46,553 nucleotides of DNA from Spirulina sp. CS-785/01 (GTDB lineage Bacteria > Cyanobacteriota > Cyanobacteriia > Cyanobacteriales > Spirulinaceae), in assembly GCF_028330525.1 (NCBI RefSeq), contig NZ_JAQMSD010000290.1:1-46553 (forward strand). The letters are read 5' to 3'. The position numbers and the translations under genes were made by a program. The notes below the pieces were generated by a model. The model was not told the DNA's origin. It saw nothing but the letters and a program-made list of their open reading frames with translations, and made no database searches. Positions 1 through 46,553 of this stretch are shown one piece after another; the first letter of the stretch is position 1, and each line of letters begins with the position of its first letter.

Positions 1-56
1 CCCCTATCTCCCCTATCTCCTCCATCTCCCCTATTACCCATTACCCATTACCCATT
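1..56. repeat. Short tandem repeats running into the dnaE start codon
   Basis: The stretch is a series of short near-repeats: CCCCTATCT-type units, then four heptamers of the type TTACCCA that end directly at the dnaE ATG. The same words recur in other gaps of this window, at about 2766-2797, 32190-32266 and 38700-38800. The array may continue left of the window. No Shine-Dalgarno sequence is visible before dnaE. Confidence 0.85.
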
Positions 57-2702
57 ATGTCTTTTGTTGGCTTACATATTCACAGCGATTATAGTTTACT
101 AGATGGTGCGTCCCAATTACCTGCATTAGTTAATCGGGCGGCAGAGTTGGGAATGCCCGCTATTGCTTTGACGGATCATGGGGTGATGTATGGTGCGATC
201 GAATTATTAAAATTATGTCGAAGTCAGGGCGTTAAACCCATTATTGGCAATGAAATGTATGTCATTAATGGGGATATTACAGACCGAAAAAAACGCTACA
301 AACGCTATCACCAAGTTGTATTAGCGAAGAATACTCAAGGCTATCGTAATTTAACCAAATTAACCACCGTTTCCCACCTGCAAGGGATTCAAGGTCAAGG
401 GATTTTTTCTCGTCCTTGTATTAATAAAGAATTATTAGAACAATATCACGAAGGGTTAATTGTCACCAGTGCTTGTTTAGGGGGAGAAATCCCTCAATGT
501 ATCCTCAAAAATGACTTAGAACGGGCAAAAGATGTGGCAAAATGGTATAAGAATTTATTTGGGGATGATTATTATTTAGAAATTCAAGACCACGGTTCGC
601 CAGAAGACCGAATTGTTAATATTGAAATTGTTAAAATTGCCCAAGAGTTAGATATTAAAATCATTGCCACTAATGACTCTCATTTTATCTCTTGTAATGA
701 TGTAGAAGCCCATGATGCTTTATTGTGTATCCAAACTAAAAAACTCCTCACTGAGGATAAGCGACTCCGTTACAGTGGGACGGAATATCTAAAAACGGCA
801 GAAGAAATGATGGCCTTGTTCCGGGATCATTTACCGGATGATATTATTCAAACTGCGATCGCAAATACCCTAGAAGTTGCAGAAAAAGTCGAACCTTACA
901 AAATTCTCGGTGAACCCCGCATCCCCGACTACCCCATCCCCGCAGGATACACCCCCGACAGCTACCTGGAAGAAGTCACCTGGCAAGGACTCCTAGACCG
1001 TCTCAAACTCCGGTCTCGGTCCGAAGTGAGTCCCGACTATAAAGACCGTCTGGACTACGAACTGAAAATGATGCAACGGATGGGGTTTTCGACCTACTTT
1101 CTTGTAGTTTGGGACTATATTAAATACGCCAGAGATAATCATATTCCAGTCGGCCCAGGTCGAGGGTCTGCTGCGGGTTCATTAGTCGCGTATTCCTTAA
1201 AAATTACTAATGTTGATCCCGTCCATCATGGTCTTCTGTTTGAACGCTTCTTAAACCCCGAACGGAACTCCATGCCGGATATTGACACCGACTTTTGTAT
1301 TGAAAAACGGGATGAAATTATTAAATATGTCACCCGTAAATATGGAGAAGGCAACGTTGCCCAAATTATTACCTTTAACCGCATGACCTCCAAAGCGGTG
1401 TTAAAAGATGTGGCCAGAGTCTTAGATATTCCCTACTCAGAATCAGACCGTATGGCAAAATTAATCCCCGTCGCAAGGGGAAAACCCACGAAATTAAAGG
1501 TCATGATCTCCGATGATACTCCCTGTAAAGAGTTTAAGGAAAGATACGACACAGACCCCAAAGTGAAACGCTGGGTTGATATGGCCGTCCGCATCGAAGG
1601 AACAAATAAAACCTTCGGGGTTCATGCTGCGGGAGTGGTTATTTCTTCTCTCCCCCTCGATGAAGTAGTCCCCCTACAAAAGAACAATGAAGGGGCAGTG
1701 ATTACCCAATATTCTATGGATCAATTAGAGTCATTGGGACTCTTAAAAATGGACTTTTTGGGCTTAAAAAATCTCACCACCTTACAACGGGCCGCTGATT
1801 TAGTGAAACACAATCGAAATATTGATCTGAATCTAGATACATTGCCCTTAGAAGAACGAAAAGCCCTTGATATCCTCAAAAAAGGAACAGCCAAGAAACT
1901 CCCGCCGGATATTCAAAACACCCATGATTTATTTAAACAGGGCAACTTAGAAGGCATTTTCCAGCTAGAATCAGACGGAATGCGGCAAATTGTCCGAGAT
2001 TTAAAACCCTCTGGAATTGAAGATATTTCCTCAATTTTAGCCCTCTATCGACCCGGCCCCTTAGATGCGGGACTCATTCCTAAGTTTATTAACCGGAAAC
2101 ATGGGGATGAAAAAATTGAATATGAACATCCTTTATTAAGTACCATTCTTAATGAGACTTATGGGATTTTAGTCTATCAAGAACAGATCATGAAAACCGC
2201 CCAAGACTTAGCCGGATACTCCTTGGGCCAAGCCGACTTATTACGTCGGGCTATGGGGAAAAAGAAAATTGCCGAAATGCAGAAACACCGGGAATTATTT
2301 ATTGATGGGGCGACTAAAAATGGCATTGATCAAAGATTAGCAGAACATTTGTTCGAGCAGATGGTCAAGTTTGCGGAATATTGCCTCAGTTATGATACAA
2401 AAATTCTCACAGTTGAGTATGGGCCAATTGCCATTGGAAAAGTGGTAGAGGATCAGTTAGATTGTACTGTTTATAGTGTGGACTCCAATGGGTTTGTTTA
2501 CACCCAACCCATTGCCCAATGGCATCAACGGGGCCAGCAAGAGGTGTTTGAATATACCCTAGAAGATGGTTCAACTATTCGCGCTACCCCAGATCATAAA
2601 TTTATGACCGAAGCTGGAGAAATGTTACCCATTGAAGAAATTTTTAAGCGGGGTTTAGAGTTAAAGAAAAGTTACATTGAAGCCTTAGCAATAGCCGCCT
2701 AA
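57..2702 (+). CDS. dnaE: DNA polymerase III alpha subunit, N-terminal half, fused to the N-half of the split DnaE intein
   Basis: Replicative polymerase subunit. The 881-residue product starts with a PHP domain ([11 protein letters not shown], residues 7-17) and carries the polymerase aspartates in PDIDTDF. After FAEY the extein stops and a 106-residue tail begins at Cys776 (CLSYDTKIL), with intein block B TPDHKF, then a stop codon. This is the cyanobacterial split DnaE intein. The C-half intein plus the rest of DnaE must be encoded elsewhere and joined by protein trans-splicing; it is not in this window. The ATG follows a heptamer repeat directly, with no Shine-Dalgarno. The tail after GLELKK ([10 protein letters not shown]) does not resemble the N-half ends I remember and may vary freely. 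Confidence 0.97.
2382..2699 (+). other. Split intein N-half in DnaE
   Basis: Codes for 106 residues from the nucleophile Cys (TGC at 2382-2384) to the stop codon. Block A is CLSYDTKIL and block B is TPDHKF, with the conserved Thr and His. There is no endonuclease domain and no C-terminal splicing block, as expected for the naturally split form. Splicing needs the C-half encoded at another locus. Confidence 0.95.
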
Positions 2703-2765
2703 GTTTATATTAGTGATTGGTGATTTGTTTTGGGTGATCGGCAAAAACAGAGAACAGATCAAAAA

Positions 2766-2797
2766 ATTATCTATTATCCATTATCCATTACTAAACA
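2766..2797. repeat. TTATCCA heptamer repeat in front of galT
   Basis: The gap before galT contains CTATTATCCATTATCCATTA, a short heptamer array ending 7 bases before the galT ATG. It belongs to the same family of simple intergenic repeats as 1-56. No convincing Shine-Dalgarno lies between the array and the start codon. Confidence 0.7.
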
Positions 2798-3817
2798 ATG
2801 AACTCTGGTCAAATTCGTCTTAACCCCGTGACCCAAGAATGGGTTATTTATGCCCCGGCTCGGCGAAAACGTCCCCAAGACTTTCGCCAACCGGAACAAC
2901 AGGAAGATGCACCGGAAGAAGACCCTAACTGTCCTTTTTGTCCGATTAATAATGAGACCTTAGAACCTCGTATTATTGAAATTGCCAATGCCACCCATAC
3001 GGGATGGCAAACGCGAGTTGTTCCGAATAAATTCCCCATTTTAACCCCAGAACACAGTACCATGAGATGTACTAAGGGGATGTATATTGCCATGCAGGGC
3101 TATGGGACTCATGATGTGATTATTGAGAGTCCTAAGCATAATGAAACCCCGGCAACAATGCCATTGGAAGCCTTAGAAATTGTGATTGAAACCTACCATC
3201 AACGGTATTTGGAGTTAATGGCAACTAATACTAATATGATGGTCATTTTGTTTCGGAATCATGGGAAGAAAGCCGGGGCTTCTTTACGTCATCCTCACTC
3301 ACAAATTATTGGGACGGGAATTGTCCCTCAGCATTTTAGATGGCAAGAACAAGAAGCCCAACGGTATTATGATAAATGGGCAAATTGTTTATATTGTGAT
3401 ATCTTGAAACATGAATTGGATGAGGGCGATCGCATCGTTTTAGAAAACCATTCTTTTGTCGCATTAGTCCCCTATGCTGCCGATGTTCCTTTTGAAACTT
3501 GGATTATGCCGAAGCGTCATCAAGGGGATTTTGGCAGTATTTCTGAGGATGAAAAAGGGGATTTTGCGGCCATCCTTCAGCAGATGCTACGGAAGTTATA
3601 TTTTAAGTTAAATAATCCCGATTACAATTATGTCATTAATACGGCAGCTAGATATCGGGCCGAAGAACCCCAAGTCCACTGGTATTGTCAAATCAAACCC
3701 CGGTTTACGACTCCTGCGGGGTTTGAAATTGCTGCCGGAATTAATATTAATCCCTCGATTCCAGAGTTAGATGCAGCATTTTTAAGAGGAGATGATTCAG
3801 TAAACAGTAATCAGTGA
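2798..3817 (+). CDS. galT: Galactose-1-phosphate uridylyltransferase
   Basis: Leloir-pathway enzyme of the HIT superfamily that exchanges UMP between UDP-glucose and galactose-1-phosphate. The 339-residue product shows the zinc pair C45-PF-C48, a second likely zinc ligand H114 (SPKHNET), and the active-site motif HPHSQ at 165-169, where H167 should be the uridylylated nucleophile. PNKFP at 76-80 is also typical of the family. Length is normal. It stands alone between dnaE and the convergent chlB, with no other galactose genes nearby. A relaxed hexose-1-phosphate or ADP-glucose-type specificity cannot be excluded. Confidence 0.92.
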   Translation: MNSGQIRLNPVTQEWVIYAPARRKRPQDFRQPEQQEDAPEEDPNCPFCPINNETLEPRIIEIANATHTGWQTRVVPNKFPILTPEHSTMRCTKGMYIAMQGYGTHDVIIESPKHNETPATMPLEALEIVIETYHQRYLELMATNTNMMVILFRNHGKKAGASLRHPHSQIIGTGIVPQHFRWQEQEAQRYYDKWANCLYCDILKHELDEGDRIVLENHSFVALVPYAADVPFETWIMPKRHQGDFGSISEDEKGDFAAILQQMLRKLYFKLNNPDYNYVINTAARYRAEEPQVHWYCQIKPRFTTPAGFEIAAGININPSIPELDAAFLRGDDSVNSNQ

Positions 3818-3842
3818 TCACCAATTACCAATTACCAATTAC
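3812..3842. repeat. TTACCAA repeat between the convergent galT and chlB stop codons
   Basis: Three CCAATTA units in a row fill the 21-bp gap between the stop codons of galT (+) and chlB (-) and run into the last codons of chlB. No terminator hairpin is visible between these convergent genes. Confidence 0.65.
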
Positions 3843-5365
3843 GCTCCAACCGCTTCTTTAGCTGCATAGAAGACTTCGAGCGTAATTTGAGTAATGCCGC
3901 GATCGCGGGCAAATTTCTCCGTATTGCGCTTCACCTTCCCGCGCACAAAACCGGGAACCTGTTGCAGCGTAGTTAACGCATCCTTCGCCCATTCTAAATC
4001 CGATTCCGCCGAAATTCCCTTGGTAATCACTTCCTTGGTGTCGTGACCGCCAAAAATTTCTAACAGATGGTCTTCCATCCCTAAAGTAAAGGAATTATAA
4101 ACCAAATCCGCCATCTGATTTGTCCCTTCATACCCCAAGAAAGGCCGATACCCCACAGGGAAATCTTGAATATGAATCGGCGCAGCAATCACCCCACAGG
4201 GAATATTAAGCCGTTTCCCCACGTGGCGTTCCATTTGTGTGCCGAAAATGGCCGCAGGTTCAATTCGCGCGATCGCATCCCCCACTTCGCCATTATCCTC
4301 ACTAATCAACACCTCATCACAATACTCGCTCACTTGCTCCCGAAACCAATCCGCATCATACTTGCAATAAGTCCCCGCTAACACCACATGAATCCCCATT
4401 TCCCGGGCCAGAATCTTCGTCATGGCTGCCGCATGGGTATTATCCCCAAACACAACCGCCTTTTTCCCCGTTAAATTTTGACAGTCAATGGACCGAGAAA
4501 ACCAAGCGGCCTGGGAAACATGACGGGTTTGGTGATCGATATACCCTTCATAGTCCACCTCTCCCCCTTGGGAATTCACCACCTGCTGTATCTTGCGGAT
4601 ACACCGGGCCGTCTCTACCACTCCCATGGGGGTAATATCCACATAAGGCATGGCAAACTCCTCTTGTAAATATTTGGCGGCCATTAACCCCAATTCCCGA
4701 TAAGGCACTAAATTAAACCAGGCTTTCGGCAAATCCTGCAACTGATCCACCGTGGCCCCTTCGGGAATCACCGCATTAATTTCAATGCCTAAATCCGTCA
4801 ATAACCGTTTTAACTCCGTACAATCATGTTGATTGTGGAAACCGAGGGTAGAAATGCCGATAATATTCGCTGAGGGTTTTTCGGTTTTTCCTTCCGGTAA
4901 CTGCTCTTTTTTGCGAGCTTTCTCCAGGTAAAACCGCACAATTTGTTGTAGGGTGCGATCGGCGGCTTGCAGTTCATTCACCCGATAATGATTTACATCG
5001 GCCAGGAGGACATCTCCCTTAGAATCTAACTGAGCGCGATCCACAAAGTTCTGTAAATCTTCTTGTAAAATACTCGATGTGCAAGTGGGGGTCAATACAA
5101 TCAGATCGGGGGATTCTTCCTGATCCTTGCGGGTAATATTATCGACAACCTTTTCTTGTGATCCTCGGGCCAATACCTTGCGATCGACAATACTGGCCGT
5201 TACAGGGGTAAAATCCTGCTCCCGTTCTAACATAGAGCGCATCACATTAAAATAATCATCGCCGAGGGGAGCGTGCATAATCGCGTGTACCCGTTTAAAA
5301 GAACTGGCAATCCGTAGCGTACCAATATGGGCCGGGCCGGCGTACATCCAATAAGCCAATTTCAT
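3839..5365 (-). CDS. chlB: Light-independent protochlorophyllide reductase subunit B
   Basis: Catalytic subunit, with ChlN, of dark-operative protochlorophyllide oxidoreductase, a nitrogenase-like enzyme that makes chlorophyllide without light. The 508-residue product starts [18 protein letters not shown]. Asp36 in HAPLGDDYF is at the position known to ligate the NB [4Fe-4S] cluster, and the conserved [13 protein letters not shown] follows. Length is standard. A good Shine-Dalgarno (GGAGG, 10 bases upstream) supports the start. The partners chlN and chlL are not in the window, so the operon is split here. Confidence 0.97.
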
Positions 5366-5887
5366 AAAGTCTAAGCCTCCAGCAAGTTAATAATGCTGAT
5401 TAATCTATAGTTCTGCACTGGTAAGGCATTGTCTCAGACCTATTCAGAATTGGGGATAGGAAAAAATGCGGATGGTTTTCGGAGGGGAAGTCGGGAAACG
5501 CTCTGTTGATGGGCAATTTTTGGGTTGTTTTTAGGTTTCTTTAAGATTGCGATCGCAATAATTCTTAAATATTGGCCACATTTTGTCGCAATTCTACCAG
5601 GGAGCGATTAAGTATTTATCACTATAGCATTGGCTTAGAATCCGGCAAGCCCTCCTCTGGCCACTCTCGGCCACTTCTCCACGCCCAAATCTCCTATGCT
5701 AAATGAGGATTAAGTTTAACGATTTTTCTAGTTTTAACAATATGAGATCAACAGCTTAGAGATCATTGCTAAAGCTGGAGATATAGAAGATTTAGTGAAT
5801 TAAGTTCAGTATTTACCATTATAATTAATGTAAAATTTTATAATATTTTATTGACATTAAAGACATGATACGGGTTTAAGCTCTTAG
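5366..5887. other. Leader of chlB; no gene seen
   Basis: About 520 bp between the chlB start and the end of the next leftward gene. It holds a GGAGG Shine-Dalgarno for chlB near 5376, an extended HIP1 palindrome TTGCGATCGCAA near 5548, and AT-rich sequence from about 5700. I see no complete coding region or RNA gene. The long leader suggests regulation of chlB, but no known operator is recognisable. Confidence 0.5.
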
Positions 5888-5907
5888 CCTTGGGTTTTAA
5901 CCCAAGG
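5888..5907. repeat. 20-bp palindrome CCTTGGGTTTTAACCCAAGG
   Basis: Perfect inverted repeat with 9-bp arms, placed 6 bp beyond the stop codon of the leftward membrane-protein gene. Related palindromes lie at 30421-30440 and 35082-35103, also just after genes, so this is a dispersed element and not a one-off terminator. It lacks a clean T-tract on the minus strand. Confidence 0.75.
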
Positions 5908-5913
5908 ATTATT

Positions 5914-7599
5914 TTATAGTTGACATTTTTTAACAATAGATAAAGGAACACCTTGCCGAGTGACTGAATAAATGATCGGACAGTCAGGGTATAATTGTTG
6001 TAAATTCAAATAAGGCATCGCTAAATAGTAATCTGGTTGCTGATCTTCCTCTAAGATTTCTAAATCTAACAGCGTTAAATCAGGGTTAAGTAAAATTTCT
6101 CCAATATACTGAGGTCCCCCTAATACAATTTCTGACTGGTTGAAAGTTTGCTCATTTAACCACTCAATTCCCGCTTGTAAACTTACTCCTTCATAGTCGG
6201 TGTCGTATTCCCCATACGCATTAGGAAGTCCTCCAGAGAGACGGTTAAAATAAACCCCTTGATAGGGATGTAATGTCACCATATCGAGACAAATGGGGGT
6301 GAGGAGGAAGACAAAAAGGGTAATCGAAATAAACTGCCAAAACGTGCTGTAAAGTTTTTGATAGCCCCAAATGAGAGCAACGGCTACAATGGCCGCTATG
6401 GCGGGAAGAATGACCAAAAATTGGTGCATTCCGTGATAAAGAGGGATATCCCCAAACATTCCTAACCCTAAAAAGCCGCCAATTTGTAAGAGGATTAAAA
6501 GGGTACAAATACGCTGTTTATCACTAAAAATATTATAATTACTGATCATAAATATTAACCCTAGTAAAAACGCCCCTTGCCAGAGAGAGGGAAGGGTTAA
6601 AAATAGCCAGACGGGGAGATAATACCAAGGGACATCTTGGGGTTTAATCAACTCTCCTCGAAAAAGGTTCATTCTTGCCCAATTTTCCTCTAAAATAGAG
6701 GGAAAGGCTGCTGTAAACCAGTCTGTTGGGTTAGACCAAGCGGCGGGATGGAGCAGCAGAGATGTTATAAACCATGCTAAAATAATGAGGAGATAAAAGA
6801 GACTATAGCGATAACAATCTTCCTCGATTTTTTCTAAGTGAAAGCGGGTAATGAGATGAGCAATAATGACAAAAAGAATCAATAAAATGCCGCTTATTTT
6901 TGCTCCGGTTAGGAGTCCTAAAAAACAGCCATATCCTAGAGAATATAGGGTAGTTTTTATAAATATTGTTTTATTTTGATAAGGGGAATGGGTGAGATAA
7001 AAGTGAACCAATAATGTGCTTAATAATGTGCCAAGGGTGAATAAAGCGGCTAACAGAATTTGCGGAGAATCATAAAAGGAATGCGCCCAAAAGCGGGGAA
7101 ATAATGCTAAAATAATAGGAGCAAACCACGCATAATGAATGCCCGCTAAAAGACTCACAATTCCCACCAGAGAAGCATAAGCAACTAGAGAGCTTAAAAA
7201 GGTGAGAATATGTTTAATTTGGATGCGTTGATAAATTTCTTGGGTGACAATGGTTTGCTCTGAAGCGTCACCGAGTAGTCCTAAAGTTGAATTATTATCG
7301 GAAAATTGTAATAAATCCCTCGGATTGTGGGCGACTCCTTCGGTAATAAATTCTTTAATCTGAAAGACGAATTCCGAGAGGAGATTAAACCAAACCCCCT
7401 GATAGCGAAAATCTGCCGGAATCGGTTGACCCGAAATAATGCGTTCTAGATTATATTTGGTAATTGCGATCGCAGTCCCTTCCTCCCAAGCCACCCCATA
7501 ATCTAACACCACCCCCAACCCTAGAATGAGAATCAATCCTAAAATGGTGGCAATTTTGCCATAGGCGGGCTTTAAATTAGGAGATAAAGGACTTTTCAT
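5914..7599 (-). CDS. Large multi-pass membrane protein, possibly a GT-C fold glycosyltransferase
   Basis: The 561-residue product has an N-terminal membrane segment (IATILGLILILGLGVVLDYG), then DYGVAWEEG, an acidic loop of the kind found after the first helix of PMT/ArnT-like GT-C transferases, then about ten hydrophobic segments. A C-terminal soluble part of roughly 120 residues follows the last helix. The layout fits transfer of sugars from a lipid carrier, but no diagnostic motif proves it. It lies 30 bp downstream of rph in the same direction and may be co-transcribed with adk and rph. Treat it as an uncharacterised membrane protein with a tentative family. Confidence 0.55.
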   Translation of the reverse strand: MKSPLSPNLKPAYGKIATILGLILILGLGVVLDYGVAWEEGTAIAITKYNLERIISGQPIPADFRYQGVWFNLLSEFVFQIKEFITEGVAHNPRDLLQFSDNNSTLGLLGDASEQTIVTQEIYQRIQIKHILTFLSSLVAYASLVGIVSLLAGIHYAWFAPIILALFPRFWAHSFYDSPQILLAALFTLGTLLSTLLVHFYLTHSPYQNKTIFIKTTLYSLGYGCFLGLLTGAKISGILLILFVIIAHLITRFHLEKIEEDCYRYSLFYLLIILAWFITSLLLHPAAWSNPTDWFTAAFPSILEENWARMNLFRGELIKPQDVPWYYLPVWLFLTLPSLWQGAFLLGLIFMISNYNIFSDKQRICTLLILLQIGGFLGLGMFGDIPLYHGMHQFLVILPAIAAIVAVALIWGYQKLYSTFWQFISITLFVFLLTPICLDMVTLHPYQGVYFNRLSGGLPNAYGEYDTDYEGVSLQAGIEWLNEQTFNQSEIVLGGPQYIGEILLNPDLTLLDLEILEEDQQPDYYLAMPYLNLQQLYPDCPIIYSVTRQGVPLSIVKKCQL

Positions 7600-7629
7600 G
7601 CGTCAACTAACATAATAAAGAATACTCAC

Positions 7630-8349
7630 TCAGGTTTTTAAGGCTTCTTGTTGAGCAATTAAAAGCTCTTGAATCCCCTGTTGAGAGACATCCAACAGTT
7701 CATCCAGTTGCTGACGACTAAAACTTTCCGATTCTGCCGTCCCCTGAACTTCGATAATGTCTAAATTTCCGGTCATTACCACATTAAAATCCACCTCCGC
7801 GGCCACATCTTCGGGATAACTTAAATCGAGAAAAACCTCCCCTTCAAGAATACCAACCGAAACCGCAGCCACCGGATAACGGATGGGAGATTGGGGTAAT
7901 TCTCCCTTTTCTACGAGCTTTTGTAACGCTAATGCTAGGGCCACATATCCCCCAGTAATGGCAGTGGTGCGGGTCCCTGCATCCGCTTGTAAGACATCGG
8001 TATCCACCGTAATGGTATTGTCGCCAATAGCGGTTAAATCCAAGGAGGCCCGCAGACTGCGGCCAATCAACCGTTGAATTTCTTGGGTACGTCCAGAGAG
8101 TTTTAACACCTCCCTCGCTTTCCGTTGGGGGGTGGCACTGGGAAGCATCCGATATTCGGCAGTTAGCCATCCCTGATCGGTCCCTAGCAGGAAGTTAGGG
8201 ACACCTGGGGTAATGCTGACAGTACAGAGGACTTTGGTATTGCCACAATGGGCTAAAACCGATCCTGCGGCAAATTGGGTAAAGTTTTTTTCAAAGTGGA
8301 TGGGACGGAGTTGGGTCTGCTGACGACCATCGGGACGTTGCCAAGTCAT
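7630..8349 (-). CDS. rph: Ribonuclease PH
   Basis: Phosphate-dependent 3' exoribonuclease that trims tRNA 3' ends. The 239-residue product starts [17 protein letters not shown] and contains the family signatures [22 protein letters not shown]-like [27 protein letters not shown] and [21 protein letters not shown]. Length is normal. It lies 59 bp downstream of adk in the same orientation, so adk-rph probably form an operon. No Shine-Dalgarno is obvious at this ATG, but the N-terminus matches the family exactly. Confidence 0.96.
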
Positions 8350-8408
8350 GGTTTAAGATTCAATTAAATGCGCTGTAATCAGGATACTGGGCAACTCAGA
8401 AGATCGGG

Positions 8409-8990
8409 TTAAGATTTAAGTTTTTGCAAGATTTCTTGGGTGATGGTGTCTGGGGGGTGTTCTGCGTTGATTTTAAGTAGTTTTCCTCTTGCGCCATAAT
8501 ATTCGAGGATGGGGATGGTGCGATCGCGGAAATGTTGGATGCGACGTTGGAGGATGTCGGGGGTGTCATCGGCCCGCGATCGCGTAGCGTCTCCGGAGGA
8601 GAATCGCGCTTTGGAACGTTCCCGCATCACTTCTTCACTCACCTCCAGATATACCGCAGTGGTGAGATATTGGCCAAAGTCACTGAGAACAAAATCCAAC
8701 TCCTCTGCTTGAAAGGCTGTGCGGGGGTATCCTTCCATCATCCACCCTTGGTTCACATCCTCCTGTAACAACCGTAAGCGCATAAACTGAATCATGACAT
8801 TATCGGGAACAAGTTCCCCTTTTTCTACATAGGGTTGTGCGCTAGTTCCCAGTCGAGTTTGTTGCGCGATCGCATCCCGAAGAACATCCCCCACCGCGAT
8901 ACTCGGCAACTGCAACGCTTCACTCAACCGTCGTAACTGCGTCCCCTTCCCCGAACCCGGGCCACCTAATAAAATAATCCTCACCAGCAA
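8409..8990 (-). CDS. adk: Adenylate kinase with a short in-frame insertion in the LID region
   Basis: Catalyses AMP + ATP to 2 ADP. The 193-residue product has the P-loop GGPGSGKGTQ (9-18), the NMP-binding GDVLR, and EGYPRT (86-91). It is the short-LID type without a zinc module. Residues 129-138 (RFSSGDATRS) lie where relatives read KARGRADDTPD, and the DNA here (8576-8607) is a palindrome with HIP1 ends. This looks like a repeat inserted in frame. The rest of the family pattern continues normally (RADDTPDILQRR). The reading frame is intact, so the enzyme is probably functional. First gene of the leftward adk-rph group. Confidence 0.94.
   Translation of the reverse strand: MLVRIILLGGPGSGKGTQLRRLSEALQLPSIAVGDVLRDAIAQQTRLGTSAQPYVEKGELVPDNVMIQFMRLRLLQEDVNQGWMMEGYPRTAFQAEELDFVLSDFGQYLTTAVYLEVSEEVMRERSKARFSSGDATRSRADDTPDILQRRIQHFRDRTIPILEYYGARGKLLKINAEHPPDTITQEILQKLKS
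8576..8607. repeat. HIP1-ended palindromic repeat inside adk
   Basis: About 32 bp starting GCGATCGCG, with a central CTCCGGAG palindrome and an ATCGC end that pairs with the opening GCGAT. I recall sequences of this type (GGAGACGCTACGCGATCGC on the other strand) as dispersed small repeats in many cyanobacterial genomes. Here it is read in frame as part of adk and supplies roughly ten residues of the LID loop. Confidence 0.7.
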
Positions 8991-9187
8991 TTCTCTCTAA
9001 CTCAACATTACTTCTATTCTCGTCTCATTGCACCCATTCCTGACACCCCGATCAAAAATAGGACTTTCTCTAAAATGTCCTCACCCAAGAGAACCATTTT
9101 TCTCACTCAATTGTCTCAGTCAAAAAAAATATTCAATTTGTGTCCCATCTTGATATCCTAGTGTTTCGAGGTCAGAGAGTACAAGCC

Positions 9188-10906
9188 GTGATTCAAAACG
9201 ACATCTGGATCAAAGCAATGGCGCAACAAGGCATGATAACGCCATTTGAGTCCACCTTAGTACGACGCATTGAAGACTCCCACGTAATTTCCTACGGTTT
9301 GAGTAGCTTCGGCTATGATATTCGTTTATCAACCGCAGAATTTCGTATTTTTCGCCATATTCCGGGAACGGTTGTCGATCCCAAGAATTTCACCCCGGCC
9401 AATTTAGACCCCGTACAATTACATCACGATGAAAACGGCAGTTTCTTCATTTTACCAGCCCATTCTTATGGTTTAGGAGTCGCCTTAGAACGGCTTGATG
9501 TTCCTGATAATATTACGGTACTTTGTATTGGGAAATCGACTTATGCAAGATGTTTTCGGGGGGATACACGAGTTGCTTTAGTGGATGGCACTGCACCCAC
9601 CCTAGAAGAAATGGCCAAACGTGCAGAACAAGGAGAACAGTTTTGGGGATATAGTATTGGGCCTCATGGTCGTTTAATTGTCACCTTACTGGAAAATCCT
9701 CGTTATATCGGCAGAGATTCCTTAGTCGAAGTCGTCTTAGATAATAATGAGTCTATTTTCTGTACCCCAGACCATCAATTTATGAGACGAGATGGCAGAA
9801 TGGTTGCGGCACAAGACTTAAAGCCATCGGATTCTCTAATGCCACTTTATCGGCAATTAGAGCGAGGGTATGAAATGGTGTATCAACCCCTTAATGGCTA
9901 TCTTTATCCAACTCATCGCCTCAGTGATGAGTGGAATCTTCGCCATCTTATTTATCAAGATGAACCCAACACCCATCGCCATCATATCGATCATGATCGC
10001 CTTAATAATTGTCCGTGGAATATTATACGGATGAATGAATCGGAGCATATTCGATTACACAATAAGATCAATTATGGGGCTGATTTTGATCCCGATGAAC
10101 ATAGTGAGTCTATTAAACAAGCGATCGCCACTTTAAAAGACGATCCTCAATGGCGAGAAAGGTTTTCTGAACAACAACGTCAAAGGGCGGTTAATTTTTG
10201 GCATAATCCAGAATATGCAGCAACCCGTGAAGCGTTACTAGAACGTCGTCGTAATTGTTCAGACTCAACGCGCCAAGCTCATCGGGAGGCGATGTTACGT
10301 TATTATCAATCTGAACAAGCCAGAGCCTTAACTGCCAAACAGTCCAAGCAAGCATGGGATGCGGATAATGGCACGAGACGAGCAAAACAATCACAAATTA
10401 TGAAGTCCCTAGCAGATTCAACGAGAACTCGTCACGATATTACCGCCGATGTGGTGCGTACTGCGTTGGATCAAACAGGTTCAATTCGAGGGGCCGCTCG
10501 ATTACTGAATTGCGATCGCTCCGTATTTCGGCGATTTCCAGAAGTTTTACACGAGTTTCGAGGACAAAAATTTAAAAATCATAAAGTGGTTGCCGTTCGG
10601 GATGTTCCAGGGACTCATGATGTATATTGTTTGACTGTTCCAGAAGCAGGAAACTTTGCGCTCGAATCTGGTGTTTTTGTCCACAATTGCGGATTAATTG
10701 CCAATTTAACGCCCGCCGAAGCCGGATGGCGCGGGCATTTAACTCTCGAATTTTCTAACTCATCCAGTGCCGATTGTCGTATCTACGCTAATGAAGGAGT
10801 TGTGCAGCTTTTGTTCCTAGAAGGAGAACCCTGCGAGACCAGTTATCAAAAGCGACAAGGCAAATATCAAGACCAACCAGAAAAAGTTATTTTTTCCAAG
10901 GTTTAA
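9188..10906 (+). CDS. dcd: dCTP deaminase interrupted by an HNH intein
   Basis: Deaminates dCTP to dUTP, feeding dTMP synthesis. I chose the GTG at 9188 because Dcd proteins start like VIQNDIWIKAM; an in-frame GTG at 9140 would add 16 residues. The precursor is 572 residues: an N-extein of 121 residues ending GKSTYAR, a 379-residue intein, and a C-extein beginning CGLIANLTPAEAGWRGHLTL with the catalytic-glutamate region LEFSN. The spliced enzyme is 193 residues, normal for the family. The intein sits right behind the active-site Ser/Arg motif, so the unspliced protein should be inactive. thyX follows 33 bp downstream. Confidence 0.95.
   Translation: MIQNDIWIKAMAQQGMITPFESTLVRRIEDSHVISYGLSSFGYDIRLSTAEFRIFRHIPGTVVDPKNFTPANLDPVQLHHDENGSFFILPAHSYGLGVALERLDVPDNITVLCIGKSTYARCFRGDTRVALVDGTAPTLEEMAKRAEQGEQFWGYSIGPHGRLIVTLLENPRYIGRDSLVEVVLDNNESIFCTPDHQFMRRDGRMVAAQDLKPSDSLMPLYRQLERGYEMVYQPLNGYLYPTHRLSDEWNLRHLIYQDEPNTHRHHIDHDRLNNCPWNIIRMNESEHIRLHNKINYGADFDPDEHSESIKQAIATLKDDPQWRERFSEQQRQRAVNFWHNPEYAATREALLERRRNCSDSTRQAHREAMLRYYQSEQARALTAKQSKQAWDADNGTRRAKQSQIMKSLADSTRTRHDITADVVRTALDQTGSIRGAARLLNCDRSVFRRFPEVLHEFRGQKFKNHKVVAVRDVPGTHDVYCLTVPEAGNFALESGVFVHNCGLIANLTPAEAGWRGHLTLEFSNSSSADCRIYANEGVVQLLFLEGEPCETSYQKRQGKYQDQPEKVIFSKV
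9551..10687 (+). other. Dcd intein with HNH homing-endonuclease domain
   Basis: 379 residues from Cys1 (CFRGDTRV, block A) to the terminal HN (GVFVHN, block G), followed by Cys+1 of the C-extein. Block B is CTPDHQF at intein residues 71-77. Between the splicing blocks lies an HNH nuclease of the HNH_3 kind (HRHHIDHDRLNNCPWNI from residue 143, then SEHIRLHNK). After a charged stretch comes a helix-turn-helix-like segment (TGSIRGAARLLNCDRSVFRR, residues 309-328), plausibly DNA-binding. All splicing residues are present, so both splicing and homing look potentially active. Confidence 0.93.
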
Positions 10907-10939
10907 TTAGCACAAAATAAAGTAAAATTCAAGGTTTTT

Positions 10940-11659
10940 ATGGATAAATTTCGAGTCGAACTCCTCAACGCTACCGTTAACCCCCAACAATTAATTTGGT
11001 TAGCCATGCACCAAGACTATTCCGAAGGTTTTGTTTGGGATAGTCGAGAAAAAGTCCCCGATGAAACCAAAGCTGGAGAATTAGTCATTAAACATTTACT
11101 CTCTGGAAATAAAGGCCATTATGGACCCTTAGAACATCCACAAATTGTGTTGAATGTTGGCTTTTTTCCCCACTCTATGATGCAGCAAATTCGGACTCAT
11201 CGCCATATCTCAATGGATGTACAAAGTTTTAGGTACTCAGGACGGCGTATCATGGATGTTGTGGAAGGAAAACGAAATATTGAAGAAGTTTTTTACTTGC
11301 GGCCTGTGGGAAGTTATACCAACCGTCAGGGGAAAAAATATGATTACACCGAAGAACAACGGCAAGAAGATCTAAACTGGTGTTTAGAAGCGTGTAAACG
11401 GTATAAACAGCGTATTGATCAAGGAATGGCAGAAGAACACGCGAGGGGGATTATTCCTTTTGATGCAAGACAGCATTTTGTTCTTAGTGGGAATTTACGC
11501 TCTTTAATGCACTTGCTTGATTTACGCTGGAAAAAAGATGCTCAACTCGAAGCACAAAAGTTTTGTGAGTTACTCTTTGAGCATTTTCAAAACTGGACTC
11601 CCGAAATTGCTAACTGGTATCTAGAAAATCGTGCGAAAAAAGCGCGACTGTCTCCTTAA
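10940..11659 (+). CDS. thyX: FAD-dependent thymidylate synthase
   Basis: Makes dTMP from dUMP using flavin, NADPH and methylene-tetrahydrofolate. The 239-residue product contains the ThyX signature region RTHRHISMDVQSFRYS at 85-100, where the usual RHRxxSxNxxSxRY has Asp in place of the first Asn; the flavin- and substrate-binding Arg and Ser residues are kept. It follows dcd by 33 bp, so the pair provides dCTP-to-dUTP and dUMP-to-dTMP steps; a dUTPase is still needed and is not in the window. Confidence 0.96.
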   Translation: MDKFRVELLNATVNPQQLIWLAMHQDYSEGFVWDSREKVPDETKAGELVIKHLLSGNKGHYGPLEHPQIVLNVGFFPHSMMQQIRTHRHISMDVQSFRYSGRRIMDVVEGKRNIEEVFYLRPVGSYTNRQGKKYDYTEEQRQEDLNWCLEACKRYKQRIDQGMAEEHARGIIPFDARQHFVLSGNLRSLMHLLDLRWKKDAQLEAQKFCELLFEHFQNWTPEIANWYLENRAKKARLSP

Positions 11660-11667
11660 TTTGTCTT

Positions 11668-12315
11668 ATGTCTCCTACGGCCATCACCCAACGCATTGTC
11701 ACCTTACAAGATGCGGAACAACAATTTAATTTAGTCCGTACTGTCGATCCGGACTTTTTTCCAGAATGGCAACGGGATTTATCCCCACTGACGGATACGG
11801 AAAGAGCAGAATTAGACCGAATTAAAGCCAGATATCGCTATCATCGAGCGAGTGGACAATTGGCCGAAGGAGTTGTTAATTTAATGATTGTCTCTCCTAT
11901 TCTCGAATTAGCGGGATTTTATGACCCTCCATTTCGGGTGCGAGGAGAAGTCCCGGTTGAAGTGACAATTTCCCGTCCTATGGATGAAGTGGAAACGGAA
12001 ACGTTACGAGGACGGATTGATTTTTTGGTGGTGTCTGAAGCATTGTGGGTGGTGGTGTTGGAGTCGAAGGGAACGGAATTAAATTTAGAAAATGCCATCC
12101 CCCAAACGCTAGCTTATATGATGGCTAATCCCCAATCGGCCAACTCGGTTTTTGGCATGGTGACGAATGGGGGAGAATTTGTTTTTTTAAAACTAACTTG
12201 TCAGGGAACACCGCAATATGATGTGTCACGGGTGTTTTCCCATTTACCGTTACAAAACGAGTTTTATACGGTTTTGCAAATTTTGAAACGCTGTCAAGAG
12301 AGTATTTTATCCTAA
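11668..12315 (+). CDS. PD-(D/E)XK nuclease-fold protein (restriction-subunit-like)
   Basis: The 215-residue product contains GRIDFLVVSEALWVVVLESKG, which fits the Asp...Glu-x-Lys core of the PD-(D/E)XK nuclease fold, as in the N-terminal domain of type I restriction R subunits. The N-terminal region (TDTERAELDRIKARYRYHR) and AIPQTLAYMMANPQ are typical of small stand-alone cyanobacterial proteins often named restriction endonuclease subunit. There is no helicase, methylase or specificity gene nearby, so this is not a complete restriction system. It starts 8 bp after thyX and may be translated from the same transcript. Real function unknown. Confidence 0.75.
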   Translation: MSPTAITQRIVTLQDAEQQFNLVRTVDPDFFPEWQRDLSPLTDTERAELDRIKARYRYHRASGQLAEGVVNLMIVSPILELAGFYDPPFRVRGEVPVEVTISRPMDEVETETLRGRIDFLVVSEALWVVVLESKGTELNLENAIPQTLAYMMANPQSANSVFGMVTNGGEFVFLKLTCQGTPQYDVSRVFSHLPLQNEFYTVLQILKRCQESILS

Positions 12316-12317
12316 CT

Positions 12318-12893
12318 CTACTCATTATTGGCCTGTTGCCATTCTTCTAATTCTCGGTCTACTGCGTATTTAAAATCAATGGGGATGAGCATCACTTCTA
12401 ACTCTTGGGTTTCGCTTTGTTCGGGGTTAATGAGTGCGTAAACTAATTTTCCCTCAAAGTTCTCATCCCCGATGACAATGCGATAGGGATCACTCTGCTC
12501 TCGGACAAAGATGGTGATTTCGGCGAAAGGGTCTTCTAGGCCATAATCGTCTTGTTCATCGGGAGCAATGAGGAAGGTGCGATCGCGCTCTCCCTCCTCC
12601 AACAAATTTAACAAAAACGTCACCGTCCCTGGACTCGCTGGCCGTTCCTCCGGTTGGGTCATTTGCCACGGAATCTCCTCATCAGGGGTGCGCTGTAACT
12701 CCAGCGTCTCCTCCTCCTCCCGTTCAATGATCAACCCCGTCACCTCGTCTTCCGTCACATCAAAAATACGGCTTTGTTGCGCTTTGACCTCCTCTTGTTG
12801 GGGTTTAGCCACCATCTCATAAAAATAAACCCCTCCTCCTAAAAGTAAGGCAATGACCAATAAAACCCAAGTTGTCTTTTGTAGCTTCATCAA
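12318..12893 (-). CDS. DUF4340-type membrane-anchored protein
   Basis: The 191-residue product has one N-terminal membrane anchor (TTWVLLVIALLLGGGVYFYE) followed by an acidic soluble domain. The order of segments (ITGLxIE-like strand, IPWQMTQPEERPASPGTV, then DDYGLEDPFAEITI) matches the DUF4340 pattern, which in other bacteria accompanies ABC-2/gliding-type transport proteins. Here it is alone. It is convergent with the PD-(D/E)XK gene, 2 bp between stop codons. The exported domain probably faces the periplasm or lumen. Function unknown. Confidence 0.75.
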   Translation of the reverse strand: MMKLQKTTWVLLVIALLLGGGVYFYEMVAKPQQEEVKAQQSRIFDVTEDEVTGLIIEREEEETLELQRTPDEEIPWQMTQPEERPASPGTVTFLLNLLEEGERDRTFLIAPDEQDDYGLEDPFAEITIFVREQSDPYRIVIGDENFEGKLVYALINPEQSETQELEVMLIPIDFKYAVDRELEEWQQANNE

Positions 12894-12953
12894 AGACTGT
12901 CAACGTTTTGAACACCAGAGCAGCATCACCAGACAGAGCAACGCTCCCCCATT

Positions 12954-13328
12954 TTATACCCAACGACCCACCACAACTCGCATCGTTCCATCTTCCATGG
13001 TTTCCTGTTCTTCCAGCGCCAACCCCTGTTCTTGGACAGTAGAGAGAAGGGTTTTATGAGCATATTGTTGGTTAATGGAGTTTACAAACTCCTTCTGGTC
13101 AATATTCGCTCCCCAAAAATCAGCAACGAGGTCATAACTTTCCCCATTCCAGCGAAATCCGAGATCGTAGCGGTTTGGACGACGGATCACATAATCGGCC
13201 TGGGTGGTGTTGCCGCGATACCCGCGCACTTGGGTGTTACGCTCCACATTATGTCCCAACTCCGTTAAAACTTCGTTGAGAATTTCACCGTTTTTAATTT
13301 GGACTTTGATAGTTGAAAAATGAGACAT
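12954..13328 (-). CDS. ycf35: Ycf35 homologue (DUF1257)
   Basis: A 124-residue protein starting MSHFSTIKVQIKNGEIL, with GHNVERNTQVRGYRGNTTQADYVIRR and FRWNGESYDLVADFWG, all characteristic of the Ycf35/DUF1257 family found in cyanobacteria and algal plastids. Its function is unknown. It lies between hppD and the DUF4340 gene, all leftward. No clear Shine-Dalgarno is seen; the ATG is preceded by AACAGTTAACAGTAATCAGT-type repeat sequence on the plus strand. Confidence 0.88.
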   Translation of the reverse strand: MSHFSTIKVQIKNGEILNEVLTELGHNVERNTQVRGYRGNTTQADYVIRRPNRYDLGFRWNGESYDLVADFWGANIDQKEFVNSINQQYAHKTLLSTVQEQGLALEEQETMEDGTMRVVVGRWV

Positions 13329-13400
13329 AGGACTTATAACAGTTAACAGTAATCAGTAATCAATGAGATAAATGTTTAATCAGGAGGTGTTCTGGCACTT

Positions 13401-13450
13401 GACCTGCTCGAACCTCTCCCTCAATGTACAAGAAAACTGTATAGCAGGTC
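13401..13450. other. Hairpin between hppD and ycf35
   Basis: An 8-bp perfect inverted repeat, GACCTGCT (13401-13408) and AGCAGGTC (13443-13450), encloses 34 bases. It lies downstream of hppD and upstream of ycf35, both on the minus strand. There is no T-tract, so it is not a standard intrinsic terminator. It could be a structured leader of ycf35 or chance. Confidence 0.4.
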
Positions 13451-13502
13451 ACGACCGAGAGTGTTGTTGCCTTTTCATCATAACTGCTATCGGCTCCCCT
13501 GG

Positions 13503-14528
13503 TTACGCTCGCACTAAAGTTCCCCGTTGCCGTTGCTGTGCTTCCATGGCCTCGAATAAGGCGCGGAAATTTCCCTCCCCAAACCCCTCGGCCTGTTGAC
13601 GACGTTCGATCAGTTCAAAAAAGAAGCTCGGTTGCTCAAAAATCGGTTGTGTGAAGATTTGTAGCAGGAGGGAAGTGTCCGTTTGGTGATCGACGAGGAT
13701 GTTTTGGGTTGCGATCGCCTCCCATTCAGCATCCGTTAAATTGAGAGTCGGAGAATCCTCTCGCAAACGCTGATAATATAACTCCGGCACATCCAGAAAA
13801 TCCACCCCCCGATCCCGTAATCCCTGAATCGTCGAAATCAGAGGCACAGTGTTCAGCGCAATATGTTGAATCCCAGCCCCCCCATTCACCTCCAAAAACT
13901 CCTGAATTTGGGAATTCTCCGTCGTCGGTTCATTCACCGGAAACTGTAACCCCGTCTCCGGATGCACCATCACCTGAGAATATAACCCCGACTCCTCCGT
14001 CGCAATGGCAAACGTCTGCTGACGTTCAAACCCAAACACCTGCTCATACCAACGTACCGTCTCCTCCAACTCCCCCGCAGCCACATTCAGCACCAAATGA
14101 TCCACCCCAGTAAACGGAGTCGGGGGAAACGAATCCACCAGCGGCCACCGCACCTTGTATTCTAAAAGCCTATGAGTCAATCCCGTGATACTGCGGATTT
14201 GACACCCCCGTTGGTGCGGCAATTCCCAAACCGGGGAAAGCAATTCCCCCCCAAGTTGTTGTACCCTGTCCAGGAGAGCATCCAAATGGGACACCGCAAA
14301 CACCACCTCCCCCACCCCTTCCGGATGCTCTTGCAGATATTGGGCCACCCGACTGCGAGGGGAAAGAGGAGAAGAAAGCGCGAAAACAATCTCAGCACTC
14401 CTCACCCATGCGGTTACTGTATCGGGAGTTTGCTCCATTCCCAACGGAACAAACCCCAGAACGGTGACAAACCAATCTCGCCACTGTTGAGCATCATTGA
14501 GGTAAAAATAGATACAGTCCAGTTTCAT
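13503..14528 (-). CDS. hppD: 4-Hydroxyphenylpyruvate dioxygenase
   Basis: Converts 4-hydroxyphenylpyruvate to homogentisate, the head-group precursor for tocopherol in cyanobacteria. I take the ATG giving MKLDCIYFYLNDAQQW (341 residues) over one eight codons upstream. Two VOC domains are present. The iron ligands are visible as His in GVDHLVLNV, His in GIQHIALNT, and Glu in the closing FFFELIERR. The product is shorter than most bacterial and plant HPPDs but similar to the cyanobacterial type. Hydroxymandelate synthase is a close alternative but unlikely here. A 118-bp gap with the divergent membrane protein forms the promoter region. Confidence 0.9.
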   Translation of the reverse strand: MKLDCIYFYLNDAQQWRDWFVTVLGFVPLGMEQTPDTVTAWVRSAEIVFALSSPLSPRSRVAQYLQEHPEGVGEVVFAVSHLDALLDRVQQLGGELLSPVWELPHQRGCQIRSITGLTHRLLEYKVRWPLVDSFPPTPFTGVDHLVLNVAAGELEETVRWYEQVFGFERQQTFAIATEESGLYSQVMVHPETGLQFPVNEPTTENSQIQEFLEVNGGAGIQHIALNTVPLISTIQGLRDRGVDFLDVPELYYQRLREDSPTLNLTDAEWEAIATQNILVDHQTDTSLLLQIFTQPIFEQPSFFFELIERRQQAEGFGEGNFRALFEAMEAQQRQRGTLVRA

Positions 14529-14646
14529 AATGTTCGTTACCCAACATTCCACTTTCAGTGTGCCGTCTGTTGCTCCTAATGACCCACTTTTCCCTTTACC
14601 TTTATTTGTAACTTAACGTCTTTTCCTTGTCTTCCGTGTAGAGTGT

Positions 14647-15240
14647 ATGCGTTTTTTCCCATTTTCCCTTCCCTCTCTCCCCAAACAACGCTTTTGGATG
14701 GGGTGGATAGTAATGACGGTACTGGGGTTTCTCTTGAGTTTATGGGTGATTGAAATTGGGGAACGTCCCGATGTGGCCAGTTGGCAAGGGAGTTTAGGAG
14801 GATTACTAATTGGGGGAGTCCAAGCAGTCTTATTGCGGGGAAAATTGCAGCGCGTCCGTCAATGGGTATGGGTAAATGCCATTGCGTGGGGAGTGATGAC
14901 TTTGGGGGGAGTCGGTGCAATTGGTTGGGTGACTCCTCGGACAGAAGTGTGGGTAGTCCGCTTATTTTACGGGATGTTTTTAGGCATTCTAGGCGGATTA
15001 ATCCTCGGAATTGCTCAATGGTGGGTATTACATCGACAAGTCCCGTTAGCGCGTTGGTGGGTGGTGTTGAGTGCCTTATGTTGGGGAATTAGTTTAGCCG
15101 TGGGTTGGTCTTTCGGGGGACTCTTACGGGGAGTGACTCATCTCTTTTTAGGGGATGTCATTGGTTTAGGGATTACCTGGGTTTTCGTAGGAGGAATTAC
15201 AGGATGGGGATTAACCATCTTTTTACAGCGTCATTCCTAA
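14647..15240 (+). CDS. Small multi-pass membrane protein with an internal duplication
   Basis: 197 residues with about six hydrophobic segments. Two halves resemble each other: GGLLIGGVQAVLLRGKLQRV then WVWVNAIAWG, and GGLILGIAQWWVLHRQVPLA then WWVVLSALCWG. This glycine-rich G-x-x-x-G/Q-x-x-x-L-R pattern is common in cyanobacterial hypothetical membrane proteins. No functional motif is visible. It is divergent from hppD. Function not recognised. Confidence 0.75.
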   Translation: MRFFPFSLPSLPKQRFWMGWIVMTVLGFLLSLWVIEIGERPDVASWQGSLGGLLIGGVQAVLLRGKLQRVRQWVWVNAIAWGVMTLGGVGAIGWVTPRTEVWVVRLFYGMFLGILGGLILGIAQWWVLHRQVPLARWWVVLSALCWGISLAVGWSFGGLLRGVTHLFLGDVIGLGITWVFVGGITGWGLTIFLQRHS

Positions 15241-15275
15241 TAGGAAATACAGTTAATCATGATTAAAACCGAACT

Positions 15276-15303
15276 GTAGGGGCAATTCATGAATTGCCCC
15301 TAC
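15276..15303. repeat. 28-bp perfect palindrome around GGGGCAATTCATGAATTGCC
   Basis: The two 14-bp half-sites (GTAGGGGCAATTCA and its complement) form an uninterrupted palindrome downstream of the membrane-protein gene. I recall this motif as a dispersed small repeat of cyanobacterial genomes. It can form a strong hairpin in either strand and may serve as a bidirectional terminator between the two convergent genes. Confidence 0.8.
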
Positions 15304-15390
15304 GCCAAAAATCTGTAATCAATTGATTTTATACCAATCAAGCGGATTTCATAGATGACAAGACAGTTAGCTCAGTTAGACTCTCTAATT

Positions 15391-16710
15391 CTAAAAATTA
15401 TAAGCCAGTGGCACTTCATCTTCATCACGAGCATCCCGTTCACGAATCGCGGGGGGAATTCCTTCTAAGTGAATAGAGGCTTTTCCCTGAGCATCGACTT
15501 CATAAACCCAGCGACTTTCATCACACATGGACTGTTCAATCCCTACAATTTCATCGGGAAATTGCCCCTGTTTTTGAGCCACAGTTTTAATTTTTTGCAC
15601 TTTCTCCGTTAGTTCCCATTCTAGCTTCAAGCGTGCAAATTTAAGCCACACATTATATTTGTGGGAATGGAAATCATAATGGTGGGTAATCCACCAAAGA
15701 CGTTGTAACTCAGGAAGATCGGCGAACTCTTGTTGGTTCAGTTGAATTGTACAAAAATCTGCTTTTTCGAGTTTATTTAAAGCCCGATTACTACTTTGCC
15801 ACGACTCTATTAAAGCGAAGCGTAAATAAGGTTTATAAAAGATAAATAAAAAGCGATCAATCAAAGGATTATTAGAAAGCCTCATTCTGGCCGGATAAGA
15901 CGGATTCGCTAAATCAAAATAATGCCGTATTGCTGTATCTATTTTTAAAGATTTCAGGATAGAAAATCGTTTTAATGTTAGAAGTTCTTTTTGTGATATT
16001 TGAGGTAAATTAGCAGATTTTCGGAATACTGCGGCTAGGTAACGATCAGCGACTAAAGACGTTATTTGAGCATAGAGTTCAGGTTGATTTCGGATTGATT
16101 GATTGAGCTTAAAAACTACCTCAAGATTGGTGAATGCAGTTTGAAAATCTCCCTCTAAGTTACGCTCAATTGCCTCTACAATGAGAAGGCGTAACAATTG
16201 GATTAATCCCCAAAACTTAGGAAGAGGACTGTCATGATTGACGGTTAAAAAGTCATAGTTTCTTCCCCAATTAATATGTTCAACTTGAAGAACTTTTTGA
16301 CGAATTTTATCTAAATCTTCTCGGTGATCATGCAAATAATTTTGCAGGTCTTGGGAGAGTGGAGGAATTGTATCTTCTTGAGAAGTTACTACAGTGTCTA
16401 AGTAATCATAGAGTTGAGAATCTACTTTTTGCCATTCTTCCTTGTTTTGGGGCGGAATGCTAACCTCCTGACGAGGGGGGATAACGGCTATATCCATTCC
16501 TAAAGGGAGGGCTAGTTTTTGTAATTCTAAGGCCGCGGAGTTGGGGTCTTCTTGAGGGAATTCTTCGGACAGTTGTGCTAAATAATTATTAAAGTCTTGA
16601 GTGTTTTTTTGAATATATGTATTATTCAGTACAGCCTGAGATAAGAATAGCAACACTATCCCTAGATTCAGCCAAACAAGGATAGTTTTTTTCCATAAAT
16701 GCTGCTTCAT
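15391..16710 (-). CDS. Hypothetical membrane-anchored protein
   Basis: I choose the ATG at 16710, preceded by AAAGGGGA 8 bases upstream, over an upstream ATG at 16761; this gives 439 residues starting MKQHLWKKTILVW. One N-terminal hydrophobic segment (VWLNLGIVLLFLSQAVL) anchors or exports a mostly helical soluble domain. Near the C-terminus KLEWELTEKVQKIKTVAQKQGQFPDEI resembles bacterial proteins that end in a pseudopilin-like or DUF-type 'G-x-P-D' element (GQFPDEIVGI). No enzyme motif is visible. Isolated gene; function not recognised. Confidence 0.7.
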   Translation of the reverse strand: MKQHLWKKTILVWLNLGIVLLFLSQAVLNNTYIQKNTQDFNNYLAQLSEEFPQEDPNSAALELQKLALPLGMDIAVIPPRQEVSIPPQNKEEWQKVDSQLYDYLDTVVTSQEDTIPPLSQDLQNYLHDHREDLDKIRQKVLQVEHINWGRNYDFLTVNHDSPLPKFWGLIQLLRLLIVEAIERNLEGDFQTAFTNLEVVFKLNQSIRNQPELYAQITSLVADRYLAAVFRKSANLPQISQKELLTLKRFSILKSLKIDTAIRHYFDLANPSYPARMRLSNNPLIDRFLFIFYKPYLRFALIESWQSSNRALNKLEKADFCTIQLNQQEFADLPELQRLWWITHHYDFHSHKYNVWLKFARLKLEWELTEKVQKIKTVAQKQGQFPDEIVGIEQSMCDESRWVYEVDAQGKASIHLEGIPPAIRERDARDEDEVPLAYNF

Positions 16711-16830
16711 GGGAAATCCCCTTTTTTCGATGACAACGGTAAGCATTGAGCTATCAGCCATCAGCTGTCAGCTTAAACCTAACACTCAGAAGGAAGTAGG
16801 TTATTGCCCCTATTCTACCCCAGAACAAAA

Positions 16831-17805
16831 TTAAACTTGAAAATATCCCCGATACCAGTCCACAAAATGCTTTAACCCCACCTCAATGGGGGTACTGGGA
16901 GAAAACCCCACATCTTTCATCAAGGGGTCCACATCTGCGTAAGTTTGTACTACATCTCCCGGTTGCATCGGTAACATATTCTTTTCGGCCTTTTTCCCCA
17001 AACAATCCTCTAATACCTCAATCATCGTCATTAACTCGATGGGTTTATTATTGCCGATATTATAAATTTTGTATTGTGCATCACTCACTTCAATAGACTC
17101 AGGAATCGTATCCATCACCCGAATAATTCCCTCTACCACATCGTCCACATAGGTAAAATCACGCCGCATTTTCCCGTGGTTATACACATCAATAGGCTGA
17201 CCGGATAAGATTGCTTTGGTGAATTTCCAGTACGCCATATCCGGGCGACCCCAGGGGCCATAAACTGTAAAAAAGCGTAATCCCGTCATAGGGATTTTAT
17301 ACAAGTGACTATAACAATGGGCCATTAATTCATTAGATTTCTTCGTGGCTGCATATAAACTTACGGGATAGTCCACATTATCTGTCACCTCAAAAGGGAC
17401 TTTTCGATTAGCCCCATAGACGGAACTAGAAGACGCAAAAACTAAATGTTTCACTTGGCCATGACGACATCCTTCTAAAATGTTCAGAAATCCCACCAAA
17501 TTACTATCTACATAAGCATCAGGATTTTCTAAGGAATAGCGGACTCCCGCTTGGGCGGCCAAATGAACAATAATGTTAAAGGAATGTTCTTGAAAAAACT
17601 GTTTCATCCCCTCTCGGTCTGCCAAATCTAGGGCGTAAAATTGGAAGTTTTCATATTGATTTAACTCCGCAATTCGTGCTTCTTTCAGCGACACATCATA
17701 GTAAGGACTTAAATTATCTAAACCAATCACAGACTGGCCTTGGGATAAAAGGTTTTGACTGAGATGGAAGCCAATAAAGCCTGCTGCACCTGTGACTAAT
17801 AGCAT
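16831..17805 (-). CDS. NAD-dependent nucleotide-sugar epimerase, probably UDP-glucuronate 4-epimerase
   Basis: Short-chain dehydrogenase/reductase of the extended type, 324 residues. The NAD-binding GAAGFIG is at 6-12, and the catalytic Tyr and Lys are in SLYAATKKSNE. DNLSPYYDVSLKEARI after the second strand and RFFTVYGPWGRPDMAYWKFT are typical of UDP-glucuronate 4-epimerases, which make UDP-galacturonate for surface polysaccharides. It follows pyk 51 bp downstream in the same direction. No glycan cluster surrounds it. Other C4-epimerases are possible. Confidence 0.85.
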   Translation of the reverse strand: MLLVTGAAGFIGFHLSQNLLSQGQSVIGLDNLSPYYDVSLKEARIAELNQYENFQFYALDLADREGMKQFFQEHSFNIIVHLAAQAGVRYSLENPDAYVDSNLVGFLNILEGCRHGQVKHLVFASSSSVYGANRKVPFEVTDNVDYPVSLYAATKKSNELMAHCYSHLYKIPMTGLRFFTVYGPWGRPDMAYWKFTKAILSGQPIDVYNHGKMRRDFTYVDDVVEGIIRVMDTIPESIEVSDAQYKIYNIGNNKPIELMTMIEVLEDCLGKKAEKNMLPMQPGDVVQTYADVDPLMKDVGFSPSTPIEVGLKHFVDWYRGYFQV

Positions 17806-17856
17806 TGTGTCTAATCAGGAATAAAGGGTATAGAACGAGAGGGACTTGTCCGCCTT

Positions 17857-19710
17857 TTATAACATAGAGGCTTGAACATGGGGACTGCGGCCTTGAGTGC
17901 CTGGATGAGTGCCAAAATAGACTAATCCCCGTTGAGAGTCGATGGTCAAAATGGAACTATCGCGGATGACTTCCGTGGCATTGTTTAACCCGACAATGAC
18001 GGGAACACCTAACCGTAAACCAATGACTGCCGCATGACTGGAGAGACTGGGTTCTTCGGTAATAATGCCTCCAGCTTTGCGAATAGTGTCCACGTAGTCG
18101 GCATTGGTGGAGGGGGCGACGAGAATATCGCCGGACTCAAAATGATTAATGTCTTGCGCACTTTGGACGACTCGGGCCCGGCCTGTCGTTGACCCTTCGC
18201 CAATGCCAATGCCGTGGCCTAAGATGGCGGTGACGACTTCCACTTTGATTAAATCCGTTGAACCGGAAACGCCTTGTAATGTTCCGGCGGTGAGAATGAC
18301 AATATCGCCATCTACCAGGAGTTGTTTTTCTTGGGCGACATTGATGGCTGCTTGGAAGGTTTGCGTGGTGGAGGGGAGGTCTAGGACGAGGAGGGGTTTC
18401 ACTCCCCACACCAGTTGTAATTGTCGGGCGACATCCACATGGGGGGTGATGGCTAAGATGGGGGTTTGGGGGCGGAATTTGGAGACGTTGCGGGCGGTGG
18501 CCCCGGTTTTGGTGAGGGTCATGATGGCCGCTGCGTCGAGTTGGTGGGCAATGTGACTGACGGCTTCGGAGATGGCGTTGGGGATAGAATGGGTGTTAGT
18601 GCCGAGGCGGCGGTCGTTGGGGATGTCTTGTTCGACACAGGCGGCAATTTTGGTCATGGTGGCCACGGCTTCTACGGGGAAGTCTCCGACGGCGGTTTCG
18701 TTGGACAGCATGACGGCATCTGTGCCATCTAAGATGGCGTTGGCTACGTCGGAGACTTCGGCGCGAGTGGGGCGGGGACTGTTGAGCATACTGTCTAACA
18801 TCTGGGTGGCGGTGATGACAGGGATGCCCAGTTGGTTGGCGGTGGCGATGAGGCGTTTTTGTAGGAGGGGGACTTGTTCGGCGGGGAGTTCTACGCCTAA
18901 GTCGCCCCGGGCGACCATTACTCCGTCACAGAGGGAGAGGATGGCATCCATTTGCTCGATCGCTTCGTGTTTTTCAATTTTAGCGATGACGGGGACGGAT
19001 TTCCCGGTACTGGCGATGAGTTCTTTGATTTCGAGGATATCTTGGGGGTTACAGACAAAGCTGAGGGCTACCCAGTCCACTCCTTGGTCGAGGCCGAACA
19101 TTAAGTCTCGACGGTCTTTTTCGGTGAGGGCTTTAATGGAGAGGGAGACGTTGGGGAAGTTTACGCCTTTGTTGTTGGAGAGTTTGCCGCCGACTACGGT
19201 GCGACAGTGGAGTTCTTCCTGGTCTCGGTCTACTCGGTCCACGACCATTTCCACTTTGCCGTCGTCGAGGAGAATGGTGGCCCCTGGGGGGATGTCTTGG
19301 GCGAGTTTTTTGTAACTCACGTAGCCCCGTTCTGTGTTACAGGGGACGGGACGGGAGGTGAGAATATAGCGATCGCCTTTGGCCAAGACAATGGGCCCTT
19401 GTTCAAATTGACCGAGGCGAATTTTCGGCCCCTGTAAATCTTGTAAAATCCCCACGGGTTGATCCAGTTCAAAGGCCGTCTGACGAATGAGGCGAATAGC
19501 CCGATGATGGTCTTCGTGAGTCCCGTGGGAAAAATTGAGACGTAAAGTAGTTGCTCCCGCTTCAATGAGATGGCGGAGTAAATCGGGTTTGAGGGTGGCC
19601 GGGCCGACGGTGGCCACAATTTTGGTGCGACGGGAGGGATGTCGATAGGTGGGGTTAGCACCATTCATTTCAGAAGCGCGATCGTGCGGGGTGGAGGACA
19701 ACTGCATCAT
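17857..19710 (-). CDS. pyk: Pyruvate kinase with C-terminal phosphohistidine domain
   Basis: Final step of glycolysis: PEP + ADP to pyruvate + ATP. The 617-residue product shows RRTKIVATVGPA near the start, LRLNFSHG, the catalytic IAKIEKHEAIEQMD, and MVARGDLGVELP. After the usual C-terminal allosteric domain there is an extra module (about residues 510-600) with EEPSLSSHAAVIGLRLGVP, the PEP-utiliser phosphohistidine fold found at the end of many bacterial pyruvate kinases. This explains the length beyond the usual 470 residues. An HIP1 octamer lies close to the start codon. Confidence 0.96.
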   Translation of the reverse strand: MMQLSSTPHDRASEMNGANPTYRHPSRRTKIVATVGPATLKPDLLRHLIEAGATTLRLNFSHGTHEDHHRAIRLIRQTAFELDQPVGILQDLQGPKIRLGQFEQGPIVLAKGDRYILTSRPVPCNTERGYVSYKKLAQDIPPGATILLDDGKVEMVVDRVDRDQEELHCRTVVGGKLSNNKGVNFPNVSLSIKALTEKDRRDLMFGLDQGVDWVALSFVCNPQDILEIKELIASTGKSVPVIAKIEKHEAIEQMDAILSLCDGVMVARGDLGVELPAEQVPLLQKRLIATANQLGIPVITATQMLDSMLNSPRPTRAEVSDVANAILDGTDAVMLSNETAVGDFPVEAVATMTKIAACVEQDIPNDRRLGTNTHSIPNAISEAVSHIAHQLDAAAIMTLTKTGATARNVSKFRPQTPILAITPHVDVARQLQLVWGVKPLLVLDLPSTTQTFQAAINVAQEKQLLVDGDIVILTAGTLQGVSGSTDLIKVEVVTAILGHGIGIGEGSTTGRARVVQSAQDINHFESGDILVAPSTNADYVDTIRKAGGIITEEPSLSSHAAVIGLRLGVPVIVGLNNATEVIRDSSILTIDSQRGLVYFGTHPGTQGRSPHVQASML

Positions 19711-19786
19711 GGGGAAAACGAAACAACTCAGAGGAAAAATAAAACTATCAAGAAAGACCCAATCCTGATCTGTTATCTTAGCGTCG

Positions 19787-19835
19787 CAAGAAGACCTTCG
19801 CTTTCAGCGACGGGATGAATGGCGACACTTTTGGT
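19787..19835. other. Hairpin-rich stretch resembling an IS200/IS605 end
   Basis: Between pyk and the tnpB remnant the sequence reads GTCGCAAGAAGACC, then a short hairpin TCGCT-TTC-AGCGA, then GACGGGATGAATGGCGAC. Similar structured ends flank cyanobacterial tnpB elements and belong to the omega-RNA/right-end region. Its position upstream of a tnpB start is not what a single intact element would show, so it may come from another copy or from rearrangement. Confidence 0.35.
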
Positions 19836-19873
19836 TAACAGATTTACAAGAATAATCTATCCCGTCAACTCTG

Positions 19874-20132
19874 TTGACACTGACTTACATTTTTAAAATT
19901 AAACCCAGCCCACGCACAGGTGGCAATCATCGAAAACATCATTGATGTTTGCCGAACAGTCTGGAATTACGCCCTACGGGAGCGTAAAGATTGGTCTGCA
20001 TCAAGAAAGTCAGATGTCAACAGTTGCTCTATCATTGCTGAGTATATCATCCCCAGGGATGAACCCTACCCCGATTACTATAGACAAGCCAAGCAACTAA
20101 CCCAGGCCAGGAAACCTCTAACTGTTAACTAG
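19874..20132 (+). pseudogene. tnpB (IS605 OrfB) remnant, N-terminal part only, frameshifted
   Basis: From a TTG at 19874 the reading is LTLTYIFKIKPSP, matching the N-terminus of TnpB. Around 19907-19913 the frame shifts by one base and continues QVAIIENIIDVCRTVWNYAL, then RKDWSASRKS, CSIIAEYIIP and YYRQAKQLTQARK. The VWNYAL-x-x-R-x-DW and CSI motifs are hallmarks of TnpB. Only about 85 of the usual roughly 400 residues remain; there is no RuvC domain. It ends inside the last codons of the convergent cobS. A dead fragment. Confidence 0.8.
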
Positions 20133-20918
20133 CGTTAATCCGCACAAGATTAGGGCTTCTGTCCATTCAACTATTGCGCCATAGGTGTCTCCGGTTTGTC
20201 CCCCCAATTGGCGATAAAACCACCCACCGACACAGACACTGATCACTCCCCCCAAAAGACTTGCCCAGAGAGGAAAAAGCCATTGATGGGGATGGTAGAG
20301 AATTTGCAGTCCGGTAAGTCCCCAGAGAACCACGAATCCCACTAGGATATCTTGGGGGAGACGGAGATTTTGCTTGTGAAACGCGCCTTTGCCTTGGGGT
20401 TTGAGGTAGGGATAAAATGCGATCGCCGCCACTTGGCCCCATCTCCCCCAGCCTAGGGCATACACTACCCCCCAATCTGGGCTTAATTCCGTTAACGCGG
20501 TTACTTTCAACAATAAAATAATCCCAGCCGTCATCGCCCCAAACGCCCCCGTTACACTATCTTGCATCACCGTTAACCGTCTTTGGGGATCAAGCACCGC
20601 TAACCCATCCGCCGTATCCATGGCCCCATCTAAATGTAACCCCCCTGTCACCGCCAACCATAAGGCCACGATGAGACTACTGCGGGTTAAAGGCGGCATT
20701 CCGAGGGACATCAGACCCACATCCACCCCCCATAACCCCACCCCTACAAAAACCCCCACTAGAGGCGCGAAGCGGGCAATGCGCTTAAATTCTTGAGGCC
20801 ACCAAAGCGGTAGGGGAAGACAAGTATAAAAGGTAATTGCTCCGGAGAGCGAGCGCAATATGTGAAGATTTAATGAAGTTAACTGTCTAAGCGTATGAAA
20901 TGGTTTAAATCGCCGCAT
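20118..20918 (-). CDS. cobS: Adenosylcobinamide-GDP ribazoletransferase (cobalamin synthase)
   Basis: Joins the lower ligand to adenosylcobinamide-GDP in the last steps of cobalamin (pseudocobalamin in many cyanobacteria) synthesis. The 266-residue integral membrane protein has FYTCLPLP, ARFAPLVGVFVG and the metal-binding signature GGLHLDGAMDTADGL. Length is normal. Its final 15 bp overlap the tnpB remnant, so an old insertion may have replaced the original 3' flank. No cobalamin riboswitch is recognised upstream. No other cob gene lies nearby. Confidence 0.93.
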   Translation of the reverse strand: MRRFKPFHTLRQLTSLNLHILRSLSGAITFYTCLPLPLWWPQEFKRIARFAPLVGVFVGVGLWGVDVGLMSLGMPPLTRSSLIVALWLAVTGGLHLDGAMDTADGLAVLDPQRRLTVMQDSVTGAFGAMTAGIILLLKVTALTELSPDWGVVYALGWGRWGQVAAIAFYPYLKPQGKGAFHKQNLRLPQDILVGFVVLWGLTGLQILYHPHQWLFPLWASLLGGVISVCVGGWFYRQLGGQTGDTYGAIVEWTEALILCGLTLVNS

Positions 20919-21388
20919 CTCTTGTTACACTGAGAACGAGGCAGTTGATAAAGAATAAGTTAGTATGGGGTGAGAGATCGGAATTTAAAGTCGAGTTTAA
21001 ATCTCTGAGATTCAATCAGAATCCTGGAAAAACGACTTGGAAGGATGACTCAAACCCTAGTCAATAGCAAGTGCTGGCCAAGTAAGCCACACAAAAAGCC
21101 AATTGATCGGCTTGGATTGACTCGATTGATATTAAAGTGATTAATATTAATGTGTCAACTTTCAAGAGCAAATTTTGCCAGATCAAATTTTGCCAGATCA
21201 AGTTTTGCAAGATAAACTTTTGACTGTTCAGTGTGGTAAGTTGACAGCCTAATTTAACCCCAGCCTAATTTAACCCCATTAGAGGGTCCCCCATTAGAGG
21301 GTCAAAATGTAGGGTAACACCCTACTATACTATGTTGCTCATTAAATTATGGCAATGTAGGCTCATCTCGCATCAACGACTTTTTCCC
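20919..21388. other. Divergent intergenic region with clustered short duplications
   Basis: About 470 bp between cobS (-) and the next gene (+). No gene is seen. It contains three sets of tandem duplications in a row: a 15-bp unit three times (AATTTTGCCAGATCA type, 21171-21215), a 16-bp unit twice (CAGCCTAATTTAACCC, 21245-21276) and a 15-bp unit twice (CCCATTAGAGGGTC, 21275-21303). These lie 80-220 bp upstream of the next start codon and could be binding sites or replication-slippage products. Confidence 0.7.
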
Positions 21389-21841
21389 ATGAGTCATAAT
21401 CAATATTCACAATCATTACCCGCTCCCTGTATTATTGATACAGGCATTCTCGTCAATAAAGAGGATATCCGGCGTTTACTCAGTTCCTTGAGTCAGGTGC
21501 GCTATATTTACACCCTCGATGGCCAAGTCCAACGTCAAGGGGAAGGTTTCGTCCTCGAAATTTTTTCTGATCCCCAACAAGCAACCATTGTTGCTAACGG
21601 GACTTTATTTCTCAACGTTCATAGCTTTGATTATCTGGAAATGCAGCAAACTCCAGAACAGTTGACCTATTTGGATTTAGTCCAAGAAAATCGTCATCTA
21701 CGTCTTATTCCCATTAATTATGCGGATCAAGAACCCGATATGGGTCACAATTTAGATGAAGTAGCCTTAGAAGCAATGCTGAACCAAGTTTTATCGGCCA
21801 AATGGGATGTACAACTCGATGACGAGGACTATCCTTTTTAA
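21389..21841 (+). CDS. Conserved hypothetical protein
   Basis: 150 residues if the ATG giving MSHNQYSQSLPAPCIID is used; an ATG at 21332 would add 19 residues of poor quality (MLLIKLWQCRLISHQR). The protein is soluble, acidic at the C-terminus (DVQLDDEDYPF) and has an alternating hydrophobic pattern suggesting an alpha/beta fold. I know of no function; it looks like a cyanobacterial core hypothetical. A strong hairpin follows at 21875-21900. Confidence 0.7.
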   Translation: MSHNQYSQSLPAPCIIDTGILVNKEDIRRLLSSLSQVRYIYTLDGQVQRQGEGFVLEIFSDPQQATIVANGTLFLNVHSFDYLEMQQTPEQLTYLDLVQENRHLRLIPINYADQEPDMGHNLDEVALEAMLNQVLSAKWDVQLDDEDYPF

Positions 21842-21874
21842 ACATTCCCATGGGTAAGCAAGCGAATTTCCTCA

Positions 21875-21900
21875 TTTCCCCCTTTCCTTAAAGGGGGAAA
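21875..21900. terminator. Perfect 11-bp hairpin, probable terminator
   Basis: TTTCCCCCTTT, loop CCTT, AAAGGGGGAAA, located 33 bp after the stop of the conserved hypothetical gene and 71 bp before tgt. The flanking T-tract is short (TATCTT). It may end the upstream transcript, or be a dispersed hairpin repeat. Confidence 0.6.
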
Positions 21901-21971
21901 TATCTTGGGGGAGAGAAAGATACGTTCTAACCTCAAATTTTGCTCAGTCAGGTTCTAAAATTACAACAAAA

Positions 21972-23174
21972 ATGGATGACAATAAGGAGAGACCCGAAAC
22001 GTCGAGTCAAGGGGAAGTTAGGTCAACGGAGGGAAAGTCCCCCCCCTCTCTCTGGCCAGGTCATCCAGATCATTTTTCCTTTCAAGTCCAGGCCACCTGT
22101 CCCCACACCAAGGCAAGAGTGGGGGTGTTTCATACCCCTCATGGCATTGTAGAAACGCCCCGTTTTATGCCTGTAGGGACCGTGGGAACAGTTAAGGGGA
22201 TTTTACCTATTCAGTTACAGGAAACCGGGGCCCAGATGATTCTGGCCAATACTTATCATTTGCATCTACAACCTGGTGAAGCCATTGTCAAGGCCGCTGG
22301 GGGGTTACATGGGTTTATGGGGTGGAATCAGCCCATTTTGACCGATTCTGGGGGGTTTCAGGTGTTTAGCTTGAGTGACCTGCGCCAGATTGAGGAGGAG
22401 GGCGTTACGTTTAAGTCGCCTCGAGATGGTCGGACTATTCATTTTACCCCGGAACGGGCGATCGCCGTTCAAAATGCCCTCGGTGCAGATGTCATTATGG
22501 CCTTTGATGAATGCCCCCCCTATCCCGCCGAACATTCCCAAGTTTTAGCGGCAGTCGAACGGACGGAACGCTGGTTAGCCCGTTGTATTGAAGCCCATCA
22601 GAGACCCCAAGAGCAAGCCCTCTTTGGCATTATTCAAGGGGGGACCTATTTAGACTTACGGCAGAAAGCGGCGGAACAGTTATTACAGTTTGACTTGCCC
22701 GGATATGCCATTGGGGGGGTGAGTGTGGGAGAACCCCCGGAATTGATGCACCCGATTGTTGATGCGATCGCACCCTTACTCCCCGTCCACAAACCCCGCT
22801 ATTTAATGGGAGTCGGAACATATCGAGAAATGGCCAGAGCCATTGCTGCCGGAATTGATCTGTTTGACTGTGTAATTCCGACTCGTTTAGGCCGCCACGG
22901 GACCGCCTATGTACAGGGAGAACGGTGGAATTTGAAAAACGCGCCTTTTCGAGAAGATTATCGCCCCTTAGATGAAACTTGTCCCTGTTATTGCTGTCAA
23001 AATTTTAGCCGCGCTTATCTTAATCATTTGATTAAGGCCAAGGAGATGTTAGGCTTTATTTTGCTTTCTCTCCATAATATTAATGAGTTAATCCGCTTTA
23101 CCCAAGAGATTCGTCAGGCGATTCTACAAGGGACGTTTGCTCAGGAGTTTGGGCATTGGCTTCAGGATAGTTGA
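21972..23174 (+). CDS. tgt: tRNA-guanine transglycosylase
   Basis: Exchanges guanine-34 for preQ1 in tRNAs with GUN anticodons, on the queuosine path. The 400-residue product has the family core from [17 protein letters not shown] on, the catalytic-Asp motif [18 protein letters not shown] (second active-site Asp) and the zinc site [18 protein letters not shown] proline/serine-rich 36-residue N-terminal extension ([16 protein letters not shown]) precedes the normal start; no better downstream start codon exists, so I keep the ATG at 21972, but this extension is unusual. Confidence 0.95.
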
Positions 23175-23370
23175 TAGTTGATAATGGATAATGGATAGTT
23201 GACGGTTGAACCACAAAGACACAAAGGACACAAAGGGGAGATGGGGGAGATGGGGAAAACAAAAATATATATATTATTCCCGATTCCCTATTCCCGATTC
23301 CCTATTCCCAGTTCCGGAGTTCCCTATTCCCAGTTCCCTTTTTCACAAACAACAAATAACAAATAACAAA
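23172..23370. repeat. Composite intergenic repeat, copy A (minus orientation)
   Basis: Fills the gap between tgt and the LplA-like gene. Read on the minus strand it has ordered modules: a TTGTTTGT-type word, GGGAACTGGGAATAGGG units with GGAACTCCGGAAC, CCCCATCTCCC units, CTTTGTGTCCTTTGTGTCTT, then CAACTATCCATTATC-type units. The same modules in the same order occur at 40624-40880 and 45344-45570, and in part at 38632-38808. The gap has no other content. Confidence 0.85.
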
Positions 23371-23375
23371 AAAAA

Positions 23376-24095
23376 GTGACAACTTGGCGTTATATTCCTC
23401 CGATTTGTGCATCTGGGGTGGTGCAGATGGCGATTGATCGTTGGTTGCTGAAAGAACATCGGCTGGGCCAACATCCGCCTACCCTACGATTTTATACTTG
23501 GTCGCCTGTGGCGATTTCTTTGGGCTATCATCAACGACACTATCCCGCAGAATGGCATCATTTAACCTGGGAGGGCCAACCTGTGGAGGTGGTGCGACGG
23601 CCTACCGGAGGACGGGCCGTGCTGCATCAGGGGGATTTAACTTATATGCTGGTGACATCGGGGTTGAGTGGGAAGCGATCGCAAGTTTACCAAACCCTCT
23701 GTCAATTTCTCCTCGACGGTTGGCAAAAATTGGGCATTCCCCTAGAGTATGGCACAGCCAAACGCGGTTATATTCACAATCCTAGCTGTTTTGGGACCGC
23801 CACCGCCGCCGATTTAGTCACCCCAACCGGAGCCAAGTTAATCGGTAGCGCACAACTCCGCCAAGGTAAGGCAATCTTACAACACGGGTCGATGATTTTG
23901 CAGCAAAGCCCGGACTTCTATCAACGGGTGTTTGGGGAAGCGACTCACCCCGTTAGGCTTCCCCCAGAGATTACCATGAAGCGGGTTATTGACACCCTCT
24001 CTGCTACCCTCGCGCAACAATGGGGAATGACTTTGGATTGTCAACCCCTCACCCCCCAAGAATGGGAGACAATTCATACTTTTTGGGAATCGTAA
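23376..24095 (+). CDS. Lipoate-protein ligase A / LipM-like octanoyltransferase family
   Basis: 239 residues of the BPL/LplA/LipB superfamily. RRPTGGRAVLHQGDLTY is the lipoyl-pocket signature and KLIGSAQLRQGKAILQHGS includes the catalytic Lys. A Cys in NPSCFGTATAADLV is at the place of the acyl-accepting Cys of LipM, so octanoyl transfer from ACP is as likely as ATP-dependent lipoate ligation. The GTG at 23376 is the only start fitting the family N-terminus; it follows an A-rich repeat with no Shine-Dalgarno. Confidence 0.85.
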   Translation: MTTWRYIPPICASGVVQMAIDRWLLKEHRLGQHPPTLRFYTWSPVAISLGYHQRHYPAEWHHLTWEGQPVEVVRRPTGGRAVLHQGDLTYMLVTSGLSGKRSQVYQTLCQFLLDGWQKLGIPLEYGTAKRGYIHNPSCFGTATAADLVTPTGAKLIGSAQLRQGKAILQHGSMILQQSPDFYQRVFGEATHPVRLPPEITMKRVIDTLSATLAQQWGMTLDCQPLTPQEWETIHTFWES

Positions 24096-24296
24096 AGGTT
24101 ATTTTACAAAAGTTTAGAAATTAGCCCAAAAATGCTCGTAAAAATTAACATTTTGGGTGGGACGGAGGAGACAAGGCCAGAGTTCTCTATCCTGCTCAAA
24201 AATTCTAAAGCTATGTAACGTTCCTTCATGTTTTTTGATATTTGAAACCCTAGAAATTCGTTAAGCTAAAAATAAGCAACTTTGCCAAGGAACGTT

Positions 24297-24818
24297 ATGA
24301 ATTTATTTTTCACCCGTCCTAACCAAGAAAACGCGCTCAACTGGCCGGGAATTGTCTTCTGTACCCTCGGTTTCTGGCTCAGTGGGAGTTTACTGATTGA
24401 TGTCCTGATTTTACCTAGTCTCTCGGCCACCGGAATGATGGCACAAGACGGGTTTGCTAGTGCAGGTTACGTCTTGTTTGGTCTTTTTAATCATTTAGAA
24501 TTACTTTGTGCCGCCCTAGTCATCACAGGCTGTCTCGTGCTACACCGTTCTCATTATTTTGCTCAAGGAAACGAACAAGCGTCGGTTTTCGCCGCCACCC
24601 TTTTGTTAGGAATTGCCCTCATTTATACTTATATCCTCACCCCGAACATGAGTGGTTTAGGCATCGAGTTAAGCTGGCTTGAGCCGAATCAGGCAACGCT
24701 GATGTCGGGATCGATGCTACAAATGCAGGTGAGTTATTGGGCCCTAGAAGTGGTGAAACTGGCTCTCGGTTTTACCTTAGTGCGTTGGTTTGCTCGACAT
24801 ATTTTCAGTTCTCATTAA
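24297..24818 (+). CDS. Four-helix membrane protein, DUF4149-like
   Basis: 173 residues from the ATG at 24297, which has AAGGA 6 bases upstream; an upstream TTG at 24282 is less likely. Four hydrophobic segments are visible. The spacing, with LIDVLILPSLSATGMM after helix 1, FNHLELLCAALVI, and an external loop before the last helix, resembles the DUF4149/TMEM205-like family. Function unknown. It precedes ccmK3 by 129 bp and is transcribed in the same direction. Confidence 0.7.
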   Translation: MNLFFTRPNQENALNWPGIVFCTLGFWLSGSLLIDVLILPSLSATGMMAQDGFASAGYVLFGLFNHLELLCAALVITGCLVLHRSHYFAQGNEQASVFAATLLLGIALIYTYILTPNMSGLGIELSWLEPNQATLMSGSMLQMQVSYWALEVVKLALGFTLVRWFARHIFSSH

Positions 24819-24947
24819 AGTGAAGCCAAAAATTGTGTGTTCCCTTTTCCTTTTTAAGTAACGCTTGGCTGAGTCGGCCCAAGCGTTATAAAATGGAGCG
24901 TTACCTGTGAAAATTTCAGGTTGTTGGAGTTTGGGTTAAGGAGAATT

Positions 24948-25253
24948 ATGCCAGACGCTGTTGGTGTTATTGAAACGTTGGGTTTTCCTGGTATTTTGGC
25001 CGCTGCCGATGCGATGGTGAAGGCCGGACGAGTGACAATTGTATGGTGCGATCGCGCCGAAAGTGGTCGCTTTGTGGTTGCCATCCGCGGCCCCGTTTCC
25101 GAGGTCAAACAAGCCCAGGAAGCGGGACTCGCTGCCGGAGCAGCCACCTACGGTGCAGAAGTGATTACCCATTACATCGTACCCAATCCCCCCGAAAACG
25201 TCATCACAGTTTTACCCCTTGAATATACAGAAGCCGTCGAACGCTTCCGCTAA
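24948..25253 (+). CDS. ccmK3: Carboxysome shell protein CcmK3
   Basis: A 101-residue single BMC-domain protein (MPDAVGVIETLGFPGILAAADAM) forming part of the beta-carboxysome shell facet. The start ATG has AAGGAG 5 bases upstream. The pore loop lacks the KIGS-type motif and reads CDRAESGRF, and HYIVPNPPENV matches CcmK3 and not CcmK1/2. CcmK3 proteins are known to assemble with CcmK4 into mixed hexamers; ccmK4 follows 82 bp downstream. The main ccm operon is not in the window. Confidence 0.92.
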   Translation: MPDAVGVIETLGFPGILAAADAMVKAGRVTIVWCDRAESGRFVVAIRGPVSEVKQAQEAGLAAGAATYGAEVITHYIVPNPPENVITVLPLEYTEAVERFR

Positions 25254-25335
25254 CCCATTTCTTTCCCACCCAAACCCCCGTACAATGAGCCTGGGATTTT
25301 CTACACACCGCGAGATTAATTGAGGAGAACGACTT

Positions 25336-25689
25336 ATGCCAGAGGCAGTTGGATCACTTGAAACCAAAGGCTTTCCCCCCGTCCTCGCCGCCGCCGATGC
25401 GATGGTAAAAGCAGGACGAGTCACCCTAGTGGGTTATATCCGCGTCGGGAGTGCGCGGTTTACCGTGAATATCCGTGGGGACGTTTCGGAAGTGAAAGCC
25501 GCCATGGATGCCGGAATTGAGGCCGCCAAAAATACCCCAGGGGGGACATTGGAAACTTGGGTGATTATTCCCCGGCCCCATCACAATGTAGTGGCAGTCC
25601 TTCCGGTGGACTTTAATGAAAACGTGGAACGGTTTCGGGACTCGGTGGAGCAACCGAGAGTCTTCGGGCCGGCTAATGGCAATGGCTAA
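25336..25689 (+). CDS. ccmK4: Carboxysome shell protein CcmK4
   Basis: 117-residue BMC protein: MPEAVGSLETKGFPPVLAAADAM, pore-side YIRVGSARFTVNIRGDVSEV and TWVIIPRPHHNVVAVLP, all CcmK4-like. The C-terminal tail (DSVEQPRVFGPANGNG) is longer than in CcmK3. Shine-Dalgarno GAGGAG lies 7 bases before the ATG. Expected partner of CcmK3; the pair is thought to tune shell permeability under changing CO2 or pH. A clear terminator follows at 25781. Confidence 0.93.
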   Translation: MPEAVGSLETKGFPPVLAAADAMVKAGRVTLVGYIRVGSARFTVNIRGDVSEVKAAMDAGIEAAKNTPGGTLETWVIIPRPHHNVVAVLPVDFNENVERFRDSVEQPRVFGPANGNG

Positions 25690-25780
25690 GGGTTACGGGT
25701 TCATGGTTTGGACAGGTGAACTGGGACTAATTTTTGTATAGAGTATTTCCTCTCCAGCAGCTGATTAGGATCAAATAGGG

Positions 25781-25800
25781 GGGTCAACAGTGGTTGACCC
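25781..25800 (+). terminator. Intrinsic terminator after ccmK3-ccmK4
   Basis: GGGTCAAC-AGTG-GTTGACCC, a perfect 8-bp stem with a 4-base loop, followed by TTAATTTTA. It lies 92 bp after the ccmK4 stop codon and closes the ccmK3-ccmK4 transcription unit. Confidence 0.85.
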
Positions 25801-25962
25801 TTAATTTTATGGAAGATTGGCTGGATGGAGGGATGGGGTAGAGGGGCTTTTTGGCCGCCTCAGTTTGCTTCTCCGGAAAAATACGGAAAAATATCTTAAA
25901 ACTTCTGACCATTTTTTAATATTTCTATATATACTAGGAAGTCATAACTTATTTTTTAAAAA

Positions 25963-26682
25963 ATGCTATTACTAAACCAGAATAACCTAGGCGAACAGGC
26001 ACTGAATAAGATTGCCGAGATGGCCTTGTACAGTCAGTTTAATGACGCAAAACAGTTGCGCGTTAAAGTGAAAACTGACCCTAATCTCTTGGCCCAAGGG
26101 AAGTTAGCCTCTTTGAGTATTGATGGGGAAGGGTTAGTCAGCCATAAAAATCTGCGGATGCAGCAGATGCAGTTACAGATGCGAGATATTGCGGTGAGTC
26201 CCTTTAAAGCGTTGATGGGGAATATTGAACTCATTGAACCGACACGGGGGACCGCTTGTGTGGTATTGACGAAGGCAGATTTTAACCGCGCTTTTAATAC
26301 TCAATGTTTAAGCGATCGCGCTTCCCTGTTAGGCGTTAAGCTAGAATCAGTCCATTGTCACCTACTCGACAGTGGCAAACTGCAAATTGAGGCATCTCTC
26401 CATCATAGGTCGGCGGGAGAGTCGCCAACGGTGACATTGGAGGCCAAACCCAAGATTACCCCCCAAACGGGAGAGGTAACGTTAACTCAGGTGGAATATA
26501 CCCAAGGGAAACCCCCGTCCTCGGAGTTGACAGATATTTTAGTGAATAAAGCGCGAGAGGTGCTAAGTTTACGGAATTTTGAGATGCGGGGAATTTCCTT
26601 ACGGGTGCAGAGTTTGGAAGTACGAGGGGGGTCTTTACGGTTACACGCGATCGCCAAAATGACCCATTTCCCCTCTAAATAA
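25963..26682 (+). CDS. DUF2993 (LmeA-like lipid-binding) protein
   Basis: 239 residues with the DUF2993 pattern: ALNKIAEMALYSQF, ...LRVKVKTDPNLLAQGKLASLSIDGEGLV, then MQLQMRDIAVSPFKALMGNIEL and ADFNRAFNT. Members in actinobacteria bind phospholipid; cyanobacterial members are uncharacterised. No signal peptide is visible. No convincing Shine-Dalgarno lies before the ATG, which follows an AT-rich tract. The downstream DUF2809 gene starts 14 bp later. Confidence 0.8.
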   Translation: MLLLNQNNLGEQALNKIAEMALYSQFNDAKQLRVKVKTDPNLLAQGKLASLSIDGEGLVSHKNLRMQQMQLQMRDIAVSPFKALMGNIELIEPTRGTACVVLTKADFNRAFNTQCLSDRASLLGVKLESVHCHLLDSGKLQIEASLHHRSAGESPTVTLEAKPKITPQTGEVTLTQVEYTQGKPPSSELTDILVNKAREVLSLRNFEMRGISLRVQSLEVRGGSLRLHAIAKMTHFPSK

Positions 26683-26696
26683 TTTCCCTCCCCGTC

Positions 26697-27101
26697 ATGG
26701 TCAGGCCATCGAAAACCCAAAAATCCCGCCTCTTGGCTGTGTTAGGGTTAATTGTACTCATTCCCATTGGCTTGTATTCCAAGGCATATTCTGGAATCGC
26801 CAGCCAATGGGTGAATAATTCTTTGGGTGCGGTGTTCTATGAAATGGCTTGGTGTTTTTTATTTTATAGTGTATTCCCCACCCCTAAAGCCGTTTGGCGG
26901 ATTCCCCTCGCGGTTTTTCTCGTCACCTGTGGTTTAGAGTTTCTGCAACTGTGGCAACCGGACTGGTTACAGGCAATTCGGGCGACCTTTCTCGGTAAAA
27001 TGATCTTAGGGACAACTTTTGCGAAAGCTGACTTTTTTTATTATGTGATCGGTTGTGGTTTGGGAGGTGTGGCCTTATGGGGCAGTCGGAGAGTTAAGTA
27101 A
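26697..27101 (+). CDS. DUF2809 membrane protein
   Basis: 134 residues with about four hydrophobic segments. GLYSKAYSGIASQWVNNSLG, EMAWCFLFY, GLEFLQLWQPDWLQAIRATFLGK and LGTTFAKADFFYYVIGCG match the DUF2809 family. Function unknown. It starts 14 bp after the DUF2993 gene, so the two are probably co-transcribed. Confidence 0.85.
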   Translation: MVRPSKTQKSRLLAVLGLIVLIPIGLYSKAYSGIASQWVNNSLGAVFYEMAWCFLFYSVFPTPKAVWRIPLAVFLVTCGLEFLQLWQPDWLQAIRATFLGKMILGTTFAKADFFYYVIGCGLGGVALWGSRRVK

Positions 27102-27114
27102 TGATTTTATCTAT

Positions 27115-27375
27115 TTAAGCGGCCAAGAGGGACTGTAATTGTTGTTCACACTGGCGAAAAATAAAATTAATCGCCGCTACGAGTTTGTCAAGGGATTGAA
27201 TCGTATAAAACTCTTTATGCTGGGTGAATGAATTGCCTTCTAATTTGCCCAATTGCCAGATTTTTCCATTAGAAACAATCCCGTAAACAACGTGACGACT
27301 CCAAGGAAAACCCGACTCAGACTGTTAAAAGATTGACATTGCTCCCGACTGGCATACCATAATAAAGAAGTGACT
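27115..27375 (-). pseudogene. Decayed gene, C-terminal fragment only
   Basis: On the minus strand an open frame ends at the TAA at 27115 and reads FPWSRHVVYGIVSNGKIWQL, then KLEGNSFTQHKEFYTIQSLD and KLVAAINFIFRQCEQQL. It is clearly protein-like but has no start codon: an in-frame stop lies about 70 codons upstream. The probable continuation (LLWYASREQCQSFN) lies in another frame, which implies a frameshift near 27320. The 'YGIVSNGKIWQ' word resembles cyanobacterial hypotheticals of PD-(D/E)XK-like type. The family is not certain. The rest of this 378-bp gap holds only the GTPase leader. Confidence 0.6.
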
Positions 27376-27479
27376 CTCTAGGTTGCGATCGCAGCTTCTC
27401 CAGAGAGAATTTCGCTTTTTTTAAGGTAAGCTAGTAGCGGATACTTGCTTACTGAATCTTTTAATGTGTATTCCGGTGT

Positions 27480-29771
27480 ATGTCTTCTCAACTGTTCCAA
27501 AAAACCTATGAAAGTCTTGCAGATACGGGGCCGAGACTCCTCCAGTATCTGCAAAGGATACACGCCCAACAACTCAGCGAGGGAGACGACACCGAAGCCT
27601 TACGCAGCATCGAAGGGGACGTTCTCAAAGCCCTCTACGCCCTTTCTAACCAAAAATATCAGGTGGCCGTCGTGGCGGCCATGAAAGCGGGTAAAAGCAC
27701 CTTTCTCAACGCCCTTATCGGGGCCGATGTCTTGGCCAGTGAAACCGAGTCTTGTACCGTTTGTCGAACCGATATCCTCCCCGTAGCGGATGCGAGTCAA
27801 TCCCAACTCCTAGAATATCGGGAAAATAAAACAGACCCCGTGGTTATTGCAGAAGGGAATGCCTCCTTAATTCGCCAATATTTTCTCGAACGTACCCATA
27901 TTATACGAGCAAGTGCCAACCGCGATCGCACCGTCCGTTTCCAACTCAAACACCCCATTGCAGCCATCCGTAACCTCCCCCCCCTAAAAGGGTTTACCCT
28001 CGTCGATACCCCAGGCCCCAACGAGTGGAAAGACACCACCTTCGACACCATCGCCCTCAAAGAAACCGCCTTCGATGCCCTACGCAACTGCGATGTCATC
28101 CTCTTCATTCTCGACTACTCCTCCTTTAAAGACAGCACCAACTCCGAATTACTGCAAGAACTCATCGAACAACGCAGCGACTTCCTACGACGGTCCCGCC
28201 GGGCCATTTACTTCATCCTCAACAAAATAGACCGAAAAACCGAAGAAGACCGCCCCATTCAGCACGTCATCGACGACTTACGACGCACCATCCAAGAATT
28301 CGGCATCCCCAACCCCCTCATATACCCCGTCAGCGCCTGGCAAGGACTCCTCGCCAAACTCATCGACGGAGACACCGCCACCGAAAACCACATGAAGAAC
28401 TTTAAACGCTTCTTCAGTGGTCGATATGCGCGGGAAACCGAAGACGGAGACTTAATTATTCCCTCCCCCAAAAAAATCGCCCCCCAAGCCTTAGAAGAAA
28501 GTTTAATTCCCATCATTGAACAAGCCGTTATCGGCGACCTACTCACCAATGCAGGTTGGAACTTATTGCGCGATGTCAGCGCGAAACTGGATAAAGGAGT
28601 CAAAAGCGTCGAAGACATTTTAAACGCCAGAATTCGCGGTTGGCAGATGGAGATAAAACCCCTCCGCCAACGGATGGAAGCCTATAAACAACTGGCCAAA
28701 AACGCCATTATCCAAATTCGGGAAGTTAAACAATTAGTCGAACAACAAGAACAGAAATTAATCGCCCAATTTAAACGAGAAATTACCGACTTTGCCGAAC
28801 GGGCAAAACAGACCATTCATGAAGAATTTGAACGGTTTGTGCAAGTCCATGAGTCCGATAACAACGAGTCCCAGTTTGAAGACTTTGCCGAAACAGAAAA
28901 GCTGGAAACTGACGACTCAGAAACCCCAGAAGAAAAAGCCACCGATGAAGATGTCAAAGACTCTAAGGAACAGTCCGCTGGGTCTGAGTTTCACGTTCCC
29001 CAAAAACTGCAAAATTCCCTCAAGAAAGCCATAGGCAACCTTTTACAATATTCAGATAACCCCTATATTATCCATTGTGGAACAGAAGAAGAAGTCGAAC
29101 AAATTAAACAAGATATTAATCACTTTTGTTCGATTTTAATTAAAGATTGGTGGACAGACACTCAAGATAAACTCTCCAGAGAAGGGACTATTATTCGCCA
29201 AGAATTAGTCTCCCAAATTCAGGACAATATTCAAACCATTTCTAATGAACTTTCAGAATATTTAGGGGACGCATTAGAAGTGAACATGAATATCAACCCC
29301 ATTCAGATGTTAGTCTTTGACTTTCAAGGAATTGACGCACAAGTTCAACAACAAACCGAAAACTATACCCGTTGGACTAGGGAACGCAAACAGGCATTTT
29401 GTCGAGACTACGAAGTTGATATTCAAGTTGATGACCGTCGCTCTTATTATGAAATTGATATGCGTCTCACCATTAATGCTATTTTACGGCAAATTGACGC
29501 ACAAACCCTAGGTAGTTTAGAGGTTGTCGAACGAGTCATTAAAAAACAGATTTCCGATGACTTTCAACACGCAGAACAACAAATTAATGACTATATTCAC
29601 CGCTTTTTAGTAGAGTTTGATCGTTTAGTCCAAGAACGAGAAAATCGAGAAGCAGAAGTTGAGCAAATTTTAGAAACATTAGAAGCGCAAGCAGAAGAAT
29701 TATCGCAATATAAACAGGAATTAAATTATATTCAAGAGTCCTTAGAACAATGGAAACCGGAAGGGAATTAA
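27480..29771 (+). CDS. Dynamin-like GTPase
   Basis: 763 residues. GTPase motifs are G1 AAMKAGKST (66-74), a G2 Thr around 93, G3 DTPG (176-179) and G4 NKID (248-251). Long helical regions follow, including an acidic linker (about 460-500, TDDSETPEEKATDEDVKDS-type) and a C-terminal coiled coil (REAEVEQILETLEAQAEEL). This is the layout of bacterial dynamin-like proteins, which remodel or repair membranes; Nostoc BDLP is a known relative class. No strong membrane-paddle segment is seen. There is no second dynamin gene next to it. The G1 sequence has Ala for the usual first Gly. Confidence 0.85.
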   Translation: MSSQLFQKTYESLADTGPRLLQYLQRIHAQQLSEGDDTEALRSIEGDVLKALYALSNQKYQVAVVAAMKAGKSTFLNALIGADVLASETESCTVCRTDILPVADASQSQLLEYRENKTDPVVIAEGNASLIRQYFLERTHIIRASANRDRTVRFQLKHPIAAIRNLPPLKGFTLVDTPGPNEWKDTTFDTIALKETAFDALRNCDVILFILDYSSFKDSTNSELLQELIEQRSDFLRRSRRAIYFILNKIDRKTEEDRPIQHVIDDLRRTIQEFGIPNPLIYPVSAWQGLLAKLIDGDTATENHMKNFKRFFSGRYARETEDGDLIIPSPKKIAPQALEESLIPIIEQAVIGDLLTNAGWNLLRDVSAKLDKGVKSVEDILNARIRGWQMEIKPLRQRMEAYKQLAKNAIIQIREVKQLVEQQEQKLIAQFKREITDFAERAKQTIHEEFERFVQVHESDNNESQFEDFAETEKLETDDSETPEEKATDEDVKDSKEQSAGSEFHVPQKLQNSLKKAIGNLLQYSDNPYIIHCGTEEEVEQIKQDINHFCSILIKDWWTDTQDKLSREGTIIRQELVSQIQDNIQTISNELSEYLGDALEVNMNINPIQMLVFDFQGIDAQVQQQTENYTRWTRERKQAFCRDYEVDIQVDDRRSYYEIDMRLTINAILRQIDAQTLGSLEVVERVIKKQISDDFQHAEQQINDYIHRFLVEFDRLVQERENREAEVEQILETLEAQAEELSQYKQELNYIQESLEQWKPEGN

Positions 29772-29780
29772 AACCATAAA

Positions 29781-30419
29781 ATGAGCAATTTGTCAACCAA
29801 AATTAAACCGGAAACGTGGGTGGCAGCGACTTGGGAGGAGTATCTGCAACTCTCGGAAAATCCCGATTATGACAAGGCAAAATTTTATTATCATCAAGGG
29901 AAAATTAGAATTGAAATGACTCCGGTAGGATATGAACACGGTAGCGATCATTCAATTATTCATTATGCCATTAATCTTTATGCTGCCCTGAACCAAATCC
30001 CTTTAATTGGACTTGACAACTTAACCTATCGTCAACCTCAAATGTTGGGATTTCACCCCGATTTATCCTATTATGTTGGGGCGGCAACTGAAGTGATTTC
30101 TAACGCAACAGGGATTATCGATCTAAACCACTACCCTCCGCCTAATTTAGTGGTCGAAATTGCTAAAAGTTCTCTGGCCGATGACCAAGGAGAAAAACGC
30201 TTATTGTACGAAAGTCTAGACATTGCAGAATATTGGATTGTTGATGTACAAAATACGCGCATTCTAGCGTTTCAAATAGAGAATAACGGCAGTCGCAGAA
30301 TTGCGGTTTCGCAAGTTTTACCCAATTTAGACCTTTCTATCCTAGAATCTGCCCTCCGGCAAACCTGTGAAAGTGATCATGGTCAAGTGGGGGCATGGTT
30401 ATTGAGTCAGTGGCAGTAA
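29781..30419 (+). CDS. Uma2 family (DUF820) nuclease-fold protein
   Basis: 212 residues with the Uma2 pattern: ATWEEYLQLSENPDYDKAKFYY, GSDHSIIHYAINLYAAL, then the PD-(D/E)XK core HPDLSYYV and NLVVEIAKSSLADDQGEKRLLYES, and AEYWIVDVQNTRI. Such genes are amplified in cyanobacteria and their role is unclear. It starts 9 bp after the dynamin-like gene, so the two are probably co-transcribed. Endonuclease activity is only assumed from the fold. Confidence 0.9.
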   Translation: MSNLSTKIKPETWVAATWEEYLQLSENPDYDKAKFYYHQGKIRIEMTPVGYEHGSDHSIIHYAINLYAALNQIPLIGLDNLTYRQPQMLGFHPDLSYYVGAATEVISNATGIIDLNHYPPPNLVVEIAKSSLADDQGEKRLLYESLDIAEYWIVDVQNTRILAFQIENNGSRRIAVSQVLPNLDLSILESALRQTCESDHGQVGAWLLSQWQ

Positions 30420-30420
30420 T

Positions 30421-30505
30421 CCTTGGGTTAAAATCCAAGTTGTAGGATGGGCAAAATTTATAACTTTCAACGTTTAATCTAAGTTTAACTGCCTGCCCAC
30501 CCTAC
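30421..30505. repeat. Two inverted repeats downstream of the Uma2 gene
   Basis: First, an imperfect copy of the CCTTGGGTT...AACCCAAGG palindrome (30421-30440). Second, an 11-bp inverted repeat GTAGGATGGGC (30442-30452) and GCCCACCCTAC (30495-30505) with one mismatch, spanning 64 bp. I recall GTAGGGTGGGC ends from small non-coding mobile repeats in cyanobacteria. No gene is visible between the arms. Confidence 0.65.
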
Positions 30506-30564
30506 GGCGGTTATTTATATTATTTAACTTAAAATAACGGCCATCAAGATTTAAACTGGTTTTT

Positions 30565-32190
30565 ATGACAGTCAATTTAATCGCCAACTCCCTATCCCCC
30601 TATCAACCGACGCAGGCTGATCAACGGTTTATTGAAGACCTGAATTTAATGATTCGGGCGAAATATCCTCTGTTGTATATTGTGGCGGCAGAGGAAGAAC
30701 CTGTAATGCAGATTTTACAACAGGTGGCCTTGCAAGGGGTCCCCCAACGTCGTCTCTTGCAGTGGAATATTGTGCGGGGATGGGATGACCACGGGACCAA
30801 CCGCAATTCGGTGATGGGGGCCTTAGACCGCATTCGTAAGCAGGAGGAGGCGGAACCGACTATCTTTGTGTTAAAAGACCTGCATTATATTTTACGATCG
30901 CCGCACATCTCCCAAAATGCCCCCGTCATTCGAGAGTTAAAAAACCTCGCCCAAGAATTAAAACACAGTCGCCACACCCTCATCCTCACCAGTCACACCC
31001 TCGAAGTCCCCCCAGAAATTAGTGAAGACATGACGGTGATGGATTTCCCGTTACCGGATAATGAGGAAATTAACCGCTTTATTGACCGCATCAACGCCGA
31101 TCAATTAAAACTAGAGGGACTGGCCAGAGAACAACTGGTGAAAGCCTGTCAGGGGTTGAGTCGTGTCCGCATTCAACGGGTTTTAGCCAAGGCGTTGGCG
31201 GCCAAAGAACAAATTAATGAAACGGACATCGATCGCGTTTTAGAGGAGAAAAAACAAGCCATTCGTCAGTCCGGGACATTGGAATTTTACACCGCCCAAG
31301 AATCCCTGAAAAATGTCGGCGGCTTGGAGAATCTGAAACAATGGGTGAGAATGCGTCAGGATGCCTTTACCGAGGAAGCGAGACGCTACGGTATCCCTAA
31401 CCCCAAAGGGGTGTTATTGGTGGGAATACAAGGGACCGGGAAATCTCTCTCCGCGAAAACCATCGCCCATGAGTGGCGTTTACCCTTGCTGCGGTTGGAC
31501 ACGGGCCGCTTATTTGGGGGCCTGGTGGGGGAAAGTGAGGGGAAAGTCCGCCAGATGATTCAAATTACCGAAGCGATCGCACCTTGTGTACTTTGGATCG
31601 ATGAAATTGACAAAGCCTTTGGCAACCTCTCTGGCGGGTATGACGGGGACTCTGGGACTTCTCGGCGGGTGTTTGGGTCGCTGATCACCTGGATGCAGGA
31701 AAAAACCGCCCCCGTGTTTATTGTAGCGACGGCCAATAATGTGGAGATTTTACCCGCCGAGTTATTGCGGAAAGGTCGTTTTGATGAAATCTTTTTCTTG
31801 AGTCTCCCCACGGAAAAAGAACGACAAGACATTTTTAAGGTTCACTTACAACGGTTGCGGCCTTCACGGGTTCGTAATTTTAATATCCCCTTATTGGCGA
31901 AACAAACTAAGGATTTTAGTGGGGCAGAAATTGAACAGGTGATTTTTGATGCCATGTATTTGGCCTTTGGAACGTTAATTAATGGACAACGGCGAGACTT
32001 TACCACCGAAGATATTTTACGGGCTATTGAGGAGACTGTTCCTTTGGCCGCTATAGCCCGCGATCGCATCGAAGATTTAAAACAATGGGCAGCCGAAGCA
32101 GGTGCAAGATGCGCGTCCAACGACACCGAACTCTCGGAAGCCCTACGAGATTATATCAAACGACGGGGGTTAGAGGAGTTAGAAGAATAG
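30565..32190 (+). CDS. ycf46: Ycf46-type AAA ATPase
   Basis: 541 residues. A degenerate N-terminal domain (1-235) includes YPLLYIVAAEEEPVMQIL and TIFVLKDLHYIL. The AAA module has Walker A GIQGTGKS (287-294), Walker B CVLWIDEIDKAF (341-352) and an arginine-finger region LLRKGRFDEIF (401-410). This is the Ycf46 family, conserved in cyanobacteria and red-lineage plastids; the Synechocystis homologue slr0374 is known as a stress-responsive gene. The substrate is unknown. Repeats separate it from the low-complexity-tail gene downstream. Confidence 0.92.
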   Translation: MTVNLIANSLSPYQPTQADQRFIEDLNLMIRAKYPLLYIVAAEEEPVMQILQQVALQGVPQRRLLQWNIVRGWDDHGTNRNSVMGALDRIRKQEEAEPTIFVLKDLHYILRSPHISQNAPVIRELKNLAQELKHSRHTLILTSHTLEVPPEISEDMTVMDFPLPDNEEINRFIDRINADQLKLEGLAREQLVKACQGLSRVRIQRVLAKALAAKEQINETDIDRVLEEKKQAIRQSGTLEFYTAQESLKNVGGLENLKQWVRMRQDAFTEEARRYGIPNPKGVLLVGIQGTGKSLSAKTIAHEWRLPLLRLDTGRLFGGLVGESEGKVRQMIQITEAIAPCVLWIDEIDKAFGNLSGGYDGDSGTSRRVFGSLITWMQEKTAPVFIVATANNVEILPAELLRKGRFDEIFFLSLPTEKERQDIFKVHLQRLRPSRVRNFNIPLLAKQTKDFSGAEIEQVIFDAMYLAFGTLINGQRRDFTTEDILRAIEETVPLAAIARDRIEDLKQWAAEAGARCASNDTELSEALRDYIKRRGLEELEE

Positions 32191-32266
32191 TTGACAGGTG
32201 ATAGTTGATAGTTGACAGTTGATAGTTAATCACCAATTACCAATCACCCATTACCCAATAACACCA
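32190..32266. repeat. TTGATAG / TTACCAA heptamer array before the low-complexity-tail gene
   Basis: The 76-bp gap is built of TTGATAG/TTGACAG units followed by CACCAATTACCAATCACCCA and ends 1 to 5 bases before the next ATG. No Shine-Dalgarno remains. The same words occur at 3812-3842 and 23172-23200. Confidence 0.85.
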
Positions 32267-33208
32267 ATGAACTTTCGTTTAGACCCTTATCTCTGGTTAC
32301 ATTTAGCTGGTTTAGCCGTTTTACCCATTTGGTTACTGCTGGTTTGGTTAGGCATTGCAGCAGGGAGTCCATTGATTTCTTATAGCTTTGAAACAGTGAT
32401 TTTAGTCATTGTGGGACTATTACCGATTCTCTGGATGCAGTGGACGCGGCCTTTTGAAATTTACAGCTTTTTATTGGTGGCCGTCCAACCTAAAGAACTC
32501 ACCACCACCCAACGGAAAATCCTCAGCCTCTTTAAAAGTTGGAAGTTGCGGGTTTTAAGTATTCCGACGGCCTTGTTTATGGTGTGGGTGTTGTGGCAAT
32601 TGTATCAGTGGGCCCCCCTGGCAGCGACAGCAACGCCGATTTCTCCTCGGTGGCATATTCTAGGATTGGGGGTTGCTGCGATCGCCTTTTTACTCAGCAA
32701 TCTATTTATCCAAGTCCCGGTCAGTGTCCTCTCGGTGTTACTCACCCCAACCTCTCAATTTAATAATACTGACCCCTACGACCCCCAACAAATCTCCCAA
32801 GATTTTACCCTAGTTGGGTTTCCCATCGGTCAATTTTTACCCACTCTCCCAGAAACTGAACAACCTCCCGCAAAACAAGAGGAAACCCCTGAACCCCCCA
32901 CAGAAAGTCCTGAGACGGGAGAGACAACAGAAACTCCCCCTGAAACTCCAACAGAAAGTCCTGAGACGGGAGAGACAGTAGAAACTTCCCCTGAAACTCC
33001 AACAGAAAGTCCTGAGACGGGAGAGACAGTAGAAATTCCCCCTGAAACTCCAACAGAAAGTCCTGAGACGGGAGAGACAGTAGAAACTTCCCCTGAAACT
33101 CCAACAGAAAGTCCTGAGACGGGAGAGACAACAGAAACTCCCCCTGAACCTCCAACCGTAACAGAAAATCAAGAAATCTCAGAGAGTGAGGCCGACTCCC
33201 AAAAGTAG
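32267..33208 (+). CDS. Membrane protein with a low-complexity Pro/Thr/Glu tail
   Basis: 313 residues from the ATG giving MNFRLDPYLWLHLAGLAVLP; an in-frame ATG at 32219 would read through repeat DNA and is rejected. About four hydrophobic segments occupy residues 10-170, with RPFEIYSFLLVAVQP in a loop. The C-terminal tail (about 210-313) is made of 17-residue repeats PETPTESPETGETVETS, acidic and proline-rich. I recall this as the cyanobacterial 'low-complexity tail membrane protein' type. Function unknown. Confidence 0.8.
   Translation: MNFRLDPYLWLHLAGLAVLPIWLLLVWLGIAAGSPLISYSFETVILVIVGLLPILWMQWTRPFEIYSFLLVAVQPKELTTTQRKILSLFKSWKLRVLSIPTALFMVWVLWQLYQWAPLAATATPISPRWHILGLGVAAIAFLLSNLFIQVPVSVLSVLLTPTSQFNNTDPYDPQQISQDFTLVGFPIGQFLPTLPETEQPPAKQEETPEPPTESPETGETTETPPETPTESPETGETVETSPETPTESPETGETVEIPPETPTESPETGETVETSPETPTESPETGETTETPPEPPTVTENQEISESEADSQK
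32892..33150 (+). repeat. Five copies of a 51-bp coding tandem repeat
   Basis: The word GAAAGTCCTGAGACGGGAGA starts at 32903, 32954, 33005, 33056 and 33107, an exact 51-bp period (17 codons). The first copy and the last half-copy have diverged most; the middle copies differ at a few positions, mainly GTAGAAACT/GTAGAAATT/ACAGAAACT. Alternate copies match best, which suggests duplication of a two-unit block. Confidence 0.95.
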
Positions 33209-33376
33209 GCCACCCTCACCCCCTTTCCTATTCCCTTCCCTCATAGTGAATGGAACAACTGTTTCAGCAGTTCCCAAGTCCATAGGAATTTGGTGTAATT
33301 TGCAGCATAATAGAAATAGAAAAGCGGGTATTCTTAAAATAAAAGTAACGTAATGTAAAGAGAGAGGTATTTATAA

Positions 33377-33577
33377 ATGGCCAATACAACAGCCGCATCT
33401 GCCCAATTTGCCAGTGATCAAGCCGTCTGGGGTAATCTCAAAGATGCGATCGCTAACAGTTCCGGATTTCAACGGTGGCAAATTCAGCGTCGCTATAGCG
33501 ATGCCCCGGTTTCCGAATCCTTAGACGAACAAGTCCAGACCTATCTCCGAGAAACCTTAGAAACCTTAGCGTATTAA
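33377..33577 (+). CDS. Small conserved hypothetical protein
   Basis: 66 residues, MANTTAASAQFASDQAVWGNL through YLRETLETLAY. A purine-rich AGAGAGAGG sequence ends 8 bases before the ATG and supports the start. The protein is soluble, with amphipathic helices. The composition and start signal suggest a real gene; I do not recognise the family. A weak hairpin (GGAAC...GTTCC, near 33252-33274) lies upstream and may end the previous transcript. Confidence 0.65.
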   Translation: MANTTAASAQFASDQAVWGNLKDAIANSSGFQRWQIQRRYSDAPVSESLDEQVQTYLRETLETLAY

Positions 33578-33734
33578 AGCCACCTCGCCCAATTTTAACA
33601 GAATGTTCACTGAAACTTCCGATTAACCGTGAGGAGTCCCGCAATTCGGAGTTTTTCCATTCACACCAAGTCAACCCCCTGTCCTCAACTTTATACTAGA
33701 GATAGTTAAGAACTCCAAAAGATGAGGGCAGGCC

Positions 33735-35051
33735 ATGACTCCGAATCCTGCAATAATGCAATCCGTCGAACAACTGGACTATCGAGTTACAGTTGGCGAT
33801 GTTGCAACAAAAGCTGGCTTAGATGTCAATACCACACAACAAGGAATTATAGCGTTGGCCTCGGAAACCGGGGCCAACTTGCAAGTTGCGGAGTCTGGGG
33901 ATATTGCCTATCTATTCCCCCGCAATTTTCGCGCAATTCTCCGCAACAAATATTGGAAACTACGCTTCAAAGAAGCCTGGGAGAAAATTTGGAATGTCCT
34001 CTTTTACCTCATTCGTATTTCTTTCGGGATTTTTCTCATTGTCTCCATTGTTTTAATCTTTGTCGCCATTTTCATCATCATCATTGCCCTGCAATCCTCC
34101 AGTGATGACAACGAAGGAGGGGGAGATTCAGGAGGAGGCGGCTTTTTCTTCTTCCCCCGTTTCTTCTTTTGGCCAGACTTCTTTTGGATATTTGATCCCG
34201 GATATAGTTACCGAGACTACTCCCACTCTCGTCAGCAAAAACGCCAAAGCAACAAGAAGGACATGAACTTTCTTGAAGCGGTGTTTTCCTTCCTCTTTGG
34301 AGACGGCAACCCCAACGCAGACTTAGACGAGAGACGGTGGCAAACCATTGGGGCCGTCATTCGCAACAATCAAGGGGCCGTAATTGCCGAACAAATTGCC
34401 CCTTATATGGATCAAATTGACCGCATTTCCGCCGAAGAAGAAAACTATATGTTACCCGTTTTAACCCGCTTTAACGGTTATCCAGAAGTTACAGACACCG
34501 GAGAAATTGTCTATTATTTCCCCGACTTACAAGTTACGGCTAACAAACAACAAAAACAACCTATCCCCAATTATTTACGGGAGATTCCTTACCGCTTTAG
34601 TCATGCAGGAAGTGGGCAAATTATGGGGGCCATTGGCCTCGGTGCGGTGAATATTACAGGGGCCTTAATTTTGGGATCGCTGTTACGAGATGGGACCATT
34701 GCCGCACAGATTGGCGGATTTGTCGCCTTTGTAGCCTCCATTTATTGGATTTTACTGGCCTATGGCATCGCCTTTTTAGGCATTCCCTTAATTCGCTACT
34801 TCTGGATTCAAAACCGCAATGAAAAACTCAATCAACGGAATGCCCAACGGGAAGAATGGGCGGATCAAATTGCACCTCCTAGCCCGGAACTCCAGCAAAA
34901 AATGAGTCATGCCCGACAATTTGCCCAACAAAAAATCATTGGGGAGCAAGATTTAGCCTACTCCACCGAACGAGATTTAATTGAGCAAGAATTAGAGCAA
35001 TCGGACAAAATTGATCAAGAGTGGCAACGACGACTTGAAGAAGGGTCTTAG
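33735..35051 (+). CDS. Conserved membrane protein with an aromatic-rich loop
   Basis: 438 residues. The N-terminal 75 residues (VTVGDVATKAGLDVNTTQQG) look like a small helix-turn-helix-like domain. A hydrophobic segment (about 93-122) follows, then a glycine stretch and FFFFPRFFFWPDFFWIF, an extraordinary run of aromatic residues. A second copy of the N-terminal-like domain (RRWQTIGAVIRNNQGAVIAE, LTRFNGYPEVTDTGEIVYYF) and two more membrane segments come after. Duplication is suggested by IAYLFPRNF and IVYYFPDLQ ending the two domains. Function not recognised; probably a thylakoid or plasma-membrane protein. Confidence 0.75.
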   Translation: MTPNPAIMQSVEQLDYRVTVGDVATKAGLDVNTTQQGIIALASETGANLQVAESGDIAYLFPRNFRAILRNKYWKLRFKEAWEKIWNVLFYLIRISFGIFLIVSIVLIFVAIFIIIIALQSSSDDNEGGGDSGGGGFFFFPRFFFWPDFFWIFDPGYSYRDYSHSRQQKRQSNKKDMNFLEAVFSFLFGDGNPNADLDERRWQTIGAVIRNNQGAVIAEQIAPYMDQIDRISAEEENYMLPVLTRFNGYPEVTDTGEIVYYFPDLQVTANKQQKQPIPNYLREIPYRFSHAGSGQIMGAIGLGAVNITGALILGSLLRDGTIAAQIGGFVAFVASIYWILLAYGIAFLGIPLIRYFWIQNRNEKLNQRNAQREEWADQIAPPSPELQQKMSHARQFAQQKIIGEQDLAYSTERDLIEQELEQSDKIDQEWQRRLEEGS

Positions 35052-35081
35052 GTCAGTATTCAGGTAATGCGACCTTTATCT

Positions 35082-35131
35082 GCCTTGGGTTAAAACCCAA
35101 GGCTAATAAGTGAAACCCGTTAAAACGGGTT
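35082..35131. terminator. Two adjacent palindromes between convergent genes
   Basis: GCCTTGGGTT-AA-AACCCAAGGC (35082-35103) is followed by AACCCGTT-AA-AACGGGTT (35114-35131). They lie between the stop codons of the membrane-protein gene (+) and the hybrid kinase (-) and could terminate both. The first belongs to the dispersed palindrome family seen at 5888 and 30421. Confidence 0.7.
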
Positions 35132-35173
35132 GATAGACCTAAGCATTCAGCCGGAGGGCGTTTCCCCTGTTGG

Positions 35174-36292
35174 TTATAGCAGGAAATTATCCGAATCACC
35201 CAATGGGAGAGACAGGGTAACTTCTGTCCCTTGTTTGGGGGTACTTTCAAGAGAAAAGTTCCCCCCTGCTAATTCCGTTAATCGCTGGACTAAACTTAAT
35301 CCTAACCCTGACCCCTGTTGCTCGTATAACTTGCGCTCAAACTGCATATATGCCCCAATATTCGCCACCTGTTCGGCAGTCATCCCGAAACCGCGATCGC
35401 AAACTGACAACACAAACCGATCCCCCTGTACCTCCCCCCTCACCTCAACAAGAGTCCCCGCATCTGAAAACTTGAGCGCGTTATCAATCAACTCAGTCGC
35501 TATTTTTTGTAACCACTGATCTCCCAACGTGAGCAACACATCCTCTAATTCAATCTTAATCTCATCAGGACGCTCATAAAACTGAGACCGTTCCTTGGCA
35601 GAACTCGACATAATTTCCCATAAACTCATCGTTGTTCCCGTCAAAAACTCCTCTCGTAACGCTGTATTTTGTTGAGCGAGTTCGAGACGGGCCAACAGTA
35701 AAAAATTTTGGACTAAATGTTGGAGACGTTGAGCCGATAATTCAATCTCATTGGCAATGTCCATCACCTCCGAAGACCCTAAAGAATTGGCCGATAACTT
35801 GAGAACTTCCGTAAACCCTAAAATCCCGTGTAAAGGGGTGAGTAACTCATGAGGCAAAGAAGAAATCAAACTTTGACGCAGTTCATCTAATTTTTGCTGA
35901 GAGAGCTTATGAAAATGTTGTTTTTTGGCTAAACGAGTATTAATCGCCTTTAACAAATCCTCAATCGCAAACGGTTTCGTTAAATAATCATCAGCCCCCA
36001 GTTCCATCCCATACCGGAGGGAATCTTGAGTTTCTTTGGCCGTTAAAAAAATAAAAGGAATCGTTGCCGTTTCAGAATGTTTTTGTAGTTCTTCAAGAAC
36101 TCCATACCCATCCAAATTGGGCATCATCACATCACAGATAATTAAATCGGGACGATGCAGACTCGCTTTGGTAATCCCTTCCAGTCCATCATTGGCTTCA
36201 ATCACTGCAAAATTATTTTCTTGTAGTACATCCAAAAGAAGGTTTCTTAGCGTACTATTATCTTCAATAATAAGAATTTTTGGCATTGACAA
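35174..36292 (-). CDS. Response regulator-histidine kinase hybrid
   Basis: 372 residues. An N-terminal receiver domain has E10/D11, phospho-acceptor D54 (LIICDVMMPNLDGY) and K106 (DDYLTKPF). A short linker leads to a HisKA domain with H148 in LPHELLTPLHGILGF. The ATPase domain shows ATELIDNALKFSD (N box), CDRGFGMT (G1) and GSGLGLSLVQRL (G2). No membrane segment or sensor domain is present, so it is cytoplasmic and probably receives phosphate from another kinase. No partner regulator lies next to it. Confidence 0.95.
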   Translation of the reverse strand: MSMPKILIIEDNSTLRNLLLDVLQENNFAVIEANDGLEGITKASLHRPDLIICDVMMPNLDGYGVLEELQKHSETATIPFIFLTAKETQDSLRYGMELGADDYLTKPFAIEDLLKAINTRLAKKQHFHKLSQQKLDELRQSLISSLPHELLTPLHGILGFTEVLKLSANSLGSSEVMDIANEIELSAQRLQHLVQNFLLLARLELAQQNTALREEFLTGTTMSLWEIMSSSAKERSQFYERPDEIKIELEDVLLTLGDQWLQKIATELIDNALKFSDAGTLVEVRGEVQGDRFVLSVCDRGFGMTAEQVANIGAYMQFERKLYEQQGSGLGLSLVQRLTELAGGNFSLESTPKQGTEVTLSLPLGDSDNFLL

Positions 36293-36394
36293 GAGTCAAG
36301 ATTTCTACAATTGACTTTTAGAGAAAGCGAATTAAACAATAAGAGCAACCTAAAATAGCGTAAATGGAAATTTAAGTTTTTCCAAAAATAAAAA

Positions 36395-36417
36395 GAAAGG
36401 GATCACGATACCCTTTC
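36395..36417 (-). terminator. Intrinsic terminator of the ABC1 kinase gene
   Basis: GAAAGGG, 9-base loop, CCCTTTC. On the minus strand the stem is followed by TTTTTATTTTT, the classical intrinsic pattern. It lies about 100 bp past the stop codon of the leftward ABC1/UbiB gene. Confidence 0.85.
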
Positions 36418-36519
36418 CTCACTACCATAGCATTATTAACTTTCAACTGCTAAATAGCTCAATTCTTGAAAAATGAACTTTTACCTCTTTCTTCCCTAGA
36501 AAATCAGTAAAAATACCGA

Positions 36520-38523
36520 TTACCGGAAGGCCGCTGGTTGGGGAAGCGATAATTGAGGAGCAGGAATCACCCGGCCTTTGCCATTCCCATTATTATTTTG
36601 CCGATTTTCCGCCTCTAACAACATATTACGAATCAGACGGGCTGCCAAGCGTTGCGCCAGACCATTGGCAATTTTTTGCCCCATTTGCTGGGTTTCCGGT
36701 TTAGAAAGCAACTGAGGAACAAGGGGTAAAATCGTCATAGGATCAAAACCATCCGTCTCTTGAAGAATATTAATGATATTGCGGAGATGTTCCACCGTTT
36801 CATTCGAGGTATTTTGAGGTAAATCACTGGGAGGAGTCCCCGCTTCCATCCCCACTCGTTGACGGACAGAACTAGAGAAATTATGAAAGGTTTGTCGTCC
36901 ATAGACATCAATCGCTTTCACCACTTCATCGGTTAACTTCTCCCGAATAAACGCCCCTCGTTCCGAAAAAAGGAACTCGATCGCTTGATTCACCGCTTTT
37001 TCAAAATCATAATCTTCCGAGTCCTTAGCATTACGAAGTAAATTCTCTAAACGATTCCAACGAAACTGGCCATCTCGGAACAATAAATCCCGCAACGAAG
37101 ACCGCAATTCAGGAGAAGGATCAGTCAGCAAGCGTTTAGCAATGTAAGGATAGGCTTTACTGAGAACCTTAAAATTGGGGTCAATCCCAATCGCAATCCC
37201 CTCCAACGTTACCAGAGACCGGATAATTAAAGCATAATACGCCGGAACACGAAACGGGAACTCGTACATAATTTCCGACATCTGGTCGGTAATACTCTTA
37301 AAGTTTAACTCCGCAACACTCGCCCCCAAAGCATTATTAAACACATTGGACAAAGCCGGGATAATCGGTCTTACATCCGTATCCGGGTCTAAAAACTCCA
37401 ACTTAATATAATCTTGGGCCAACGCCTCAAAATCCCGATTGACCAAATGCACCACCGCTTCAATTAACCCATAGCGTTGATAGGGTTTAATGCGACTCAT
37501 CATCCCAAAATCCAAATAGACTAACCGTCCATCGGGAGTCGCTAACAGGTTTCCGGGGTGGGGATCAGCGTGGAAAAATCCGTGTTCCAGTAATTGCCGC
37601 AGAGAACAAGACACCCCCACCTCTACTAAATGGGTGGCCTCAATGCCTTGTGCTTGAATTTTTTCCGGTTTGGTGAGTTTCGTCCCCTCAACCCATTCCA
37701 TGGTCAAAACCCGTCGTTCCGTGTATTCCCAGTAAATACAAGGCACATAAATTTCGGGTAAATAGTTATAGAGTTGGGCAAACTCCTCCGCATTGCGTCC
37801 CTCTTGTACATAGTCCATCTCCTCAAAAATCCGCGCTGCGAACTCATCCACAATGGCGAGAACATCACTACTAACTCGTTTAATATTATTTTGCGCCCAC
37901 CCGGCCAGAGACCGCATAATAAAAATATCTAAGGTAATGCGGCGGATTAAGTCAGGCCGTTGGACTTTCACCGCAACATCTTCCCCGGTTTTGAGTTTCC
38001 CTTTATAGACTTGACCTAAAGACGCGGCGGCCACGGGATCAGCAGTCAGTTCTGCATATAAGTTTTCTGGACGTTCTCCTAACTCCTCTGCAATAAACTG
38101 AAACGCTACGTCATTGGGGAAGGGCGGGAGTTGGTCTTGCAATTCCGACAACTCATCCATGTACAAATTAGGAACAAGGTCAGGACGAGTCGATAGGGCT
38201 TGTCCAATTTTGATGTAGGTGGGGCCGAGTTCTGTTAAAACCTCCCGCAGTTGGATGGCCCGTTTCTGTTCATTTTTCTGGATTTTGCCTTGGAATTTAT
38301 CCCACCAGAGTCCCAACGCAAAGGAGAGGAAGGGAAAGATAATCGAGACTAAACGACTCAACACCCGCAAGGGTCTCCGTCGGTAGTAAGACATGATTAA
38401 ATCGGGGTCATAATGCCCGATTTCCTTATCGGTGAGAATGTCTGCATTTAAAGCCGCTTTCTTAGACACTTGGCCTTTTTCTTTAGCGGTGCGCTTTTCC
38501 CCTGGGGCGTTAGCTGTTATCAC
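36520..38523 (-). CDS. ABC1/UbiB-family atypical kinase
   Basis: 667 residues. The family signature KxGQ is KIGQ at 105-108, the Ala-rich nucleotide loop is AAASLGQ (165-171), with K186 in VAVKVQRP, catalytic ADPHPGNLL and the DFG motif in VYLDFGMM. Such proteins (AarF/ADCK, plastid ABC1K) support quinone or prenyl-lipid metabolism. The C-terminal 130 residues end in a Gln/Asn-rich linker (NRQNNNGNGKG) without an evident membrane anchor. The start is a GTG with GGAGAG 6 bases upstream. Confidence 0.92.
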   Translation of the reverse strand: MITANAPGEKRTAKEKGQVSKKAALNADILTDKEIGHYDPDLIMSYYRRRPLRVLSRLVSIIFPFLSFALGLWWDKFQGKIQKNEQKRAIQLREVLTELGPTYIKIGQALSTRPDLVPNLYMDELSELQDQLPPFPNDVAFQFIAEELGERPENLYAELTADPVAAASLGQVYKGKLKTGEDVAVKVQRPDLIRRITLDIFIMRSLAGWAQNNIKRVSSDVLAIVDEFAARIFEEMDYVQEGRNAEEFAQLYNYLPEIYVPCIYWEYTERRVLTMEWVEGTKLTKPEKIQAQGIEATHLVEVGVSCSLRQLLEHGFFHADPHPGNLLATPDGRLVYLDFGMMSRIKPYQRYGLIEAVVHLVNRDFEALAQDYIKLEFLDPDTDVRPIIPALSNVFNNALGASVAELNFKSITDQMSEIMYEFPFRVPAYYALIIRSLVTLEGIAIGIDPNFKVLSKAYPYIAKRLLTDPSPELRSSLRDLLFRDGQFRWNRLENLLRNAKDSEDYDFEKAVNQAIEFLFSERGAFIREKLTDEVVKAIDVYGRQTFHNFSSSVRQRVGMEAGTPPSDLPQNTSNETVEHLRNIINILQETDGFDPMTILPLVPQLLSKPETQQMGQKIANGLAQRLAARLIRNMLLEAENRQNNNGNGKGRVIPAPQLSLPQPAAFR

Positions 38524-38631
38524 GATTTTCTCTCCTGCTCAATGGCTTGCTGCTATTTCAGGTTTAGTCAAAAAATAGACATTTTTATATTTCATTAAGT
38601 ATTGTAACAAGAGTCTCTCAGTTATTGGTTG

Positions 38632-38808
38632 TTTGTTCTTTGTAAACAAGAAAACAGGGAATAGGGAACAGGGAATAGGGAATAGGGAACAGGTAATAAG
38701 ATATTTTCTGTTTTCTCCATCTCCCCCATCTCCCCCATCTCCCCTATCTCCCAACTCCCAACTCCCAACTCCCAACTCCCAACTCCCAACTCCCGCAAAC
38801 CCCCCAAA
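38632..38808. repeat. Composite intergenic repeat, copy B
   Basis: Between the divergent ABC1 kinase gene and recN. It contains TTTGTAAACAAG, GGGAACAGGGAATAGGG units, CTCCCCCATCTCCCC units and six CAACTCC heptamers in a row (about 38753-38794). It lacks the CTTTGTGTC module of copies A, C and D. The remaining gap (38524-38631 and 38809-38853) probably holds the two promoters. Confidence 0.85.
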
Positions 38809-38853
38809 ACCTGCTATATAGAAAGATGAATCTTATATGGCGAGGGGGACTCT

Positions 38854-40623
38854 ATGCTGCTGTCCTTGCGGATTGAAAATTTTGCGTTGATTGATCAGTT
38901 GGAATTGGAGTTAAGTTCGGGGTTGACGGTGTTAACGGGGGAGACGGGGGCTGGGAAATCAATTGTATTGGATGCCATTGATATTGCGTTAGGGGGGAAG
39001 GCCAGTAGCCGTTTTATTCGCACGGGGAAAGCGCGGGCGGTGGTGGAGGCGACGTTTCAGTTAAATGAGGCTATTGCCCGTTGGCTGAGAGACCAGGAAA
39101 TTGATTTACTTGATGAGGCTAGTGTCATTTGTAGTCGGGAGATGGTGACGAAACAGGGGAATCTGAGATCGCGCTCTCGCGTCAATGGGGTTTTAGTGAA
39201 TCGGAAAATTATGGGGCAATTGCGCGATCGCCTCGTGGAAATTACCGCCCAAGGCCAAACCATGCAGTTACTCGTCCCCCATCTACAACGGGAATATCTG
39301 GACGCTTACGGGGGCGAGAAGCTCCTGGCAACCAAGGCAACGGTACTAGAAGCCTATGGGGAGTTTAAAGCGGCTCAGGAAGCCTTAGAGAAGCGGAGAC
39401 AGTCGGAACAGGAACGCTGGCAACGGTTGGATTTACTCAATTTTCAAATTCAAGAGTTGGACGGGGCAGAGTTAGATGATCCTGACGAGTTAACGGAGTT
39501 AGAACAAGAACGCGATCGCCTCTCCCATGTCGTCGAGTTACAAAACCTCAGTTATCAAGCCTATCAGTTGTTGTATCAAAGTGAAGAAAATACCGCCATT
39601 GCTGACTTACTAGGGGAAGCAGAAAACCTGTTGGCGGATATGACCCAGTATGATGGGCAACTTGAACCCTTGTTAGAAATGATCCAAGGTGCGATCGCGC
39701 AAGTGGTGGAAGCAGGACAACAAATTAACCGCTACGGAGACAATCTCGAATCGGACCCCGAACGGTTAACGGAAGTCGAAGAGCGCATCCGTAGTTTAAA
39801 ACAACTCTGTCGGAAATACGGGCCGGAATTAAAAGATGCGATCGCTCATTACCAAAACCTCCAAGCCGAACTAGCCGAACTCACCGACAGCGAACAATCC
39901 CTAGACTACCTCGAAGACCTCTACCACCACCAACAAACCCGACTCACCCAAGCCTGTCAAGCCCTCAGCAAACAGCGCAAACGCGCCGCCAAAACCCTAG
40001 AACACCAACTGATCCAAGCCCTCAAACCCCTCGCCCTCGAAAAAGTCCAATTTGAATGTCGCCTCACCCCCATTCCCCCCACCAATAGCGGCGCAGACCG
40101 GGTAGAATTCTACTGGAGTCCCAACCCCGGCGAACCCTTACAACCCCTCTCAGAAACCGCCTCTGGGGGAGAAATGAGCCGTTTCTTACTGGCTCTCAAA
40201 GCCTGTTTTTCCGACACCGAATTCCCAACAAGTCAGAAAACCCTGATATTTGACGAAATTGACACCGGAGTCTCAGGAAAAGTCGCCCAGGCCATCGCCG
40301 AAAAACTGCACCAACTCAGCACCCCCCATCAAATCCTCTGTGTCACCCACCAACCCCTCATCGCCGCCCTCGCGGACACCCATTTTCGGGTGGATAAAGA
40401 AGTCATTGATGATCCCACTCCGGACTCCCCAACGGGGCAAAATGGGCAAACCCAACTCCACCCTGAACCGAGAACCCTTGTGCGAGTCACCCCCTTAAAA
40501 CACCATGAAAGCCGCAGAAACGAACTAGCCCAACTGGCCGGCGGTCATTCGGCTCAAGATGCGATCGCTTTCGCCGAATCCCTCCTCACCCAAGCGTCAA
40601 ATCGAAGATTGGGGAATGGCTAA
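38854..40623 (+). CDS. recN: DNA repair ATPase RecN
   Basis: SMC-like ATPase acting in double-strand break repair, 589 residues. Walker A is GETGAGKS (29-36); a long coiled-coil centre runs from about 150 to 370; the signature is SGGEMSRFLLALK and Walker B is TLIFDEIDTGVSG. The N-terminus MLLSLRIENFALIDQLEL is typical. Length is normal. It is followed by a composite repeat that starts within the last codons. Confidence 0.96.
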   Translation: MLLSLRIENFALIDQLELELSSGLTVLTGETGAGKSIVLDAIDIALGGKASSRFIRTGKARAVVEATFQLNEAIARWLRDQEIDLLDEASVICSREMVTKQGNLRSRSRVNGVLVNRKIMGQLRDRLVEITAQGQTMQLLVPHLQREYLDAYGGEKLLATKATVLEAYGEFKAAQEALEKRRQSEQERWQRLDLLNFQIQELDGAELDDPDELTELEQERDRLSHVVELQNLSYQAYQLLYQSEENTAIADLLGEAENLLADMTQYDGQLEPLLEMIQGAIAQVVEAGQQINRYGDNLESDPERLTEVEERIRSLKQLCRKYGPELKDAIAHYQNLQAELAELTDSEQSLDYLEDLYHHQQTRLTQACQALSKQRKRAAKTLEHQLIQALKPLALEKVQFECRLTPIPPTNSGADRVEFYWSPNPGEPLQPLSETASGGEMSRFLLALKACFSDTEFPTSQKTLIFDEIDTGVSGKVAQAIAEKLHQLSTPHQILCVTHQPLIAALADTHFRVDKEVIDDPTPDSPTGQNGQTQLHPEPRTLVRVTPLKHHESRRNELAQLAGGHSAQDAIAFAESLLTQASNRRLGNG

Positions 40624-40880
40624 TGGGTAATTGGTAATTGGTTGTTTGTAAACAAGGGAACTCCGGAACAGGGAATAGTTGGTTCTTTGTTCTCCCCCAT
40701 CTCCCCCATCTCCTCTATCTCCCCCAACTCCCCACTCCCGACTCCCCACTCCCATCTCCCCTTTGTGTCCTTTGTGTCTTTGTGGTTGTGTCTTTGTGGT
40801 TCAACCGTCAACTATCCACTCTCAACTCTCAACTCCCCCATCTCCCGACACCCGACACCCGACACCCGACACCCCCATCC
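40624..40880. repeat. Composite intergenic repeat, copy C
   Basis: Starts right at the recN stop. Ordered modules: TAATTGGTAATTGG, TTGTTTGTAAACAAGGG, GGAACTCCGGAACAGGGAAT, CTCCCCCATCTCCCC, CCGACTC/CCCACTC heptamers, CTTTGTGTCCTTTGTGTC with GTGTCTTTGTGGTT twice, CAACTATCCACTCTCAACTC, and four to five CGACACC heptamers (about 40847-40875). Confidence 0.88.
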
Positions 40881-41066
40881 CCAAAACATAAACTTTTATT
40901 AATGGGAGATTAATGAAAAAAAAGAAATAAGACCATAAACTAAGGAAAATTGCTATGGTGTTCACAAAAGTTTTTTCTACCTGAGACGAAATCGTTAAGA
41001 TAGACGTATCTGTTCCCAGCCCAACCCACCTCTTACGTAAGAGAACCTCAAACTTTGTAAAGCGAT
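40881..41066. other. Leader of the cyclase gene
   Basis: About 185 bp between the repeat block and the cyclase ATG, AT-rich at first. No gene or recognised binding site is visible. It most likely holds the promoter. The CTTACGTAAG palindrome at 41032-41041, 26 bp upstream of the ATG, could be an operator. Confidence 0.4.
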
Positions 41067-43721
41067 ATGACTGCTGCATCTCCTAACTCTACCCAAAGGG
41101 ACTACACCGGCCAAACCATTGATGTCTCCACTCAGCAAGACAACCCCCAAAATGGGACGGAAAAAAATGGCGCGAAACCCAACGGCTCATCTAGTGCATT
41201 AGTCTCGGCCAAAGGAACATTTTCTAACTTTCTGGCCCCTCTGAGTAAAGAGAGCTTTCAAGATGTCGTTAACGATGTTGAAGACAAGCTCAAGGTCGTC
41301 AATCAAACCCTAGGACTCCTCGATAGTGTCTTAGACAGCCAAGGGTTTGATGCCATTTTAGATGAGATGTTGCGGTCGATTACCCTGAAAACCGGGGAAC
41401 TCCTCGCCGCAGATCGTACCACCATTTACCTATTAGACGATGACCAAGACGAACTCTGGTCCATTGTCGCCAAAGGCAGCGACGGCAAACCCATTGAAAT
41501 TCGTATCCCCGTAGGGAAAGGGATTGCGGGAGAGGTAGCACAATTTAAGCGCGTTGTCAATATTCCCTTTGATTTTTATGAAGACCCGCGATCGGAAGCC
41601 GCCAAAAAATTCGACAAGCGCAACAACTACCGCACCTACACCATGTTGGCCTTACCCCTCCTCAGCGAAGAAGGGGAACTGGTGGCCGTTGTACAACTCA
41701 TCAATAAACTCAAACCCAACTATGATCCCAACGCCACCCTCAATGAACGGATCACCCATGACGGGTTCACCTCCGAAGACCTAGAAGTTTTTGAAAACTT
41801 CGCCCCCTCCATTCGTCTGCTGTTAGAGTCCTCTCGGTCTTTCTACAAAGCCACCCAACGGCAACGGGCCGCCAACGCCTTAATCGAAGCCACCAACTCC
41901 CTCAGTCGCGGCAACCTCGACCTCGACGCGACCTTAAAAACGGTGATGGATGCGGCGAAAAAGCTCATGAACGCCGATCGCAGTACCCTCTGGCTCATCG
42001 ACCACGACAAAAACGACCTCTGGACCAAAATCCCCCTCGACAACGGCGAAAACTTAGAACTGCGCGTCCCCATGGGAGTCGGATACGCAGGGCGAGTGGG
42101 AGAAACCGGACAAACCCTTAATATTGGCTTTGACCTCTACGACCACCCCGACTCTAGTAAATCGAAAGAAACCGACCAAAGAACAGGTTATCGGACTTGT
42201 AGCTTGCTCTGTATGCCCGTCTATAACTCCGACGGCCATCTCATCGGAGTGACACAGTTAGTTAATAAACTGAAAAAAGGCGAACATCCCGAATACGACC
42301 CCGAAACCTGGCCGCAAGCCCCCGAACGCTGGAAAGCCAGCTTCAACCGCAGCGACCAAGAATTTATGAAGGCGTTTAACATCCAAGCGGGTGTAGCCCT
42401 CCAAAACGCCAAATTATTCGCCAAGGTGAAGCAGCAAGAGCAAATGCAGCGTGATATCTTGCGCAGTCTCACCAATGGGGTGATCTCCACCGATAAAAAC
42501 GGGGTTATTTTGGCCGCCAATGAAAAAGCCAAAGACTTGTTAGGGTTTGATGAGTCCAACCCCATCGAAGGGCAGATGATGAGTGAGTTGGTGGAAATCA
42601 AAAGTAAAGATATCACCGACAAAACCGACGCAGCGAAGAAAGGGGAATTTTCTGAATGGTTCGATCGCGCCCTACATCCCCGTGATAAAAAAGAACGAGA
42701 GCAATATTACCCCGACCAAACCATTATCTCCGCAGCCGGAGAAGAACACAGCGTCAACCTCTCCATTAACTCCATCTCCGATGCGGCGGATATTACCAAC
42801 GTTTACGGGGCCCTAGTCGTGATGGACGACATCAGCGACGAAAAACGGCTCAAAAGCACCATGTACCGCTACATGAACCAAGAGTTAGCGGAACAGTTAT
42901 TAGAAAAAGGTGATTTAGAGTTAGGGGGAGAACGTCGGGAAGTCTCTGTCTTATTCTCCGACATCCGCAGTTACACCAGCTTAACCGAGAAACTGCAAGC
43001 GGAAGAAGTGGTGGGGATGCTCAACGAGTATTTTGAGAGCATGGTGGAAGCAATTTTTGCTCATAAAGGCATTCTCGATAAATATATTGGGGATGCCATC
43101 ATGGCGGTGTTTGGGACTCCTTTCCCCCTGAAAGACCACGCTTGGAAGTCAGTGCAAAGTGCGCTCGATATGCGTCACCGCTTACGGGAATTTAACGCCA
43201 AACGCGCTTTAGATGGCAAAGAGGCCATTCGCATTGGCATTGGTTTAAACTCCGATTATGTGATTAGTGGGAATATTGGGTCAAGTAAGCGGATGGAGTT
43301 TACCGCCATTGGGGATGGGGTGAACTTGAGTTCCCGTTTAGAGGGAGCAAGTAAGCAATATGGGTGTGATATTGTCATCAGCGAGAACACCTATCGCCAA
43401 TGTTCCGAACATATCATTGTCCGAGAATTAGACCGCATCCGCGTGAAAGGGAAAACGCAACCTGTTGGGGTGTATGAGTTAGTTGAGCAAGTTAATGCGG
43501 AAATTCCCCCGCAAACCGAACAAATTATCGAACTCTATGGCAAAGGACGGGATTATTATTTGAAGAAGAATTTTGCCTTAGCTATTCCGTATTTTGCGAC
43601 TATTTTAGAACTCAATCCCAAGGATAAGGCGGCTTATTTGTATATTAATCGCTGTCAGCATTTCCTTATGGCCCCACCTGAAGGAGAATGGGATGGTGTT
43701 TGGACTATGACTTCTAAGTAG
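41067..43721 (+). CDS. cyaB: CyaB-type adenylate cyclase (GAF-GAF-PAS-cyclase)
   Basis: 884 residues, soluble. GAF-A spans about 85-250 and GAF-B about 280-445, each with an NK...F-x3-D motif like the cAMP-binding GAF domains of Anabaena CyaB1/B2. A PAS domain (460-590) and a class III cyclase domain (620-805) follow. Metal-binding aspartates are D632 and D676; base-selecting K672 and T746 are spaced as in CyaB1 and indicate ATP as substrate; N753 and R757 are the transition-state residues. The C-terminal 75 residues look TPR-like. Predicted to be self-activated by cAMP through the GAF domains. Confidence 0.94.
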   Translation: MTAASPNSTQRDYTGQTIDVSTQQDNPQNGTEKNGAKPNGSSSALVSAKGTFSNFLAPLSKESFQDVVNDVEDKLKVVNQTLGLLDSVLDSQGFDAILDEMLRSITLKTGELLAADRTTIYLLDDDQDELWSIVAKGSDGKPIEIRIPVGKGIAGEVAQFKRVVNIPFDFYEDPRSEAAKKFDKRNNYRTYTMLALPLLSEEGELVAVVQLINKLKPNYDPNATLNERITHDGFTSEDLEVFENFAPSIRLLLESSRSFYKATQRQRAANALIEATNSLSRGNLDLDATLKTVMDAAKKLMNADRSTLWLIDHDKNDLWTKIPLDNGENLELRVPMGVGYAGRVGETGQTLNIGFDLYDHPDSSKSKETDQRTGYRTCSLLCMPVYNSDGHLIGVTQLVNKLKKGEHPEYDPETWPQAPERWKASFNRSDQEFMKAFNIQAGVALQNAKLFAKVKQQEQMQRDILRSLTNGVISTDKNGVILAANEKAKDLLGFDESNPIEGQMMSELVEIKSKDITDKTDAAKKGEFSEWFDRALHPRDKKEREQYYPDQTIISAAGEEHSVNLSINSISDAADITNVYGALVVMDDISDEKRLKSTMYRYMNQELAEQLLEKGDLELGGERREVSVLFSDIRSYTSLTEKLQAEEVVGMLNEYFESMVEAIFAHKGILDKYIGDAIMAVFGTPFPLKDHAWKSVQSALDMRHRLREFNAKRALDGKEAIRIGIGLNSDYVISGNIGSSKRMEFTAIGDGVNLSSRLEGASKQYGCDIVISENTYRQCSEHIIVRELDRIRVKGKTQPVGVYELVEQVNAEIPPQTEQIIELYGKGRDYYLKKNFALAIPYFATILELNPKDKAAYLYINRCQHFLMAPPEGEWDGVWTMTSK

Positions 43722-43744
43722 GGAGGGAATAATTACTCCAGCGT

Positions 43745-44206
43745 TTATCGACATCTGGCCGCAGAAGACTGAGCTAACCGTTCCTCTCGTTGGGCAATAA
43801 TGGTCTCTAAGTCCGGTCTTCCCGTTAATTTGAGGCGTAATTTAGCCCAAATCTTATAAAATTGATCGGCAATAGTCCCGAATACCGGAACACGAGTCAC
43901 CCCATACACCCAACCCATCCCCAAAATCTCATAAACGCGCCGAAATACCTCTAAATCTCGTACAATTGAGCCATCGGGCAATATTCCATGAATGCGTCCC
44001 ATGGCCGCCGCAAAATCAATTCCTGCGTTGTCCTCTGGAGTGTAACTATCGTCACTAATATCAATAAATTTCACGCTACCTCGGCCTGCATCCCGTCGTT
44101 GTAAAAAGTTCACTTCTCGGACACAGAGGGGACATTCCCCATCATAAAGCAATTTAATTTCCCAATCGGGGGGAGAGGTTGGAGTCTGTTGCATAACTTT
44201 GCCCAT
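43745..44206 (-). CDS. DCC-family thiol-disulfide oxidoreductase-like protein
   Basis: 153 residues if the ATG at 44206 (MGKVMQQTPTSPPDW) is used; an ATG at 44194 is equally possible, and one at 44299 would add a poorly conserved leader. The family motif YDGECPLC is present with both cysteines, and VKFIDISDD and WVYGVTRVP follow. DCC proteins have a thioredoxin-like fold; function largely unknown. The gene lies between two unrelated plus-strand genes, convergent with the cyclase. Confidence 0.85.
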   Translation of the reverse strand: MGKVMQQTPTSPPDWEIKLLYDGECPLCVREVNFLQRRDAGRGSVKFIDISDDSYTPEDNAGIDFAAAMGRIHGILPDGSIVRDLEVFRRVYEILGMGWVYGVTRVPVFGTIADQFYKIWAKLRLKLTGRPDLETIIAQREERLAQSSAARCR

Positions 44207-44395
44207 TTGAATCAAGACTTTAATATAATTTAACAAAAAAATGACTGCGTTGGGGGAAACCCCCGTCACTCCGAGTCTTGACAGAGAGAATCTTCTCATC
44301 TTGGAGTTTTCCAGCGATCGCGCTGTCCTAACCTATCCCCGTAATGCAATAATTCTGAATGAGACAAGACTTTTCATTGTTGAGGAGGGTGAACC

Positions 44396-45343
44396 ATGGC
44401 CGGAAGTGAAGTAAAAGCCGATGCGTGGATTAAAGAATATATTACACCTTGGGATGTCTATGAACACGGGATTAAGCGGCTTTTAGCCTATAAGCGCACC
44501 CAATTTCAAGAAATGTATATTGTGGAGACAGGGGCCTATGGGAAAGCCTTAGTTTTAGACGGGAAATGGCAATCTTGTACCGGGGATGAATTTCTCTACC
44601 ATGAACCCCTCGTTCACCCTGCCATGATAGCCCACCAAGCCCCGAAAACCGCTTTAATTTTAGGGGGAGGAGAAGGGGCCACCGTCCGGGAAATTCTGCG
44701 CTGGACGACCATCGAACGAGTCGTGATGGTAGATATTGATGGGGAAGTCGTGGATGCGTGTAAGGAACACCTCCCAGAAATGCACCAAGGGGCCTTTGAG
44801 GATTCTCGGTTAGAATTGGTCATTGGGGATGCGTTGCAATATTTGGCAGACACAAAAGAGAAATGGGATATTATTATCTCGGACTTATCAGACCCCATTG
44901 AGGAAGGCCCGTCATTTCAGTTATTTACCCAAGAGTATTTTCAGCAAATTAAAGGAGTATTAGCATCAGGCGGCTTTTTTGTAGTGCAAGCGGGCCCCAC
45001 AGCTATTGCAGAAATTCAACTTCATGCCCGTTTAGTGAAAACGCTGCGCACTGTATTTCCCCATGTTACCTCCTATGCGTCCCCTGTTCCCACCTATGCA
45101 GTCCCGTGGGGGTTTGCGTTAGCGTCCGATACTTCCATCAATACCCGTCCTGAACCCGAAGAAATCGACGCATTATTGGCAGAAAAGACGACAGGAGGGT
45201 TTAAACTCATAGATGGGATTAGTCTCTTAGGACTCCTACAAACCCCCGCTTATGTCCGCAAAGCCATTGCAGAAGCGGATATGATCTACACCCTGAAAGA
45301 ACCCCCCAAGTTTTTTGGGAAAGGGGTTAAGGGGAATGAGTAA
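44396..45343 (+). CDS. speE: Spermidine synthase-like aminopropyltransferase
   Basis: 315 residues. YHEPLVHPAM, LGGGEGATVREIL (89-101, SAM-binding loop), VMVDIDGEVV (110-119), GDALQYL and the catalytic ISDLSDPI (161-168) define the polyamine aminopropyltransferase family. It has no membrane domain. Substrate could be putrescine, or the gene could be a thermospermine/agmatine-type enzyme as in other bacteria; the sequence does not settle this. GAGGAGGG lies 7 bases before the ATG. No speD or speA lies nearby. Confidence 0.88.
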   Translation: MAGSEVKADAWIKEYITPWDVYEHGIKRLLAYKRTQFQEMYIVETGAYGKALVLDGKWQSCTGDEFLYHEPLVHPAMIAHQAPKTALILGGGEGATVREILRWTTIERVVMVDIDGEVVDACKEHLPEMHQGAFEDSRLELVIGDALQYLADTKEKWDIIISDLSDPIEEGPSFQLFTQEYFQQIKGVLASGGFFVVQAGPTAIAEIQLHARLVKTLRTVFPHVTSYASPVPTYAVPWGFALASDTSINTRPEPEEIDALLAEKTTGGFKLIDGISLLGLLQTPAYVRKAIAEADMIYTLKEPPKFFGKGVKGNE

Positions 45344-45570
45344 TTTTGTTGTTTGTGGTTTGTTGTTTGTGGTTTGTTGTTTGTGACAAAGGGAACAGGG
45401 AACTCCGGAACTGGGAACAGTAAACAGTTGTTACTCCCCATCTCCCCTATCTCCCCCATCTCCCGACTCCCGACTCCCGACTCCCGACTCCCATCTCCCC
45501 TTTGTGTCCTTTGTGTCTTTGTGGTTAAACTATCAACTATCAACGCTCAACCATCAACTATAAACTCTTT
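45344..45570. repeat. Composite intergenic repeat, copy D
   Basis: Fills the gap between speE and the kinase gene. Modules in order: TTGTTTGTGGTTTGTTGTTTG, GGGAACTCCGGAACTGGGAA, CTCCCCTATCTCCCCCATCT, four CCGACTC heptamers (about 45463-45490), CTTTGTGTCCTTTGTGTCTT, then CAACTATCAACGCTCAACC. It ends about 7 bases before the next ATG. Confidence 0.88.
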
Positions 45571-45576
45571 TTCCCC

Positions 45577-46553
45577 ATGAGTTATTGTATCAACCCCAAC
45601 TGTTCAAACCCCACCAATCCGGATAATACGATTTTTTGTCAAGCCTGTGGTTCAGAGTTATTGATTGAAGGACAGTTTCGGGTGGTGCAACCGTTGGGGA
45701 CTGGGGGGTTTGCGACGACCTATGAAGTGGAGGAGGATGGGGTGGCGGAGGTGTTGAAGGTGTTGACGTTGAATAATGATAAAGCGATCGCGCTTTTCAA
45801 ACAAGAAGCCGAAGTCCTCCAACAACTCAACCATCCCGGTATCCCCAACGTCGATGCAGAAGGATATTTCACTTACACCCCCAGAGATACCCCCGACCCG
45901 GTACACTGTATCGTCATGGAGAAAATTGAAGGGGAAAACCTCGAAGAATGGCTAGAGAAACGGGGGAATCGACCTATTAGCCAAAAACTCGCCCTCAAAT
46001 GGTTACGGCAATTAGTGAATATCTTACAAGAAGTCCACCAAAAGAACTTCTTTCATCGGGACATCAAACCCTCCAACATCATGTTACGTCCCGATGGACA
46101 GTTAGCCCTCATTGACTTTGGCACGGTCAAAGAAATTACCGCCACCTTTTTAGCCAGTCAAAACGAACGGGGAACGGTCTTATTTTCCAGAGGATATGCC
46201 CCTATTGAACAAGAAAACGGCCACACTGTCCCCCAGTCCGACTTTTTCGCCCTAGGCCGCACCTTTGTGCATCTCCTCACCGGGAAACATCCCCTGGATA
46301 TGTATGATCCCTATACCTCCCAACTGCAATGGCAAGAACAAACTGAGAATATCCACCCGGACTTAATTGCCTTTTTAGAACAACTGATGGCGAGATTATA
46401 CCGCGATCGCCCGGAAAATACCCAAATCCTCCTCCAACAACTCGACCAACTCGAACAGCGCATTTATACCCCCCCACCTGTCTCCTCCACCGTATCCTCC
46501 TCCTCTCCCTCCTCCCCTCCGCAAACTACCTCCTCCTCCCCTCCCTCCTCTCC
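45577..46553 (+). CDS. Serine/threonine protein kinase, N-terminal part (runs off the window)
   Basis: 325 codons to the window edge, no stop. An N-terminal zinc ribbon (C4, C9, C21, C24; YCINPNCSNPTNPDN) precedes a Pkn2-type kinase domain. The glycine loop is LGTGGFATTY (40-49), ATP lysine K61, catalytic HRDIKPSN (160-167) and DFG (180-182), with GYAPIEQENG in the activation segment. A Ser/Pro-rich linker begins near residue 310 (PPPVSSTVSSSSPSSPP), which in such proteins leads to a membrane anchor or sensor domain. The start ATG directly follows the repeat block and lacks a Shine-Dalgarno. Confidence 0.9.
   Translation, partial: MSYCINPNCSNPTNPDNTIFCQACGSELLIEGQFRVVQPLGTGGFATTYEVEEDGVAEVLKVLTLNNDKAIALFKQEAEVLQQLNHPGIPNVDAEGYFTYTPRDTPDPVHCIVMEKIEGENLEEWLEKRGNRPISQKLALKWLRQLVNILQEVHQKNFFHRDIKPSNIMLRPDGQLALIDFGTVKEITATFLASQNERGTVLFSRGYAPIEQENGHTVPQSDFFALGRTFVHLLTGKHPLDMYDPYTSQLQWQEQTENIHPDLIAFLEQLMARLYRDRPENTQILLQQLDQLEQRIYTPPPVSSTVSSSSPSSPPQTTSSSPPSS

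Follow-up and report, generated by a model that had tools for sequence, protein, structure and literature searches.

A predicted class 1 HNH intein in the dCTP deaminase gene of Spirulina sp. CS-785/01 and its relatives at the same insertion site in bacteria and phages

We analysed a window of 46,553 nucleotides, that is, the whole stretch of DNA under study, from the genome of Spirulina sp. CS-785/01 (5.4 Mb, 351 contigs, completeness 99.99). A single open frame in this window encodes the N-terminal half of dCTP deaminase (Dcd), an intein and the C-terminal half of Dcd. Genes resembling adk and rph (named by eye) lie upstream, and thyX follows directly downstream; this arrangement recurs around empty dcd alleles, for example those of loci L150 and L151. 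The features were placed as follows.

8409-8990, reverse strand: adenylate kinase-like ORF upstream of dcd, named by eye
9188-9550, forward strand: N-extein of Dcd, 121 aa from a probable GTG start to GKSTYAR (DCD match, alignment to solved Dcd structures)
9551-10687, forward strand: intein, 379 aa, from Cys1 to His-Asn (translation, profile matches, model, Foldseek)
9551-9886, forward strand: N part of the HINT splicing domain, residues 1-112, with CTPDH at 71-75 (invariant columns, beta structure in the model)
9956-10078, forward strand: HNH nuclease segment, residues 136-176, HRHHIDHDRLNN...EHIRLHN (PHROGs HNH families, invariant H/D/N residues)
10439-10564, forward strand: helix-turn-helix (HTH) segment, residues 297-338, GSIRGAARLLNCDRSVFRRFPE (identity among Dcd inteins, helices in the model)
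10577-10687, forward strand: C part of the HINT splicing domain, residues 343-379, NHKV...YCLTV...GVFVHN (profile match, alignment)
10688-10906, forward strand: Dcd C-extein, 72 aa with Cys+1 as first residue, and stop codon (DCD and TIGR matches, structure alignment)
10940-11659, forward strand: uninterrupted thyX, the next gene of the pathway (full-length match 1-239); its name is backed by a homologue in viral contig L246 that matches Thy1

The start codon of dcd is probably the GTG at 9188, which reads VIQNDIWIK, since homologues begin with MIKND or VIKND at that point; the stop codon occupies 10904-10906. Counted from this GTG, the predicted spliced protein has 121 + 72 = 193 residues, the length given in the initial annotation of the locus. 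The whole frame scored 97.4 with TIGR02274 (dCTP_deam; curated cut-off 92.8), which places the host protein among the dCTP deaminases, and 66.7 with Pfam DCD (cut-off 27), and the host model matched on both sides of the in-frame insert, as it does when the insert is an intein. The N-extein aligned with the solved Dcd structures 4dhk and 3km3. The insertion had been placed at a conserved motif, and on sequence it does lie directly after GKSTYAR; the Arg preceding the junction corresponds, by alignment to 1xs1, to residue 115 of E. coli Dcd, presumably an active-site residue. A genome-wide search of CS-785/01 found no other dcd; a second, uninterrupted copy would have told against the initial annotation.

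The segment from 9551 to 10687 translated without a stop into 379 residues (CFRGD...GVFVHN), and the boundaries proposed earlier were exact to the base. The residues of a class 1 intein were found in place: Cys1 as the nucleophile, T72-P-D-H75 as the block B TxxH, and the terminal pair H378-N379 followed by Cys+1. Scores on the frame exceeded the cut-offs for TIGR01445 (intein_Nterm, 32.8 against 24.5), TIGR01443 (intein_Cterm, 27.1 against 15.6) and Pfam Intein_splicing (60.2 against 35.8), in agreement with the extein/intein/extein layout and full complement of splicing residues first described. Edges of the HINT domain were placed by reference to deletions in mini-inteins. An AlphaFold model of the intein, made with 25 sequences, had a mean pLDDT of 81, with mostly 94-98 in the blocks of the splicing domain. 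The best Foldseek matches of this model were the intein structures NpuDnaE, SspDnaB, SspDnaE, NpuDnaB and MtuRecA, and all 40 PDB chains at E<=0.001 were inteins or related Hint domains (Hedgehog, BIL), indicating a HINT fold. TM values normalised to the query were low (0.13-0.33) because most of the nuclease region has no structural partner. Counted against splicing were Cys360 and Gly367 in block F, where the GyrB relatives have Asp and His in 13 of 13 cases. The same Cys and Gly are, however, common to all 13 inteins at this Dcd site (Dcd-b inteins), including that of cyanophage CL131, and the Cys is also found in 10 RtcB inteins. Class 3 inteins lack a nucleophile at residue 1 and carry a WCT motif; this class was ruled out, as Cys1 is present, Phe77 stands at the presumed place of the block B Trp and Val precedes His378, with Cys360 located in block F.

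The nuclease region contains both segments recognised in the initial annotation. PHROGs HNH families matched the first of them (best E 2.3e-6), and H144, H145, D147, N152, N153, N157, H166 and H170, which include the motif residues of HNH inteins, were invariant in all seven full-length inteins aligned. Pfam HNH_3 missed the CS-785/01 intein at E<=1 and matched one of the seven family members, and the HNH assignment is therefore based on the PHROGs matches and the invariant residues. The HTH-like segment is helical in the AlphaFold model; the linker between it and the HNH segment is also helical, at low confidence (pLDDT <50 at residues 231-242). Identity in the HTH segment was 81-90% with five other full-length cellular Dcd inteins, and 59% and 54% with two full-length phage Dcd inteins, the former being that of CL131. 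Among 39 inteins of other host proteins it had no match at E<0.1, although many of these matched the HNH segment. It was absent from mini-inteins, the intein of viral contig L245 gave no HTH match, and Pfam HTH_28 matched one of the seven family members (E 0.11). Since matches among the inteins compared were confined to Dcd inteins, the HTH segment is probably the part that reads the target at the dcd site.

Insertions after STYAR in cyanobacterial Dcd proteins, which the initial annotation had suggested looking for, were found in at least eight cyanobacterial genomes: CS-785/01 itself (G000), G350, G366, G380, G390 (locus L033, Spirulina sp. CCY15215), G394, G398 and G402. The same site (STYAR/C) was occupied in a Herpetosiphonaceae MAG of the Chloroflexota (L039), a Pyrinomonadaceae MAG of the Acidobacteriota (L047), cyanophage CL131 and two IMG/VR contigs, L246 and the divergent L245; dcd of L246 adjoins ORFs that resemble terminase and portal genes by eye. 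Eleven distinct alleles from different organisms thus interrupt Dcd at one residue, three of them in the single-contig genomes G350, G366 and G380, and two more are in viral contigs, which excludes chance. Of the eight cyanobacterial copies, six retain the nuclease and are 379-384 aa long. Four of the 11 alleles (G398, G402, L039 and L047) are mini-inteins of 152-194 aa that have no nuclease and differ in their deletion junctions in the alignment. No uninterrupted dcd was found in the eight cyanobacterial carriers, each of which gave, among the matches listed, just the two parts of a single split gene. The Pyrinomonadaceae locus has an extra, broken dcd: a diverged copy truncated after STYAR, the insertion site, lies just upstream of the occupied one (2147-2563 and 2686-3834), and could stem from homing repair that went wrong or be a chimera created in assembly. 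A frame-broken dcd remnant was also seen at L180:3953-4297 (G211), in the order of CS-785/01.

In a sample of the phylum, at least seven of 157 Dcd-positive genomes had an insert in Dcd, four at STYAR/C, two at a second site and one at a third; all belong to the order of CS-785/01, which contributed 62 Dcd-positive genomes by hand count. Within the family, at least three of 11 Dcd-positive genomes were occupied, CS-785/01 included. These numbers are minima, as the survey counted splits visible in the matches listed. At GK/STYAR, a 361-aa intein with LAGLIDADG_3 was found in L178:3277-4971 (G125), and the same site is interrupted in L179 (G153). At TPAEA/../SWRG, L177:4054-5694 (G119) has a 348-aa insert with a LAGLIDADG_3 match and no match to the Pfam intein model; among the inserts at other sites, the Pfam search covered these two, L178 and L177. 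A search for a second copy of the intein in the CS-785/01 genome returned only itself. The plasmid search yielded a single record, a GyrB intein in Bernardetia, and hence no plasmid vehicle. A hypothetical protein of Bacillus phage SP-15 matched at 25%.

The initial annotation regarded dCTP deaminase as a little-known intein host in cyanobacteria. No report of a chromosomal Dcd intein appeared among the openly readable papers examined, and those on PaBG, prasinoviruses and chloroviruses place inteins in other genes. Cyanophages do offer a precedent: the dCTP deaminase of vB_AphaS-CL131 (gp069, MG209611) carries an intein that is reported in PMC6293099 to self-excise on expression in E. coli, as judged by SDS-PAGE. 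That intein shares with the CS-785/01 element the host protein, the STYAR/C site, the HNH type and the block F residues. It differs in residing in a phage gene, in overall sequence (37% identity), in length (352 aa) and in ending with Lys-Asn rather than His-Asn; we placed its Cys1 at aa 132, while PMC6293099 gives the insert as aa 133-483. HNH inteins of GyrB (for example L034-L038, L040-L045) and RtcB (for example L049, L051, L053, L067, L079; NCBIfam NF052663, RtcB_rel_intein2) belong to the same HINT family at about 30-36% identity, and most match the HNH segment, but they occupy other hosts and sites and have no matching HTH segment, and the GyrB members have Asp and His in block F. Hosts of the non-Dcd inteins were named from flanking motifs, except for one annotated gyrB. 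Spirulina sp. CCY15215 carries a GyrB-type intein (L042) beside its Dcd intein (L033), both of this HINT family.

The CS-785/01 element is thus of a known kind, a Dcd intein at the site used in CL131, where splicing is reported. What sequence comparison adds is a chromosomal, cross-phylum family of alleles at one site with occupied, empty and mini forms and a candidate target-reading domain. It also adds two more sites of insertion in Dcd, whose neighbour thyX is itself split in several genomes. What had been a lone phage curiosity can now be traced as a mobile element, which interrupts an enzyme of the nucleotide pool in several lineages of cyanobacteria, in phages and in MAGs from two further bacterial phyla.

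In a tree of the HINT domains of 52 inteins, the ten cellular Dcd-b alleles formed one clade (99/99) and the full-length phage alleles of CL131 and L246 a separate one (100/99); the two clades were joined at 94/78, short of a starred branch. The CS-785/01 intein therefore shares both insertion point and descent with the other Dcd-b inteins. The L245 intein was a long branch of unsure position, and branching within the cellular clade was poorly resolved. As the phage copies CL131 and L246 branch apart, no direct donor was identified. The closest intein to that of CS-785/01 was from G366, a member of another family, with 82% identity overall and 91% in HINT, whereas Dcd ranked in the opposite order, with 82% identity to Spirulina and 74% to G366. 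Identity to the Herpetosiphonaceae copy was 79% in HINT and 50% in Dcd, and to the Pyrinomonadaceae copy 65% and 48%, respectively. Within one genus code, G394 is occupied and G389 empty, with exteins that are 98.4% identical in amino acids and 92.7% in DNA. The extein tree, whose bootstrap had not settled, comprised 76 rows, a subset of loci in relation to the 157 Dcd-positive genomes of the phylum sample; redundant L185 and L186 (twice) were removed from 79, and L180 and L184 (broken or partial) and L155 (C-half motif filter) were left out. On this tree the 11 occupied rows required 10 changes; shuffled labels required 10.5 on average, and 182 of 500 shuffles gave a count as low. The patchy spread, together with the incongruence between intein and extein, suggests that the intein is mobile.

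Dating of transfers by synonymous changes failed, as pairs were saturated, except for G350/G380. For this pair, dS was 0.95 in the extein, 0.45 in HINT and 0.54 in the nuclease region, a difference that speaks for mobility but that codon usage could affect, and dN/dS was 0.06, 0.12 and 0.13, respectively. All three parts are under purifying selection in this pair.

The residue after the junction was Cys in 11 of 11 occupied alleles. In the 65 rows without a STYAR/C intein, three of which carry an insert at another Dcd site, it was C in 35, V in 13, A in 10, I in 6 and T in 1 (Fisher p 0.003 for Cys, with relatedness ignored). Cys in every occupied allele would be expected anyway if splicing needs it. 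In alleles without the intein, positions +1 and +3 covary: Leu+3 accompanied V, I or T in 18 of 20 rows and C or A in two of 45. CS-785/01 and L033 combine Cys+1 with Leu+3, a hint that their Cys may have been gained on a VGLI background, in a part of the tree that is poorly resolved. The haloarchaeal MCM-d intein offers a parallel: according to PMC10643990, most of its empty alleles have a +1 residue that blocks splicing, and co-conversion is needed. Empty Dcd alleles are likewise often unsuited at +1, but the contrast is Pro against Ser in MCM-d and V, A, I or T against Cys in Dcd-b, for which co-conversion is a suggestion.

By sequence comparison, then, the element has intact splicing residues, HNH and HTH segments, a fixed insertion site and a patchy spread. 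We consider it very probable that it is a class 1, full-length splicing intein in the sole dcd found in the genome. After translation, the HINT domain would carry out an N-S acyl shift at Cys1, transesterification to Cys+1 and cyclisation of Asn379, thereby releasing the 193-residue Dcd; the precursor, interrupted directly behind the conserved STYAR motif, would be inactive. The nuclease is likely to be still active, and we infer that it serves homing: guided by the HTH segment, it would cut intein-free dcd at STYAR/C, and repair of the cut would copy the intein in. In recipients whose +1 residue is not Cys, repair would have to import the Cys as well (co-conversion). Phages may have been the vehicle, although this is a guess. 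With occupied and empty alleles in one genus, natural mini-inteins and a polymorphic +1 residue, this small enzyme lends itself to tests of the homing cycle and of co-conversion.

The nuclease could also be dead, leaving a splicing-competent intein as baggage of past homing, a reading that differs from the preferred one in the nuclease alone. The failure of Pfam HNH_3 on the CS-785/01 member, the loss of the nuclease in four of 11 related alleles and the low-confidence linker between HNH and HTH are in its favour. We nevertheless regard it as unlikely, given that the HNH residues are invariant in all seven full-length members, that the frame has no stops or breaks, and that dN of the nuclease region against its closest relative is low (0.153 at dS 1.5, near saturation). 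A draft genome of 351 contigs may contain assembly or annotation artefacts, but the same layout occurs in three single-contig genomes and in the isolated and sequenced phage CL131, and an artefact is scarcely credible.

Other readings concern splicing itself. If the insertion did not splice, dcd would be inactivated and the organism would live without Dcd, as many genomes of the phylum sample, in which none was found, might be thought to do. Against this, the exteins are intact and conserved, the splicing residues are present, the CL131 homologue is reported to splice (PMC6293099), and none of the eight carriers has an uninterrupted copy among the matches listed. CS-785/01, moreover, has neither ThyA nor a PF00692 dUTPase, and its PF00383 proteins are only TadA-like and RibD-like; we judge this reading highly improbable. 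Splicing might instead be conditional, with redox, temperature or nucleotide state gating dTTP synthesis. The intein adjoins a conserved active-site motif and has Cys360 within its splicing domain (as RtcB inteins do), several other genomes have an insert in thyX, the adjacent gene of the pathway, and the splicing part is retained where the nuclease is gone. Presence on the Dcd tree is, however, no more clustered than chance, a scatter that fits a selfish element and not a conserved regulator, and one genus contains both an occupied and an empty allele. Such a switch is therefore very unlikely, and a splicing, homing intein remains our preferred reading.

Spliced Dcd may plausibly supply dUTP to thyX. 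The CS-785/01 genome searches found no ThyA and no PF00692 dUTPase, and its PF00383 deaminases were two, one TadA-like and one RibD-like (named by eye). As no other dcd was found either, loss of splicing would, judged by the families searched, probably be harmful in this organism. In place of a PF00692 dUTPase, Dcd may itself also yield dUMP or another dUTPase may serve, and what reaches ThyX may be dUMP formed by Dcd or by another enzyme. By reading of the table, strong PF00692 matches (E<1e-20) were present in 10 of the 62 Dcd genomes of the same order, including the carrier G350. Of the 386 genomes sampled across the phylum, which also cover other classes, 229 gave no Dcd match, at least 20 of them in the order of CS-785/01, so Dcd need not be essential everywhere.

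ThyX inteins are known from mycobacteriophages (PMC5050341) and from cyanobacteria, as Ter ThyX (PMC3620165). Ter ThyX resembles the CS-785/01 intein in occupying a dTTP-pathway gene that adjoins dcd; it differs as an intein and in its host gene, thyX of CS-785/01 having none. That dcd-thyX is an intein hotspot shared by phages and hosts, with at least three Dcd and two ThyX sites, with Dcd-b crossing phyla with its own HTH and with splicing gating thymidylate supply for both, is a doubtful proposition that we regard as improbable. A hand count of the phylum sample gave at least 20 genomes whose thyX matches as two pieces within one long frame. Near dcd, thyX was interrupted as SFDVQ/C...VHN/SFRYTG in L181 (G366), L177 (G119), L142 (G054), L150 (G393) and L188 (G157). 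Viral contig L246 (2721-4475 and 5152-7245) has, besides its interrupted dcd, a thyX interrupted at another site, GHYG/C, whose insert gave no intein match in Pfam. In G366 and G119, both dcd and thyX are interrupted.
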